Made by a program: the position numbers and the translations under genes
Source of the DNA: a bacterium
Lineage (GTDB): Bacteria > Zixibacteria > MSB-5A5 > GN15 > FEB-12
Direction of reading: 5' to 3'
Length of the DNA stretch: 64,000 nucleotides
Assembly (NCBI GenBank): GCA_020444475.1
Contig: JAHLKV010000003.1
Location: 553,384-617,383 of the forward strand
The notes under the pieces: model-generated
The model's input: the letters and a program-made list of their open reading frames with translations, nothing else
Told to the model about the DNA's origin: nothing
Databases searched by the model: none
Shown: positions 1-64,000 of the stretch, piece by piece
Numbering within the stretch: position 1 is the stretch's first letter
Layout of the letters: every line of letters begins with the position of its first letter

Positions 1-276
1 ATGACATTCGCCGCACGAGTAGCCGAGCCACGGCACCCCGACTCGCTGGCCGGGCTGGTAGCGCTCGGCGCCGGGGCCAAGCGAGTCGATCCGTCCGACC
101 ACCTGGTGGCCACAGACAATCGGCAGGATTGGTTCGGTCAGGTCGCCATCGACCACGTGCAGGTCGGTGCGGCAGAGCCCGCAGACCGAGACTTTGAGGC
201 GCACCTGCCCTTCTCCCGGTTCGGGGATCGGCAGCTCGACCGGTTGGAGTCTGGTTTTGGGTTGGTTGAGAATCAT
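1..276 (-). CDS. Zinc-dependent alcohol dehydrogenase, N-terminal part (truncated by window edge)
   Basis: Reverse-strand translation from ATG at 276: [92 protein letters not shown]; GroES-like ADH CGLCRTD and GHQVVGRI motifs; upstream AGGAGGTGAA. Not in the ORF track because it runs off the edge. Confidence 0.85.
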
Positions 277-688
277 GGCGCGCACGGTTTCACCTCCTGC
301 TGGTGGATAGAAAATACAGCCGATAGCGCGGGCTGTAAAGGCCCCAACAGCGCGGCAGATGTTAGCCGGGTTAAGTACCCGCAGGCCAGGACGTTAGCGG
401 AAGAGGCCGTCGCTCGCCCGACGGAATATGTCATTATTGGGTCCACGATACCGATAAATCGTTGCCCTTTTGGCGGTTTGTGCGTATAACATAGTAGACT
501 AGTAGATCGGGTCGATCCGCATCTGAACGAGGCGAAGAGCCGCCAGGCTCGCTGATACGACCTCGGCCGGCCGGCCCGCCTAACCGCCCGAGACACCCGG
601 AACCGAATCCGGGCCCCTGGAACAACAACCACTCATCTTGGCATTGATGGTGTCCAGGTATCTTCAGGCACGATGAAAGGAGGTTCAC

Positions 689-1864
689 ATGGCTGTATCC
701 GATACCGCCACTGCGACCACGAAGCGTCGGCGCGCCAAATACATCCTCAATATCGACCGCATCGCGCAGATCTCCGACGACGAAAAGAAGCGGCTGAAAG
801 CGGTCTCCCAGCGGTTCGCCTTCCGCACCAACGACTACTACCTCACACTGATCGACTGGGACGACCCAAACGACCCGATCCGACAGCTCGTCATCCCGCA
901 GGAACGGGAGCTCAACGACTGGGGTCGGCTCGATGCCTCCAACGAAGCGTCGATTACGGTCGCCCGCGGCGCCCAGCACAAGTACGGCACGACCGTACTG
1001 CTGCTGGTGAACGAAGCGTGCGGAGCGTACTGCCGGTACTGTTTCCGCAAGCGTCTGTTCATGAATGATAACGACGAAGTCAGTTATGACATCACACCGG
1101 GGCTGGACTACATCCGCGAGCATCCCGAAGTGTCCAACGTCCTGTTGACCGGCGGTGATCCGATGATTCTGCAGACGCCGAAGCTTCAGGAGATATTCGA
1201 GGAACTTCGGGCGATCGACCATGTGAAGATTATCCGTATCGGGACGAAGATGCCGGCCTTTAATCCCTTCCGATTTATCAACGATCCCGAACTGCTGGAG
1301 CTGATCCGCGCCAACACGTACGACGACAAGCGCGTCTATTTCATGTGCCATTTCGACCATCCGCGTGAGTTGACCGAAGAGTGCCTTGAGGGCCTTCGGT
1401 TGATCCAGGCTGCAGGTGCTGTATGTGTCAACCAGAACCCGATCATTCGGGGAATCTCGGACAGCCCGGAGGTCATGGCGGAGCTGTGGAACCGGCTGTC
1501 GTATATCGGCGTGCCGCAGTACTACGTGTTCCAGGGTCGACCGACCGAGGGCAATGAACCGTTTGAAGTGCCGATTGTCGAAGCGTACTTCAAGATAGAA
1601 GAAGCCAAGAAGCTGTGCTCGGGTCTGGCCAAGCGGACCAAGTACTGCATGTCGCACGAGGCAGGGAAAGTTGAGATTCTCGGCGTGGACCGCAAGCATA
1701 TCTATCTCAAGTTCCATCGTGCGAAATACGCCCGGGACGAACAACGGTTGATTGTCTGCGAGCGTGATGACGACGCCTACTGGCTGGACCAGCTCAAACC
1801 CGTCGCGGGCTACAAAAACGAGTACTACCGCGAGGAACAAACCGCCAAGGCGGGCGCCGCATAG
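689..1864 (+). CDS. KamA family radical SAM aminomutase (lysine/glutamate 2,3-aminomutase-like)
   Basis: Radical SAM motif CGAYCRYCFRKR, LLTGGDPM, CMSHEAGKVE; SD aaaggagg upstream. Confidence 0.9.
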   Translation: MAVSDTATATTKRRRAKYILNIDRIAQISDDEKKRLKAVSQRFAFRTNDYYLTLIDWDDPNDPIRQLVIPQERELNDWGRLDASNEASITVARGAQHKYGTTVLLLVNEACGAYCRYCFRKRLFMNDNDEVSYDITPGLDYIREHPEVSNVLLTGGDPMILQTPKLQEIFEELRAIDHVKIIRIGTKMPAFNPFRFINDPELLELIRANTYDDKRVYFMCHFDHPRELTEECLEGLRLIQAAGAVCVNQNPIIRGISDSPEVMAELWNRLSYIGVPQYYVFQGRPTEGNEPFEVPIVEAYFKIEEAKKLCSGLAKRTKYCMSHEAGKVEILGVDRKHIYLKFHRAKYARDEQRLIVCERDDDAYWLDQLKPVAGYKNEYYREEQTAKAGAA

Positions 1865-1897
1865 AGCACTGCGTCCCACACTCTATCTATCATGCAA

Positions 1898-1930
1898 AAC
1901 GGTCAGGCGCCGCACGGGCGCCTGACCGTT
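1898..1930. terminator. Bidirectional intrinsic terminator between convergent genes
   Basis: Perfect 14-bp arms AACGGTCAGGCGCC / GGCGCCTGACCGTT with 5-nt loop gcacg, between convergent stops at 1864 and 1956. Confidence 0.85.
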
Positions 1931-1955
1931 GCTGTTCATCGGATATGTGGAGACA

Positions 1956-4784
1956 CTATTCGTTGTACGGTGAGCTGGCCCGCGTGTACCCCGGACCGTA
2001 GAGCAGGGCGTTGACGAACATCTGCCGCGTGCCGTAGAAGTACGCGCGCGTGTACGGTGCGGTGGCGAACATGATGATTTGTCCGCCTCCCTTACGCTCG
2101 CGGACCGCGTAGGCGCTTCCCGCCCAACGCTGGCGCGCTTCCGGCCACAGCAGACCGGACATACGGAGCTTGTTACGATCAGCGGTGAACCGCGCGACCG
2201 TGTTGGCAGGATCCATCGACATGAGTACGCGATCGCTGTACACCATGACCGGGACGCGGTCGTTCATGCCGAACGCCAGCCAGTCTTCGGTGTCGATATC
2301 AGCGCGCATGATCACACCGCGCGGATGGAAGCGGCGGTTCCATTCGTCTTCAGCCTTCATGTCCTTGCCACCACCACCCGGCTTCTCCCCTTCGGAAGCA
2401 GCTTCGGCAGGCACTTTGTCGGGATACCAGAGAGCCAGGGTATCGACCGCCGGTGACTCGGCGTTCAGTTCGCGCTCCACCGCCTTCGCATAGATGTCGA
2501 GCTTGTCCAGGACATCACGGCGGAGGCGTACCGAAGAGAGCCCGGTCGACGAGTCGGCTGCCCAGGCCGCCGAAGAGCCCATGAGGACGAGCGTCCCGCC
2601 CTTGGCAACCCAGTCCCCGAGTTTCATCGCACCCTGCTTGCCGAGGACCTGATCGAGACTGCTTCCCCATACGTCGGGAAGCACCAGGACGTTGTATTCG
2701 GAGAGATCGGTCCAGCCCAGGCGCTGGATGTTGAGCAGCGAGTGCGGGATGGCGAGTTCTTTGTCGATCGTGAACCACAGCGAACCGGCATCGGTGTAGT
2801 CGGTCGGTGAGCCCGCGACCAGAGCGACGCGCGGCTGATTGAGCAGTCGGAAAGTCGGCGCCCCGAGGTGGGAGCCGTCACTGGAATAGCCGGTGTTGAC
2901 ACCGTAGATGTTGATACCGATTTCGGCGGCAAGTGACTCGAGAATCCCGGCGAGGTTATCCGGGTTGCCGCGCGTTCGCATGAGCAGTGAACCCGCGCCG
3001 TATTCCTTGCCATCAATAGTAAACGGTTTCTCCGAGGCGAAGATGTTGAGCTGTTTGGCGAAGAGTCGGTTGAGCAGCAGATACGTCGGCTCGCCTTCCA
3101 TATTGACGATGAATCCGTAGGTAGCGTCGGGGTTGACGAGGCGACCGGTCGGATCGGCGAGCGTGGTGACGGCCTCGGAAGTGATGGTCGGCATCGAAGT
3201 GACTTCGTAGGCTTCGAGTCCGTACGCCATCGGCACGCACCAAGCTGAGACTTCGTACATGCGCGTGTCACCGTGCTTCTCGAGCTCGCGGCGTTCCTCC
3301 TCGAGGAACTCCTGATTGAGGCGCAGGTCGAACTCGCAGATGGCTTTCGCCAGAGCGCCGTGCGGCTGGGCGGTGCTGACGATATAGGTGCCGGCCGGGA
3401 AGGACCTGGAGCGCGAGGTTTCACCGTAGGTGTTTCTCGCCGAGTTAACCGTGAAGGACTTCGTCGCTCTCTGCACGTCGATTCCCTGTCCGATCAACGA
3501 TCTGACGAAGCGGTTCTGCTTGACGACGTCCTGGCCGGGTGGGAAGAGAAACGTCAGTCCGCTCTTGCGGCCTTTGTCGACGATGGCCTTGCGGGCGTTG
3601 TGATAGTCGCGCAGGAGTTCTTCGCGGTTGTCGGCGACGGTGGTGAGATTGGCCAGCGACGAGGTGAACTGGTGGTTGACCGCCTCGTGGTACGTCAGAA
3701 TGTAGTCGCCGGGCTGGCGGACCATGTTGCCGTCGACCCCGGCCTGTTCGTACAGGATACCGACCGTGCCGAACATGGTCGGCCAGGCCGACGCGTAGCC
3801 GATATACCACTGCTCGTTCCATTCACCGGTATAATAGGGCCAGCCGCGCTTGTCGAGAGCACTGGCCTGGTCCTGGGCAAAAATCTGGTACCATTTCAGG
3901 ACGTTGTCCGGCGTGTTGTAGTTGATTGGCTGGCGCGGCGGTGAAAAGAGGAAGGTCTCATCGGAGCCCATTTCGTGACCGTCGACAACCAGTACCGGGT
4001 GATACTTGATGATCGATGCAACGCGTCCCCTGGTTTCCGGCTGGGTGAGCAAAATCCAGTCGCGGTTGAGGTCGAACCAGTAGTGGTTGGTGCGGCCCCA
4101 GGGCCAGACACCGGAGTGCTGCATGGAGCGCGGATCGTAGTTGGGCGTGCTGCTTTGGTAGGTCTGGAGCATGGAGAGATAGCGCTCGCGGCCGTCGGGG
4201 TTCTCGCACGGGTCGACAAGGATGATCAGATTGTCGAGCAGGTGCAGGGTGGCTGAGTCGGTCGCAGCGGCAAGGTGCCAGATCAGCCGGGTGGCAGCAT
4301 CGGTCCCCGAAATCTCATCGCCGTGGATCGAATAGGCCAGCCAGGCGAAAGCGGGCATGTCGGCGACGAGTTGGTTGAGTTCGCCGGGAGACGCTACCGC
4401 TGACGGATCGGCTACCCTGTCCATCGCTGCGATGTACTGATCGAGTTTGGCGAGATTCTCCGGGGTCGAGATGACCAGGTGAAGCAGCTCGCGATTCTCA
4501 TGGGAAACGCCGTGGGTTTCGATCATAGCTCGGTCGGACTTCTCGGCGAGAAGCTTGATCCAGTCGAGAATCTCATGGTGACGGTTGGGCCAGTCACCGA
4601 TCCGGTGGGCGAGGTAATCATTGGGCGCAGGGACGGACGGGTCATAGCTGCTGATATCGTAGAACGGGACCGTGTCGAGCACGGCCTGTTCGGAGTACGA
4701 CGGGTGCAGTCCGGCTGCCGCCGGCAGGGCCAGAGAGAGCAGAACCAGGACAGTCAGAGCGGCTGTTCGGGAAAAGAGACGCAT
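1956..4784 (-). CDS. M14 family zinc carboxypeptidase, secreted
   Basis: Signal peptide MRLFSRTAALTVLVLLSLALPAAA; SIHGDEISGTDAA, DPCENPDGRERYL, VVDGHEMGSDETFLFSPPR typical of M14 metallocarboxypeptidases. Confidence 0.85.
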   Translation of the reverse strand: MRLFSRTAALTVLVLLSLALPAAAGLHPSYSEQAVLDTVPFYDISSYDPSVPAPNDYLAHRIGDWPNRHHEILDWIKLLAEKSDRAMIETHGVSHENRELLHLVISTPENLAKLDQYIAAMDRVADPSAVASPGELNQLVADMPAFAWLAYSIHGDEISGTDAATRLIWHLAAATDSATLHLLDNLIILVDPCENPDGRERYLSMLQTYQSSTPNYDPRSMQHSGVWPWGRTNHYWFDLNRDWILLTQPETRGRVASIIKYHPVLVVDGHEMGSDETFLFSPPRQPINYNTPDNVLKWYQIFAQDQASALDKRGWPYYTGEWNEQWYIGYASAWPTMFGTVGILYEQAGVDGNMVRQPGDYILTYHEAVNHQFTSSLANLTTVADNREELLRDYHNARKAIVDKGRKSGLTFLFPPGQDVVKQNRFVRSLIGQGIDVQRATKSFTVNSARNTYGETSRSRSFPAGTYIVSTAQPHGALAKAICEFDLRLNQEFLEEERRELEKHGDTRMYEVSAWCVPMAYGLEAYEVTSMPTITSEAVTTLADPTGRLVNPDATYGFIVNMEGEPTYLLLNRLFAKQLNIFASEKPFTIDGKEYGAGSLLMRTRGNPDNLAGILESLAAEIGINIYGVNTGYSSDGSHLGAPTFRLLNQPRVALVAGSPTDYTDAGSLWFTIDKELAIPHSLLNIQRLGWTDLSEYNVLVLPDVWGSSLDQVLGKQGAMKLGDWVAKGGTLVLMGSSAAWAADSSTGLSSVRLRRDVLDKLDIYAKAVERELNAESPAVDTLALWYPDKVPAEAASEGEKPGGGGKDMKAEDEWNRRFHPRGVIMRADIDTEDWLAFGMNDRVPVMVYSDRVLMSMDPANTVARFTADRNKLRMSGLLWPEARQRWAGSAYAVRERKGGGQIIMFATAPYTRAYFYGTRQMFVNALLYGPGYTRASSPYNE

Positions 4785-5010
4785 GAGAGTTCCCCTTCTC
4801 TATGAAGGCACCGCGGGTGGGTGCGGTACGAAGTTTGTTTGCTGTTTGGATTTACGGAAGATAGGGGGTGGGGGTTCCGGGGGCAAGTGGCTGATACTCT
4901 GAATGTGTCTCCGAACGTCGCTGCCCGGCATCCACGCAGCGGAGTTCGGCGCCTGTGAGGGGATCTGCAAAACGGATGGTCTCACTCCATTTTCGCACGC
5001 CAATCAATTC

Positions 5011-5038
5011 TTGACAAAAACACCCAAATCGTTATCAT
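5011..5038 (+). promoter_or_regulatory. Putative sigma70-like promoter for the M4 peptidase gene
   Basis: TTGACA-N16-TATCAT about 90 nt upstream of the start codon at 5129. Confidence 0.5.
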
Positions 5039-5128
5039 AGGCTTAGTTACCTATCTTGTAAGGACGTCGTTCGGAACCCTCTGCCGAGCGATCCACAGAA
5101 ACTGTGCGTCGGTTAGTCAGGAGCACTA

Positions 5129-8100
5129 ATGAAACATCTGCTACGCCTCTGTGCACTTTCCGTGCTGGTAGCCACGACGGCTTCAGCTCAGAAAGACGCG
5201 GACGGTTATGTCGGCCCGAATAATCTTCGGACCAGCAGCGCCGTCTCAACCTATCGTGACAACGGCAATGGCGTTCCGGCTTTTGTCGAGGGCAATCTGT
5301 CTTCCCCGGTCAAAGCTGCCGATCAGGTAGCCGTCTCGTTCATGTTCTTCGAGGAGAACAAGGGGGCCTGGCGCATGGTGGCGCCGACTGAGGAACTTCA
5401 GGTCAAGCGAATCGACCGCGATGATCTCGGGATGAACCATGTGCGGTTCAATCAGGAGTATCAGGGGATTCGCGTGATCGGTGGTGAGCTTATCACACAC
5501 TTCAACGCCCGCGGGGTGCTTCGCACCGTCAACGGCAACTATGTCCCGGATATCGATCTCGATGTCACCACGAAGTACTCGGTAGACCAGGCGGTTGAAA
5601 TCGCCCGGGCCGATCTCAAGAGCTTCTTTGGCGACGGTACTCCCGATACGCCGGAGCTGGTTGTTTTTCCGTGGGAAGGGACGACGTATCTGGCCTGGCG
5701 GCTGTTCCTGAAGTCGGACACGCCGATGGGCCGGTGGGAGTATTTTGTCGACGCCAAGACCGGTGAGGTGATCTACAACGCCAATCGGATTATGGATGCC
5801 GAGGAGACGTCGGAGATCGGCACCGGGATCGGCGTGATGGGTGACACCCTCACGCATGTCGACACCGATTACAACGGCTCCACGTACCGGATGCTGGACT
5901 ATACGCGCCGCGCCAACAACGATATTCACGGCCACGGCGGTCAGATGCCGGCATCGGGATATATCCAGACCAACGTCGCGGGTTCGACCCTGCCGGGCAC
6001 GCTGGCGACCGACGCTGACAATTTCTGGGACAACGCGACCACGCAGTCGCCGGCGGTCAGTGGTCATGTCTACACCGCACTGGTATATGACTACCTGCTT
6101 TCGCATTTCGGTCGCAACGGCTATGACGACAACGGCGCATCGATGCTGACGATCGTCAACTATTCCGGCGACGGTGACAACAACGCGTACTGGGATGGCA
6201 GTCGTATTGTGGTCTGGAGCTGGGGATCGGGCTGGCGTTCGCTGGCCGGTTGTCCCGATGTGATTTCGCATGAGTGGGGACATGCGGTCACCGAAAACTG
6301 CTCCGATCTGGTGTATCAGAAGGAGCCGGGAGCACTGAACGAGTCGTTCTCCGACATGATCGGGGCGGCGTTCGAGTTTGCGCACGACACCCTGGATACG
6401 CCGGACTGGTTGATGGGTGAAAACGGGCGGACGACGGGAATCGGATTCCGCGATATGCAGAACCCGCACGCGGCGGGTGATCCCGACACCTATGGCACCG
6501 GCGACCCATACTGGATTGATGTAGAGAACTGCTCGCCGAGCTATCTGAACGACTACTGCGGTGTGCACACCAACTCCGGTGTCGGCAATAAGTGGTTCTA
6601 TCTGCTGTCGGATGGCGATGTCCACAATGCTATCACGGTGACCGGTATCGGCGTGCAGAACGCAATTTTGGTCGCGTATCGCGCCAACGCATTCTACTGG
6701 ACTTCGTCGACGACCTATCACGAAGCGGCCCTGGCAACGATTACCGCCGCCAACGATCTTGATCCCTCGGGTGACTGGGCGCAGTCGGTGGCCAACGCGT
6801 GGAAGGCAGTCAATGTCGACGTGCCCGGCCCGGAGATTACCTTTGCCTATCCATCCGGGAAACCGTCCCTGGTTCCGCCGGGTGAAACGACTTCATTCGA
6901 GGTCGATTTCGGCAGTCTGCTGGGTGGCACGCTGGTCGCCGGCAGTCCTGAACTGCACTATTCGATCGACGGTGGCGCCTATCAGTCGGTGTCGATGACG
7001 GAGGTCACCGCGACACAGTATCTGGCTACGCTGCCGGCGGCGGCGTGTGACAGCCGGATCGAGTACTATGTGAGCGCCGAAGAAGCGTCAGCCGGAACAT
7101 TCTTCGATCCCGATCCGAGTGCTCCCGAGGAAGCAATTGTCGCGATCTCCGCGACCGTGGAGTTTGCCGACAACTTCCAGACCGACCTTGGCTGGACGGT
7201 TTCCGGTGATGCCACCGCCGGCGCGTGGGCGCGCGGTGTGCCGGTCGGAGGTGGTGACCGTGGTGATCCGCCGACCGATTTCGATGGTTCCGGTTCGTGT
7301 TATCTGACCGGTCCGGCCGACGGTGACACCGATGTCGACGGCGGCACGACCCGTCTGTACTCACCGGTCTTCGATCTCTCGGCAGGTGACGGCCGGATCA
7401 GCTATGCCCGGTGGTACTCCAACAACAACGGGGCCGATCCCAACAACGATATCATGTATGTGTATATCTCGAACAACAACGGTTCGAGCTGGACGCTGGT
7501 CGAGTCGATCGGTCCATCGGTGCAGGCCAACGGCGGTTGGAATACCAACGCCTTTTTTGCCAGCACCTATGTCGTGCCGACCGCCACGATGATGATGCGG
7601 TTTGATGTCGGAGACTTGAATTCCGGCTCCGTAGTTGAAGCCGCTATTGATGCGTTCGATGTAACGATCTATGAGTGCGATCTCTCGACTCCGTCGATTG
7701 TGACGCCCAGTGTCCCGGACTGGACTGAAGGCGGCTATATGGAGCGCCAGTTGCAGGCCAGTGGCGGCAACGGGGCGTATACCTGGAGCGACAAGTTTGG
7801 TGATCTCGCGGGCACGGGTCTGGCGCTGTCCAGCTCCGGTATGCTCTCCGGCACGCCGAGCGCCGCCGGTGATATCACCTTCACGGCCGAGGTCGCCGAT
7901 GATTCTTCGATGACCGACGAGCAGGAGTATACGTTTACGATCAATGTCCCGATGACGATTACCTCGACGACGCTTCCGGAATGGACGGCCGGTCAGGGGT
8001 ACTCTCAGTCGTTGAGTGTGACCGGCGGTACCGGCGCGAAGGCATGGAGCGATCCCAACGGTGATCTGGCGGGGACCGGCCTGGCGGTTGCCACCAACGG

Positions 8101-8689
8101 GACGGTTTCGGGTACGCCGAGTGCGGCTGGTCCGATTTCGTTCACGGCGGCGGTTACCGACAACGGTGGCGGTTCGGCGCAGCAGGTGGTGAGCCTGACG
8201 ATCAACCCGGTGGTGTCGATCCTGACGGCGTCGGTGGCCAATGCGGTGCAGGGCGCCGCCTACTCGGCCCAGCTCGAAGGTACCGGTGGAACCGGTGTCA
8301 AGACGTGGGCGGACATCAACAGCGATCTGGTTGGGACCGGGTTATCGATGTCGACCGATGGTCTGGTGTCCGGCACGCCGGGCGATACGGGCACGATCGA
8401 GTTCATGGCTCGCTATCGCGACGAGACCGGCTCGCAGGCGTTCCAGGTGCTGACGATTCTGGTCGGCCCGCCGTATATCTGCGGCGACGTAAACAATAAT
8501 CAGGAAGGTCCCGACCTGTCCGACTTGATTTACCTGGTCAACTATCTGTTCAGCGGTGGTCCGGCGCCGGCGTTTATGGGCGCGGCCGATGCAACCGGTG
8601 AAGGGGATGTTGATCTTTCGGATCTGATTGCGCTGGTGAACTATCTGTTCAGCGGCGGCCCCGCGCCGACGTGCAGCGGGTCGAAGTAG
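5129..8689 (+). CDS. Thermolysin-like (M4) secreted metallopeptidase with propeptide, three putative-Ig repeats and C-terminal dockerin-like repeats
   Basis: VISHEWGHAVTENCSDLVY (HEXXH) and GALNESFSDMIG; repeated GTGLA..SGTPSAAG modules; C-terminal CGDVNNNQEGPDLSDLIYLVNYLFSGGPAP x2. Confidence 0.88.
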   Translation: MKHLLRLCALSVLVATTASAQKDADGYVGPNNLRTSSAVSTYRDNGNGVPAFVEGNLSSPVKAADQVAVSFMFFEENKGAWRMVAPTEELQVKRIDRDDLGMNHVRFNQEYQGIRVIGGELITHFNARGVLRTVNGNYVPDIDLDVTTKYSVDQAVEIARADLKSFFGDGTPDTPELVVFPWEGTTYLAWRLFLKSDTPMGRWEYFVDAKTGEVIYNANRIMDAEETSEIGTGIGVMGDTLTHVDTDYNGSTYRMLDYTRRANNDIHGHGGQMPASGYIQTNVAGSTLPGTLATDADNFWDNATTQSPAVSGHVYTALVYDYLLSHFGRNGYDDNGASMLTIVNYSGDGDNNAYWDGSRIVVWSWGSGWRSLAGCPDVISHEWGHAVTENCSDLVYQKEPGALNESFSDMIGAAFEFAHDTLDTPDWLMGENGRTTGIGFRDMQNPHAAGDPDTYGTGDPYWIDVENCSPSYLNDYCGVHTNSGVGNKWFYLLSDGDVHNAITVTGIGVQNAILVAYRANAFYWTSSTTYHEAALATITAANDLDPSGDWAQSVANAWKAVNVDVPGPEITFAYPSGKPSLVPPGETTSFEVDFGSLLGGTLVAGSPELHYSIDGGAYQSVSMTEVTATQYLATLPAAACDSRIEYYVSAEEASAGTFFDPDPSAPEEAIVAISATVEFADNFQTDLGWTVSGDATAGAWARGVPVGGGDRGDPPTDFDGSGSCYLTGPADGDTDVDGGTTRLYSPVFDLSAGDGRISYARWYSNNNGADPNNDIMYVYISNNNGSSWTLVESIGPSVQANGGWNTNAFFASTYVVPTATMMMRFDVGDLNSGSVVEAAIDAFDVTIYECDLSTPSIVTPSVPDWTEGGYMERQLQASGGNGAYTWSDKFGDLAGTGLALSSSGMLSGTPSAAGDITFTAEVADDSSMTDEQEYTFTINVPMTITSTTLPEWTAGQGYSQSLSVTGGTGAKAWSDPNGDLAGTGLAVATNGTVSGTPSAAGPISFTAAVTDNGGGSAQQVVSLTINPVVSILTASVANAVQGAAYSAQLEGTGGTGVKTWADINSDLVGTGLSMSTDGLVSGTPGDTGTIEFMARYRDETGSQAFQVLTILVGPPYICGDVNNNQEGPDLSDLIYLVNYLFSGGPAPAFMGAADATGEGDVDLSDLIALVNYLFSGGPAPTCSGSK

Positions 8690-8713
8690 TCAGACGATAG
8701 ACAGTTAGTCAGG

Positions 8714-8748
8714 CAGCCGCCTCGTGAGAACGGGGCGGCTGTTTTTTT
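8714..8748 (+). terminator. Rho-independent terminator
   Basis: CAGCCGCCTCGT-gaga-ACGGGGCGGCTG followed by TTTTTTT. Confidence 0.9.
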
Positions 8749-8816
8749 GTCGCACTCTGCCGCTAATCGGGTGTTTATGACACATGGGGCCATTGCATCC
8801 AAAGGAATACTGATTG

Positions 8817-10238
8817 ATGGCGAGAATTCTGGTTCTTGGTGCGACGGGTTATGTAGGACGGCGACTGGTGCCGGTGCTGTCGGCGCGCGGCCATACGGTA
8901 CGTTGTCTCGTGCGCGACTCTTCTAAAGTACCGGCGAGCGAGTGGCGGGGTGTCGAAATCATGCGAGGTGACGTGCTTCGCGCTGAGACCCTCCCCCCTG
9001 CTATGCGCGGTATCGACGTGGTGTTGTACCTGGTACACTCCATGGGGTCAGGTGAAGCGTCGTTCGCCGAGCTGGACCGTCAGGCAGCGCAGAGTGTTGG
9101 GGCAGCCGCGGCCGAAGCCGGTGTCAGGCGGCTGGTCTATCTTGGTGGGCTGGGGAAACGCGAGGGTCAGGAGTCTATTCACTTGCAGAGCCGTCATGAA
9201 GTCGCCGCCATTCTGCGTGAGTCAGGCATACCGCTGACGGAGTTTCGCGCGGCGGTGATTGTCGGGGCGGGGAGTACCTCGTTTGAGATGGTGCACCATC
9301 TGGTCAATCGTCTGCCGGTGATGATCTGCCCGCGCTGGCTGGTCACGCGCACACAGCCGATTGCGCTGCCCGATGTGCTTCGCTATCTCGCGGATAGCGT
9401 GGACAGAAAGGACACAGCAGGTCAGACGATAGATATCGGCGGGCCGGATATCCTGTCGTACCGCTCGATGATGCTGACAGTCGCGCGGGTGCTGAAACTT
9501 CGCCGCCTGCTCATCCAGGTGCCGGTGCTGACGCCGAGGTTGTCATCGTACTGGGTGAATCTGGTGACGCCGATTCACGCCGAGACGGCCCGGGCGCTTA
9601 TCGAAGGCGTGCGTTCCGACACCGTGTGCGAAAACAGACTGGCGGAAGAGCTGTTCGATTTCGCGCCGATGACATACGAAGAGGCGGTGTTTCGTGCGCT
9701 CAAAAACGTGCGCCCGCGCGACGGCAAGACCGCCCAGACGCTGGTGACGGCGGAGCTGGAACAGGACCATATAGAGCCGTCGCACCTGCTGACCGATGTT
9801 CGCGAGGTGGCGTGCCCGGTGTCGGCGGAGCGGTTGTATGCGACGGTGTCGTCGATAGGTGGAGCGACCGGATGGTTTTACGGCAACTGGCTGTGGAGGA
9901 TTCGCGGGAAAATCGATGAATGGCTGGGCGGGGTGGGACTTCGGCCGGGGCGGGTCGTCTCGGACCCGATCACGCCGGGGGATACTATCGATTTCTGGAA
10001 AGTTGAGCGGGTCGTGCCGGGTCGCCTGCTGCTGCTGCATGCGGAGATGATCGTGTGGGGGCAGGCGTGGCTGGAGTTTGAGGTTGAGAGTACGGCCGGT
10101 GGCAGTCGACTGAGACAGACCGCGCGGTATTATCCGAAAGGTCTGGGTGGATTGCTGTACTGGTGGCTGACGTTCCCGATACACTTCTTCGTGTTCCGCG
10201 GCATGGCGCGGAATGTGTGTAAGGCGGCGGAATCATAA
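8817..10238 (+). CDS. NAD(P)-binding SDR-like protein with DUF2867-type C-terminal region
   Basis: MARILVLGATGYVGRRLVPVL Rossmann motif; C-terminal WFYGNWLWRIRGKIDEWLGGVGLRPGR...ARYYPKGLGGLLYWWLTFPIHFFVF. Confidence 0.8.
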   Translation: MARILVLGATGYVGRRLVPVLSARGHTVRCLVRDSSKVPASEWRGVEIMRGDVLRAETLPPAMRGIDVVLYLVHSMGSGEASFAELDRQAAQSVGAAAAEAGVRRLVYLGGLGKREGQESIHLQSRHEVAAILRESGIPLTEFRAAVIVGAGSTSFEMVHHLVNRLPVMICPRWLVTRTQPIALPDVLRYLADSVDRKDTAGQTIDIGGPDILSYRSMMLTVARVLKLRRLLIQVPVLTPRLSSYWVNLVTPIHAETARALIEGVRSDTVCENRLAEELFDFAPMTYEEAVFRALKNVRPRDGKTAQTLVTAELEQDHIEPSHLLTDVREVACPVSAERLYATVSSIGGATGWFYGNWLWRIRGKIDEWLGGVGLRPGRVVSDPITPGDTIDFWKVERVVPGRLLLLHAEMIVWGQAWLEFEVESTAGGSRLRQTARYYPKGLGGLLYWWLTFPIHFFVFRGMARNVCKAAES

Positions 10239-10266
10239 GAGGGCTTTGCCAGGCACACTCCGCAGT

Positions 10267-11397
10267 CTACCCCACCAACCCTTCTATCACCTGCTCCCAG
10301 CCTTCGCATTGGGCGAAGTGGGAGTATTTCAGGCGCGAGTCGGTGAGCGCTTCGCGCGCGGCCTCTTCGGCGAACGACGGGTCGGCGATAAAGCGGGTCA
10401 TGCAGTCGGCGAGTTCTGAGTCGTTGTGCGGTTCGTACAAAAGCCCATTGCGGCCGTGGTCGAGCTGCGAGATCGTCCCCCCCGCGCGCGTGCCGATGGT
10501 CGGCAGCCCCGACGCAAACGCTTCGACCACCACCATACCCGCCGTCTCGGACTCCGACGGCAGGATGAACTGGTCGAGCGAGGCATAGGCGTACTCCGGC
10601 TCTTTCTGGTGCGGACGAAAATGAACGAAGTCGCTCAGATTTCGTTCGTCAACCAGCGCGCGGAGTTCTTCGGCATAACCGGTTTCCTCGTGGCGCGTCT
10701 TATCCCCTATCAAAGCGAGATGAACCCTGTGGCCGTTTTCGTGCAGTCTTCCCAAGGCGCGGATGGCGGTGTCCTGGCATTTCTTGCGGTCGAGCCGTCC
10801 GATCACGCCGGCGATGTAGGCATCGGGCGGGAGGTCGAGTCGTTCACGGGCGGTTAGTTTGTCGGGCTTGAAGTCCTGGAAACGGTCGAGTTCGATTCCG
10901 CGCGGGATGATGTGGATTTTCTCTTTCGGGACGACCGTCTTTTCCTGCACGCGGTCGGCGAGCCATTGCACGGGGGTGATCCAGGCATCGAAATGTCCGT
11001 ACTCCCAGGCGTGGAACATGTCTTTTTTGTCGGCGCCGATGTGCATATGTTGCGAGTAGATGATCTTGAAGAACTTGCGCGCGGTGATCTTGGCGAGGAC
11101 ACCGAGGAACATGTCTTTGCTCTGGTGGAGCGAGAGGATGCGGACGTTGTCCTCGCGGATATGGCTCGCCAGGCGGCGGGCGTTGACGACATCGCCGTAC
11201 TTGAAGTCGGACTTGACGGCGCGCTTTTTGACTTCGAACTCATCGGCATGAGCGTAGATCATCGACTCCGGGTGGGCGTAGACGACCGTATCCCAGCCCC
11301 GGTAGCGCATCCACTTGAGGAAGCGGAGGACGTTCATCTCCAGACCGCCCCAGGAGCGGGAGGAGCAGTAAGAGCCGATGGCGAAGTCGTGTTGCAT
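10267..11397 (-). CDS. Glycosyltransferase family 4
   Basis: GSYCSSRSWGGLEMNV N-terminus; VIGRLDRKKCQDTAIRAL, FILPSESETAGMVVVEAFASGLPTIGTRAGGT (GT4 E-x7-E motif). Confidence 0.85.
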   Translation of the reverse strand: MQHDFAIGSYCSSRSWGGLEMNVLRFLKWMRYRGWDTVVYAHPESMIYAHADEFEVKKRAVKSDFKYGDVVNARRLASHIREDNVRILSLHQSKDMFLGVLAKITARKFFKIIYSQHMHIGADKKDMFHAWEYGHFDAWITPVQWLADRVQEKTVVPKEKIHIIPRGIELDRFQDFKPDKLTARERLDLPPDAYIAGVIGRLDRKKCQDTAIRALGRLHENGHRVHLALIGDKTRHEETGYAEELRALVDERNLSDFVHFRPHQKEPEYAYASLDQFILPSESETAGMVVVEAFASGLPTIGTRAGGTISQLDHGRNGLLYEPHNDSELADCMTRFIADPSFAEEAAREALTDSRLKYSHFAQCEGWEQVIEGLVG

Positions 11398-11452
11398 GGG
11401 ACAATATAGTTCGGTCTGGGACGGCTGAGCAACTTTTTAGAGGAGTGTGGAA

Positions 11453-11626
11453 ATGCCGGAGACAGGACTGCGGTTTGTCGATCGGGATGACCTGAGCCCG
11501 ATCTGCCCGCACTGCGAAAAGTATCTCGATGAGATCTATGTCAAACGCAGAGGCATCGCGGGCAGTGACGCCTCGGTGCACTACTGTCCGTTTTGTCTGA
11601 AAGTACTGTCGATCCTGCCGGGTTAG
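11453..11626 (+). CDS. Small zinc-ribbon protein (57 aa), not in the supplied ORF track
   Basis: MPETGLRFVDRDDLSPICPHCEKYLDEIYVKRRGIAGSDASVHYCPFCLKVLSILPG; paired CPHC/CPFC knuckles; upstream agaggag SD. Confidence 0.75.
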   Translation: MPETGLRFVDRDDLSPICPHCEKYLDEIYVKRRGIAGSDASVHYCPFCLKVLSILPG

Positions 11627-12411
11627 CCTTTCGCCCGGGGCCGGTGCTTGACCGGCAGCGGTTCGCAGTGACGGTTGATCTCGTCGATTGCCTCCTGGGT
11701 GTTGACGATGCGCGTGTAGCGCGCTTTGAGCGTGGCGATCGTGAAGTCGTGCAATTCCGCGGTCACCGACGCGCAGGCATCGTCGACAGTGGTCACCAGA
11801 AAGCCGAGATCGCAGGCGTCGCGGACAGTGGTTGAAACACACTCGTTGGTGTAGACGCCGGTCACGAACAGTGAGTCTATGTCGAGGTTTTTCAGGACAT
11901 AGAAGAGGTTGGTCGAGGTGAAGACGCCGGATGAGGTTTTGTTCATGACAATCTCATCGCCGACCGGCGCAACTTCTTCGATAAACTCAGCTTCTTTGGA
12001 GCCGGGAGTTGCGAGCAGGTTGAGCATCTTGTGACCGTTGCCGCGGTCGCGCCCGTCCTGGGTGAGCGATTGGATCCGCACGTGGATGACTTCGAGTCCG
12101 TTCTCCCGAAAACAATCCTGCAGCCGTCGGACGTTGGGAAAGACGGTGTTTTTCAATACGCTGAAGTAATACTCCTGGGCCTCCACGGGGACATCGGCAT
12201 TATCCTCGGCGAACACCCCCCACCCGGGGGCAGCATCGAGATACTGCATGTCGATACAGAGCAGGGCGGTATTTCGGGCGCGAAGGGCCTCCACCCGCTC
12301 GGGGGCTTCGATAATCGATTCGTGGTAGGTTTGCTCGAGCGGATCGACATTGATATACTCCGGATCCAGCTCCTTGATGATGTCGTGTCGCTTTCTCGGT
12401 TTTTTGCTCAC
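11623..12411 (-). CDS. Isochorismatase-like cysteine hydrolase
   Basis: ALLCIDMQYLD...VMNKTSSGVFTSTNLFYVLKNLDIDSLFVTGVYTNECVSTTVRDACDLGF; likely GTG start at 12411 (VSKKPRKRHD), close to the upstream gene stop. Confidence 0.85.
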   Translation of the reverse strand: MSKKPRKRHDIIKELDPEYINVDPLEQTYHESIIEAPERVEALRARNTALLCIDMQYLDAAPGWGVFAEDNADVPVEAQEYYFSVLKNTVFPNVRRLQDCFRENGLEVIHVRIQSLTQDGRDRGNGHKMLNLLATPGSKEAEFIEEVAPVGDEIVMNKTSSGVFTSTNLFYVLKNLDIDSLFVTGVYTNECVSTTVRDACDLGFLVTTVDDACASVTAELHDFTIATLKARYTRIVNTQEAIDEINRHCEPLPVKHRPRAKG

Positions 12412-12413
12412 GG

Positions 12414-13670
12414 TTATTCGGCCTCGGCTATGGTCAACAGCGATTGCAGCGCCAGGTTGGCGCCGGTTTCTATATCTTCCCAGTGGGTCCATTCGGCCGG
12501 AGAGTGAGAACGGCCGTCCTTGCTCGGGACGAAAATCATGCCGACACGGGTGAAGTGGGACAGTATCTGGGCGTCGTGTACCGCACCGGACGGCATCTCA
12601 TGATACGGCAGGTCCATCTGTTCGGCGGCGCGCTTGATGGTATTGTATATCTCCGGATGGCATGGTGAGGGTTCCAGCTCGCTGAGGATGTCGAATTCGA
12701 ACATGAGATTGCGCCGCCGGGCGATTGCCGAGAGGGCTTTGCGAAAGGCGAGAGCCAGTTCGGCGAGGATGTCGACATTGGGGTCGCGCACGTCAAGCGA
12801 GAACTCTACTTCACCGGGTACGGTGTTGGCGGTACCGGGGAAGAGATCGATCTTACCGATAGTCGCAACCGAGTTGTCGGAGCCGTTTTCTTCGAGGATG
12901 CGCGGTATCTCGGTGGAGAATTCGGAAAGCCCACCGAGGGCGTCAGTGCGCATGTTCATCGGTGTCGTGCCGGCGTGGTCGGCCTTGCCCTTCAGTCGAA
13001 TAAACCACTTGAACAGGCCGGTGAAGCCGGTGACCAGTCCGATGCTGCAGTGAAGATTGTCAAGGACCGGACCCTGCTCGATATGGACTTCGAGATAGGC
13101 GTGGACGCTGTCGGGCGATCGACGGGCCTGCAGGGCCTCCATCGGATCGAGCCCGTGCTGCTGCATGACCTCGGAGAGGTAAATGCCGTTGAGATCGACC
13201 GCCGTGTAGATCCCTTCGGGGTTGAGCTCACCGCACAACGCCTGGGAGCCGAACGGTCCGCCGAACCGGCCTTCCTCGTCGGAGAACGCGACCAGTTCCA
13301 GCGGATAACGGGTGGTGATGCCTTCCTCGTGGATTCGCCTCAGACATTCCAGTCCGACCAGCACGCCGAGGGCGCCGTCGAGGTGTCCGCCGGCCGGGAC
13401 GGTGTCGAGATGGGAGCCAATTATGACAGTGGGCTGGTCGGAGTCAGGGTCGGTGCGGGCAAAAACATTGGCGGCGCCGTCGCGGTAGTAGTGAAGCTCG
13501 GTCGATTCTATTTGATCCCGAAGCCAGTCACGACCTTCCATGTCTTCGTCGGTGAAGGCCATGCGGTAGATACCGTGGTCTTCGTGTCGGCCGACGGCGG
13601 CCAGCTGTTGGATGTCGTCGCGAAGGCGGTCGAAGTTTACGGTCAGGTTCCGAGTGGTCGTCTGCGGCAT
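12414..13670 (-). CDS. M20-family Zn-dependent hydrolase (N-carbamoyl-L-amino acid hydrolase / allantoate amidohydrolase-like)
   Basis: IGSHLDTVPAGGHLDGALGVLVGLECLRRI, FSDEEGRFGGPFGSQALCGEL, HIEQGPVLDN, PSGAVHDAQ; ATG at 13670 after an aaggagcac SD-like sequence. Confidence 0.88.
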   Translation of the reverse strand: MPQTTTRNLTVNFDRLRDDIQQLAAVGRHEDHGIYRMAFTDEDMEGRDWLRDQIESTELHYYRDGAANVFARTDPDSDQPTVIIGSHLDTVPAGGHLDGALGVLVGLECLRRIHEEGITTRYPLELVAFSDEEGRFGGPFGSQALCGELNPEGIYTAVDLNGIYLSEVMQQHGLDPMEALQARRSPDSVHAYLEVHIEQGPVLDNLHCSIGLVTGFTGLFKWFIRLKGKADHAGTTPMNMRTDALGGLSEFSTEIPRILEENGSDNSVATIGKIDLFPGTANTVPGEVEFSLDVRDPNVDILAELALAFRKALSAIARRRNLMFEFDILSELEPSPCHPEIYNTIKRAAEQMDLPYHEMPSGAVHDAQILSHFTRVGMIFVPSKDGRSHSPAEWTHWEDIETGANLALQSLLTIAEAE

Positions 13671-13943
13671 CGTGCTCCTTTCAGCAATCAGTATAGCCCT
13701 TATATATAGCTGTCGACCGAGTCGGGGAAAAGTTCGGAGATCGGGGCGACAGTCTTTGGGGTGAGCGTACGATTCATAACGGGCAGTACATCTATATATG
13801 TACAGAAGGCGGCCGGTCGCAAGCAATTCTACCGGAGGGGGTAGACGGGGCCGTTGATGTCTGGCGTAACGTATGATGCAATATATGGTTACAGGACCGT
13901 GACGGTTTTGGGAGATTTTTGGCAGTTGAGCTTAAGATTGCAC

Positions 13944-13972
13944 TTGACGCGCCGATAGAATAATAGCATATT
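13944..13972 (+). promoter_or_regulatory. Putative promoter of the Rrf2 regulator gene
   Basis: TTGACG-N17-CATATT upstream of the start at 13996. Confidence 0.5.
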
Positions 13973-13973
13973 G

Positions 13974-13983
13974 ACATGCGATT
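13974..13983 (+). promoter_or_regulatory. Shared motif ACATGCGATT, copy 1 (candidate Rrf2 operator)
   Basis: Same 10-mer recurs at 14442-14451 upstream of the hemerythrin gene; lies just 3' of the -10 box. Confidence 0.35.
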
Positions 13984-13995
13984 ACAGGAGATGAG

Positions 13996-14409
13996 ATGAT
14001 TTCGAAAACGAGCATCAATGCAGCCAAAGCCCTTGCCGTACTGGCTTCGCTTCCCGACCAGGAGTACGCCGGAGCCAGCTCGATCGCCCGGGAGATCGGG
14101 GCGCCGCAGAACTATCTGGGCAAGCTGCTGAAGGTGTTGGCCGGCGAGGGGTTGCTGGTGTCGCAGAAGGGATTTGGGGGCGGGTTTCGACTGGCCCGGC
14201 CAGCCTCGGAGATTTCGCTGTATGATGTTGTTGAGCCAATCGACAAGGTAAGTCGATGGGGGAATTGCTTTTTGGGGAACGGCACGTGCAATGAGAAGGA
14301 GCCATGCGCGGTTCATGGACGATGGAAGCATATTCGAAGGGAGTATTTGGGATTTCTCCGGGACACGAGTGTCGCCGACCTGGCGCGAAAGCAGGTATCG
14401 CTGCCCTGA
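13996..14409 (+). CDS. Rrf2 family transcriptional regulator (NsrR/IscR-like, three Cys)
   Basis: KTSINAAKALAVLASLPDQEYAGASSIAREIGAPQNYLGKLLKVLAGEGLLVSQKGFGGGFRLARPASEISLYDVVEPID wHTH; CFLGNGTCNEKEPC cluster-type cysteines. Confidence 0.9.
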   Translation: MISKTSINAAKALAVLASLPDQEYAGASSIAREIGAPQNYLGKLLKVLAGEGLLVSQKGFGGGFRLARPASEISLYDVVEPIDKVSRWGNCFLGNGTCNEKEPCAVHGRWKHIRREYLGFLRDTSVADLARKQVSLP

Positions 14410-14441
14410 GAGCTTTTTATTTGACAGATAATACGACAAGC

Positions 14442-14451
14442 ACATGCGATT
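14442..14451 (+). promoter_or_regulatory. Shared motif ACATGCGATT, copy 2
   Basis: Downstream of a GATAAT (-10-like) box at 14427-14432 in the hemerythrin gene leader. Confidence 0.35.
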
Positions 14452-14477
14452 CTACACATAAGAAGCAGGAGTTTACT

Positions 14478-15098
14478 ATGGAACCAACAGCCATTCTTTC
14501 AAACGAGCACCGGGTTATTGAGGTCGTTCTTGACTGCCTCGAACAGATTGCCGGACAAGCGGTGAAAACCGGAAAGCTCGACCGTGACTCGGCCGAACAG
14601 GCAGTTGATTTCTTCCGGACATTCGCCGACGGTTGCCATCACGGCAAAGAGGAAAAACACCTCTTCCCTGCCATGGTTGCCAAGGGGGTCCCTGAGCGGG
14701 GAGGTCCGGTCGGGGTGATGCTGGCTGAGCATGAACAGGGTCGGGGGTATATCCGGACTATGAGTGATCAGATCGCGTCGGCGGCCGAGGGGGACGCTGA
14801 GGCGATCGATATGTTCGCGGGCGCGGCGAACGCCTATGTGGCGATGCTTCGGGCGCACATCATGAAGGAGGACCAGGTGCTTTTTCCGCTGGCTGACCGG
14901 ATGATGACGGACGAAGACGAGCGCTCGCTGATGGCGGCGTATGACCATGTTGAGCATCATCACATGGGTGAAGGGACACACGAGCGTTATCTGGAGATTG
15001 CCGGTCGTCTTGCGGAGAAATACGGGGTGAAGACGGATGCTCTGAAGTCGGCCCATGCCGGGGGCGGCTGCGGCTGCCATCACGCAAAGAAGGATTGA
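14478..15098 (+). CDS. Hemerythrin HHE-domain protein with Cys/His-rich C-terminal tail
   Basis: LSNEHRVIEVVLDCLEQI, DGCHHGKEEKHLFPAM, AEHEQGRGYIRTM, HIMKEDQVLFPLADRMM; tail HAGGGCGCHHAKKD. Confidence 0.88.
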   Translation: MEPTAILSNEHRVIEVVLDCLEQIAGQAVKTGKLDRDSAEQAVDFFRTFADGCHHGKEEKHLFPAMVAKGVPERGGPVGVMLAEHEQGRGYIRTMSDQIASAAEGDAEAIDMFAGAANAYVAMLRAHIMKEDQVLFPLADRMMTDEDERSLMAAYDHVEHHHMGEGTHERYLEIAGRLAEKYGVKTDALKSAHAGGGCGCHHAKKD

Positions 15099-15150
15099 TT
15101 TGGTCTCGTATAAACCATGAGCGTAATGCAGAGACCATAAGGAGTAACCT

Positions 15151-17427
15151 ATGAAGAAGCTGTGGTTGGGGTTCTGGGCCGTGGTGATCATCTCGTTTGG
15201 CGTTCTCGGCTGGTCTGGAATCAAAATATACCAGGAAAAGCCGCCCATACCGGAGCAAGTGGTGACCAGTGACGGCGTGCAGATGATCCCGCCCGGTGAG
15301 GTGGTCGCCGGGCAGCAGGTGTGGCGTGCCATGGGTGGGATGCAACTTGGTTCGGTGTGGGGTCACGGAAGTTATGTTGCCCCGGACTGGACGGCGGACT
15401 ATCTGCACCGGGAGTGTGTGTTTATTCTCGAGCGGTGGTCCAACGAAGAATTCGGGACAAGCTACGAATCGCTCGCCAGTGAGCGGCGGGCCGCGTTGGC
15501 GGCGCGCCTGCAGGATATGATGCGGACCAATACCTATGATTCGCAGAATGAATCGATCACGCTGGCGCCTATTCGTGCCGAGGCTTTCGAAGCCAACGTG
15601 CAGTATTACTCGAAGCTTTTCACGGAAGGTCACGAAGAATATGCCATCCCGGCGAACACGCTGACCGACGAAACGAAACTTCGGCAGCTCGTGACGTTCT
15701 ATTTCTGGAGTTCGTGGGCAGCGTCGACCGACCGTCCGGGCGAGACCAACATGTCCTACACCAGCAACTGGCCGCATGAGCCACTGGTAGGAAACCAACC
15801 GACCTCGGACGCCATCATCTGGACGGGGTTTAGTATCATCATGCTGCTGGCGGGGATCGGGTTGTTGGTCTGGTATCACGCCTCGCGCGGCCATGAGCCG
15901 GTCGCGGAGCGTGTCCCCGAAACCGATCCGTTGCTGGACTACAAAGTGACGCCGTCGCAGAGGGCAGTGGTGAAGTTCTTCTGGGTGGTCTCAGGTCTGT
16001 TTATGCTCCAGATCATCATGGGAGTGATCACCGCGCATTATGGGGTTGAAGGGCATGGTTTCTACGGCATACCGATCGCCGAAATCCTTCCCTATTCAGT
16101 CACGCGGACCTGGCATACGCAATTGGGGATATTCTGGATCGCGACAGCGTGGCTGGCGGCCGGTTTGTATATCGGCCCGGCGGTCAGCGGGATCGAACCG
16201 AAAGGCCAGAAGCTGGGGGTAAATGTCCTGTTCAGCGCCCTGCTGGTGGTAGTGCTGGGATCGATGGCCGGCGAGTGGCTGAGCGTAAAGGGATACCTGA
16301 CCGGCGACAACTGGTTCTGGTTTGGCCACCAGGGGTATGAGTATATCGATCTCGGTCGGGTGTGGCAGACCGGGTTGTTGATCGGATTGGGCTTGTGGCT
16401 TTTCCTTGTGGGGCGGTGTATTATCGCGGCGATCAAGCAGGGGGGCGCGCAGAAGCCGTTGATGACGATGTTTCTGATTTCGGCGGTGGCGATCGGCGCG
16501 TTTTACATGGCCGGCTTTATGTATGGTAAATCAACTCATCTGGCGCTGGCCGAATACTGGCGCTGGTGGGTGGTGCATCTGTGGGTGGAAGGATTCTTCG
16601 AAGTGTTCGCCACCGTGGTGATCGCATTCCTGTTTGCACGGCTGCAGTTGATTCGACTCTCGACGGCCAATATGTCGGTGTTGTTTTCGACGACGATCTT
16701 TCTGACGGGCGGGATAATCGGCACCCTGCATCACTTGTATTTCTCTGGCACGCCGACCGTGGTGATGGCACTGGGGGCGGTGTTTAGTGCGCTCGAGGTG
16801 GTCCCGCTGACTATTATCGGGTTCGAGGCCTGGGATAACATCCGGATTGCCCGCTCGACACCGTGGGTGCAGCGCTACAAGTGGCCAATCTACTTTTTTG
16901 TTGCCGTGGCGTTCTGGAACATGGTCGGCGCCGGGTTATTCGGATTTATGATAAATCCGCCGATCGCGCTCTATTATATGCAAGGTCTGAACACCACCCC
17001 GGTGCACGCCCATACCGCCCTGTTTGGGGTGTACGGGATGCTCGGTATCGGGCTGATGTTGTTCTGCCTCCGGGTGTTGTATGTGAGAAGTGACTGGAAG
17101 GATTCGATTCTGAAGTTTTCCTTCTGGACGATCAACGTCGGGCTGCTCGCCATGGTGGTTTTGAGCCTGCTGCCGATCGGATTCATCCAGACGTGGGCTT
17201 CGGTGGAGCACGGCTACTGGTTTGCGCGCTCGGCGGAGCTGCTTTACTCCGATACCATGACCGTATTTAAGTGGCTTCGGGCGCCCGGTGACACCCTCTT
17301 TGCGATTGGGGCGCTGGTGCTTGGGCTGTTTGTGTTTGGGTTAGCGACCGGACATTCGCTCCTGAAAAGGCCGCCGCACACTCCGGCGCCAGGTGAAAAG
17401 GCACCGGAGCCAATAGCGCGGAGTTGA
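15151..17427 (+). CDS. norZ: Quinol-dependent nitric oxide reductase (qNor, NorZ type)
   Basis: 758 aa single-subunit; N-terminal periplasmic region GQQVWRAMGGMQLGSVWGHGSYVAPDWTADYLHRE; HLWVEGFFEVFATVV, GTLHHLYFSGTP, HAHTALFGVYGMLGIGLMLF haem-copper NOR motifs. Confidence 0.92.
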   Translation: MKKLWLGFWAVVIISFGVLGWSGIKIYQEKPPIPEQVVTSDGVQMIPPGEVVAGQQVWRAMGGMQLGSVWGHGSYVAPDWTADYLHRECVFILERWSNEEFGTSYESLASERRAALAARLQDMMRTNTYDSQNESITLAPIRAEAFEANVQYYSKLFTEGHEEYAIPANTLTDETKLRQLVTFYFWSSWAASTDRPGETNMSYTSNWPHEPLVGNQPTSDAIIWTGFSIIMLLAGIGLLVWYHASRGHEPVAERVPETDPLLDYKVTPSQRAVVKFFWVVSGLFMLQIIMGVITAHYGVEGHGFYGIPIAEILPYSVTRTWHTQLGIFWIATAWLAAGLYIGPAVSGIEPKGQKLGVNVLFSALLVVVLGSMAGEWLSVKGYLTGDNWFWFGHQGYEYIDLGRVWQTGLLIGLGLWLFLVGRCIIAAIKQGGAQKPLMTMFLISAVAIGAFYMAGFMYGKSTHLALAEYWRWWVVHLWVEGFFEVFATVVIAFLFARLQLIRLSTANMSVLFSTTIFLTGGIIGTLHHLYFSGTPTVVMALGAVFSALEVVPLTIIGFEAWDNIRIARSTPWVQRYKWPIYFFVAVAFWNMVGAGLFGFMINPPIALYYMQGLNTTPVHAHTALFGVYGMLGIGLMLFCLRVLYVRSDWKDSILKFSFWTINVGLLAMVVLSLLPIGFIQTWASVEHGYWFARSAELLYSDTMTVFKWLRAPGDTLFAIGALVLGLFVFGLATGHSLLKRPPHTPAPGEKAPEPIARS

Positions 17428-17454
17428 ACCCCTTAATCGCTATCCCGATCTCTC

Positions 17455-17490
17455 AGAGGCCCCCGTGAGACTTTTCTCCCGGGGGCCTCT
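17455..17490 (+). terminator. Strong hairpin downstream of qNor
   Basis: AGAGGCCCCCG / CGGGGGCCTCT 11-bp perfect arms with internal GAGA/TCTC extension. Confidence 0.75.
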
Positions 17491-17635
17491 CCCTTGCCGG
17501 CTCCCGGCCGCCTTCGATCAGCTCCCAAACAACGGCTTGTAGGCATTGTGGTACTGCAGGTTAGGCGGTCGCCGCCGGCAGCGGGGAGCCCCCCAAAAAA
17601 ATATTCCAAAAAACGATAAAAATCGCGGAAACTTC

Positions 17636-17664
17636 TTGACTGTTTAGTCGTTTCTGACGATATA
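17636..17664 (+). promoter_or_regulatory. Putative promoter of the TetR-led operon
   Basis: TTGACT-N17-GATATA, overlapped by the palindrome at 17644-17679. Confidence 0.5.
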
Positions 17665-17679
17665 GTCGAAAATGACTAA
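17644..17679. promoter_or_regulatory. 36-bp nested palindrome, candidate TetR operator
   Basis: TTAGTCGTTTCTGACGATATAGTCGAAAATGACTAA; outer TTAGTC/GACTAA and inner GAC-N-ATAT-N-GTC both perfect and centred on ATAT. Confidence 0.7.
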
Positions 17680-17689
17680 GGAGTCGGAT

Positions 17690-18397
17690 ATGATTGGGAC
17701 AGCCATAGAGCAACCGATGAAATCGGACGGCAATCCGGCCAAGGCGGCCCGGACACGGCAGCAGCGTCGAACCGGGGTAACCCGACAGAAGTTGATTGAA
17801 GCTGCCAAGTCGGTGTTTGCCGAGCGGGGTCTGGATTTGACCACCATCGACGACATCACGGAGCGGGCCGATGTCGGCAAAGGGACTTTCTACTATCATT
17901 TTAAGAGCAAGGAAGGTCTGATCCGGTTGATGATGCGGGAGATGCTGGCGGAGTTGGTCGCGGCTATAAACAAGCGGTGTGCGGGCATAGAAGACTTGCC
18001 GACGCTGCTTGATCGGATAATAGGGGCGCATATCGAGTTTTTCGCCAACCGCTGGGAGGACTATGTCCTGTATTTCCAGGGTCGTGCGGACCTGACGCTT
18101 CAGGAAGGCTATCAGGGGCTCGAGACGCCGTTCGTGAATTACTTGGAGTCGATCGAAGAGTTGCTGGACGCCGTGATCAAGCGTCGTCTGGCCGATCTGG
18201 AACTTCGCCGAATCGCCTGTGCGGTGGCCGGTTTCGTAAGTGGTTATTACTCGTTTGCGGTGATAGCTACTGACAACGATACGGTCGACGACACGCTTCG
18301 CTCTCTGCGGGGAGCGTTGGTAGCGAGCCTGGCCCGTTTCATTAACGAGTCGGTCTCATCGGGCGAGAAGGATGGTTCCGAACGAGTAGCATGGTAA
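17690..18397 (+). CDS. TetR/AcrR family transcriptional regulator
   Basis: TRQKLIEAAKSVFAERGLDLTTIDDITERADVGKGTFYYHFKSKEGL HTH. ATG at 17690 preferred over 17672 because aaggag SD lies at 17678-17683. Confidence 0.88.
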   Translation: MIGTAIEQPMKSDGNPAKAARTRQQRRTGVTRQKLIEAAKSVFAERGLDLTTIDDITERADVGKGTFYYHFKSKEGLIRLMMREMLAELVAAINKRCAGIEDLPTLLDRIIGAHIEFFANRWEDYVLYFQGRADLTLQEGYQGLETPFVNYLESIEELLDAVIKRRLADLELRRIACAVAGFVSGYYSFAVIATDNDTVDDTLRSLRGALVASLARFINESVSSGEKDGSERVAW

Positions 18398-18462
18398 CAA
18401 GAAAACCGCCACGGCGCCGGGAAGCGCACGATCGGAAGAAACTACTAAGCCCAGAGGGAACA

Positions 18463-18852
18463 GTGAACACACTCACTATCAAGGAACAGGCAGTCGAGCA
18501 GGCTGTCTGGGGCATTGCCTGCAGTTTCGACATTTACAACTGCGATCCGGGCACCATACGCGATGCCGATGCGATCAAGCGGTTCGTCAAGGAATTGTGC
18601 GATCTTATCGAGATGAAACGTTATGGTGACACGACGGTGGTTCATTTCGGAGAGGACGAGAAGGTAGCGGGATATTCGATGACTCAGTTGATCGAGACCT
18701 CGCTGATCTCGGCGCATTTCGCGAATCTCACGAACACCACCTATCTCGATGTGTTCAGTTGCAAACCGTACGATCCGGCCGTGGTTGAGGAATTCGCCCG
18801 GAAGTTCTTCGGCGGTACGCATGTAACCACCAACGTGAACTTGAGGCACTAA
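18463..18852 (+). CDS. SpeD-like pyruvoyl-dependent decarboxylase (AdoMetDC family)
   Basis: ETSLISAHFANLTNTTYLDVFSC: Ser-x4-His-x14-Cys spacing matches Ser63/His68/Cys83 of the T. maritima-type AdoMetDC; GTG start with agaggg SD. Confidence 0.7.
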   Translation: MNTLTIKEQAVEQAVWGIACSFDIYNCDPGTIRDADAIKRFVKELCDLIEMKRYGDTTVVHFGEDEKVAGYSMTQLIETSLISAHFANLTNTTYLDVFSCKPYDPAVVEEFARKFFGGTHVTTNVNLRH

Positions 18853-18857
18853 GTACG

Positions 18858-19835
18858 ATGCCGAAAATCCACGTAGAAACGGAGCCTGGCGCATGTCGCC
18901 AGATGTGGAAGCAGGTCATGCCGGACGAGTTCGTTTCGGACCTGTGGGAAGTGCGCGACTGCTTCCATCGACATTTTGCGCGTCCCCTGCGGTTCGTGGT
19001 CGCGGAGGACGCGAAAGGAATCAGCGGATTGCTTCCGCTGGCATGGATCGAAGAAAAACATTCGTACGGCTTTTTCCCCGGTGAGACCTGGGAAGGCAAG
19101 ACGTGGCTGGAGCAGAACCGCGTCTTCGCCCGCAACGAGCGGGTGCTGAAACAGATGCTGGCGGTGGTGCCGGACAGCTATCACCTCCGGTATCTGCTGC
19201 TCGAAGGCAAGGCGTCGGAACGGAGCAGTATCGTCGACGAGATCGGCTATCAGTTCCTTCCGCCGAAGTACAACTTCGATATGGAGCAGTACTACACCGA
19301 GTTTTCCGGCAAGTCGATCAAGCGCATCAAGCGGGAGATCGAGTCGTTCCAGGAGCGCGGAGTCGAGATTCGGTATGATGCCCTGGAGGATTTTGAAGTA
19401 ATGGTGCATCAGAACCTGAGCCGGTTCGGGTCGATGTCGTACTATTACGATCCGCGCTTCCTTCGCAGCTTCCGCAGTCTGCTGCACTGGCTGCACGCGC
19501 AGGGCTGGCTTCGCATGACCACGGTCCTGATCGACAACCGTATTGCGGCAGTCGATATGGGATGTGTATACCGCAACACCTACACGGTGCTGGCCGGCGG
19601 CACATCGGCAGACTTCCCCGGGGTCGCGAAACTGATCAACATGCATCACATGCAGCGTGCCTGTGAGGAGCGATGGGAGCGGGTGGACTTCTTGTGCGGT
19701 GATTTCTCGTGGAAGACGATGTTTCACCTGACACCGCGGCCGCTCTATTTGATGTCGAATCTTCCGGAGACGGTTTCCTATCCTGCGGCTGCCGCGGCCT
19801 ATCCGAACGGACTGGCCACATCGGCGACCGCCTAA
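18858..19835 (+). CDS. GNAT-fold acyltransferase, CelD/BioF2-like
   Basis: FSGKSIKRIKREIESFQERGVEIRYDALEDFEVMVHQNLSRFG...TVLIDNRIAAVDMGCVYRNTYTVLAGGTSADFPGVAKLINMHHMQRACEERWERVDFLCGDFSWK. Confidence 0.65.
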   Translation: MPKIHVETEPGACRQMWKQVMPDEFVSDLWEVRDCFHRHFARPLRFVVAEDAKGISGLLPLAWIEEKHSYGFFPGETWEGKTWLEQNRVFARNERVLKQMLAVVPDSYHLRYLLLEGKASERSSIVDEIGYQFLPPKYNFDMEQYYTEFSGKSIKRIKREIESFQERGVEIRYDALEDFEVMVHQNLSRFGSMSYYYDPRFLRSFRSLLHWLHAQGWLRMTTVLIDNRIAAVDMGCVYRNTYTVLAGGTSADFPGVAKLINMHHMQRACEERWERVDFLCGDFSWKTMFHLTPRPLYLMSNLPETVSYPAAAAAYPNGLATSATA

Positions 19836-19846
19836 AGGAGTAAGGG

Positions 19847-21136
19847 GTGTCCGACAAACGTATCGTCGTAGTCGGTACTACGACGGACTACATAGACATG
19901 ATCGCCACGCGGTTTCCGGGGCGGGCGGTATTCGTCACCGACCCCCGCGAGCGCGCATCGGCGATCGAGCCGGTCCCGGACCGGGACAGCGAAGTATTGT
20001 GCGACCTTTCGAATTTCGAGCTGGTAGCATCATCACTTCGCCTGCACCTGCTTCGCTGGCAGATTCAGCCGAGCGGCGTCGCCTGTTTCGACTGTGAGTC
20101 GATGGCGCTGGCGGCATATCTCGCCGACGGATACGGTTTGCCCTATCCGACGGCGGGAGCGATTGCCGCGGTCCGCGACAAGTACCGCTCGAAGGCGCTG
20201 TGGCTGGAGGCGGGGGTGCCGACACCGAAAGCGGCGGTGGGTCGCGATCTGTCCGATGCGATCTCCTTCCTGCGCGAGGTGAACGGCCCGATCGTGATCA
20301 AGCCGACCAGCGGCAGCGGCAGTGAACTCGTGTTCGTCTGTAGCGATCTGGCAGACTTGACGCATGCGGTCGGGACGATGGCGCGGCGGTTGTCGCATCA
20401 CCTCAACCAGCGGATGTATCCGTCGGAGATGGCTCATCAGTTCACAATGGAGGAGTTCATCGCCGGTCGGGAGTTCAGCTGTGATTTTATCGTCGATGGC
20501 GACCGGACCGAGATCATCCGGGTAGCGCGGAAGATACCCGCTCTCGATCAACCGGTTGGAACGGCGCTGGCGTATGTCGTGCCCGGTCAGCTTCCTGGCG
20601 GACTGGACGAGATTCGGCTGGGGAAACAGCTGCACACGGCGGCGCAGGCGCTTGGCATTGACCGGGCTATATGCATGGTGGATTTCATCGTTCGTCGGGA
20701 TGAGGCGGTTCTGATTGAGATGACGCCCCGACCGGGCGGCGACTGCCTCCCCCCGCTGATCAGACTGGCCGGCAGCGTCGACATGCTGGGTATGGCCCTT
20801 GATTTCGCCGAAGGGCGGCGTGTCACGGTGCCGCCGGGATCGAAGTGGCGGAAACTGGTCGGGGTGCGGATGATCGCACGTGAATCCGGTGTGATCCGCC
20901 AGATCGACACGCGCGCGCTCATGGCAGATCCGCGGGTGGTGGAGATATATCTGAAACGTCGACCCGGTCACCATGTGATATTGCCTCCCGATGACTATGA
21001 TTCGCGCATTCTGGGGCATGCGATCTTTGTTCCTTCCGGAAGGCAGGAGATCGAGCACGAGGCGCGCGAGCTGGCTGAACTCGTACAGGTGGAAATGGAG
21101 ACCCCGAGATGGGTAACGCCGCAAGCATACTTGTAA
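19847..21136 (+). CDS. ATP-grasp ligase domain protein (carboxylate-amine ligase-like)
   Basis: DKYRSKALWLEAGVPTPKAAVGRDLSDAISFLREVNGPIVIKPTSGSGSELVF, EEFIAGREFSCDFIVDGD, VLIEMTPRPGGDCLPPLI; GTG start with ggagtaagg. Confidence 0.82.
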   Translation: MSDKRIVVVGTTTDYIDMIATRFPGRAVFVTDPRERASAIEPVPDRDSEVLCDLSNFELVASSLRLHLLRWQIQPSGVACFDCESMALAAYLADGYGLPYPTAGAIAAVRDKYRSKALWLEAGVPTPKAAVGRDLSDAISFLREVNGPIVIKPTSGSGSELVFVCSDLADLTHAVGTMARRLSHHLNQRMYPSEMAHQFTMEEFIAGREFSCDFIVDGDRTEIIRVARKIPALDQPVGTALAYVVPGQLPGGLDEIRLGKQLHTAAQALGIDRAICMVDFIVRRDEAVLIEMTPRPGGDCLPPLIRLAGSVDMLGMALDFAEGRRVTVPPGSKWRKLVGVRMIARESGVIRQIDTRALMADPRVVEIYLKRRPGHHVILPPDDYDSRILGHAIFVPSGRQEIEHEARELAELVQVEMETPRWVTPQAYL

Positions 21137-22476
21137 GAGCACACGAGATAGCGGAACATCGTACACCGCAGCTCGACAAGAATGAGCTGCAGACGTTCGT
21201 GCAGCGGTTTCACCGGCAGAAGGATTCGTTCCTCGAGCTGACGAAGCAGCATGGCTCTCCCCTCTATGTCCTGGATGAGAAGGCTTTGTTGAAACGCGCG
21301 AGCGACTTCTCTGAGGCGTTTGAGCAGGTGCTGGACGACGTGCGCGTATACTATGCAGTCAAGAGCAACAATCATCCCCGCATAGCCGAACTGCTGGTCA
21401 ACGCCGGGCTGGGGCTTGACGTTTCCAGTGGCGATGAACTGGAACTCGCGCTGAAAGCCGGGGCCGACAAGATCATCTTCAGCGGTCCGGCCAAAAGCGA
21501 GTCGGAACTGGCGCTGGCGGTGGCACATGCCGACCGGGTGACGGTGCTCATGGATAGTGTTGCCGAACTGGAGCGGTTGGAGAAGGTTGCCGCGGGCGCC
21601 AAACGGGAAATTCGCACGGGCGTGCGCCTGACGGTTGACGACAACGGCATTTGGCGAAAGTTCGGAATACCACTGGCCAATCTTCGTCTCTATTTGTCGC
21701 GAGCAGCGCGGTGTTCCTATGTGAAACTCCGTGGACTCCAGTTCCATGTCAGCTGGAATTTGTCGCCGGACAACCAGGTGGTGTTTATCGCGCGATTGGG
21801 TGCGGCGCTCCGGGAACTGGATAAGAAGCAGCGGTCGATGATTGAGTTTATCGATGTGGGCGGCGGCTTCTGGCCGCCCCGTGGCGAATGGATGCAGGAG
21901 GCGGCCACCCCGGAGGGCAAGCTTCGCCACGCGGTCATGGAGCATGCCCGGCCGAAACCGGAGCACTACCGCTGGCCGGCGGCGCCGATCGAGGTGTTCG
22001 CCGAGCATATCGCGACGGCGCTGAAGAAGCAGATCCTTCGGGATATCCCCTGTATGATCTACGCCGAACCGGGCCGCTGGATCTCTCACGAGGCCATGCA
22101 TATGCTCGTAACCGTAGCCGATCGCAAGCTGGATGATCTGGTTATCACCGACGGTGGTACCAATGCAATCGGATGGGATCGATTCGAGTTGGACTATTTC
22201 CCCGTCATCAATCTCAGTCGGCCATCGCTGACCGAACACGAGTGCTATGTGATGGGATCGCTGTGCACGCCGCATGATCTGTGGGGATACAGCTATTTCG
22301 GGGAGGATATTCAGGCGGGTGACGTGCTGTTGATCCCAACGCAGGGGTCTTACACATACAGCCTTCGTCAGCATTTCATCAAGGCCGTCCCGCCGGTCGT
22401 TTCACTGACCGACGGCATGTTAGTGACAGGTCAGTCAAGCCATTCGAAGACTGTGTGCTCCGAACAAACATCATAG
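21109..22476 (+). CDS. Fold-III PLP-dependent decarboxylase (ornithine/diaminopimelate decarboxylase-like)
   Basis: SPLYVLDEKALLKRA, VYYAVKSNNHPRIAELL (PLP Lys), LDVSSGDELELALKAG, IDVGGGF, AEPGRW, GSLCTPHD; overlaps the upstream ORF by 28 bp. Confidence 0.85.
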   Translation: MGNAASILVRAHEIAEHRTPQLDKNELQTFVQRFHRQKDSFLELTKQHGSPLYVLDEKALLKRASDFSEAFEQVLDDVRVYYAVKSNNHPRIAELLVNAGLGLDVSSGDELELALKAGADKIIFSGPAKSESELALAVAHADRVTVLMDSVAELERLEKVAAGAKREIRTGVRLTVDDNGIWRKFGIPLANLRLYLSRAARCSYVKLRGLQFHVSWNLSPDNQVVFIARLGAALRELDKKQRSMIEFIDVGGGFWPPRGEWMQEAATPEGKLRHAVMEHARPKPEHYRWPAAPIEVFAEHIATALKKQILRDIPCMIYAEPGRWISHEAMHMLVTVADRKLDDLVITDGGTNAIGWDRFELDYFPVINLSRPSLTEHECYVMGSLCTPHDLWGYSYFGEDIQAGDVLLIPTQGSYTYSLRQHFIKAVPPVVSLTDGMLVTGQSSHSKTVCSEQTS

Positions 22477-22517
22477 CAATGAAACCATATTCAACCGCAT
22501 CGTTGTGGATTAGTATC

Positions 22518-22721
22518 ATGACTATCAAGAAGTTCACGGGCAAGGGAGTTTGCCCCTTCTGCAAGAGCACGAACGTGCGCATGATCCGCAAGGGCAGTAA
22601 GGGCAATCGCGTCATGCAGTGTGCCGACTGCGAAGAGCAGTTCGAATTTCAGAAGCCGAAAGACAGCGACCGTCGCGATGTCGATCGGGAGCGGGACCAG
22701 CTTGCCTGGCAGGATGACTAA
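22518..22721 (+). CDS. Small zinc-ribbon protein (67 aa) with acidic C-terminus
   Basis: MTIKKFTGKGVCPFCKSTNVRMIRKGSKGNRVMQCADCEEQFEFQKPKDSDRRDVDRERDQLAWQDD; CPFC/CADC knuckles. Confidence 0.8.
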   Translation: MTIKKFTGKGVCPFCKSTNVRMIRKGSKGNRVMQCADCEEQFEFQKPKDSDRRDVDRERDQLAWQDD

Positions 22722-23403
22722 TCACCCGATGTCAAGTCACACACAGCCGAAACTCACACCCGAAACCAGACCCGGCTCGGCGATGCGCCGTGCGACGGCG
22801 TGCGGGTTTCTGGGGAGAATTACGTCCGATGGGATGCGCGTGAACCTGGCGGGAAGCTATGACTATCTCGAGCTGCCGTACTATCGTTCCCAGGACGAAG
22901 AGATTGACGGTTCCGAGATTGTCCCAACCTGCAAGGAGATGCTCGATGCCTATGTCACGCCCATCTTTCTCGAGAAGGCGAAGATCGCCGGACTGCCCAT
23001 ACCGGAGTACTACATCACCAACAGCTATTTCGAACCCCCGGTGGTGGTCGATCCAATCAACCCGTTTATGACGAAAAGCAGAACGGTCCTGAAGGCGAAC
23101 CGGCGTGAGTCGGCAGCGCGCTCCATGACCCGCAATTTCACGTATTCGATGTGCTGTCAGGAGATTCCGCCGGGAGCAAGGATAGTCTATGTGCGCGCCG
23201 TCCTCGGTTGGTGTGCGATGAAGAAGTACCGGCAGGTGGCGGCCGAGGTGTGGCGAGTGTTTCGCATCCCGCTGGCGCGGCTGCGCTTGATAGTTCTCGC
23301 CGATGGGACGATCCTCTACAGCGACATCTCTCAGCTTCCATTCGAAAAACTGCATCGTCGCGAACTCGAACATATCGAGAAGATGGTGACATGGGACGAA
23401 TAG
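22714..23403 (+). CDS. RLAN-like protein (RimK-like ATP-grasp N-terminal domain family, stand-alone)
   Basis: MRVNLAGSYDYLELPYYRSQDEEIDGSEIVPTCKEMLDAYVTPIFLEKAK; overlapping start (ATGACTAA) with the zinc-ribbon stop; directly upstream of a RimK-like gene. Alternative ATG at 22729. Confidence 0.6.
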   Translation: MTNHPMSSHTQPKLTPETRPGSAMRRATACGFLGRITSDGMRVNLAGSYDYLELPYYRSQDEEIDGSEIVPTCKEMLDAYVTPIFLEKAKIAGLPIPEYYITNSYFEPPVVVDPINPFMTKSRTVLKANRRESAARSMTRNFTYSMCCQEIPPGARIVYVRAVLGWCAMKKYRQVAAEVWRVFRIPLARLRLIVLADGTILYSDISQLPFEKLHRRELEHIEKMVTWDE

Positions 23404-24275
23404 GGGTTTTCGTAGAGCGCTATACGATCTCCAGCTCCGATGAGATGGAGGCGTTGATGCGATTCAGCCAGGTGGCACGGCGTATGGGACACACGGTCGA
23501 CTACCTGTTCCGTCCCGACATGCACAAGATTCCGCAGTATGATGCGATCTTCATTCGGGCGCTGACCGATCCACTAAACACGTCGTATGTAGCGGCGCGG
23601 ACGGCCCAGCTTCACGGCAAGCGGGTGCTCGATGATCCGGATTCGATCTATATCTGTTGCGACAAGATCAACATGTACGGGCATCTAAAAGCGGCGTCGG
23701 TCCCCCTGCCGGAGACGATCTGGCTGGACGAGGCCGAGGTCACGCACAAACGCGCCCAGGAGTTGCTCGATACTATGGGCCCGACGGTTGTGCTGAAGGC
23801 GCCCAATAGCAGCTTCTCGATGTATGTCGACAAGGTCGATACGCCGGAGGAGTTTCTCAAGGTCGGCAAGCGGTTTCTTCGGAGATCGGATCGAATTGTC
23901 GTACAGCGTTTCGTCAAGTCGGAGTTCGACTGGCGGGTGGGCGTGCTCGACGGCAAGCCGCTCTATGTCTGCCAGTATGTGATCCCGAAAAAGCGGTGGA
24001 AGATCCTGACCTATACGGCCGAAGGCAAAGCGATCTACGGTCCGGTGATCCCGGTCGAGATCGAGAAGGCCGACCCCAGACTACTGGCGACCGCTCGGGC
24101 GGCGGCGGCGGCGGTCGGTTCCGGCTTGTATGGAATCGATTTGAAACAGGTGGGTGACGACTACCTCGTCATTGAGGTCAACGACAATCCAACTATCAAC
24201 GCGGGTGACGAGGACACCAAAGCGCCGCACATATACGAAGATGTCATCCATTATCTCATGGCCGGGCAGGGGTAG
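23391..24275 (+). CDS. RimK-like ATP-grasp ligase
   Basis: MGRIGVFVERYTISSSDEMEALMRFSQVARRMGHTVDYLF; CDKINMYGHLKAASVPLPETIWL, VVLKAPNSSFSMYVDKV, VIEVNDNPTINAGDED; 13-bp overlap with the upstream CDS. Confidence 0.85.
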   Translation: MGRIGVFVERYTISSSDEMEALMRFSQVARRMGHTVDYLFRPDMHKIPQYDAIFIRALTDPLNTSYVAARTAQLHGKRVLDDPDSIYICCDKINMYGHLKAASVPLPETIWLDEAEVTHKRAQELLDTMGPTVVLKAPNSSFSMYVDKVDTPEEFLKVGKRFLRRSDRIVVQRFVKSEFDWRVGVLDGKPLYVCQYVIPKKRWKILTYTAEGKAIYGPVIPVEIEKADPRLLATARAAAAAVGSGLYGIDLKQVGDDYLVIEVNDNPTINAGDEDTKAPHIYEDVIHYLMAGQG

Positions 24276-24277
24276 TC

Positions 24278-25444
24278 ATGTCTTCGGATACACCGATTCG
24301 TCTGGCGACTATCGATGATTTGCCGGCGCTGGTGGCTCTTGAGGAACGGAGTTTCAAGAGCGATCGGTTCACCGAAAGTCAGATCGAGTATCTGCTGACC
24401 CGGGCGCATGCGACGGTCCTGGTGATCGAGTACGAGGGCCGGGTGGTGGGCGGCGCCATCATGTTGTGGCGTCGTAGCCTGTCCCTTGGCCGGTTGTACA
24501 ACATCGCCATCGACCCGACCATCCAGGGCAAGGGGCTCGGCAAGACGTTACTGGCCGCGTGCGAAGAGGAAGCGGTGTTTCGACGGTGTGACAGCGTGTC
24601 TCTGGAAGTGCGCGCCGACAACGAGCAGGCCATCGGGTTCTATCTCAAGTACGGTTATGAGACGGTTGAAGAGCTCGACGACTACTACGAAGATGGCTCG
24701 ACCGGTCTCAAGATGGTCAAGGACTTAAATCGGTCAGTCGAAGAATCACTGCGACTGAAGGTTCCGTACTATGGACAGACGCTGGAGTTTTCGTGCGGTT
24801 CGGCCTGCCTGATGATGGCGTTCAAGTACTTCTCCCCCGACTTAAATCTGACCCGGCGGCTCGAGGTCAACCTGTGGAAGGAAGCGACGCTGGTCTTCAT
24901 GACCGAAGGGATCGGCGGGACAGGACCGTTCGGTATTGCGGTGGCCGCGCAGCGGAGAGGCTATCAGTCACGGGTGATCCTCTCGAAAGACCAGACACCG
25001 TTCTTTTCATCGGTGAGGCTCGAGGAAAAACGTCAGATTATCAAACTCGTTCACGAGGACATGAAGCTTCGGGCGCGGGAGCTGGGGATTGCCGTCTCCT
25101 ACTACGACTTTCCGTCGGAAGAAATATTTGCATCCATGCGGCGGGGGATGATTCCGATTGTGTTGATCAGTACGTACCGGTTGCACGGTGATCGGTCACC
25201 GCACTGGGTAGTGCTGACCGGATTCGACAGCAAGTACGTTTACTTCCATGACTCGTACGTGAAGTTCTACGGAAAAGATGTCGACCTGGCGCGCAATGTC
25301 CGGATTCCGCTGGAGGATTTTCGGCGGATGCGCCGATACGGGAAGGACCTGTACAAGAGCGTGATTCTGATTGGTCCGAAGACACTCCCCGCCCGTACCA
25401 GTATGCACGGACACGACCTGCCGCACGTGAAGGCATCGCAGTAG
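24278..25444 (+). CDS. GNAT N-acetyltransferase / peptidase C39-like fusion
   Basis: N-terminal RimI-like GRLYNIAIDPTIQGKGLGKTLLAACEEEAVFRRCDSVSLEVRADNEQAIGFYLKYGYE; C-terminal VPYYGQTLEFSCGSACLMMAFKYF...HGDRSPHWVVLTGFDSKYVYFHDSY (C39-like Cys and His). Confidence 0.85.
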   Translation: MSSDTPIRLATIDDLPALVALEERSFKSDRFTESQIEYLLTRAHATVLVIEYEGRVVGGAIMLWRRSLSLGRLYNIAIDPTIQGKGLGKTLLAACEEEAVFRRCDSVSLEVRADNEQAIGFYLKYGYETVEELDDYYEDGSTGLKMVKDLNRSVEESLRLKVPYYGQTLEFSCGSACLMMAFKYFSPDLNLTRRLEVNLWKEATLVFMTEGIGGTGPFGIAVAAQRRGYQSRVILSKDQTPFFSSVRLEEKRQIIKLVHEDMKLRARELGIAVSYYDFPSEEIFASMRRGMIPIVLISTYRLHGDRSPHWVVLTGFDSKYVYFHDSYVKFYGKDVDLARNVRIPLEDFRRMRRYGKDLYKSVILIGPKTLPARTSMHGHDLPHVKASQ

Positions 25445-25451
25445 GCGACGC

Positions 25452-26369
25452 CTACAAGCCGAATCGGACCATCAGGCCGAGAGTACCCTCGGAATCGGTG
25501 GTCGGGACAATATCAAATCGTCTGTTCTCGTTCAGCCTGACAATTTCATCCGCTACAAACCAGCCGTAGACCAGTGCGAAGTAGACATCGGACGGCCAGT
25601 GCGAATCCGAGGCTACTCGCTGCACCGATACGGCGCCCGCTATGGAATACGACGCGACGGTGACCGGCAGGTAGTCGACATGGTGCGAGACGATGCGGGC
25701 GAGTTGGATCATGTTGGCTGCATGTCCGGATGGGAATGAGGTCCCGTCGCCGTTGAATGTGAACTCGCGGGAATCGTTGGCATCGCGCGGTCGCTCGCGC
25801 GAGGCGACGAAGTTGACGAGGTTTTTGAGCCCACCGGCGATGTAGTACGATTCAACCACGTCGGCTGCAAGCCAGGTCAGGCGATCGTAACCGGTGATAT
25901 AGCCAAGAGCGAGCGCGCCGAGGTAGAATTTGGCCGTCTTGCCGCCGTTGCCGGCCTGCTCGATATCCTCACCGAAATCTATGACGGCTTTCAGGGGCTG
26001 ATCGTGACGGCTCCGGACGACGGCGGCGTGGATGTCATCGTCGAAGGCGTACAGGATCCCCCCGACCGCAATGATTCCCCCCGCCCAGAGCGCCGTACGG
26101 GTATTGATTCGGGCCGGAGAGGAATAGATATGGGCGGCATCAAGCACCGTGGTCTTCCCTGCGTACCAGAGGTCGCCGAGAATCACAGGGTTCCTTCGAT
26201 TGGTACCAGAGGAGTCATCGGAGGCGACCTGCCGGAGAGATGCCATGTGCGCCAGTACCAGTCTTGATTGAGGCTGCACCCAATCGGAACGCTCGGCGGC
26301 TACAGCCGAGCAGCTTCCGAGCAGTCCGAAGCACAGGGCAAAGAGCAAGACGTCCTGGAATAGTCGCAT
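25452..26369 (-). CDS. PAP2 superfamily phosphatase, secreted/membrane
   Basis: ASRERPRDAND...TSFPSGHAANMIQLARIVSHH...VQRVASDSHWPSDVYF tripartite PAP2 motif; N-terminal signal with SCSAVAA. Confidence 0.85.
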   Translation of the reverse strand: MRLFQDVLLFALCFGLLGSCSAVAAERSDWVQPQSRLVLAHMASLRQVASDDSSGTNRRNPVILGDLWYAGKTTVLDAAHIYSSPARINTRTALWAGGIIAVGGILYAFDDDIHAAVVRSRHDQPLKAVIDFGEDIEQAGNGGKTAKFYLGALALGYITGYDRLTWLAADVVESYYIAGGLKNLVNFVASRERPRDANDSREFTFNGDGTSFPSGHAANMIQLARIVSHHVDYLPVTVASYSIAGAVSVQRVASDSHWPSDVYFALVYGWFVADEIVRLNENRRFDIVPTTDSEGTLGLMVRFGL

Positions 26370-26399
26370 GGTCCGACTCCGGTTTCTCAGGTGCGCGGT

Positions 26400-27155
26400 T
26401 CAGCCGCAGAGGACGGCGCCGCCGTTAACGTTGAGGATTTCGCCCGTCACGAATGTCGACAGGTCCGAGGCCAGGAACAGGATCGGCCCGGCAAGTTCCT
26501 CCGGACGGCCGACGCGTCCGAGCGGAATCTTGTCGACAATGGAACCGCGGCTGTCTTCGGCGATGGCGTCGCGGCTCATGTCGGTGAGCACCCAGCCGGG
26601 CGCGACGCAGTTCACTCGGATATTGTGCGGAGCCAGTTCGGCGGCCAGCGACTTGGTCAGGCTGATAAGGGCGCCCTTGGTGGAAGCGTACGAGGAGTGG
26701 AACGCCTCGCCGCGCTGACCGGCCGTCGATGCGATATTGATGATATTGCCGGACTTCTGGCGAACCATGTGGGGGACGGCGGCTTTGATCACCCAATAAC
26801 AGCCGTAGAGATTGATGTCGATTGTCTCGGCCAGGACGTCATCGGAGAGGTTGTCGATCGGGTCCTTCTTCCAGATGCCGGCGTTGTTCACGACGATATC
26901 TATCCGGCCGAAAGCGTCGATGACGCGATCCAGCATAGCGAACACTTCTTCGCGGGAGGCGATGTCTGCCCGGACGATCAGGGCGGTTCCGCCGGCTTGC
27001 TCAATTTCGGCCCTGACCTCTTCAGCGGCATCGAGCCGCTTGCCGTAGTGGATGGCGACCTTCGCGCCGGCTCTGGCGGCCATAACGGCGGTGGCGCGAC
27101 CGATCCCCCGGGAGCCGCCGGTAATCAGGATTACTTTGTCAGTAAGGTCTATCAT
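26400..27155 (-). CDS. SDR family oxidoreductase (FabG-like)
   Basis: VILITGGSRGIGRATAVMAARAGAKV, NNAGIWKKDPI, YASTKGALISLTKSLAAELAPHNIRVNCVAPGWV. Confidence 0.9.
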   Translation of the reverse strand: MIDLTDKVILITGGSRGIGRATAVMAARAGAKVAIHYGKRLDAAEEVRAEIEQAGGTALIVRADIASREEVFAMLDRVIDAFGRIDIVVNNAGIWKKDPIDNLSDDVLAETIDINLYGCYWVIKAAVPHMVRQKSGNIINIASTAGQRGEAFHSSYASTKGALISLTKSLAAELAPHNIRVNCVAPGWVLTDMSRDAIAEDSRGSIVDKIPLGRVGRPEELAGPILFLASDLSTFVTGEILNVNGGAVLCG

Positions 27156-27311
27156 AGCAGGGTTCCATCTTGTATATGCTCCTGTGTGGAATTAACCTAG
27201 TCAGAAACGGCCGGAGGGGCAAGCGCGGATTGCATCGCCGGGCTTGCCCGAAAGGCCGAATATCTCTACCTTATGGCGAAGATATGGCGAGATCCGAGTG
27301 GAGCGGATGGG

Positions 27312-28742
27312 ATGAACAACGAAGATTTCAGGCAGCATGCGCACGATCTGGTTGACTGGATGGCCGACTACCTGGAGCAGGTGCGGAGGTACCCGGTCAA
27401 GGCGCAGACCGAACCGAGAGAGGTCCTTCGCCAGTTACCATTGGAGCCACCCGACCGTGCGGAGCCATTCGAGCGCCTGTTTGCCGATTTCGAGAGGATC
27501 ATTCTGCCCGGCATGACCCACTGGCAGCATCCGTCGTTTCATGCCTATTTCCCCGCCAACTCCAGTCCACCCTCGATCCTTGCCGAAATGATCATGGCGA
27601 CACTCGGCGCGCAGTGTATGAGCTGGGCGACCTCGCCGGCGGCGGCGGAGCTGGAAGAAGTCGTAATGGGTTGGCTTCGGCAGATGATCGGTTTGCCCAA
27701 AGGTTTCACCGGAGTGATCCAGGATACCGCCTCGACCGCCACGCTGTGTTCGCTGCTCACGGCACGGGAGCAGGTCACGAAATACGAGATCAATCGGCGC
27801 GGGTTCGACAACGATGATCGGTTTGCGGTCTACTGCTCGACCGAAACCCACTCGTCGATTGAGAAGGCCGTGAAGATAGCCGGTTTCGGCGCGGAGTCGC
27901 TTCGCAAACTGCCGGTTGATGACCGGTTTGCGATGCGGGCCGATTTGCTGGAGGAGGCTATCGAGGAAGACCGGCGGGCGGGTCGCATACCGTTGGCGGT
28001 GGTGGCGGCCCTGGGGACGACCGGGTCGACGGCGGTTGATCCGATCAGGGAGATCGGTGAGATCTGCCGGCGTCACGGGGTGTGGTTGCACGTCGACGCG
28101 GCCTATGCCGGCACGGCCTTGCTGCTTGATGCGTATCGCTGGATGTCTGAGGGCGTGGAGCTTGCGGACACCTTCGTGTTCAATCCCCACAAGTGGATGT
28201 TCACCAATTTCGACTGCTCGGCGTACTTCGTGAAGGATCCGGCCGCACTGGTACAGACATTCGAGATCCTGCCGGAGTATCTGAAAACCGGGGAATCCGA
28301 GCGGGTAAACAACTATCGCGATTGGGGCATTCAGCTCGGGCGGCGGTTCCGGGCGCTGAAGCTCTGGTTCGTAATTCGCACCTATGGTGTTGACGGGTTG
28401 CGGCAGAAGATTCGGGCACACATCAAGATGGCACAACGCGTGGTGACCCTGATCGAGCAACATCCCGAGTACGAATTGCTCGCACCGGCGCCGCTCAACG
28501 TCATCTGCTTTCGCTATCGGCCCGCGGATATCGACGATCCCGGGGCGCTCGACGCCCTCAATGAACGGCTGCTCGAGGCGGTGAATGCTACAGGCAAGGC
28601 GTACCTTACACATACGAAGCTCGACGGCCGCTACACGGTTCGGTTCGTGATCGGCCAGACACAGGTTACCGACGAAGATGTGTTGCGCACCTGGAAGCTG
28701 ATTACGGACTGCGCCGCTCTCTTGCGGCCACCGGCTCAGTAA
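27312..28742 (+). CDS. Group II PLP-dependent (aromatic) amino acid decarboxylase
   Basis: THWQHPSFHAYFPANSSPPSILAEMI, HVDAAYAGTALLLD, NPHKWMFTNFDCSA PLP-Lys motif. Confidence 0.9.
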   Translation: MNNEDFRQHAHDLVDWMADYLEQVRRYPVKAQTEPREVLRQLPLEPPDRAEPFERLFADFERIILPGMTHWQHPSFHAYFPANSSPPSILAEMIMATLGAQCMSWATSPAAAELEEVVMGWLRQMIGLPKGFTGVIQDTASTATLCSLLTAREQVTKYEINRRGFDNDDRFAVYCSTETHSSIEKAVKIAGFGAESLRKLPVDDRFAMRADLLEEAIEEDRRAGRIPLAVVAALGTTGSTAVDPIREIGEICRRHGVWLHVDAAYAGTALLLDAYRWMSEGVELADTFVFNPHKWMFTNFDCSAYFVKDPAALVQTFEILPEYLKTGESERVNNYRDWGIQLGRRFRALKLWFVIRTYGVDGLRQKIRAHIKMAQRVVTLIEQHPEYELLAPAPLNVICFRYRPADIDDPGALDALNERLLEAVNATGKAYLTHTKLDGRYTVRFVIGQTQVTDEDVLRTWKLITDCAALLRPPAQ

Positions 28743-28776
28743 CGGACGGACACCCGATCTCTCCAAGAGCGTTTTC

Positions 28777-30762
28777 ATGGACAAGCATTACTGGCTGCAC
28801 GATAAGGAGAATCCCGAGGTCCTTCGCTTCCTGCGAGAGGAAAACGAGTACGCCCGGCGGGTGATGCAGCATACGACGGAACTCCAGAAATCGTTGTACC
28901 GTGAGATGCGGGCTCGAATCGATGAAGAGGACGTTTCCGTACCGGTTCGCGACGGTGATCATTTCTATTACCGCCGCACTGAGCCGGGCCGGCAATACTA
29001 TCTGTACTGCCGTCGGGCAAGGGAGCCCCGCGCCGCGGAAGAGGTTGTGCTGGACCTGAATGAGGTGGCTCGCGGCTACGATTACTGCGATCTGGGAACG
29101 TACGCGGTCAGTCCGGATCACTCGATGCTGGCGTGGTCTGCGGATACGTCCGGAAACGAGCGCTATACGCTCCGCTTCAAGAATCTTGACACCGGCGAAG
29201 AGCTTGATGACGTCCTCACCGACGTCCACTGGCAGGCACGATGGGCCAACGACAGCAGCACGCTTTTCTATACGACGCTCGACGATACCATGCGCCCCTA
29301 TCGACTCTGGAGACATCGTATCGGCACGTCGCAGACCGATGACGCGCTGGTGTACGAGGAGCCTGACCTCGCGTTTCGACTGCGCCTCACCCGCACACGC
29401 AGCGGACGGTACCTGTTGCTTCGCCTGGAAAGTCAGGTGACCACCGAAGTTCATGTACTCGATGCCGACAATCCGGATGATCCGTTTCGGCTGGTGCAAC
29501 CGCGCAGTCCAGGAGTCGAGTATTACCTGTTACATCATGGCGATCGCTTCTTCATCCTGACCAACCACGAGGCAATGAACTTTAAGCTGGCGGAAGCGCC
29601 GGTCGGCCGGGCATCCTGCGAGAATTGGCGCGATGTCGTTGCGCACCGCGAGACCGTCCTCATTGAGGATGCTGAGGTGTTCGCCAACCATCTGGTGCTG
29701 TTCGAGCGGGAGTCGGCGCAGCTGCGCGTCAGAGTTATAGACCTGCGCAGCCGCGATCAGCACGTTGTCGCGTTCGATGAGTCATTGTATACGATATGGA
29801 GCGGACGGAACCCCGAATTCGATACTCATATCATCCGCCTCGTTTACAGCTCGCTGGTAACTCCCCGAACAGTCATAGACTACAACATGGAAGAGCGGAC
29901 GTTTGTGTTTCGCAAGCGGGAGATTGTCATGGGTGGCTACGAGGCCAGTGAGTACCACTCCGAGAGGCTGTATGTGCCGACGTCCGATGAGACTCTCGTG
30001 CCGGTCTCGATCGTCTACAAGAAGGGGCTGAAACGCGACGGTTCAAATCCGCTGGTCCTGTACGGATACGGCGCGTATGGTGAAAGTCAGGATCCCGAGT
30101 TCGAGTCAGCCCGCCTTAGCCTGCTCGATCGGGGTTTCATATATGCTATCGCGCACGTACGGGGTGGTTCCGAGATGGGTCGGCAATGGTATGAAGACGG
30201 CAAACTCGACAAGAAGATCAACACCTTCACCGACTTCATTGATTGCGCCGAGTACCTGATTGCAGAGGGGTATACGTCTTCGGAGCGGTTGGTGATCGAA
30301 GGCTTTAGTGCCGGCGGCTTGCTGATCGGCGCGGTGGTCAATATGCGTCCGGATCTATTCGCGGCCGCGATCGCTGATGTCCCGTTTGTTGATGTCGTCA
30401 ATACGATGATGGATGAATCGATTCCGTTGACGGTCAATGAGTACGAGGAGTGGGGCAATCCGGTCCGCAAGGACGTGCGTGAATATCTTCGCTCATATTC
30501 ACCGGTCGACAATGTTCGCCCTCAGGAATATCCTCATATGCTGGTGCTGGCGGGGTTCAACGATCCACGGGTGCACTACTGGGAGCCCGCCAAGTGGACC
30601 CTGAAACTCCGGCAGTTCAAGACCGACGACAATCTACTGCTCCTGCTGACTCGTTTCGATGCCGGTCACTTCGGCCCGACCGGTCGCTATGAGTACCTGC
30701 GGGAGTACGCGTTCGAGCTGGCGTTTATTCTCGAGGTGCTCGGCTTGATCGAGGAAGACTGA
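28777..30762 (+). CDS. S9A prolyl oligopeptidase / oligopeptidase B
   Basis: VLYGYGAYGESQDPEFESARLSLLDRGFIYAIAHVRGGSEMGRQWYEDGKLDKKINTFTDFIDCAEYLI; IEGFSAGGLLIGAVVNMRPDLF. Confidence 0.92.
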   Translation: MDKHYWLHDKENPEVLRFLREENEYARRVMQHTTELQKSLYREMRARIDEEDVSVPVRDGDHFYYRRTEPGRQYYLYCRRAREPRAAEEVVLDLNEVARGYDYCDLGTYAVSPDHSMLAWSADTSGNERYTLRFKNLDTGEELDDVLTDVHWQARWANDSSTLFYTTLDDTMRPYRLWRHRIGTSQTDDALVYEEPDLAFRLRLTRTRSGRYLLLRLESQVTTEVHVLDADNPDDPFRLVQPRSPGVEYYLLHHGDRFFILTNHEAMNFKLAEAPVGRASCENWRDVVAHRETVLIEDAEVFANHLVLFERESAQLRVRVIDLRSRDQHVVAFDESLYTIWSGRNPEFDTHIIRLVYSSLVTPRTVIDYNMEERTFVFRKREIVMGGYEASEYHSERLYVPTSDETLVPVSIVYKKGLKRDGSNPLVLYGYGAYGESQDPEFESARLSLLDRGFIYAIAHVRGGSEMGRQWYEDGKLDKKINTFTDFIDCAEYLIAEGYTSSERLVIEGFSAGGLLIGAVVNMRPDLFAAAIADVPFVDVVNTMMDESIPLTVNEYEEWGNPVRKDVREYLRSYSPVDNVRPQEYPHMLVLAGFNDPRVHYWEPAKWTLKLRQFKTDDNLLLLLTRFDAGHFGPTGRYEYLREYAFELAFILEVLGLIEED

Positions 30763-30778
30763 GCGACGGCGGTCGGGG

Positions 30779-31243
30779 TCACTGGTCGCCGTACAATTTC
30801 TCGCAAAGCTTTGAAAACGCCTTTCGCTCGGCTGCGGTCAGTTTCTTTTCGACATGTCGATAGATCCGTTGAATGGCGGGCTCCATCTTCTCCAGCAAGG
30901 CGAGTCCCCGGGGAGTGATTCTGGCTATCGAGAGGCGACTATCGATCGGAGATTTCCCGCGAACGACCAGCTTCAGGCGGGCAAGGCGGTCCAACAGCCG
31001 GGTGACATCGGGGGCGCGCTCGAGCATTCGGTCGGCGATATCATAGCGGGCGTACCCTTCGGGATAGGCCCCCCGCAAAATGCGAAGGACATTGTACTGG
31101 GGTTGCGAGATGCCGAAGTTTTCACAGGCGTCGACCAGCAGCTGCGAAAGGTAATCGGACGTGATGAGGGTATTGAGGATGACTTCCTGGGCAGCGCTTT
31201 CGAATCGTTTCTGTTTGATTCGCTGTTTGAGTATTTTTCCCAC
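30779..31243 (-). CDS. MarR family transcriptional regulator
   Basis: QPQYNVLRILRGAYPEGYARYDIADRMLERAPDVTRLLDRLARLKLVVRGKSPIDSRLSIARITPRGLALLEKM. Confidence 0.88.
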   Translation of the reverse strand: MGKILKQRIKQKRFESAAQEVILNTLITSDYLSQLLVDACENFGISQPQYNVLRILRGAYPEGYARYDIADRMLERAPDVTRLLDRLARLKLVVRGKSPIDSRLSIARITPRGLALLEKMEPAIQRIYRHVEKKLTAAERKAFSKLCEKLYGDQ

Positions 31244-31420
31244 GAGGACAAATTATGTCACCGGGATCGGATGAGCAACTGCAAAAAGCCGGCGCCCGCG
31301 GGCCGTCGGCAAGCCCCAATCAGGGACTCACCGCGTCTTTTTTCTTGCTTCGGCACAACCATTTCCCTACCGTGAGACTACAGGTAGTCACTTGTCTCTC
31401 AGTCAGAAGGAATCAACTCA

Positions 31421-31831
31421 ATGGAACCGCTTACGATCAACTATTGGGCGGTAGTGGTAGCAGGTCTTGCTTACACTATCCTGGGGGCAGTCTGGTACTC
31501 GATGGCGTTGTTTGGAAACGCCTGGATGGCGGGAATCGGCAAAAGCAAGGAGCAGGTGCAAGCCGACTTTTCGGCGTTAAACATGCTCTGGGCCTTTGTC
31601 GGCTCATGTATCGCGGCCTACGGACTGGCGCGTGTCATGCTCTGGAGCGGTGAGATTTCGATAGGTCGTGGTGTGATGGTGAGTCTCGTGGCCGGGGTCT
31701 GCTTCGTGTTTGTCGCCATGGGCGTAAACGATCTGTTCGAGAGACGCCCCATTCAGCTCTTCTTCATCAACGCCGTCTACCATCTGGTCAGCTTCGTAGT
31801 GATGGGCGTCATTCTCGGCGTCTGGCACTGA
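31421..31831 (+). CDS. DUF1761-like integral membrane protein
   Basis: INYWAVVVAGLAYTILGAVWYSMALFGNAWMAGIGKSKEQVQ; four predicted TM segments. Confidence 0.75.
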   Translation: MEPLTINYWAVVVAGLAYTILGAVWYSMALFGNAWMAGIGKSKEQVQADFSALNMLWAFVGSCIAAYGLARVMLWSGEISIGRGVMVSLVAGVCFVFVAMGVNDLFERRPIQLFFINAVYHLVSFVVMGVILGVWH

Positions 31832-31858
31832 TCGCGAAACGCACGAAGGTTGATAACC

Positions 31859-32515
31859 TCAAAGGCGGTTGTCGCCGAAGAGATAGCTGAAACTGATCGC
31901 GAAATCCGGTCCGCTGTGATTCACCCGGGCTCCTACGGGTTCCTCGAAATCGCTCATGAACAGGTAGCCGGTCGAGAAGCCGAGCATGGTATGACGTCCG
32001 AGTTGGAGGTCGTAGCCGGCGCCCAATCGTCCTCCGAACGCACCGTGAGTGGCGGATTCGTACAGCACTGCCTGATAGATTTCGGTGCGCTCCTCTTTGC
32101 CGATCACCGGTCCGGCCGCAATCGACAAGAACGGTCGACCTCGCCTGCCGTAGGTTGATGGCGGGAGATAGTATTTGAGACCGAGCAGGGCCGTCGTTAC
32201 CGACGACGTGCTGGTGTTGACGCCGGTGACGCCGTTCGAGACTCCGATGTTGACTGTCCGTGCGGCAAATTGTACGGTCAGGGCCGAGGACTCTGACATC
32301 CAATAGTTGAATCCAAGACCACCAAGAAACCCCGCGGCATCAACGTCGACATCGACGCCGCTATAGTTCACATCAGCGGTCGATCCAAGTCTGACGGCGG
32401 CACCGAGACTGAGTTCGATGCCGTAGCGGCCGTCCAGCGGCTGAGCATCGGCGATCCCGTCCACGGTCAGCACCAGAACGACGGCTGCCAGTATCTGCAC
32501 GATTCTTGTCTTCAC
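31859..32515 (-). CDS. Outer-membrane beta-barrel protein
   Basis: Signal peptide MKTRIVQILAAVVLVLTVDGIADA; alternating strands (GFNYWMSESSALTVQFAARTV), C-terminal FSYLFGDNRL. Confidence 0.7.
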   Translation of the reverse strand: MKTRIVQILAAVVLVLTVDGIADAQPLDGRYGIELSLGAAVRLGSTADVNYSGVDVDVDAAGFLGGLGFNYWMSESSALTVQFAARTVNIGVSNGVTGVNTSTSSVTTALLGLKYYLPPSTYGRRGRPFLSIAAGPVIGKEERTEIYQAVLYESATHGAFGGRLGAGYDLQLGRHTMLGFSTGYLFMSDFEEPVGARVNHSGPDFAISFSYLFGDNRL

Positions 32516-32791
32516 GATTCACCACTCCACAGCAACGTCTTCCGAGACAAACGACATATTCGCATAACTTGCGATCACTGCTCGCCGGGCACCCGGAAAG
32601 GCCGAAGATACAAAGTATCCTGGAGCAGGCGCTATCATTTGTATACGGGTAACCCGCGCAGATGTTGCGTGTCGTGGACAAACGAGTCGCCGCTATTCGC
32701 AGGCTCTGAAAGCCTGTCCAGCTTTCCTGAAACAAGCGGTCGCAGGGATTCGTATACCCGTCGACAAGAGCAAATCGTGGGCTACGCTGAG

Positions 32792-32887
32792 CCGCTGTGG
32801 AGAGCAGTCCACAGCGGAATCCTCTTAGGATTCGCCGACATCGACAGTAGCCGAACACTGCGCTGCCTGAAGAAACAACCGGCAGCG
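32792..32887 (+). promoter_or_regulatory. Three consecutive hairpins in the 5' leader of the downstream gene
   Basis: CCGCTGTGGA-gagcag-TCCACAGCGG (32792-32817), GAATCCT-ctt-AGGATTC (32817-32833), CGCTGCC-N13-GGCAGCG (32861-32887), all perfect. Confidence 0.55.
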
Positions 32888-32900
32888 TACCTGCAGGAGT

Positions 32901-35267
32901 ATGCCTATGACTACCGCTGGTATTTCTCGAACCGGAAGACGGTTGGCTGTGGTGTTGGTTCTTTCACTAGCTGCCGTTTGGCTCCTCTGTGCGGACGTGC
33001 TGCTCGCCAAGCCCGTCTACAATCCTGAAGTGACCGTAACACGGGCCGACAGCAGAATCAACATTGACGGTGACGTTGCGGACAAGGCCTGGCTGTCCGC
33101 TTCGACTGTCTCTGAGTTTACCGAGCGTTACCCCGGAGACAACACCGAGCCGGATGTCGATACGCGTACCCTGGTGACTTACGATGACAAGTACCTCTAT
33201 GTCGCCTTCGTATGTCTCGATGATCCTGCCTCGGTGCGCGCGACGATGTGTCAGCGCGACCAGTTCAGCGGAAACGACGCGGTTGGTTTAATGATCGACA
33301 CGTATGGTGACGCGTCGTGGGCGTATCAGTTCTATGTCAATCCGTACGGTATACAGAAAGACTATCTGTGGACGAGCATTGTCGGCGAGGATTCCGGTTT
33401 CGATCTGATCTGGGAATCGGCTGCTCAGATAACTGACTCCGGATATCAGGTCGAGATAGCGGTGCCGTTCGCGAGTCTTCGCTTCCCCAACCGGGATGTG
33501 CAGTCGTGGAAGATAAACTTCGAGCGGATCCGTCCCCGCGAAAGTTACCATCAGTATTCGTGGGCGGCGCGCGATCGCAATGAGCCCTGCTGGCCGTGCC
33601 AGTGGGGGACCGGCGACGGCATCAGCAGTGTCCAGCCGGGCAAAGGTCTCGAACTGCTGCCGACCTATGTGGCGTTCCAATCCGGCTCGCTCTCGGATCC
33701 GGGCAATCCCGCCTCGAGCTTCGACAACCAGGACGTTCAGGGCGAGATGTCGCTCGGTGGGAAATACGCGCTCTCGTCGGACATGACCATGGAAGCTACC
33801 TACAATCCCGACTTCAGCCAGATTGAATCTGATGCGGCGCAGGTTGACGTGAACACGACCATTGCGCTGTTTTTCCCGGAGCGGCGGCCCTTCTTTCAGG
33901 AAGGGGCCGATGTCTTCCGTACACCGTTTAACTCGTTTTACACGCGGACCGTGAACGATCCGGAGTATGCGGTGAAATTCGTCAGTCGCAAGTCCGGATT
34001 TACGCTGGGCGTTATGTCGGCTCAGGACGAAAACACCGCCTACGTTATTCCGCTCGAAGAGCGTTCCGAGTTGGTGGTGACCGGTCGAAGCTGGGTGAAT
34101 GTCGTACGGGGATCGAAGCCCTTCGGTGATGCCTCACAGGTGGGTTTCATCCTGACCGATCGGCGGCTGGAGGGCGGCGGCTACGGCACCATTGCCTCGG
34201 TGGACGGCTCTCTGCGGCTGACCCCGACCTATCGTTTCAATGGGCAGTTTGTTTCGAGTTTCACCGGCGAGCCGAACAGCCCGGGGGCCAGTGCGCGTCT
34301 TAATGGCGTCCTGTTCGACCAGGGAAGCCGAACGGCGGTATTCGACGGAGAGTCGTTCAGCGGCAACGCTGGCTATGCCAGCCTTCAGCGACGGGCGCGT
34401 GACTGGAACTTCAATATCACCTATAGCCAGGTTGATCCGGCGTATCGGACGGAGACCGGCTATGATCCGTGGGTGGACTATCGCGACGGTGATATCGGTA
34501 CCTGGTACAACATCTATCCGGAGAGTGGTCCGTTCCAGCAGATTCAGCAGCAGGTCTCCGTTAACGGTCGTTGGCAGTATGACGGAACCCGTAAGTGGCT
34601 CTACCAGAACGCCAACTTCCGCGCCGATCTGCGCTGGGCGCAAACCTATGTTCAGGTCAATGCGTTCCGCGGCACGGAGACATGGACGAGCCGTCTGGAT
34701 GCATCGCGGTTTGTCGACTATGGAACTCTCTATGGAGCCGAGCTCAATTTCGGTGGTCACCTCAGCCATCAGATGGGCTACAATATTTCGCTGAACCGGC
34801 GGCGTGAAGTCGCTCGATTCGCCGAGGCGGTCGGCAATCAGAATACAGTGGCGGTATCGCTTGATTTCAAGCCGATTGACAGGCTGGTTATCGAGCCGGA
34901 CTTCCAGTATGTGCGCTCGACGCATCTCGAGTCAGACCGTGAGTTGTACCGGCAGTATATCGTACGTACGAAGCTGAGCCTGCAACTGAACCGTGAGTTG
35001 TCGGTCCGCCTGATCGTGCAGCACGATAACTCGAAGGCGGCTTTGTACCAGGGTGAGACTGCGAACGGACCGGCGTATTACGACTGGAGTGACCAGACAT
35101 GGGAGATTGATCCTCTGATCACCTATCGTCTCAGCTCGTTCTCGGTGCTGCATGCAGGATCGACCCACAGCTTCGATTTCTTCCCCGAAACCGAACAGGT
35201 GGGCAACACCTGGAAACTCAATGCTCGCCAGTTTTTCATAAAGCTGCAATACCTGTTCCAGGTATAG
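32901..35267 (+). CDS. CBM9-like/DUF5916 outer-membrane protein
   Basis: VTVTRADSRINIDGDVADKAWLSASTVSEFTERYPGDNTEPDVDTRTLVTYDDKYLYVAFVCLDD (CBM9-like), then LFFPERRPFFQEGADVF and C-terminal barrel ending FFIKLQYLFQV. Confidence 0.82.
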   Translation: MPMTTAGISRTGRRLAVVLVLSLAAVWLLCADVLLAKPVYNPEVTVTRADSRINIDGDVADKAWLSASTVSEFTERYPGDNTEPDVDTRTLVTYDDKYLYVAFVCLDDPASVRATMCQRDQFSGNDAVGLMIDTYGDASWAYQFYVNPYGIQKDYLWTSIVGEDSGFDLIWESAAQITDSGYQVEIAVPFASLRFPNRDVQSWKINFERIRPRESYHQYSWAARDRNEPCWPCQWGTGDGISSVQPGKGLELLPTYVAFQSGSLSDPGNPASSFDNQDVQGEMSLGGKYALSSDMTMEATYNPDFSQIESDAAQVDVNTTIALFFPERRPFFQEGADVFRTPFNSFYTRTVNDPEYAVKFVSRKSGFTLGVMSAQDENTAYVIPLEERSELVVTGRSWVNVVRGSKPFGDASQVGFILTDRRLEGGGYGTIASVDGSLRLTPTYRFNGQFVSSFTGEPNSPGASARLNGVLFDQGSRTAVFDGESFSGNAGYASLQRRARDWNFNITYSQVDPAYRTETGYDPWVDYRDGDIGTWYNIYPESGPFQQIQQQVSVNGRWQYDGTRKWLYQNANFRADLRWAQTYVQVNAFRGTETWTSRLDASRFVDYGTLYGAELNFGGHLSHQMGYNISLNRRREVARFAEAVGNQNTVAVSLDFKPIDRLVIEPDFQYVRSTHLESDRELYRQYIVRTKLSLQLNRELSVRLIVQHDNSKAALYQGETANGPAYYDWSDQTWEIDPLITYRLSSFSVLHAGSTHSFDFFPETEQVGNTWKLNARQFFIKLQYLFQV

Positions 35268-35275
35268 AAGACCGA

Positions 35276-35305
35276 AGGCCGCCCGAGTTTGCACCCGGGC
35301 GGCCT
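35276..35305 (+). terminator. Hairpin terminator
   Basis: AGGCCGCCCG / CGGGCGGCCT 10-bp arms just after stop at 35267. Confidence 0.7.
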
Positions 35306-35334
35306 GTTCGCTGATCTGCTTTAATCCTCGTTGT

Positions 35335-36546
35335 CTATAGTCCGGATCGGACGAGTTTTTTCCCCGCGAAGACTCCCTTGATACCGTACACGAACGACAT
35401 AATGAGCGCCATGATCGAGAACACCCCGGCCGGGAAGACCGGAATCATAGCGATCATCTCCGAGACATTCGGAAAGAATGTCCTGGCAGCCCAGCCGATT
35501 CCGAGCGCCAGCGCCGGGATGTAGAATGTGGTGAGAAGATACTGCAGGGCGAATCGCAGCAGGTTCTTTCGTGTGTATGCCCGGTCACGAACGATTTCCG
35601 GCAGCAGGTACTTGCGGAGCCTGTGCAGGAGAGTCGCTTCCTCTCCAATACCAGGGGCGGCTGCTATCCTGTCGGCATGCACACGATACTTCTTCTTCTG
35701 CATCCAGTAGGTGACAAGGAAGGACTCTTCGAAGTAGAGCTTGCAGTCGATCGGTTTGCCGTCGAATGCCGGGACGCCGCCGAGCAGCTCTTCCATCTTC
35801 TTCGGGATGAAGTTCTCCGGTCGCCGGGTGCGGTTGATCTCAAAGAGTTTCTGATAGCCTGTCTCGAGCATCCTCGACGCGAATGTGCACAGCAACGACG
35901 TGTCCGGGTGAAAAAGATACCACGCTTCGTGGTAGCTGACGAGTTCGCCTTCGGCGCCCACTTTCTGACGAGCATAGGCGAGGGCCTGTGGTGCTTCTCT
36001 CGTTTGAAACATCCCGGCCAGCGCCGGCAGGGCGGCAATGGTCTCTTCGGTACAGTCGGGAAGGATCAGAAAGGTATCGGTGGCCGCCGTGATGCCTTCG
36101 GCTAATCCGCCTCTCGCGAGCACCTCCGGCGAGTAGATGAGAAAGCCGTGTTCCTGTCGAATTCCCGCCTGATAAGCGCGGATGCCCCGATCGTAGACCT
36201 CTTCTCTGCTGGGCAACATCCGACCGTCGAGGACCACCTGCAACAGATACCTGTCACTGAACATCTTCGAGACCGCAATCGGTACGGCCCCGCGAGGGGT
36301 GTATCCAACTTCGAGGCCATTGTCGCCGATGGCGGCTATAAATCCGGGGTCATCGCCGTAGATAGGCACGGCAGCCGACACGACGCGCCGACCGGTGTCT
36401 TCATCAAGGAAGAACCGGAAACCGAGTTCTACATCGCGCGCCCGGCGACGTTCATCAACCCAGAGAAGATAGAAGAGACGTCGCAGAACATACAGTGCTG
36501 CGATAAGGATGGCGATTTTGACGACGAGTTCTACAAAAAATCCCAC
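35335..36546 (-). CDS. Predicted membrane protein of unrecognised family
   Basis: 403-aa ORF with N-terminal TM (ELVVKIAILIAALYVL) and two C-terminal TM segments; no motif recognised. Confidence 0.75.
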   Translation of the reverse strand: MGFFVELVVKIAILIAALYVLRRLFYLLWVDERRRARDVELGFRFFLDEDTGRRVVSAAVPIYGDDPGFIAAIGDNGLEVGYTPRGAVPIAVSKMFSDRYLLQVVLDGRMLPSREEVYDRGIRAYQAGIRQEHGFLIYSPEVLARGGLAEGITAATDTFLILPDCTEETIAALPALAGMFQTREAPQALAYARQKVGAEGELVSYHEAWYLFHPDTSLLCTFASRMLETGYQKLFEINRTRRPENFIPKKMEELLGGVPAFDGKPIDCKLYFEESFLVTYWMQKKKYRVHADRIAAAPGIGEEATLLHRLRKYLLPEIVRDRAYTRKNLLRFALQYLLTTFYIPALALGIGWAARTFFPNVSEMIAMIPVFPAGVFSIMALIMSFVYGIKGVFAGKKLVRSGL

Positions 36547-36850
36547 GGTCTTCCTCGGTAACTTTGCTGGCGGTACATGTCCCCTGTTTTGTGTATCGGC
36601 TTCGTCCGGGGATCGATTGAGTCAGGCATTGATTAATGGATCGCCGGCTGTGCTGTCGGGCTACAGACAACACAGCCGGGTGCGGGGACGGGGATGAGGA
36701 GGACTGAGTCTGAGCGTCGATTCGGCAGAGCGGCAGTCCGCTTTGCCTCGTCTCTTTGCGTTTCTTTCGTCCGGTCTTAGGACCGACTGGGCAGAGGAAT
36801 GGATTAATAGACAGAAGAGAATCGCGCTTTTTTCTCTCTGGCGATTTAAA

Positions 36851-37012
36851 TCAGACCCGCGCCCTGGCGTGCTTTCTCATCGAAGCGGGCAGCTTCTCGC
36901 CGACACGGGGTGGGGACGAAGCGTTTCGGCGTAAGCAGTTTGTAGACGGGGTCAGCGAGTCGGCGATAGCCCGTTCCAGTTTTCTTATCACCTCGGAGCC
37001 GATCTTCGACAT
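36851..37012 (-). pseudogene. Possible degraded HigA/XRE-type antitoxin remnant
   Basis: MSKIGSEVIRKLERAIADS resembles antitoxin N-termini (MSKIGxExIxGLxEAxA); AGGAGG SD; an alternative frame resumes with RFDEKARQGAGLI. Very short. Confidence 0.25.
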
Positions 37013-37093
37013 GATCCCTCGCCCTCCTCCAGTCACTTGTTACCGGACCAGGTCGACACCGGCACAGAACCACGCAATACCTAATTGGCGCCG

Positions 37094-38608
37094 CTACAAG
37101 ACTGCAGTTGGTCGGAGATCGCGATCGGTCTGTTCGCCGAGTCGGACGGCGATCTCCGGAAGCACCTCGATATCTTCCCGTGACGTCCTGAAGTTGACGA
37201 TACAGAGTCGCATCAGGAATGTCCCGTCGATAACAGCGTTGGAAAGAAACGCTTCACCGCTCTTTTCCATGCGGAAGAGAAGGTCGCTGTTGAGCTCGTT
37301 GAGGTAGATTTCCACGTTTGGTTCGGCGAGCCTGTCCCGGAGATCGGCGGGGACGTATCGGAAGGTCGTGATGCTCAGTCCGTTCGTGAACGCCTGCAGA
37401 CGGTCGTGCGCTTTGACAAGATCGAAGAGGTGTTTTGCCAGCCGGATGTCTTCGCCGATCATCGACAGGTATCCTTCACGTCCTACCTGCTGGAGCGTGA
37501 GCCAGACTTTCAGGGCGCGGAAACCTCGCGAGTTCTGGGGGCTGAAATCGACCAAGTTGGTAGCCTCTTCGCCGAAATGGTAGTACGGTGGATGATACGA
37601 AAAGGCTGCCCGCAACTTCTCCGGATCGCGTACCAGCGCACAGCCGGCTTCGAGCGGCGCATAGAGCCATTTGTGGGGATCAACCGCAACCGAGTCAGCC
37701 TCGCGAATCCCCTGAATGTCTTCGGGCACGCCCGGAACATCGGTGACCACCGCACCGTAGGCGCCATCGACATGGAACCACAGTCCCTGTTCTCTGCACA
37801 ACGACGCCAGCGCGCCGAGAGGGTCGATCGCACCGGTGCTGACGGTTCCGGCGGAACCGATGACAAGGAACGGCCGGTGGCCGCTCTTTCGATCGAGATC
37901 GACCATGCGTCGCAACGCGTCGACATCCATGCGCTGGTCCCTTCCGGTCGGCACCCAGCGGATGGCATCGGTGCCGAGTCCGGTCAGGTCGGCCGCCTTC
38001 TGGACCCAGGTGTGGGTTTCTTTGGAAGCGTAGAGGGTGAGTTGTCCGGCCTGAGCTCCTCGCATGCCTTCGGCCCGGATATCCCAGCCCGCTTGTGCCA
38101 CCCGCGCCGCCATGAAGCCTGCGAAGTTGGCCATGTTACCGCCGCTTACCAATACACCGCCCGAATCGGCAGGAAAGCCGATCAGTTCTGCGATCCAGCG
38201 GACGGTCTGCAGTTCGATCTCGGTAGCGACCGGTGAGAGCTTCCACCCGCCCACGTTGGCGTTAACGGCCGACGCCAGCAAGTCACCAAGGATGCCGAGC
38301 GGCGCCGGCGACGATGTGATGTAGCCCCAGAAGCGCGGGTGGCCATTGAAAAGCGAGTGTTCGAAGAGCAGTTCGCGGGCGCGTCCGAGCAGGTCTGCAG
38401 GATCGCCGCCGTGCGAAGGCAGTTTCCTTTCAGAGTCGATCAGCGTGCGGACATCGCCCGGCGACAGGCTCGGCCCGACCGGACGGTCCCCCATCGTATC
38501 CAGAAGCTCGGCGATACGGTCAACGAGGTCGTGCCCCAGGGCGCGGAACTGGTCGGCCGATAAATCGATCGGTGCAGAGCGGCGAGTGCGCTGATTGGAT
38601 TTGCTCAT
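37094..38608 (-). CDS. Group II PLP-dependent decarboxylase / aspartate aminotransferase superfamily protein
   Basis: NGHPRFWGYITSSPAPLGILGDLLASAVNANVGGWKLSPVATEIE, FHVDGAYGA, VDPHKWLYAPLEAGCALV. Confidence 0.9.
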   Translation of the reverse strand: MSKSNQRTRRSAPIDLSADQFRALGHDLVDRIAELLDTMGDRPVGPSLSPGDVRTLIDSERKLPSHGGDPADLLGRARELLFEHSLFNGHPRFWGYITSSPAPLGILGDLLASAVNANVGGWKLSPVATEIELQTVRWIAELIGFPADSGGVLVSGGNMANFAGFMAARVAQAGWDIRAEGMRGAQAGQLTLYASKETHTWVQKAADLTGLGTDAIRWVPTGRDQRMDVDALRRMVDLDRKSGHRPFLVIGSAGTVSTGAIDPLGALASLCREQGLWFHVDGAYGAVVTDVPGVPEDIQGIREADSVAVDPHKWLYAPLEAGCALVRDPEKLRAAFSYHPPYYHFGEEATNLVDFSPQNSRGFRALKVWLTLQQVGREGYLSMIGEDIRLAKHLFDLVKAHDRLQAFTNGLSITTFRYVPADLRDRLAEPNVEIYLNELNSDLLFRMEKSGEAFLSNAVIDGTFLMRLCIVNFRTSREDIEVLPEIAVRLGEQTDRDLRPTAVL

Positions 38609-38653
38609 GCGATTCAATTACCCCTGATACGTGATGATGTAGATCGAGACAGG

Positions 38654-39475
38654 CTAGCGAAGTCCCTCGAACAGATCGGTCTCGACAGATCGTCCCCCGT
38701 TAACGGTACTGAAGACCCGATAGAATTCCTGCTCTCCCCAGATCGCAAGGAGGTCTTCCCTGCCGAGTTGATCAAGCTTCTGATATATGGTGAGCTGTGT
38801 CTTGTGACACTGAACGGCTTGCCAGACAGCGTCGAGATAGTCTGATGTTTCGACCCGGGTGGTAACTGCCCATTCGGGAAAGGGGGTCGCCCGGCGTTCG
38901 ACACCGTCGACGGTCGTCTTGAGGTCTTTGAACGCCCGCTGGCAGGTTCGCCAGGTCGACTCGGTCCAGGTCATGAAATAGAGCTTGGAGACGCGGTGGG
39001 CCGGCCGGTCGATTGGGAATGTCTCGACACCGGCGTAGGTCGAATCAGCGGCGGAAACGACTGCTGCTCCGGTGAACTGGCTGATCGCGATATGGTCCGG
39101 GTGACCATAGGCGCCGTCAGGAGCGAAAGTAACAACAACCTGCGGGCGATCGGCGCGGATACAGTCGACGATTCTGGCGACGGCTTCTTTCGGATCTGCC
39201 TTGTCGAGATCACCATCGAGGTAGTTGAGCAGGTGCAGCCGATCCACCCCGAGGATCTTGATCGCGTTACGAAGCTCCTGCTCGCGAACGTTCCCGATGG
39301 TAGCCATACTGGGGCGGTCGGTGTCATCGAAGAATCTTCCGCGCTCACCACGAGTTGCAGTGACGACCGAGAGTACGACGCCTTCCTCATGGTACCGGGC
39401 CAGGGTCGCACCCATGCCGAGCGATTCATCATCGGGGTGGGCCAGAACGCACATAAGTCGTAGAGAGTCAGACAT
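38654..39475 (-). CDS. PIG-L family deacetylase
   Basis: MCVLAHPDDESLGMGATLARYHEEGVVLSVVTATRGERG, TFAPDGAYGHPDHIAISQFT; ATG at 39475. Confidence 0.9.
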   Translation of the reverse strand: MSDSLRLMCVLAHPDDESLGMGATLARYHEEGVVLSVVTATRGERGRFFDDTDRPSMATIGNVREQELRNAIKILGVDRLHLLNYLDGDLDKADPKEAVARIVDCIRADRPQVVVTFAPDGAYGHPDHIAISQFTGAAVVSAADSTYAGVETFPIDRPAHRVSKLYFMTWTESTWRTCQRAFKDLKTTVDGVERRATPFPEWAVTTRVETSDYLDAVWQAVQCHKTQLTIYQKLDQLGREDLLAIWGEQEFYRVFSTVNGGRSVETDLFEGLR

Positions 39476-39820
39476 GGCAGTACAAACGTCGCTTCCCGCG
39501 GATTGTTGCGAAATCATCGTGGACTTCGTGAATCTACATAGCGATGAGCGTTGGCGCCACCGATTTCCGGTCGGGGTCATCCGAATATACGTTTTGGCTG
39601 TCGCCAGGTAAGGGAAGCGGTTGTCTCCGGAGACGGTAATCTCCCATGCACAAGCAGGTTAGTCGAAGTATCACGGATACGCCGCAATAGGAAGAAACTG
39701 CCCGGCTGTACTTATTTGGAGCTATTCTGCGCGGGGTGGTTCATTCGACTCAAAACGGTTTGGGCCGGCGCCGATATTCGGAACACGACTATTCAGGCAC
39801 GAATTTTCACGGGAGGTTCC

Positions 39821-40384
39821 ATGCACACTGACTTTCAAGCGCCGGTGAAGACCCCGGCGCCACCTTCTCCGGGGGCCCGCCCCTTACCCGGTTCGCAGCC
39901 CATGCCGACCTCGAGCGCGTACCAGCCGACCGCCGAGGATATGCAGAAGCAAATGCATCTTCGCAGATTACAGGCTGATCAGAACCTTCCCCTGGGTGCG
40001 ATCGCCGGACTCGCGGGGGCGATCGCCGGATCGATCGTCTGGGCGCTCATCACCCATTGGACCGGCTATCAGATCGGCTGGATGGCGGTCGGGGTCGGTT
40101 ATCTGGTGGGACAGGCAATGCGCCACGTCGGCAAGGGAGTTGACAAGAAGTTTGGTCTGGCGGGCGCCGGACTGGCCCTGTTCGGCTGTGTGCTCGGAAA
40201 CATACTGACGGCCTGTATCGAGATTGCAGCGTATGAGGGGATGGGCTTTTTTGAACTCGTCGGTTCGCTTGATGCCCTGTCAATCGTCGGGATCCTGTTC
40301 CTGACCTTCCACCCGATGGATCTACTTTTCTACGGGCTGGCGGTCTGGACCGGCTACAAGTACTCGTTCACGGAACCATCGTAG
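39821..40384 (+). CDS. Small integral membrane protein with proline-rich N-terminus
   Basis: ATG at 39821 after gggaggttcc SD; LPLGAIAGLAGAIAGSIVWALITHWTGYQIGWMAVGVGYLVGQAMRHVGKGVDKKFGLAGAGLALFGCVLGNI. Confidence 0.75.
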   Translation: MHTDFQAPVKTPAPPSPGARPLPGSQPMPTSSAYQPTAEDMQKQMHLRRLQADQNLPLGAIAGLAGAIAGSIVWALITHWTGYQIGWMAVGVGYLVGQAMRHVGKGVDKKFGLAGAGLALFGCVLGNILTACIEIAAYEGMGFFELVGSLDALSIVGILFLTFHPMDLLFYGLAVWTGYKYSFTEPS

Positions 40385-40405
40385 TCGGGTGAGACCTTTG
40401 GGAAG

Positions 40406-40437
40406 ACACCGGTGCCCTCTGGCGCCGGTGTTTTTTT
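40406..40437 (+). terminator. Rho-independent terminator
   Basis: ACACCGGTGCC-ctct-GGCGCCGGTGT followed by T-run. Confidence 0.9.
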
Positions 40438-40540
40438 GTGATTTCGTCAGCAGCTGACGGAAACGCACACTCTGCGATTGACGATTGAGGCACAGGACGC
40501 ATATTCCCGTTAGAGCTACTTCTATGTGAGGACCGCATCT

Positions 40541-41662
40541 ATGCGTCTATTGCCGCTTCTTCTCGCCCCCGCCTTAGTCTTCGTAAGTCCGCACGCGGAG
40601 GCTGCATCTCAGGTGTTCGACGACTCCGGCTGGACGGTTCTGTACCACGAGGGATTCGACTCTACCTTCGAGGCGCAGAACGGACAGACGTTCGGACAGG
40701 CAGGATGGCTGCTTTTCGACATTCACAACGGTGCAGGCATCACGATCGCCGACGGCTACGCTCAGATCGAAGCGGAGGATTTTTGGCATGCCGCGCTTAT
40801 CCGCAGTACCCATGTGCTTCCCGAAGAATACCGCATACGGACGAAGGTCGGCTATATCGAATATGATCTTGCCAATTACGAGCAGGCCGACTACGATAAT
40901 CCCGCCTTCAACGATCATGGCGGCTATTACGAAAACGGAATGTACTTCCTGACGATTACGAACGATACGTGTGTCGGTGACGAGTGCGCTGAAGAGTGGT
41001 GGCACTATCACCGCAAGATGGTGATCGATGTCGACAACCACCTCAACTATGGCGGCGGCGGTGAAACATTCCATCCGATCTTCATGGTCTATATGGATCC
41101 GGCGGTAAACTCCGGTGGGAATCTGCTTCGTACATGGAATGGTGCGGTCTGGGACTCCTCGGCCTGGAACTGGAATGTTGCCCACACCTACGACTATGAC
41201 ACGTGGTACTACGCCGAGTTATCGAAACGCGACGGCCACCTGACGCTTCGACTGTACGATGCCAACGGCGTCGTGATCGAAAACCCGCCGCCAATAGCGT
41301 TTGAGCACGTCTTTGCAATCGACGATTCCCTGGAATTTCTCTATGTCGGTGAGCCGCACACCGATGATTACGAGGGGCGGGTTCGTATCGATGACATCAC
41401 CCTGTTGATACCGGCGACCGGCTGTTGCTCCGGATTGACCGGCAACGTGGACAGCGATGCCGGCGGTGATGTGGACCTGTCGGATCTGATCTACCTGGTC
41501 AACTATATTTTCCTCGGAGGGCCGACTCCCCTCTGTATGCCGGCGGCCAATGTAAACGGCGATGGTGGGTGTACGCTGGATTTGTCTGATTTGATCTATC
41601 TGGTGAACTACGTTTTTCTCGGAGGGCCGGCGCCTGCGGCGTGTCTGTCGGCGTGTGAGTGA
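40541..41662 (+). CDS. Secreted protein with lectin/LamG-like N-terminal region and C-terminal dockerin-like repeats
   Basis: Signal peptide MRLLPLLLAPALVFVSPHAEA; VDLSDLIYLVNYIFLGGPTP and LDLSDLIYLVNYVFLGGPAP repeats. Confidence 0.8.
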   Translation: MRLLPLLLAPALVFVSPHAEAASQVFDDSGWTVLYHEGFDSTFEAQNGQTFGQAGWLLFDIHNGAGITIADGYAQIEAEDFWHAALIRSTHVLPEEYRIRTKVGYIEYDLANYEQADYDNPAFNDHGGYYENGMYFLTITNDTCVGDECAEEWWHYHRKMVIDVDNHLNYGGGGETFHPIFMVYMDPAVNSGGNLLRTWNGAVWDSSAWNWNVAHTYDYDTWYYAELSKRDGHLTLRLYDANGVVIENPPPIAFEHVFAIDDSLEFLYVGEPHTDDYEGRVRIDDITLLIPATGCCSGLTGNVDSDAGGDVDLSDLIYLVNYIFLGGPTPLCMPAANVNGDGGCTLDLSDLIYLVNYVFLGGPAPAACLSACE

Positions 41663-41690
41663 GGATCAGCAAAACCACATAGGGGATAAG

Positions 41691-41720
41691 AAAAGGCTCA
41701 CCTTACCGGCGAGCCTTTTT
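41691..41720. terminator. Bidirectional terminator between convergent genes
   Basis: AAAAGGCTC / GAGCCTTTT arms with A- and T-tracts. Confidence 0.85.
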
Positions 41721-41750
41721 CTGTGCCGTTAGATTTTCTGTGCCGCCAGA

Positions 41751-42626
41751 CTACATGTCCATTTCACCCGTATACGCATCGGTGTGTTTCGGGTCGACTC
41801 TGAGTCTGTACAGCGATGCCCAGGCTAACATACCGTCCTCGGCGTACGGGGCGGCCTCTTCCGCGTACACCAGGCCGACATTCTCGGTACCATAGAGCCA
41901 GTAGTAGGTCCAGGCGCCGTGGTTCAGATCCGGGGCGTCATAGGAGTTCTTTCGATTCGACGCCGTCGCCATAAACGTGCCGTCGACAACATCCGCATGG
42001 AAGTCACCGATCACACAGGCGTCGAGCGTAACCAGCTTCTTGGTGCAATTGACGGCGTTGAAGTAAGACATCACATAACCGTGCGTGATGTAGTACAGGT
42101 CGGCCGAAATGATTGCGGAGCCGGCAGTAGATCGCATGCCGTGACCTGAATAGCAGAATGCAACTTCATCACCCGGGTCAGCATTGTCAATCAGCCACTG
42201 AAGCCCAGCCACGATGTTGTCTGCAGTCGCCGCCATATCGAGGTCCATCCGACAGGTGAACCCTTCGCCGATCAACCACGACCGCATCGCCTGCGCATCG
42301 TCATCGCAGAACTGGAGATCGTTGGCGGTCCCTTCGTAGTCCGAAATCCCCACGATGTAGGCGTACTTGTGGGGCGGATTCGGATTGGGATCACCGGTAG
42401 TGGTATCATCGGGAGGCGGAGGCGGCGGTTTCTTGTACACCGCGTTGTTCGCCGTCACCAGGGTGAAGTCAGCAACCACTTCAGGGGGTCGCGTTTCAAC
42501 GAACTGCGGGCGCTGGACCAGCGTGATGGAGTGGTCAACGTCCGACTGGGTCGGTGGCGCCTCACTACAACTCAGGACGAGCAGCAGTGCACCGACAGTG
42601 AGCGCTAGCGCAAGGAAGGTTCTCAT
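41751..42626 (-). CDS. Caspase-like (C14) secreted lipoprotein
   Basis: Lipobox LLVLSC; KYAYIVGISDYEGTANDLQFCDDDAQAMRSWL, EVAFCYSGHGM (catalytic His) and KKLVTLDACVIGDF (catalytic Cys). Confidence 0.8.
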   Translation of the reverse strand: MRTFLALALTVGALLLVLSCSEAPPTQSDVDHSITLVQRPQFVETRPPEVVADFTLVTANNAVYKKPPPPPPDDTTTGDPNPNPPHKYAYIVGISDYEGTANDLQFCDDDAQAMRSWLIGEGFTCRMDLDMAATADNIVAGLQWLIDNADPGDEVAFCYSGHGMRSTAGSAIISADLYYITHGYVMSYFNAVNCTKKLVTLDACVIGDFHADVVDGTFMATASNRKNSYDAPDLNHGAWTYYWLYGTENVGLVYAEEAAPYAEDGMLAWASLYRLRVDPKHTDAYTGEMDM

Positions 42627-42708
42627 GATGTCCTCCAGTGAGGGTTGGAAGGATCGACTAATGAGGCCACCTGCAAGATGCTACAGTCCGACCAATCCGA
42701 CAAGAAAA

Positions 42709-42750
42709 AACGCCTCAATAACGGACAATAATGACCATTATTGAGGCGTT
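42709..42750 (-). terminator. Terminator of the aminotransferase gene, with alternative internal hairpin
   Basis: AACGCCTCAATAA / TTATTGAGGCGTT 13-bp perfect arms with T-run on the minus strand; internal CAATAATG-ac-CATTATTG is an alternative pairing. Confidence 0.75.
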
Positions 42751-42783
42751 GTCGATGTAATCGCACGCGATGGCGCCAAGCCA

Positions 42784-44019
42784 CTACGATCGGTGTGCGG
42801 AAGTCACTTCCTCGTGGATGCGGGACTCGACAACCTCGGCGAGGCTCCTGATGCCGCGGTCGATTTCCTCGACGGTCGGGTACGAGTAGTTCAGGCGGAT
42901 CTCGTTGCGCCCGGAGCCGTCGGAGTAGAAACAACTCCCGATCACATAGGCGACTTTCTTCTCGACGGCGTCGTAGAGCATCTCGGTGGTGTCGATACAT
43001 TCCGGGAGGCGGAGCCAGAGGAACATGCCACCTTCGGGGTGTGACCAGGAGAGCCCGTCAGCGTCGGGCATGTACCGGTCCAGTGCATCGAGCATAGCTT
43101 TCGCCTTTTTGGCGTACAACTGCTTGCTGATCTCGATCTGTCGCTCGATTGAGCCGTCCTGGAACAAGCAGGCTGTCATGATCGATGTAAATGCGGAGGT
43201 GCAGAGGTCGGTCCCCTGCTTGGCCATGATTAACTTCTCAAGCACTTCAGGGGGCGCAGTGATCCAGCCGATACGGAAGCCGGGACTGAAGAACTTGGAG
43301 AGCGTCTTCATCTGAATCACGCGACCGTCGGGGTCCAGCGAGCGCAGCGATGGTATGAGGTCACCCTCGAATCGAAGCTCACGGTAGGGGCTGTCCTCGA
43401 CAACGATCAGATCATAGGCAGCGGCTATCGCGAGGACTTGTTTGCGGCGCTTGAGTGAGAGATTGATCCCCGATGGGTTCTGGAAGTCCGGGATGAGATA
43501 GATGAAGCGGGGGCGGTTGCCGCGGTGAATCAAGTCATCGATCTTGTCTTTGAGTCGATCCGGAATGATGCCGTCGTTGTCCATCGCCACACCGTGCAGG
43601 TCGGCACCGAACTGCCTGAAGCTCTGGATGGCGCCCACATAGCTGGGACGTTCGACTATCACGGCTGAACCGGGATCGACGAAGATCTTGGCAAGAAGAT
43701 CGAGCCCCTGTTGTGATGAAGCGACTGAGAAGATCTCGTTGGGACGCACCTTCTCCCCCTGGCGGTTCATGAACGCCGCCACCTGCTCGCAGAAAAACGG
43801 CTCCCCCTCGGTAGGGCTGTACTGCAGCGACTGACGGCCGAACTCTTCGACCGCGCGGATAGACGCTTTCTTGACCGGTTCGTAAGGGAAGATAGAGGGA
43901 TCCGGAAGGCCTCCCCCGAATGATATCGTTCCCGGCATGCGGGTGAGTTTGAGCAACTCGCGGATTTCGGTTCGGCGAAGGCGATTCGCCAGCGATGAAA
44001 ACTGTATAGTGGACATCAT
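42784..44019 (-). CDS. PLP-dependent aminotransferase (2-aminoadipate/aromatic, LysN-like)
   Basis: PGTISFGGGLPDPSIFPYEPVKKA, SSQQGLDLLAKIFVDPGS, VVEDSPYRELRFEG, QMKTLSKFFSPGFRIGWI. Confidence 0.88.
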   Translation of the reverse strand: MMSTIQFSSLANRLRRTEIRELLKLTRMPGTISFGGGLPDPSIFPYEPVKKASIRAVEEFGRQSLQYSPTEGEPFFCEQVAAFMNRQGEKVRPNEIFSVASSQQGLDLLAKIFVDPGSAVIVERPSYVGAIQSFRQFGADLHGVAMDNDGIIPDRLKDKIDDLIHRGNRPRFIYLIPDFQNPSGINLSLKRRKQVLAIAAAYDLIVVEDSPYRELRFEGDLIPSLRSLDPDGRVIQMKTLSKFFSPGFRIGWITAPPEVLEKLIMAKQGTDLCTSAFTSIMTACLFQDGSIERQIEISKQLYAKKAKAMLDALDRYMPDADGLSWSHPEGGMFLWLRLPECIDTTEMLYDAVEKKVAYVIGSCFYSDGSGRNEIRLNYSYPTVEEIDRGIRSLAEVVESRIHEEVTSAHRS

Positions 44020-44051
44020 GACCTCCTGTGAATTGATTCCCGGCGGAATCT

Positions 44052-44093
44052 TTTGTCTTGACGACACGTATATGATACATATAATAAGACAAA
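44052..44093. promoter_or_regulatory. Inverted repeats in the divergent aminotransferase/MocR intergenic region
   Basis: TTTGTCTT (44052-44059) / AAGACAAA (44086-44093) surrounding TATATG-ATA-CATATA (44069-44083). Confidence 0.45.
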
Positions 44094-44107
44094 GATGTTA
44101 CAAATGA

Positions 44108-44124
44108 ATTGTCATAGTGACAAT
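44108..44124. promoter_or_regulatory. Perfect palindrome ATTGTCA-TAG-TGACAAT, candidate MocR operator
   Basis: 17-bp perfect inverted repeat in the divergent intergenic region. Confidence 0.55.
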
Positions 44125-44196
44125 AAAATTGAATGGCCTGTTGCCGTGATTGCGGTGCACTGTTAAGTAACTTTATACCATAAGATTGACTGCGCT

Positions 44197-45579
44197 ATGA
44201 AAGTCTGGAAGCCGGATATCGAGAGGCACAATCAGCCGTTGTACCTGGCTCTGATCAGTGCCCTGCAGGCCGACATCGATTGCGGTTCGTTGGCGGTCCA
44301 AGACCGGCTCCCCACCCAGCGGGAGTTGGCCGACTCGCTGGGGATTGCGATCGGGACGGTGACGCGCGCGTACGCCGAGGCTGAGCGGCGGGGGTTGATT
44401 CATTCCGAGGGTCGCCGCGGGACATTTGTCGGCGGGATGCAGACCAGCCGCTCAATGTTGGCGTCGCTGGTGAAAGAACGGCCCGATGCCATCGATCTGA
44501 GCAAGAACCACCCATCGTACGACCTTGACCCCGATCTCGCGGCGGCGTTGAAGGAGCTCAGCCGGGCTTCCGATATCCATCGCCTGCTCGAATATCCATC
44601 GACAGCGGGCATGACACATCACCGGGAAGCGGGTGCGCGGTGGCTTGGTGAGCTTGGCATGAAAGCCGATCCCGACTCGGTGTTTATCACGGCCGGCGCC
44701 CAGCATGCGTTGTCGGTGATTCTCGGCGCGGAAATGCATCGGGGCGAGACGATTTGCACCGACAATTTCACTTATCTCGGCATGCGGGCAATCGCCCAGC
44801 AGCAGGATCTCAACATGATCGGGTTGGAGGTTGACGAGGTCGGGATTATGCCGGACTCGTTTGAGGCGGCCTGTCGGCACCACCGGGTGCGCGTGCTTTA
44901 CTGTATGCCGACTATCAGCAATCCGACCAATCGCACGATGACTGTCCTGCGACGCGAGGAAATCGCAGGTATCGCCGCCAAGTACGGTGTGACGGTGATC
45001 GAGGATGAGATAATGCGACCGCTGGTGCCGGAGCAGTCGGGGTTCATTGCGGAACTGCTTCCCGATCAGACCTATCTCGTGGTGTCAACCTCGAAGGCGC
45101 TCGCGGCGGGGCTTCGGGTTGGTGTGGTGCGGGCGCCCGATGCCGCCCGACAGCGGATGGTAGAAAGCCTGACGGCGTCGTGTATATGTCTGCCGCCGCT
45201 GATGATCGAGTTGTTTGCACGCTGGCTCGACGATGGCACGGTGAGAGATGTCGTGACGCAAAGACGGCAGGATATCGCACGAAGGCAGAAGCTGGTTGAT
45301 CCACTGCTCGACGGCTTTGTGTGTCACCGCCATCCCTGCAGCTATCACTGCTGGCTGGAACTGCCGGACGGTTGGACCAGCGTGCGTCTGGCTATGGAGA
45401 CACAGGCGCAGGGGGTGGTGGTTTCTCCGGGCGAGGTATTTGCGACGGAGAGTCATCCGGCTTACGAAGCGGTCAGGATTTCCGTGGTCTCGCCGTCGGC
45501 TGCCGAATTAGAGCAGGCCCTGGGTATCATAACGGGTCTGCTTCGCGGAACGATCACACCGAGGTTACCGACCGTGTGA
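44197..45579 (+). CDS. MocR/PdxR-type GntR-aminotransferase regulator
   Basis: QDRLPTQRELADSLGIAIGTVTRAYAEAERRGLIHSEGRRGTFVG wHTH plus aminotransferase domain with VVSTSKALAAGLRVGVV. Confidence 0.92.
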   Translation: MKVWKPDIERHNQPLYLALISALQADIDCGSLAVQDRLPTQRELADSLGIAIGTVTRAYAEAERRGLIHSEGRRGTFVGGMQTSRSMLASLVKERPDAIDLSKNHPSYDLDPDLAAALKELSRASDIHRLLEYPSTAGMTHHREAGARWLGELGMKADPDSVFITAGAQHALSVILGAEMHRGETICTDNFTYLGMRAIAQQQDLNMIGLEVDEVGIMPDSFEAACRHHRVRVLYCMPTISNPTNRTMTVLRREEIAGIAAKYGVTVIEDEIMRPLVPEQSGFIAELLPDQTYLVVSTSKALAAGLRVGVVRAPDAARQRMVESLTASCICLPPLMIELFARWLDDGTVRDVVTQRRQDIARRQKLVDPLLDGFVCHRHPCSYHCWLELPDGWTSVRLAMETQAQGVVVSPGEVFATESHPAYEAVRISVVSPSAAELEQALGIITGLLRGTITPRLPTV

Positions 45580-45600
45580 GTGGAGAAAGAAATCCGATAC

Positions 45601-46275
45601 TCAGACATAAATTTCGCAGAAAAGGCTCGATGAGTCTATTTCAGAGATCTTCCCCTTGAGCTGCAAGCGATTCAGCAGCGATTGGAATTCTTCTCGGTTT
45701 ACTGTCGAGGCGTGAAACCCGTCGGTACACCATATCTCCCCCGGTCTGGTGCGGGTGTAGTCGATCGGCCCGAGCAGACCCTGTTCCACCTGGCGTTCAA
45801 ACCAGTCAAGTCGGTGACCCCAGAACGAGTCCGTATAGCTGCTGAACAGCAGCAAACCGCCCGGCAGCGTCACCCGGGCCGCTTCGCGGATGAGATCTTC
45901 CCGGTCTACATTGAAGGCGGAGATACCGTTCTGAATACAGACGACGATATCGAATGCGTTGTCGGCGAATGCCAGATGTGAAGCATCCATGCAGGCCAGT
46001 GCGAGGTTCATTCTCGGTGGACACCATCTACGCGCCTCGCGCAGGCTGGCTTCCGAGGAGTCGATGCCTACGGCGTAGGCCGAAGATTCAGCAAGTCTGC
46101 CGAGGATCCTGCCGTAGCCGCAGCCGAGTTCAAGCACCAGGTCGTCCCGGGAGATTCTCGAGCAGACGTGTTGGGCTTCCGCTTCGAGATACTGCCGAAC
46201 TCTCGGCGGGGCGGATTCATAGACCTGGCGCAGCTTTGAGGCGGCCAGCTTTTCTTTGTAGTAACTTTGATTCAC
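45601..46275 (-). CDS. Class I SAM-dependent methyltransferase
   Basis: DDLVLELGCGYGRILGRLAESSAYAVGIDSSEASLREARRW, FADNAFDIVVCIQNGISAF. Confidence 0.88.
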   Translation of the reverse strand: MNQSYYKEKLAASKLRQVYESAPPRVRQYLEAEAQHVCSRISRDDLVLELGCGYGRILGRLAESSAYAVGIDSSEASLREARRWCPPRMNLALACMDASHLAFADNAFDIVVCIQNGISAFNVDREDLIREAARVTLPGGLLLFSSYTDSFWGHRLDWFERQVEQGLLGPIDYTRTRPGEIWCTDGFHASTVNREEFQSLLNRLQLKGKISEIDSSSLFCEIYV

Positions 46276-46362
46276 GACGTGCTTTCGTTTTGAGGCTGCC
46301 GAGCGATACGGGATATCGACACCTGTTGAACATAGCCGCCAGTGACTTAGTTTCGATAATAA

Positions 46363-46390
46363 AAAAGGCGGGCCAGACGGCCCGCCTTTT
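46363..46390. terminator. Intrinsic terminator
   Basis: AAAAGGCGGGCC-agac-GGCCCGCCTTTT perfect 12-bp arms. Confidence 0.88.
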
Positions 46391-46414
46391 GGATTGGCTG
46401 GCTAGATCATAGTT

Positions 46415-49400
46415 CTATTTCAACAAGATCATCTTCTTCGTTGAAGTGAAGGCGTCGGTGGTAATCCGATAGAAATAGACGCCGCTTGCCTTGTCTGAAG
46501 CATTCCAGACCAGGCTGTGCGTACCGGCGCCGTAGAGACCGTCGGCCAGCGCCGCCACTTCCTGCCCCATGATATTATACACCTTGACCGAGACATTGCC
46601 TGCGACCGGCAGACTAAACTCGATCGTGGTGCTCGGGTTGAATGGGTTCGGATAGTTCTGAGCCAGCGCGTACTCGGTCGGCAGTTCAGCAACCTTGGCG
46701 AGCGCGCTCGTACCGCCCATTCCCCGCCATTCGATGTTGTCGATGTAGACATCGTCAACATTCCCACTGGCATCGCACATGAAGCGCAGACGAGCGTTGG
46801 TCGGGAAGTTGTAGCTGCTGCTCGAGATCGTCACAACAGCGTTGTAGAACGTGTTGTTATCGAAGTCGATTCCGCGCGCAAAGGCCGCAACGGTTTGCCA
46901 GGTCGAGCCATCATAGTACTGGACCCAGAAGTCTTCGCTCGTGTTGTCCATACTGATGGCCACGAAATAGAACTCGACTTCCATCTCGGAGTAGCCGGAG
47001 ACGTTGTACGTACCGGTGTGATAGAACGACGACGCAACACCGCTGTTGTCCTGGATGTCGGCCGCGTTGGAGCCTTCCCATGCATACGTACCACCGGTGT
47101 ACAGCATCATATCGCCGCCACCGTCGGTATAGTTACCCATGCCGCTTTCGAAATCGTCATAGGTGATGGTGGTCCAGGCGCCCGCCTCGTTGACCGTGAT
47201 GTAGGCCGTCTTGGTCTCACCATCGCTGCCGAACGCGTTGCTGGCGGTCAGCGAAACGGTGTACGTGCCGGCCGTGGTGTACGTGTGCGACGGGTTCTGC
47301 AAGGTTGACGTACCGCCGTCACCGAAGTTCCAGCTCCAGCCGGTCGGGTTGTTGGTCGACAGGTCGGTGAACTGCACCGCGAGCGGCGCCACACCGGAGG
47401 TCGGATCGGCTGAGAAATCAGCCACCGGCGGGACATCGAGTGAAACCACACTGATATCGTCGAACGCCATACCATCGGTCGCGATGCTGTAGTTGTCGTA
47501 CTGCTGGAACTTGACCACAAAGGTGCTGGTCAGGCTCAGTCCGGCGCTGCCGGCGAGTGCATCGACATCGAGGGCAATCTGCTGGTATGTCGTCGAGCCG
47601 TTGGCGAGGCTGTAGACCTTGGTGAAGGTCGCACCGCCGTTGCTGGAGAAGAAGACGCCGTCCTGAGTGTGCGTCTCATCGCCAAATTCCTTCCACCAGA
47701 ACGTCAGATCGACCTGGCTCTTGCCGGACAGATCAAGGCGCAGCCACGCTTCGTTCTGCGCATACTGGCCGCCGTTCAGGTTATCGTCCATGGTGAGGTG
47801 GTACGATCCGGAGTGCGGGGTATTGGCGGTCGTTATCAGGATGCGACCCTCGGAGTTGCTGCTCTGCGTAAACCAGTAGGAATCGAAGCTGCCCGATTCG
47901 AAGCCGGTTGAGTACGGCAGAGTTGCATAGTCCGAGGACGGTTCGGAGACGGTTATGTACGCCGTTTTCGTCTCACCGTCGGAACCGCACGAATTAGTCG
48001 CCGTCAGAGAAACAGTGTACGTACCGGCCGATGTGTAGGTGTGCGACGGGTTCTGAGCTGAAGACGTACCGCCGTCGCCGAAGTTCCAGCTCCAGCCGGT
48101 CGGCGAGTTGGTCGACAGATCGGTAAAATTCACCGTCAGCGGATAGGTGCCCGAAGTCGGTGAGCCGGTGAAATTGGCCACCGGCGGATCACACGGCGGG
48201 GTGGTGACGGTGATGTAGTTGGTCCGCACCATCTGGTCGCTGCCGCAGGCATTGGTGGCGGTGAGGGTCACCGTGAAGGTACCGGCGGCGGTGTACGTGT
48301 GGCTCGGGTTGGTGGCGGTAGAGGTGCCGCCGTCGCCGAAATTCCACGAATACGACGTAGCGCCGGTTGACCCGTTGGAGAACGTCACAGCCAGCGGGTA
48401 ATCGCCCGAGGTCGGCGAACCGGTGAAGCTGGCGGTCGGGCTGACGCACGGATTGACCGTAATATAGTTGGTCTTGGTCTCGCCGTCGGAGCCGCCCGGA
48501 CCGGTGACTGTCAGCGTAACCGTATAGGTGCCGGCCGACGTGTACTGGTGCGAGGGATTCTGCGACGTCGACGTACCACCGTCACCAAACGTCCATGCCC
48601 ACGACGTAATGCTGCCGGTGGAGAGATCGGTGAAGTTGACGGTCAACGGAACGGTGCCCGAAGTCGGTGTACCGGAGAAGTTGGCCACCGGCGCCGGAGG
48701 CGGACCGGTGTTGACGGCCGCGTAGGCGTTCACCCGACCCGCACCCATCTTGCCGATATATTGCGACGAGAGGTAAGCGTCGATGTTGTCGGCCGACGAG
48801 TAGAGCTGGCTGGCAACCTGCGAGGCGGTCCAGCTCGGATTCTGCGACCAGACCAGACCGGCGACACCGGCGGTGAGAGGAGTCGCCATCGACGTGCCGC
48901 TCAGAGCCGCCCAGTAGTTGGTGTTCGGGTCGGTGTGATCGTGATAGGTGGCATAGATGTTGTTGCCCGGCGCGCAGATGTCAACCCACGTTCCGTAGGT
49001 GGTGAAGCTGGCGCCGTTGTCGTTCTCATCGGTTGCCGCGACAGAGATGCAGTCGCCGCGACCGTTGAGGTAGTCGGCGGTCTGCGAACCGTCGTTGCCG
49101 GCCGCCACAAACACCATACCGCCGTTGGCGATAAAGTAGCTGACGGCAGTGCCGATACCGCCGCTGTTCGAGGAGCCCCAGGAACAGGAGGCGATTTTCG
49201 CGCCGTTGTTGGCCGCATAGTAGAACGCCGAGGCGGCGGCATCCATCATGACAACGCCGTACTCCTGACCGAGGTAGTTATAGGAGTAGCCCATGCGCAG
49301 CGGCATGATCTTGATGCCGTTGCCGGTGACGGCCTGCGAGCCGCTGCCCCAGCCGCCGGCCATGCCGGCCATACCGTAGCCGTCGTTGGTCAGCATGCCG

Positions 49401-50227
49401 ATGATACCGGCGGTGTGCGTGCCGTGACCGTTAAAGTCGCGCGGATCGTTGTCCGGCGTCGTGCAGTCTTCGCCCGACCAGCAGTTGGAGACGCCGGTGA
49501 TGAAGTCCCAGCCGATCCAGTCATCGACATAGCCGTTGCCGTCATCGTCGACGCCGGAAGAACCGTTCAACTCGGCGGTATTGATCCACATATTGCCGCG
49601 CGAGGCGCCGGGGTTGGTCGGTGTAGCATTGGCGCCACCGAGATCCGGGTGATAGTATCTGGTGCCGGAGTCGAGAATAGCGAGGATGATTGCGGTGCTG
49701 CCCGTCTGGATGTTCCAGGCTTCGGGAGCATCGACATCGTGGTCGCTGGCCTGGTTCAGATGCCACTGATAGCTGTAGTAGCCGTCGTTCGGTGTGGCAT
49801 ACATTGCGTGGATACCGTTTTTCTCAACAGACTCGACATTGGGATCGTTCTGGTAAGCCTTCATAACCTCATCGAGATCCGCCTTGGGATCGAAATGCAC
49901 CACATAGTGGCGCGAGAGGTCCATGTAGGTGCCCTTGACGACCTGAGGCTGCGCTCCCTTAAAGAGCTGGCGCATCTCAGACACCTGGTATTTGGCTGCG
50001 ATCGCATCGAGAGAAGAGACGCCCATGGCGATCTGTCCGCCGCCGGCACGCGCCGTCTCTATCTGTGAGCTGGGGACTTTGAACTGGACAATGAGTTCAC
50101 CGGGTGCCCAGCCGAGAAATGAGGGAATCTGCTCCGGTTGATTGACAACCTTGATGTTGTCCGGAGCGGCCAGGAGAAGTCCCGGGACGAGGAGAATGAG
50201 GGACAGTAGTATTACCTGCCTTTTCAT
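46415..50227 (-). CDS. S8 subtilisin-like peptidase with PKD repeats and C-terminal FlgD/T9SS-like sorting domain
   Basis: LAILDSGTRYYHP, NGHGTHTAGIIGM, LSGTSMATPLTAG triad; four PKD modules (e.g. GWSWNFGDGGTSSAQNPSHTYTSAGTYTVSLTA); tail YPNPFNPSTTIEFSLPVAGNVSVKVYNIMGQEV...SGVYFYRITTDAFTSTKKMILLK. Confidence 0.93.
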   Translation of the reverse strand: MKRQVILLSLILLVPGLLLAAPDNIKVVNQPEQIPSFLGWAPGELIVQFKVPSSQIETARAGGGQIAMGVSSLDAIAAKYQVSEMRQLFKGAQPQVVKGTYMDLSRHYVVHFDPKADLDEVMKAYQNDPNVESVEKNGIHAMYATPNDGYYSYQWHLNQASDHDVDAPEAWNIQTGSTAIILAILDSGTRYYHPDLGGANATPTNPGASRGNMWINTAELNGSSGVDDDGNGYVDDWIGWDFITGVSNCWSGEDCTTPDNDPRDFNGHGTHTAGIIGMLTNDGYGMAGMAGGWGSGSQAVTGNGIKIMPLRMGYSYNYLGQEYGVVMMDAAASAFYYAANNGAKIASCSWGSSNSGGIGTAVSYFIANGGMVFVAAGNDGSQTADYLNGRGDCISVAATDENDNGASFTTYGTWVDICAPGNNIYATYHDHTDPNTNYWAALSGTSMATPLTAGVAGLVWSQNPSWTASQVASQLYSSADNIDAYLSSQYIGKMGAGRVNAYAAVNTGPPPAPVANFSGTPTSGTVPLTVNFTDLSTGSITSWAWTFGDGGTSTSQNPSHQYTSAGTYTVTLTVTGPGGSDGETKTNYITVNPCVSPTASFTGSPTSGDYPLAVTFSNGSTGATSYSWNFGDGGTSTATNPSHTYTAAGTFTVTLTATNACGSDQMVRTNYITVTTPPCDPPVANFTGSPTSGTYPLTVNFTDLSTNSPTGWSWNFGDGGTSSAQNPSHTYTSAGTYTVSLTATNSCGSDGETKTAYITVSEPSSDYATLPYSTGFESGSFDSYWFTQSSNSEGRILITTANTPHSGSYHLTMDDNLNGGQYAQNEAWLRLDLSGKSQVDLTFWWKEFGDETHTQDGVFFSSNGGATFTKVYSLANGSTTYQQIALDVDALAGSAGLSLTSTFVVKFQQYDNYSIATDGMAFDDISVVSLDVPPVADFSADPTSGVAPLAVQFTDLSTNNPTGWSWNFGDGGTSTLQNPSHTYTTAGTYTVSLTASNAFGSDGETKTAYITVNEAGAWTTITYDDFESGMGNYTDGGGDMMLYTGGTYAWEGSNAADIQDNSGVASSFYHTGTYNVSGYSEMEVEFYFVAISMDNTSEDFWVQYYDGSTWQTVAAFARGIDFDNNTFYNAVVTISSSSYNFPTNARLRFMCDASGNVDDVYIDNIEWRGMGGTSALAKVAELPTEYALAQNYPNPFNPSTTIEFSLPVAGNVSVKVYNIMGQEVAALADGLYGAGTHSLVWNASDKASGVYFYRITTDAFTSTKKMILLK

Positions 50228-50856
50228 CGAAACCTCCACGAGAGTGTAGTTACTCGATCGAATTTCTGACGGAATGCAGTTGAGCGCTGGTAACCGTGCG
50301 GTATTCTCCCTTCTCAGCTAAAGGGTTGGCGATGATATACCTGTAAAACTGGATCGCGTGTGTGTCGTGGAGAGCGTACGACACTTCAATCTTTGCCCGG
50401 TTCGTGGCGACAGCGTATCACCCGAACCGATCGCATTCAGACCCACCCACAAACGGATCTGGCTGCCGACTGACCTCTTCCGTCAAGCACGGCGCGTGAC
50501 GGACGAACTTCCACAATAATCCAATAATACGGGCACGTAAATCAAGCAAAAGTTTTGCCGTAGCTCGTGACCCCAGGATTCACGGTTCACTGAATCTCGC
50601 GACGGAGCGGCCCGGAAAGCTCCTTGACCCGTTCATGATGCGTCGCCCACAAATGTGCATCGGTCGCGTCTCGAGATATCATAGACTGTTGTGGATTCTC
50701 AACCTTCCCCCAGATCGAGGCTTCGATTCCTGAGTGTGAATATAGACGGCCGGCTCAACGAACGCAAGGGCCCAATCGAAAAAAGTTAACCAAAAGTGTC
50801 AACGATTCGTGCAAAGATTGTACATTCACTGTCACACAGCAGGTTAGGTGGCAAAG

Positions 50857-50883
50857 AAAAGCCCCGGTCTTACCGGGGCTTTT
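50857..50883. terminator. Intrinsic terminator downstream of the proVWX-like operon
   Basis: AAAAGCCCCGG-tctta-CCGGGGCTTTT. Confidence 0.88.
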
Positions 50884-50907
50884 CCTGTCTGCAGCTGCGA
50901 CTCTAAA

Positions 50908-51792
50908 TCACTTCTTCGGCAGCCAGGCAGCGACGACATCGGGATGGGCGTTCATCCACTCCCGAGCCACATCGACCGGATCGGCCTTGCCGGCTTCGGC
51001 GATCTTCCCCATCAGATCCCCCAGGGTCTGATCGTCCATGTGGAAGGCCTTGAGGAACGCCGCGACATCGGGCATATCCGTCGCGAGATCCTTGCGGGCG
51101 ATCGTATGGATGTTTTCGACCTTGCCATAGACGCCCTCAGGATCTTCGAGAAACTTCAGATCCCAGCGGGCAAACTTCCAGTGGGGCTTCCACCCGGTGA
51201 CAGCAACCCACTCATTTTTGTCGATGGCATTCTTAAGGGCCGCAGTCATGGCCGGACCGCTTGAGGGGACGAGTTTGAAGTCGAGTCCGTAGTCGGCTAT
51301 CGCCTTGTCAGTAGCCTTCATGATGCCGGCGCCGGCGTCGATACCGATGATCTCCCCCTTGAACTTGTCGTCGTTGTCGTTCATCTGGGTGATCGAATCG
51401 ATCGTGACATACGCGGGCACGACCACCCCGATCCGGGCGCCGTCGTAGTTGGTACCGAGATCGACTACCTTGTCACCGTACTCCTCCATGTAAGACGCAT
51501 GTGTGACGGGAAGCCAACCATCGAGGAAGGCGTCCTTGTCACCGCTGGCGACCGAGGTATATACCGGACCGACATCGGCAACCTGCATCTCCACGGTGTA
51601 GCCCATCTTGTCTTCGAGAATCGCCTTCGCGAGATTGGTCATGGCGATCCCTTCGGCCCAGTTGACATACACGAGCCTGACGACCTTCGGCTCGGCGGTT
51701 TCCTTCTTGCCGCAGCCCGTCATCGCTGCGACCGCAAAGACCAGCGTCAATGCCAGTACGACGGTTGCTGTCTTTTTCCAGTTTGCTTTCAT
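50908..51792 (-). CDS. proX: Glycine betaine/proline ABC transporter substrate-binding lipoprotein
   Basis: Lipobox AMTGCG; VRLVYVNWAEGIAMTNLAKAILEDKMGYTVEM, DAFLDGWLPVTHASYMEEYGDKVVDLGTNYDGARIGVVVP. Confidence 0.9.
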   Translation of the reverse strand: MKANWKKTATVVLALTLVFAVAAMTGCGKKETAEPKVVRLVYVNWAEGIAMTNLAKAILEDKMGYTVEMQVADVGPVYTSVASGDKDAFLDGWLPVTHASYMEEYGDKVVDLGTNYDGARIGVVVPAYVTIDSITQMNDNDDKFKGEIIGIDAGAGIMKATDKAIADYGLDFKLVPSSGPAMTAALKNAIDKNEWVAVTGWKPHWKFARWDLKFLEDPEGVYGKVENIHTIARKDLATDMPDVAAFLKAFHMDDQTLGDLMGKIAEAGKADPVDVAREWMNAHPDVVAAWLPKK

Positions 51793-51811
51793 TCGTTCCT
51801 CCGCTCTGAGC

Positions 51812-52648
51812 TTATTTGTGGGTAGTCTTTCTTCCGGCCCCCATCGCCTGTGTGATGCGATCGAGTACGATCGCGAGGATGACGATAGCGAAGCCGGCTT
51901 CAAAACCAAGTCCCACGTTCAATTGAGTGATTCCTTTAAGTACCTGTTGTCCCAGTCCTCCGGCGCCGATCATGGCGGCGATAACTACCATGGAGAGGGC
52001 CAGCATGATCGTCTGGTTTACCCCGGCCAGAATAGTGGGCAGCGCCAGCGGCAGCTGCACCTTGATAAGGACCTGCCTTGGTGTGGCCCCGAAAGCATGG
52101 GCGGCCTCGACTACATCCTCGCGCACCTGCCTGATACCGAGATTGGTCAGGCGCACCACCGGCGGCATGGCAAACACGACGGTGGCCACTACACCGGGGA
52201 CGGTGCCGAGACTGAAAAAGAGCACCGCCGGGATAAGATAGACAAAGGCCGGCATGGTCTGCATGGTGTCGAGAATCGGTCGTACGACACGCTCCACTCC
52301 CTTGCTGCGCGCCGCCAGCACTCCCAGTGGAATGCCAAGAACCAGTGCCACCAGCGCCGAGGTCAGCACCAGCGCAAGAGTCACCATGGTGTCGTCCCAG
52401 AACCCCATCGCATCGATAAGGAGCAGACCGATCAGGGTGAACACCGCCACACCGCGTCCCACCATCCACCAGGCGAGGGCAACGAAGAGAGCGATTACGA
52501 CAAGGACGGGGATCGAAGTCAGGACCCACTCCAGACCGCCGACTACGGAAGTCAGCACGGCACTAATAGCGTCGAACAGACCGCCGAAATTGTTGGTGAG
52601 CCAGTCGATGATGACTTCGACGACACCGCCTATATCAAGGTCAATCAT
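51812..52648 (-). CDS. proW: Glycine betaine/proline ABC transporter permease
   Basis: LVLGIPLGVLAARSKGVERVVRPILDTMQTMPAFVYLIPAVLFFSLGTVPGVVATVVFAMPPVVRLTNLGIRQV; 4-bp overlap with the upstream CDS. Confidence 0.93.
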   Translation of the reverse strand: MIDLDIGGVVEVIIDWLTNNFGGLFDAISAVLTSVVGGLEWVLTSIPVLVVIALFVALAWWMVGRGVAVFTLIGLLLIDAMGFWDDTMVTLALVLTSALVALVLGIPLGVLAARSKGVERVVRPILDTMQTMPAFVYLIPAVLFFSLGTVPGVVATVVFAMPPVVRLTNLGIRQVREDVVEAAHAFGATPRQVLIKVQLPLALPTILAGVNQTIMLALSMVVIAAMIGAGGLGQQVLKGITQLNVGLGFEAGFAIVILAIVLDRITQAMGAGRKTTHK

Positions 52649-53871
52649 GCCTCACTCCTTTCGTTCGCGGTAGCGGGGATCGCGAGCTCTTCGCCCATGA
52701 TCTCCGATACCACCGAGGCCCTCATCACAAGTCCGAGTAGTTGATCCCTGTCGTTGATAACCGCAATCGGAAGACGCGAGTCGACGGCGAGCGGGAGCAG
52801 CTCCATCACCGGTGTGTCCGGACCGCACCGAGGCACGTCGGTGACGACGATGCTGTCGAGGGTATTTCCCCGTCCCTTCTTCTGCAGGGTAACGGCGTCA
52901 TCGATGCGAACAAATCCCTTGAAGAGCCGGTTTGGACCGGTGACCACAAGGGTCGATATCCCGAGCTGCCGCATGCGTCGAATCGCCATCTCTGGACCAT
53001 CCTTGGGTGAAACCACGCGCTGGGGGTGATCGAACATCAGCGCCGACGCGGTTATGACCTTGGAGCGGTCGACGTTCTGGACGAACGAAGAGACGTACTC
53101 GTCGGCCGGCGACGTCAATATCTCTTCAGGTGTTCCCACCTGCACGACCGCCCCGTCCTTCATGATTGCGATACGATCTCCAAGCTTGAGGGCTTCGTCC
53201 AGATCGTGGGTGATGAACACGATCGTCTTCTTCATCTCCTGCTGCAGGTCGATCAGTTCGTCCTGCATCTGGGTGCGAATGAGCGGATCCAGCGCACTGA
53301 ATGCTTCGTCCATAAGCAGGATGTCCGGATCGGTAGCCAGGGCTCTGGCCAGACCGACCCGCTGCTGCATACCGCCGCTCAGTTCTCCGGTCATCATCTC
53401 TTCGTAACCTTCGAGTCCGACCAGCTTGATTGTCTCGTATGCCCGCTCGCGTCGCACCTTCGGATCGACCTTCTGAATCTCGAGACCGAACGCGACATTG
53501 TCGCACACCGAGCGATGCGGTAGCAGGCCGAAGTGCTGAAACACCATGTTCATCTTCGACCGTCGGATTTCGCGAAGTCTCTCGTCGTTCACTTTGGTAA
53601 CGTCGACCCCGTCCAGTTTAACACTTCCCGCGGTCGGCTCCCACAGTCGGTTGAGGCAGCGAAGCACGGTCGACTTGCCTGAGCCGGACAGTCCCATGAT
53701 GACGAATGTCTCCCCCTGCTCGATGTCGAAGGTGGCATTGTCGACCGCGACCGTGCAGCCGGTGTGCTCGAGAATATCGGCTTTCGATTTCCCCTCTTTC
53801 GCCATCGCCAGCGCCGTACGGCTGCGACTGCCGAAGATCTTGTAGAGGTTCTCTACTCGCAGTTGTGCCAT
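52645..53871 (-). CDS. proV: Glycine betaine/proline ABC transporter ATP-binding protein with CBS domains
   Basis: GLSGSGKSTVLRCLNRL, GELSGGMQQRVGLARALATDPDILLMDEAFSALDPL; C-terminal CBS region. Confidence 0.93.
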   Translation of the reverse strand: MAQLRVENLYKIFGSRSRTALAMAKEGKSKADILEHTGCTVAVDNATFDIEQGETFVIMGLSGSGKSTVLRCLNRLWEPTAGSVKLDGVDVTKVNDERLREIRRSKMNMVFQHFGLLPHRSVCDNVAFGLEIQKVDPKVRRERAYETIKLVGLEGYEEMMTGELSGGMQQRVGLARALATDPDILLMDEAFSALDPLIRTQMQDELIDLQQEMKKTIVFITHDLDEALKLGDRIAIMKDGAVVQVGTPEEILTSPADEYVSSFVQNVDRSKVITASALMFDHPQRVVSPKDGPEMAIRRMRQLGISTLVVTGPNRLFKGFVRIDDAVTLQKKGRGNTLDSIVVTDVPRCGPDTPVMELLPLAVDSRLPIAVINDRDQLLGLVMRASVVSEIMGEELAIPATANERSEA

Positions 53872-53947
53872 GGTTGTTTGTCCCTGCTGCGGTTGAAGGG
53901 GCGCCGGGTTATGGGCGCGCTATCTCACCGCAAGACTTATCTTCGGG

Positions 53948-55225
53948 TTAGAAGTAGTAACCCATGTTAATATTAAACCGCATCTTCCACTCGGCATCCT
54001 TCACACCCGGTCCGAGACCGGTGAACTCACCGAGCCAGGGGTTGTTCTTCCCCTGCGCGACATCGACGTAGGTATACACGCTGCCGGCGGTCACGAGTAC
54101 TCCGGTGACGTTGTGGTAAGTGTCCTCGTAATCGTCTTTGTCCTTCATGTAGATACTGAAGTCGTTGTAAAACTGGAGGCTCGATATCGGACCCCAGTCT
54201 ACGCTCACGGTGTATGCGGGCTCGATTGCGAAGATCATACCGGTGCCGGCGACAGGGTACGGGAAGTCATAGGCGCCGTAAACGACCATATCGTCGCTGT
54301 AATCGGCTGCAAGCGACTCCTCGCCGGCGGTTGTGATTAGCGAATCGACGACGACGGCCGGATTGTGATCGACATAGATACCGAAGGCCATCAGGTTGAA
54401 GTTGCCGAAGGTGGCGTTGAGGTGACCTCCGACTGCCATATGGTCGCCCCACGGATCGGTATCGCCGGTGTAAAGCGCAGCGGGATCATCGGAACGCTCC
54501 ACACGATCGAGCGCTTCGTTAAACAGCATCCCGTACTGGCCGGAGATACCGAACTCAGCGTTGTAGTTGTCACCGCTCGCCGTGTACGTAATCCTGCCGT
54601 TGAACTGATTGCTTTCGCGGTTGTTCGACATCATGCCGAAATAGGTCTCATCCACGATGTCGTACGAATACCGGGAGCTGTTGTCCGAGTCGCCGGTGTA
54701 GTTGCCTTCGTCGTTTTTATAGTACGCGACCTGCAGATTCCATCCGTTGTCGGTCTTATGGATGAACTTGATACCGGCGTCGTAGTCGTCCTCCAGGCCG
54801 AGATAATAGGCGATCGAGAAGAACCAGTTGTGCGAAGCGTACGGTTGGATACCGAAGGGCACCTGGTGCACACCGATCTGCATTGTGGTGCGATCGGTAA
54901 AGTCATATCCCATATAGCCGTGGTGGAGCATGTGATACCCGCTATAGAAGCGGTACTCGAGAGAGAGATCGATCCCATCGTACGTCCCGTCGACATTGAT
55001 ACGATAGGTATCCATCAGCAGTTCGCCTCCCTGCGCGCTGTTGACCCGTGCGTAGTCCTCGTCGTTCCAATCCATGTAGCGATAGTTGTACCGAAGTGCT
55101 CCGCCAACCGTGAAGCCGTCTTCGCTTTCCTGGGCCATGACGGCCATCGGCAGCGCCAACAGTCCCGTTCCCAGAAGTAGCAGCAGTTTGCAAGAAATCC
55201 CGTGGTTGCGTTGATACCTCATCAT
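53948..55225 (-). CDS. Outer-membrane porin-like beta-barrel protein
   Basis: Signal peptide CKLLLLLGTGLLALPMAVMAQE; strand-rich porin-like sequence ending MRFNINMGYYF; start MMRYQRN at 55225/55222. Confidence 0.75.
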   Translation of the reverse strand: MMRYQRNHGISCKLLLLLGTGLLALPMAVMAQESEDGFTVGGALRYNYRYMDWNDEDYARVNSAQGGELLMDTYRINVDGTYDGIDLSLEYRFYSGYHMLHHGYMGYDFTDRTTMQIGVHQVPFGIQPYASHNWFFSIAYYLGLEDDYDAGIKFIHKTDNGWNLQVAYYKNDEGNYTGDSDNSSRYSYDIVDETYFGMMSNNRESNQFNGRITYTASGDNYNAEFGISGQYGMLFNEALDRVERSDDPAALYTGDTDPWGDHMAVGGHLNATFGNFNLMAFGIYVDHNPAVVVDSLITTAGEESLAADYSDDMVVYGAYDFPYPVAGTGMIFAIEPAYTVSVDWGPISSLQFYNDFSIYMKDKDDYEDTYHNVTGVLVTAGSVYTYVDVAQGKNNPWLGEFTGLGPGVKDAEWKMRFNINMGYYF

Positions 55226-55888
55226 TCTCCTTGCTGTTCGTGGTCCTGACGCGAGGACCATCATCCACACACACTCAATTGCTGTTTCTCGCGGTCGGAT
55301 GCAGACACGGATGTGCAGCCGGAACGCGAGAGGCGCCGTTTCCACGATGAAATCAATGAGAACGAGGGAGATTAAAGCGACACGTCGCTCGACTCGAGCG
55401 GCGCGCTCCGAGACCGCATCGGCAGACCACACGGGGCCTGTCGACCAGGTTACAAACAGAAAAAGACGGCCTATTCGCAGAAATCTCTCGGTTATCCCTC
55501 GGGTGGCGGACCATCATGTTGATGGCTGCCACATCCTAAGTACCGAAGAGTCAGGGTGAGACGGGCATGTCCTGCATCGTACCGAGAACACAGTGTGCTC
55601 AGTCGGCCGGTGTATCCTCTCGCCTGCGTCTCAACACCATCGGCAAAGTCCCTCCAGTCACCGCGGTATTAGCGCGTTATGTAGTTGTACTGAGGCCGCT
55701 TGCGGATCACAACCCGAAAACGGCCTGCGTTGTCCATGCATGATATGGCGCACAGACGCATCCCGCAAGCAGTACGTGTTTTTTTTGTGGCCGGATTACT
55801 AGATGCTAAACGAATTGTCAGTATGTTACATTTGCGCCAGGCGCATTGGCGAACGTATGACTGTGCGACTGATGGGTTTTTTCGAAGC

Positions 55889-58800
55889 TTACGCGGCGGC
55901 GTTGCGCGTGCGGCGGGTATCTATCCAGTTGTGGATACTCGTATAGGCGACCGGGATAAGAACGAGCGTGATGACGGTAGAAACGGACAAGCCGCCGATT
56001 ACGGCGCGCGCCAGGGCGGCCTGTATCTCTCCGCCCGCGCCGGTGCCGAAAGACAGTGGCAACATGCCCAGAACCGTAGTGCAGGTGGTCATCAGGATGG
56101 GGCGCAGGCGAAGCTTGCCGGCCCTGACGACCGCGTCGTGCACCGATAGGTCGTGCTCGCGCCGCATGAGATTGATATAGTCCACGAGTACGATCGCGTT
56201 ATTCACGACAATTCCCACCAGCATGATCATGCCCATCAGACTTTGCATATTCAGCGATGTTCCGGTGATAAGGAGTGTCGGCACGACTCCGATAACGGCG
56301 AGCGGTACGGCCAGCATGACGATGACCGGATCGAGAAAGCGCTCGAACTGCGCCGCCATGACCATATAGATGAGCACCACGGCCATGAATATGGAGAGCA
56401 GGAAGTCCTTGGCGGCTTTCTGCTGTTCTTCATACTCGCCGCCGAACACGAGCGAAAAGCCCTCGGGCATAGGGAAGCCTCGCAATTCACCCTGAAGTTC
56501 AGCGACAACGTCGCCCAGCGCTGCGCCACCTTCGAGGTTGGCCGTGATATAGGTCACACGCTGACCGTCAACACGCTCGATTTCGGTGGGCGAGCGGCGA
56601 CGTTCCGTGCTCACGACCGATGAGACCGGGATGATATCGCCGGATGCGGTCTGCACGGAGATGTTGCTCAGATCATTGGTCGAGAGTCGATCCTGCGGCT
56701 GCAGGCGAACGGTGATAGGGAACTCCTCTCCCCCCTCGCGAAACACCCCGGCCCGACTGCCGCCGACATTGGTCTGAATAACTTCGCCGATTTCGCTCAC
56801 CGTGAGACCGACGGCGGCGATTTTCTCTCTGTCGATGACGATATTCTGTTCCGGGCGTCCCTCGCGCCGACTGACGCGCACGTCGGCCACCGATGGATGC
56901 CGGTTGATTACCTCTTCAAGATGGACGGCGATCTCATCGGCCATAGCCAGATCATAGCCGCGAAGTTCGATTTGTACCGCCTCGCCGCTGCTCGAACCGA
57001 AGAGACGACGCAGCATCCACAAACCGGACTGGGCGCTGACCCGAATGTCGCTGCCCGGTACCCGCCCCGCGACGGCGCGGCGAATACGGTCGGCTAGTTC
57101 GATACTGCTCACGGTCCGCTCACTTGCGCTTTTCAACGAGATCTCCACCTCGGCGTCACCGGGCCGAATCTCCGTCGTCACGTGCCGTACCTGGTCCATC
57201 GGAAGGACATCAAGAACAATGTCTTCGAGTTCCTGCAGATATTCGTTGACGACGGCGATGTTCATTCCCTGCGCCATTTCAAGCTCAACATCAATCTCAT
57301 CGGCGTCGGTTTGCGGGGCCAGTTCGACCGGAAGCAGCGGCCAGAGTAGCACGGTAGTAACCAACAAGGCTGCTGCCGTACCGAAGACGATGGCGCGGTG
57401 ACGCATGGCCTTTTCGAGTCCACGGGCATAGCGGTCCTCGAGGTGGTCGAACCACTCGCCGAAACGAATCAGCCAGGTCCGCTTGCGATCAGCGCCGTTG
57501 TCGACGCGCAGGAAGCGGCTGCCCAGCATCGGAACCAGCGTCAGCGCCACGAACAGCGAGCAGGCCAGGGAGAAGACCACGACCAGAGCCAGTTCCCGAA
57601 ACAACATGCCGGAAACGGTCTGCATGAATACGACCGGGATGAAGATCACGGAGGTGGTGAGCGTGGAGGCGACAATAGCGCCGGTGACCTGCCTGGTTCC
57701 GGTGAGCGCACTCTCCTGGGCCGGGTGTCGACCTTCACGCAAACGCACGATGTTTTCCAGTACCACAATGGCATTGTCGACAATGAGCCCGATACCGAGC
57801 GCCAGCCCGCCGAAGCTCATTTGATTGAGCGTCAGATTGGCGAAGAACAGCACGCCGAAAGTGGCGATGATCGAGATCGGTATCGAGAGCGCAATGATGA
57901 ATGTCGATGAGCCGTTTCGAAGGAAGATGTACAGGATAAGTATGGCAAGCAGGCCGCCCCACAGCGCGGATCGCTGCACGTTGGTAATCGAATCCTGAAT
58001 GAACTCGCTCTGGTCGATGACGACCAAAAGATCGAGATCGTCGCGCTCACGGTCGATCTGCTCCATAACGGCGCGGACGCGCTCGGCAACGGCCACCGTG
58101 TTGGCGCCGGATTGCTTGCGAACGCCGAGACGGACCATCGGCTGTCCGTCGACCATGACGATGCGGTTGACATCTTCGAAACCATCGACAACCTCAGCGA
58201 CATCACCGACCCTGATCGGTTTGCCGTCGACCACGGTGATGATCGTCTCCGATATCTGACGGACCGATTGGAACTCGCCGCGGGTGCGAACATAGAGGTC
58301 GCTGACCCCTTCGCGCATGTCGCCGCCCGGAAGGGTGACGTTTTCGCGAGCGAGCGCCTGCCGGACATCGGTGGCCGAGAGGCGACTCGATGCCAGCCGG
58401 TCACGCAGCAGGCGAACCTGAATCTCCCGGTAGATGCCGCCCCACACATCGACCGATCCCACCCCGGGAATTTGCTCGAATCGCTGGGAGATTTCGCGCT
58501 CGAGGATGCGGGTAAGCTGGTCCATGCTGCGGTCGGATCGGGCGCCGAGTATGACGACCGGAAAGTTGTCGGGGTCGAATTTCCACAGGCGTGGTGACTC
58601 GACCTCGGGCGGGAAGTCATCGCGTATGCGATCGAGCGCGGCGCGCACGTCGTTGGCGGCAGCATCGATATTCGTTCCCTGCGCGAACTCAAGGGTTACC
58701 CGACTTCGCCCTTCTTCCGACTGGGATCGCACCCGTTCGATATTGGGTACACTGGCGATGGCGTTTTCGACCCGATCGGTGATGATCGACTCGATCTCTT

Positions 58801-58969
58801 CCGGCCCCACGTTGGGATACGATGTCGAGACGCTGAGTTGCGGGAAGTCAATCGGCGGGAGCAAGTCGACAGCGAGAAACCGAAATCCCATGATACCGAG
58901 CACGACGATGATAAGAAAGACCATCGTCGTGGCGATCGGGCGTTTGACGGCGATTCCGGTGATACTCAT
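55889..58969 (-). CDS. RND-family efflux transporter (AcrB/MdtB-like inner-membrane pump)
   Basis: MSITGIAVKRPIATTMVFLIIVVLGIMGF, ALWGGLLAILILYIFLRN, GGLALGIGLIVDNAIVVLENI, 1026 aa. Confidence 0.94.
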   Translation of the reverse strand: MSITGIAVKRPIATTMVFLIIVVLGIMGFRFLAVDLLPPIDFPQLSVSTSYPNVGPEEIESIITDRVENAIASVPNIERVRSQSEEGRSRVTLEFAQGTNIDAAANDVRAALDRIRDDFPPEVESPRLWKFDPDNFPVVILGARSDRSMDQLTRILEREISQRFEQIPGVGSVDVWGGIYREIQVRLLRDRLASSRLSATDVRQALARENVTLPGGDMREGVSDLYVRTRGEFQSVRQISETIITVVDGKPIRVGDVAEVVDGFEDVNRIVMVDGQPMVRLGVRKQSGANTVAVAERVRAVMEQIDRERDDLDLLVVIDQSEFIQDSITNVQRSALWGGLLAILILYIFLRNGSSTFIIALSIPISIIATFGVLFFANLTLNQMSFGGLALGIGLIVDNAIVVLENIVRLREGRHPAQESALTGTRQVTGAIVASTLTTSVIFIPVVFMQTVSGMLFRELALVVVFSLACSLFVALTLVPMLGSRFLRVDNGADRKRTWLIRFGEWFDHLEDRYARGLEKAMRHRAIVFGTAAALLVTTVLLWPLLPVELAPQTDADEIDVELEMAQGMNIAVVNEYLQELEDIVLDVLPMDQVRHVTTEIRPGDAEVEISLKSASERTVSSIELADRIRRAVAGRVPGSDIRVSAQSGLWMLRRLFGSSSGEAVQIELRGYDLAMADEIAVHLEEVINRHPSVADVRVSRREGRPEQNIVIDREKIAAVGLTVSEIGEVIQTNVGGSRAGVFREGGEEFPITVRLQPQDRLSTNDLSNISVQTASGDIIPVSSVVSTERRRSPTEIERVDGQRVTYITANLEGGAALGDVVAELQGELRGFPMPEGFSLVFGGEYEEQQKAAKDFLLSIFMAVVLIYMVMAAQFERFLDPVIVMLAVPLAVIGVVPTLLITGTSLNMQSLMGMIMLVGIVVNNAIVLVDYINLMRREHDLSVHDAVVRAGKLRLRPILMTTCTTVLGMLPLSFGTGAGGEIQAALARAVIGGLSVSTVITLVLIPVAYTSIHNWIDTRRTRNAAA

Positions 58970-58998
58970 TGGTGACTCAGGATCTTGCGCTGTTGTCT

Positions 58999-60306
58999 TT
59001 ACGGTTGAAATCTGATGGCGGCGCTGTCCGTGCGTTCCGCCTGCGGTGCTTTCAGGATGGATTCTATCAGATCATCACGTTGCAGCCTCTGCAGGCGCTC
59101 GACCCACTGCCAGTTAACCGGTCGCACCCGCGCGGTCGAGGACTCTCCGGCCAGCAGGTCCTGGCCCAGGGTGACAATCCACCGGTCGGGTTCAACGCCG
59201 GCTACGCCGGCGGTCATGCGCCCGCGCGCGATCACCTGTACGGGAACAAACGTGAACGAGACCGGATCGGTAAGATTGAGATCGCCGTTCGATCCGCCGA
59301 CAGCGGCGAGCTCACCGGAAAGCGAGTCGGTCACGAACACACCGGTGGCGCCGGTGCGAGGGCTTTCATAGAGGGCGCTCAGCGGCACGAGTGTGGCTTG
59401 CTCACTTTCGCCGTAGAAGATATCGACTGCCACGAACTGCCCCGGCTTCAAGACGCGATCGGCGTTGGAGATATCGACCTCGGCCTCGGTGCTGTGGGTG
59501 ACCGGATGCAGGAAGGGGGAAATGCGCGACAAGCGAGCATCGATTGAAACCGGCTGGTCTCCGCCGACCATGATTTCAGCCCGCTGACCGGTTTCGATGT
59601 ACGACAACATGCGGTCGGTCAGGATTACGGTTGCTCTGACGGTGTCCATCTGCCCCAGGGTGAACAGACGCTGTCCGGGGCTGACATACATGCCGATCTC
59701 AGCATTGCGAGTGCCTACCGTTCCGTCGATCGGGGAACGTATAATCGTCCGGGCGAGCGATTCACGGCGCTCATCGACGGTCGCCTCTGACTGTTCAACT
59801 CTCGCCTGCGCCAGCTCGAAATCGGCTTCGGCAGAAGTGGCATCGGCGCGAGCGGTCTCAATCTCACTGGGTGTGATCAGGTTTTTTTCCGCCAGAGCTT
59901 CGGACCTGACCAGCTCGGACTGGATCTCACTGAGGCGTGCTTCAGCCTGTTTGGCCTGGGCCCGGGCGATTCGCAAACCCGCTTCGGCCTGCTTCAGTCG
60001 CTCGCGGAACTCATTGTCGCGAAGTCGGATGAGCGGATCCCCACGGTTGACCAGAGCGCCGTTGTCGACCAGCACTTCGGTCACCACGGCCGATATCTCG
60101 GGGTAGATTTCCACCTGATTCCGCGCTTTAATCACGCCGCTGAGTCGCTCGGTCAGAGGCAGTGAGCCGTAGGAAGCCTGAACAGCCTCCACAGCGGGGA
60201 TCATGCGATCGCGCCCGCCACCGGATTCGGCGCTGTCCGAACAACCGGTAAAGAAGACGGTGATTGGTATCGAGAGAATGAGGCAGAGAGTTAGCTTTAC
60301 GTCCAC
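58999..60306 (-). CDS. RND efflux periplasmic adaptor (MFP)
   Basis: RLSGVIKARNQVEIYPEISAVVTEVLVDNGALVNRGDPLIRL, TIIRSPIDGTVGTRNAEIGMYVSPGQRLFTL. Confidence 0.92.
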   Translation of the reverse strand: MDVKLTLCLILSIPITVFFTGCSDSAESGGGRDRMIPAVEAVQASYGSLPLTERLSGVIKARNQVEIYPEISAVVTEVLVDNGALVNRGDPLIRLRDNEFRERLKQAEAGLRIARAQAKQAEARLSEIQSELVRSEALAEKNLITPSEIETARADATSAEADFELAQARVEQSEATVDERRESLARTIIRSPIDGTVGTRNAEIGMYVSPGQRLFTLGQMDTVRATVILTDRMLSYIETGQRAEIMVGGDQPVSIDARLSRISPFLHPVTHSTEAEVDISNADRVLKPGQFVAVDIFYGESEQATLVPLSALYESPRTGATGVFVTDSLSGELAAVGGSNGDLNLTDPVSFTFVPVQVIARGRMTAGVAGVEPDRWIVTLGQDLLAGESSTARVRPVNWQWVERLQRLQRDDLIESILKAPQAERTDSAAIRFQP

Positions 60307-60681
60307 GTCGTTGTCTCCAGGTCATCGGTCTTCTAAGCCCGGAGACCGAATCCGGTGTCGTAATCGATAAGGCCCATTCGGGCGCAATCCGTGTTTGGGT
60401 CAGACCGGCCGCACCTGTCCTCCACGGCACGGACTTGTCCGTTTAACACCCAAACGCACCAATAGTTTGGTGCCGGACGCGAAAAGTTTCGGCTCCGGGC
60501 TGGTGGCTTCCGACCAGCTGCGTTTGAGCCGGAAGAAAGTCGAGTTTCTGCCGAAAGACAAGGGAAACTCTCGATGAGCGCGGAGGAAGTCGGACAGCCG
60601 TCGGTTCTGGCGAGGCGCCGGGCGCGAGACCCGGCGCTCGCGAGTTACACCATGCTATTCACATCCTCGTGAACAGTGAGA

Positions 60682-60861
60682 TTATGGCCTCGGGGGACAC
60701 GGTCTGCACTCTTCCCAGCAGATGATCGGCGGCGTGGTCGTGCATACCATCACCCAGCAGCATCGTGCGGCTTCGACCTTGGTCGGGGCGGTGATCGTAA
60801 AGGCACCCAGGAAGACCATGATGAGTGCCAGGGTCAGAATAATCGCTTTGAACAGCTTCAT
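60682..60861 (-). CDS. Secreted six-cysteine small peptide (59 aa precursor), not in the supplied ORF track
   Basis: MKLFKAIILTLALIMVFLGAFTITAPTKVEAARCCWVMVCTTTPPIICWEECRPCPPRP; clear signal peptide; strong SD AAAGGAGGTGAAC upstream. Confidence 0.8.
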   Translation of the reverse strand: MKLFKAIILTLALIMVFLGAFTITAPTKVEAARCCWVMVCTTTPPIICWEECRPCPPRP

Positions 60862-60909
60862 CCTTGTTCACCTCCTTTCGAGCGTCCGTTCTTTCCCCCA
60901 GAGGTTGTG

Positions 60910-61500
60910 TTATGGTGAGGCGGCCGTCGGTGTGGCAGAAAGTGAACCGACAGCGTCGTAGACTTCGGATATCATATCCTCTTCGAGCATTCCGGGCCAG
61001 ACCCGGATGACGGTCCCGTCGGAAGACAAGAGTACGGTCTGCGGAAGGACATGACCCCGGTAAGCATCGATAAGGCGATTGTCGGTGACCGACAGGATCG
61101 GGAACGACATGGCGTGCGCTTCGGCGAAGGTTTGAGCCTCGTCGATCATCCCCGCACACATGCCGACGAAGCGAAGCTGCTCCGAGGCGTACTGGTCGTA
61201 CAGATCGTTCCAGAAGGCGAGGTTGCCTTCGCAGGCATCGCACGACGGTGAGAACCAGAGCAGGACAGTCGTCGGAGAGTCGGGACCGTAGCGGATACTC
61301 AGCGGTTTGCCGTAAATATCTTCGCCTGAGATGGTCGGAAGGCGCTGGTCGGCGGCGAGCGGTTGGAACATATCGGTCAAGCCGTCGAGTTGGGCCCGGA
61401 GATTACGGTTTTCGTTTATCAGGAGCGCGATTTCGACCGCCATCGCCGCCATAACGAGCAGAAAGGCGATGGTCCACCACGACGTGCGTGAGGTTGCCAT
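60910..61500 (-). CDS. Membrane-anchored TlpA/MauD-like thioredoxin-fold protein
   Basis: N-terminal TM; TVLLWFSPSCDACEGNLAFWNDLYDQY (CxxC), HVLPQTVLLSSDGTVIRVWPGML; ATG at 61500. Confidence 0.85.
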   Translation of the reverse strand: MATSRTSWWTIAFLLVMAAMAVEIALLINENRNLRAQLDGLTDMFQPLAADQRLPTISGEDIYGKPLSIRYGPDSPTTVLLWFSPSCDACEGNLAFWNDLYDQYASEQLRFVGMCAGMIDEAQTFAEAHAMSFPILSVTDNRLIDAYRGHVLPQTVLLSSDGTVIRVWPGMLEEDMISEVYDAVGSLSATPTAASP

Positions 61501-62027
61501 AGCATGTGTCTCTTGTGTGATTGTTCCCGTGATGTACGCCCGGAGAGCAGGGCGTGTGCGGCGAGTTGTCGCCCGGTATATACGATGCGGCCGGCGATGC
61601 GTCAAGTGGCAAGAGACTATGTGTCTCATTGTCGACAAGGACGCTCCCGAAACCAAAAAGTCATTGTACTTGTCTGAATGGCTATCGGTTACGGCGAAGT
61701 GGGTTTGTTTTGTTACTTTTTCAGGTACAAAAACCTTCTCCCCTGCGTGAAGTCGTTGGGGGCCGCGGAAATGGCCGTCTGTGACGCGACAGCGTCGGGT
61801 GAACCGGACGAGTGTTGAAAGATTATTGTCCATACAGAGGGGACCGTTTGCATGATCGCCATCGGTTTGGTGGAGAAAATGCGGGAGGGCGTGGTGTACG
61901 GTTTCCCCACCTGCCGCTCCGTGTCTTTTCGAGACACTCCGCTTTAGGTGGGCCACAAGGGCAGAGCGCGTCACATGTCGTCTGCCTGCGGCGGGCTGCA
62001 AGCAGCCTCGACCTACTGCACCACACA

Positions 62028-62051
62028 TGTCCGAACCGCAGGGGTTCGGAC
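62028..62051 (+). repeat. Palindromic dispersed repeat, copy A
   Basis: TGTCCGAACC-GCAGG-GGTTCGGAC; 9-bp perfect arms; inverted copy at 63857-63880. Confidence 0.7.
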
Positions 62052-62130
62052 CTACAAGACCTCTCCCTTTACTCGACTGGCTGCGTGGTGCACGGGGAGG
62101 TACACCACGCACAGCGGCTAGTTGGTGTGC

Positions 62131-63081
62131 TTACTTCGTCGGGATGCGGGTCTTGTTGGCGGCGAGCCAGGTGTCGAAGCTCTGGAGTTTCGGATTCAGC
62201 TCACGGCTCTTTTCGATATCGCGCGGGGCGCGGAAATCCTTCTCGAAGTCGCGTTTGAACTGAAACATATTGCCGAGATCGTCGGCGCCCGGGAAACCAA
62301 AGCTCCGGTAGACATCGGGTTCCACTTCGTTGTAGCGGACGCTCTGTCCCAGGGCACGCCCGAGAGCATCGGCCATCTCCGATCCGGACAGGTGGTCACC
62401 GGCGATACCGACGGTTTTACCGACGTAGGTCTGCCCACTTTTGAAGATGCCGTAGGCGCAGCGGCCGATATCTTCGGCAGCGATTCCCGGCAGCTTGCTC
62501 TTCCCCATCGGGAGCGTGAAGGCCATGTTACCGGACTCGTCTTCCTTGGGTCCCATGCCGAAGGTGATCAGGTTGTCCCAGTAGAAGGAAGTCAGGAGCA
62601 GGGTGGTCGGAACGCCGGATTCGGTGAAGAAGCGGTTGGCCTCGCCCTTGGCATCGAGATGCGGCACTTTGTACTTCTCCATCAGGGTCGGCATGCGGTT
62701 GTCGTCGAGCGGCACCCACTTTCGGGTGTCTTCGAGCGTCGACCAGATGACGTGTCTGACTCGGGCGGCTTTGGCGGCATCGGCGAGCGATTTGGCGTGG
62801 GTCAGTTCTCTCTCGGGGGACATATGTTCCCAATAGAAGGTGACGCAGAAAGCGCCATAGGCGCCTTCGAAGGCTTTTTCGAGACTGGCGGGGTTGTCGA
62901 TATCGGCCGCGACCACTTCGGCGCCAAGGGCGGCGAGTTCTTTGGCCATGTCAGAGTTAACGTTGCGGGTGATGGCGCGGGGTGTGAACTCGCTGTTGTG
63001 GTCGGCGAGGATGGCGCGGACCAGTCCGCCGCCCTGCGCACCGGTGGCCCCCATAACGGCAATGATCTTCTTGTTTGCCAC
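62131..63081 (-). CDS. NmrA-like NAD(P)-binding protein
   Basis: KKIIAVMGATGAQGGGLVRAILADHNSEFTPRAITRNVNSDMAKELAALGAEVVAADIDNPASLEKAFEGAYGAFCVTFYWE. Confidence 0.92.
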   Translation of the reverse strand: MANKKIIAVMGATGAQGGGLVRAILADHNSEFTPRAITRNVNSDMAKELAALGAEVVAADIDNPASLEKAFEGAYGAFCVTFYWEHMSPERELTHAKSLADAAKAARVRHVIWSTLEDTRKWVPLDDNRMPTLMEKYKVPHLDAKGEANRFFTESGVPTTLLLTSFYWDNLITFGMGPKEDESGNMAFTLPMGKSKLPGIAAEDIGRCAYGIFKSGQTYVGKTVGIAGDHLSGSEMADALGRALGQSVRYNEVEPDVYRSFGFPGADDLGNMFQFKRDFEKDFRAPRDIEKSRELNPKLQSFDTWLAANKTRIPTK

Positions 63082-63186
63082 GGAAAACTCCAGTCGTGCT
63101 ATGTGTTTTGGACTATGGTCGTGTTCGTGCGCGGCCCGATAAGCCGGTGACAGAAAAACAAGATTACATGGAGTTTGGTTCCGGCC

Positions 63187-63738
63187 CTATCGAGCGGACG
63201 ATGTGGACATCTCGGCTAATGTCGTCACCGTGCGCCAGTTGCGAACGGTCGAGAGGACCTGAAGTTTTTTGTCGAAAAGCGTCGTGGTCAGTTTGGAGCC
63301 GGCGACGCCGTTGGCGAGATAGAGGTAGATCTCGCGATTGACGACGGCGAAGCGATCGGGAAGGTACTGGCCGGGATCGATTTTCTTGACGAGGTTGGCT
63401 GATGGTTGCTCGGTGAGGAAGGCGACATGGAGTCGTTTGGTGTCTGCTCCGTACTCACTCATTAGTGGATTGTTCTGCGCGATAGCTGCCATCTCCCCTG
63501 CCGTGCGGACGGTGACGCGGATCGGTTTGCCAAATTCCTGTTCAATAGCTGATTCAATCGATTTCGTGACGACCGGTACGGAGCGTTTTGTCGAGTTGAA
63601 GATGACATTGCCGCTCTGGATGTAGGTGCGGACATCGGAGAAGCCCATCGATTCAAACGACTCGCGAAGGTGTGCCATGGCGATGCGGTTGTGACCGAGC
63701 AGGTTGACGGCGCGGAGCAGGGCGATATAGGTCGGCAT
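63187..63738 (-). CDS. DUF1697 family protein
   Basis: MPTYIALLRAVNLLGHNRIAMAHLRESFESMGFSDVRTYIQSGNVIFNS is the characteristic DUF1697 N-terminus. Confidence 0.9.
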   Translation of the reverse strand: MPTYIALLRAVNLLGHNRIAMAHLRESFESMGFSDVRTYIQSGNVIFNSTKRSVPVVTKSIESAIEQEFGKPIRVTVRTAGEMAAIAQNNPLMSEYGADTKRLHVAFLTEQPSANLVKKIDPGQYLPDRFAVVNREIYLYLANGVAGSKLTTTLFDKKLQVLSTVRNWRTVTTLAEMSTSSAR

Positions 63739-63856
63739 GGTGCGGGTTCCTCCGGTTTGGGGCAATGGATTGAGTATGGCGAATGAAGGTGTGCGGGGCA
63801 ATCACATAGTTTCTTCGTCAGTTCGCAAGCGACCTGACCCACTCGGTCTCTCGTAA

Positions 63857-63880
63857 GTCCGAACCCCTGCGGTTCGGACA
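63857..63880 (-). repeat. Palindromic dispersed repeat, copy B (inverted relative to copy A)
   Basis: GTCCGAACC-CCTGC-GGTTCGGACA, exact reverse complement of copy A. Confidence 0.7.
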
Positions 63881-64000
63881 TTCTCAAGTTTGGCCCTGTA
63901 GGTCAGCTCCGGTCGCGGTTACAGCACTGAGCGGATTACCGAAGATCATCGAGCGACCGGTGCTGACGCTGTCGCTGCCCACTCGATGTCAGCACCGTGT

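What the first reader, a model, noticed from the sequence alone, without database searches (positions are those of the whole stretch)
60682..61500. Overlooked secreted six-cysteine peptide in an operon with a TlpA-like thioredoxin
ORF absent from the track: signal peptide then ARCCWVMVCTTTPPIICWEECRPCPPRP (6 Cys in about 28 residues, Pro-rich tail), with a near-perfect SD. It lies 48 bp downstream of a membrane-anchored CxxC thioredoxin-fold gene on the same strand. This suggests a disulfide-rich mini-protein with a dedicated redox partner, or a small metal/haem-binding periplasmic peptide.
Basis: partly seen in the sequence, partly recalled or inferred. Interest (0 to 1): 0.7.

Follow-up and report, generated by a model that had tools for sequence, protein, structure and literature searches.

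The report
Thioredoxin-paired secreted six-cysteine peptide family

Summary
Window 60682-60861(-) encodes a 59-aa Sec-type precursor with six cysteines, 48 bp after a membrane-anchored CxxC thioredoxin-fold gene (60910-61500, -). It is a true gene: homologues with E<1e-20 occur in 22 of 133 Zixibacteria genomes, and dN/dS is 0.04-0.19 in five species pairs.

The two genes form a conserved module. All 19 genomes with this TlpA clade carry the peptide, within -4 to 76 bp downstream in 17, while most other neighbours differ.

The pair is one case of something wider. Of 111 related TlpA loci in the phylum, 79 adjoin a secreted peptide with at least 4 Cys (first pass: 64 same-strand downstream, 1 opposite-strand downstream). 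The peptides form about 25 sequence clusters, and 81 of 87 have an even number of cysteines, which implies disulfides. AlphaFold2 predicts a beta-hairpin.

Best explanation: an exported disulfide-rich mini-protein with its own thiol-disulfide oxidoreductase, more likely reductase/isomerase than oxidase. Its biological role is unknown. Metal or haem binding is less likely. The peptide has no match above cut-off in Pfam, NCBIfam, PHROGs, PADLOC or the PDB.

The parts
60910..61500 (-). TlpA/ResA-like thioredoxin-fold protein, 196 aa, N-terminal membrane anchor
   Evidence: PF00578 AhpC-TSA 34.3 bits, cut-off 26; AF2 pLDDT 91.3; best PDB match ResA, TM(target) 0.81-0.85
61420..61479 (-). Hydrophobic membrane anchor of the TlpA-like protein (about residues 8-27)
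   Evidence: Sequence; AF2 helix 4-44; present in the family members aligned
61231..61242 (-). CxxC active site CDAC (Cys87, Cys90)
   Evidence: Nearly invariant columns C87, C90; one family member, G009, lacks it
61042..61044 (-). cis-Pro position (Pro153) of the thioredoxin fold
   Evidence: Invariant in A2 and in 79 of 79 paired TlpAs
60869..60878 (-). Shine-Dalgarno AAAGGAGGTG of the peptide gene
   Evidence: the same element precedes most homologues printed
60682..60861 (-). Gene of the secreted six-cysteine peptide (59 aa, stop included in the coordinates)
   Evidence: 22 genomes with E<1e-20; dN/dS 0.08 against the closest relative
60769..60861 (-). Predicted Sec signal peptide, residues 1-31, cleavage VEA|A
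   Evidence: Sequence rule (Lys near N-terminus, hydrophobic core, AxA-like site; Ala31 invariant); no lipobox; cleavage not tested
60685..60768 (-). Mature peptide ARCCWVMVCTTTPPIICWEECRPCPPRP
   Evidence: Conserved Cys/Trp/Pro pattern
60700..60762 (-). Predicted beta-hairpin, strands at residues 34-40 and 48-54
   Evidence: AF2 with 28-row alignment, block 41-50 mean pLDDT 94; no PDB fold match

Best explanation
The locus is a two-gene module. The first gene makes a ResA/TlpA-type thioredoxin-fold protein held on the outer face of the inner membrane by one N-terminal helix. The second makes a small Sec-exported peptide that is cleaved after VEA and folds into a beta-hairpin whose six cysteines pair as three disulfides. 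The anchored TlpA meets the peptide as it leaves the translocon and exchanges disulfides with it through CxxC, so that it acts as a private folding enzyme. Reductive proof-reading or isomerisation, fed by CcdA/DsbD, is the more likely direction; net oxidation is less likely. Shown by sequence: gene reality, linkage, conservation, predicted folds, even cysteine parity across the wider set. Inferred: export, disulfide formation, direct enzyme-substrate contact, direction of electron flow. The final role of the peptide is unknown; the diversity of peptides across the phylum is what one would expect of secreted effector or signalling mini-proteins.
For: Conserved pairing with mostly different other neighbours, TlpA first, and 4-nt overlaps in 7 of 19 linked pairs of the family. 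All 19 genomes with this TlpA clade have the peptide; 19 of 22 with the peptide have the clade, 21 of 22 if the sister TlpAs of family f14 are counted (Fisher 3e-20 and 1e-23). In the one remaining genome, G076, no partner TlpA was found and the peptide has lost Cys40. Purifying selection. Wider survey: 64 of 111 TlpA loci have a same-strand downstream Cys-rich secreted peptide, against 1 on the opposite strand downstream and 0 on the opposite strand upstream; 79 of 111 after adding upstream-order and missed cases. 81 of 87 peptides have an even number of Cys, 24 of 25 clusters majority even, p=8e-7. 75 of 79 paired TlpAs keep CxxC, 4 keep CxxS, all keep cis-Pro. CcdA/DsbD family in 12 of 12 genomes, VKOR in 1 of 12, DsbB in 0 of 12. 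Precedent: Bradyrhizobium TlpA reduces ScoI and CoxB, with mixed-disulfide structures (PMC6696091).
Against: G009 keeps an intact peptide although its TlpA has SSRG in place of CxxC, so redox chemistry is not needed in every lineage. In G094 and G116 the peptide is not next to a TlpA (G094 lies at a contig end). Some peptides in the window family have 7 or 9 Cys. Absence of DsbB and usually of VKOR leaves the source of disulfides unexplained. No expression, export or redox data. The seeds of the survey profile were chosen partly because they sit next to peptides.
Confidence: 0.65

Rival explanations
1. Metal-handling peptide: the TlpA keeps the cysteines of the exported peptide reduced so that they bind copper, zinc or haem, as Bradyrhizobium TlpA does for ScoI and the CuA site of CoxB.
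For: TlpA precedent with solved mixed-disulfide complexes (PMC6696091; 4txo). CcdA/DsbD present in 12 of 12 genomes, DsbB in none and VKOR in one, so a reducing route is the one seen.
Against: Strong even-number bias of cysteines over about 25 sequence clusters points to disulfides. No conserved His or Met ligand pattern and no haem motif CxxCH in the window peptide; other neighbours of the module are not conserved.
Confidence: 0.15
2. The TlpA works as a binding or immunity partner, or as a membrane tether for the peptide, not through redox chemistry; the peptide would be a secreted toxin or signal.
For: G009 TlpA has lost both active-site cysteines while the peptide keeps six. Peptides are far more diverse than their partners, and in the G112/G101 pairs the mature part changes faster than the signal, as in secreted toxins.
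Against: All 79 paired TlpAs of the survey keep at least the first cysteine and 75 the full CxxC, which a mere tether would not need.
Confidence: 0.12
3. Chance ORF with a signal-like start, next to an ordinary TlpA.
For: Short ORF with no family match above cut-off in Pfam, NCBIfam, PHROGs or PADLOC.
Against: Homologues in 22 genomes, dN/dS 0.04-0.19, conserved partner.
Confidence: 0.01

Closest known systems
TlpA of Bradyrhizobium with ScoI/CoxB
   Same: Membrane-anchored TlpA-fold protein with CxxC acting on exported cysteine proteins (PMC6696091)
   Different: Its known substrates are copper-site proteins; here the neighbour is a 28-residue peptide with six cysteines, and the TlpA has only 14% identity to the solved TlpA-ScoI complex (4txo)
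ResA / StoA (Bacillus thiol-disulfide oxidoreductases)
   Same: Closest solved folds and profiles; anchored, CxxC, cis-Pro
   Different: Scores far below the curated ResA and StoA cut-offs (45.5 of 170 and 22.9 of 210 bits); paired with a peptide gene
Sublancin cluster (sunA with bdbA/bdbB)
   Same: A secreted disulfide peptide encoded with its own thiol-disulfide oxidoreductases (PMC4336743)
   Different: Sublancin has an ABC exporter, a glycosyltransferase and an immunity gene; here there is a Sec signal and only the TlpA is conserved
DUF6520 (PF20130) and NVEALA (PF14055) small secreted peptides
   Same: DUF6520 is the only Pfam hit, weak, for the window peptide; I recall both as small exported Bacteroidota peptides sometimes near redox genes (memory only, a lead)
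   Different: DUF6520 score 15.7 is below the cut-off of 25.4 and NVEALA gave no hit; no paper listed by the library searches concerned either

Membership tests
TlpA/ResA-like thioredoxin-fold proteins (for 60910-61500) | AhpC-TSA/Redoxin profile above cut-off | tested here: met
   PF00578 34.3 bits, cut-off 26
TlpA/ResA-like thioredoxin-fold proteins (for 60910-61500) | CxxC, cis-Pro and N-terminal membrane anchor | tested here: met
   C87, C90 and P153; AF2 helix 4-44
ResA proper (NF002854) | Curated NCBIfam score of 170 bits | tested here: not met
   45.5 bits
DUF6520 (PF20130), for the peptide | Pfam gathering score 25.4 | tested here: not met
   15.7 bits, E 0.019
Sublancin-type disulfide bacteriocins | Dedicated peptidase ABC exporter, glycosyltransferase and immunity gene next to the peptide | tested here: not met
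   No conserved neighbour other than TlpA over about 20 loci; Sec-type signal instead
Sublancin-type disulfide bacteriocins | Antimicrobial activity | not testable with these tools
   Needs expression and assay
TlpA-substrate pair working like TlpA-ScoI | Mixed disulfide between TlpA and its partner | not testable with these tools
   Needs trapping with a single-cysteine TlpA

The most novel reading that the evidence does not exclude
Zixibacteria carry a phylum-wide, fast-diversifying set of secreted disulfide-rich mini-proteins (at least two dozen sequence clusters), each encoded with its own membrane-anchored TlpA-type folding enzyme in place of a general DsbA/DsbB system, and used as effectors, signals or antagonists towards other cells.
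Probability: 0.35. Interest if true: 0.82.

Novelty: new variant of a known kind. Interest (0 to 1): 0.62.

Why it matters
It shows a whole class of unannotated exported peptides in an uncultivated phylum. It also gives a simple rule for finding them: look directly beside anchored TlpA genes. If the pairs work as proposed, one-enzyme one-substrate disulfide folding would replace a general DsbA/DsbB route, and would offer matched enzyme-substrate pairs for making disulfide-rich peptides. The claim is directly testable by co-expression in laboratory E. coli.

Tried and rejected
Chance ORF: rejected. RND efflux pump downstream (55889-60306) as part of the module: rejected, it is next to the module only in this genome among the loci compared. 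Terminator between the two genes: none found; the promoter and terminator scan was otherwise uninformative. PDB relatives of the peptide by sequence or fold: none. Plasmid records: no match. PHROG and PADLOC: no match. Weak hits elsewhere in the own genome lack the signal and the cysteine pattern and are treated as noise. TlpA remnant in G076: tblastn 42% over 31 residues with a stop, just upstream of the peptide, but 19 of 500 shuffles score as high, so only suggestive. Pairing outside the phylum: 30 TlpA loci from other groups (14 genomes searched) gave no credible peptide, though most of those hits do not align over the anchored N-terminus. In one search the eighth protein (39 aa) was a typing error of mine and is to be ignored.

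Full report
What is there. On the minus strand, a TlpA-like gene (60910-61500) is followed after 48 bp by a 59-codon ORF (60682-60861) with a strong Shine-Dalgarno (60869-60878). The ORF reads as a Sec signal (residues 1-31, VEA|A) followed by ARCCWVMVCTTTPPIICWEECRPCPPRP. The peptide has no Pfam match above cut-off (DUF6520 at 15.7 of 25.4 bits) and none in NCBIfam, PHROGs, PADLOC or the PDB.

It is a gene. The aligned peptides keep CxW or CCxW, PP, CW[ED]xC and PxP. In a search of 133 genomes of the phylum, 22 have matches with E<1e-20. In five species pairs dN/dS is 0.04-0.19; in the two G112/G101 paralogue pairs it is 0.3-0.5. Between the window and its closest relative the peptide is 82% identical (gapped alignment) while TlpA is 61%. 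Some genomes have two or three copies in tandem (G075, G112, G101, G125). In the G112/G101 pairs the mature part changes more than the signal.

It is a module. In nearly every locus a TlpA gene of one clade stands directly upstream on the same strand; the gap is -4 to 76 bp in 17 of 19 pairs, and 289-294 bp in the two where another small cysteine peptide lies between. Genes farther out mostly differ between families. Seven pairs overlap by 4 nt, which suggests translational coupling. The TlpA clade occurs in 19 genomes at E<1e-60, all of which have the peptide. G094 and G116 carry the peptide without an adjacent TlpA (G094 at a contig end) and a sister of the TlpA clade elsewhere. G076 has no partner TlpA and its peptide has lost Cys40, which looks like joint decay. 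G009 is the counter-example: its TlpA reads SSRG where CxxC should be, and the peptide is intact.

It is part of something wider. Divergent TlpAs in the same phylum, one of them elsewhere in the window's own genome (G000:C1:750379-750942), sit next to quite different exported cysteine-rich peptides. I built a profile of such TlpAs (A4) and took 111 loci from the phylum. A same-strand signal-bearing ORF of at most 130 aa with at least 4 Cys lies within 600 bp downstream in 64. On the opposite strand the same rule finds 1 downstream and 0 upstream. It finds 9 upstream on the same strand, of which 8 look real with reversed gene order. Adding cases missed by the rule gives 79 of 111. The profile was seeded with 12 TlpAs, nearly all chosen beside peptides, so the figure is not fully independent; leaving out the 17-member window clade leaves 62 of 94. 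In the TlpA tree a well-supported clade of 13 ResA-like proteins has no peptide at all, and pairing is clustered on the tree. Among the other redoxin loci of the window's genome, taken as a control, only the second pair has a credible peptide neighbour. Thirty TlpA loci from genomes outside the phylum gave none.

The cysteines look paired. Of 87 peptides, 81 have an even number of cysteines in the predicted mature part, and 24 of 25 sequence clusters are mainly even (p=8e-7). The cluster number depends on the threshold: another overlap rule gave 31. AlphaFold2 predicts the window peptide as a signal helix and a beta-hairpin, strands 34-40 and 48-54, with high confidence in the hairpin. The TlpA model is a membrane helix plus a ResA-like domain. 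Among paired TlpAs 75 of 79 have CxxC, 4 have CxxS, and all have the cis-Pro.

How it may work. The peptide is exported, cleaved and folded while the anchored TlpA exchanges disulfides with it. Since CcdA/DsbD-type electron carriers are in 12 of 12 genomes tested, DsbB in none and VKOR in one, the enzyme more likely reduces or isomerises than oxidises, and the oxidant is unknown. Export, cleavage, disulfides and contact are inferred. The nearest proven relation is Bradyrhizobium TlpA reducing ScoI and CoxB (PMC6696091). The nearest peptide analogy is sublancin with BdbA/BdbB (PMC4336743). The locus is a member of neither system.

Limits. Nearly all the genomes are metagenome-assembled; contig ends hide some partners. 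Signal peptides were called by rule, not by a trained predictor. Co-occurrence tests ignore relatedness. The Latescibacterota contig may be misbinned. No expression data exist here.

Noticed in passing
window 62029-62051 and 63857-63879: A 23-bp near-palindrome GTCCGAACCCCTGCGGTTCGGAC occurs twice in the window and 41 times (up to 2 mismatches) in the genome, 0 for the reversed control: a REP-like interspersed repeat.
   Followed up: partly
L138:1321-1881 and L138:2137-2451 (G000:C1, about 750379-751400): A second, unrelated TlpA plus cysteine-rich secreted peptide pair in the window's own genome, with relatives in G002, G061 and G067.
   Followed up: partly
L045:5739-5894 and L051:6636-6791: A third small cysteine peptide (51 aa, ...AKRCLLICKFDPVYECQVVCYK) lies between TlpA and the six-cysteine peptides in G112 and G101.
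   Followed up: no
L198, L208, L209, L210: TlpA partners with CxxS in place of CxxC, next to cysteine-rich peptides with 8-10 cysteines; monothiol enzymes of this kind could be substrate traps or isomerases.
   Followed up: no
window 55889-60306 (-): RND efflux pump (AcrB-like 55889-58969 and HlyD-like membrane-fusion protein 58999-60306) directly downstream of the peptide gene; seen only in this genome among the loci compared.
   Followed up: partly
window 62122-63150 (+): Long open frame of 342 aa opposite an NmrA-family gene (62131-63081, -); most likely an antisense shadow of a GC-rich gene.
   Followed up: no
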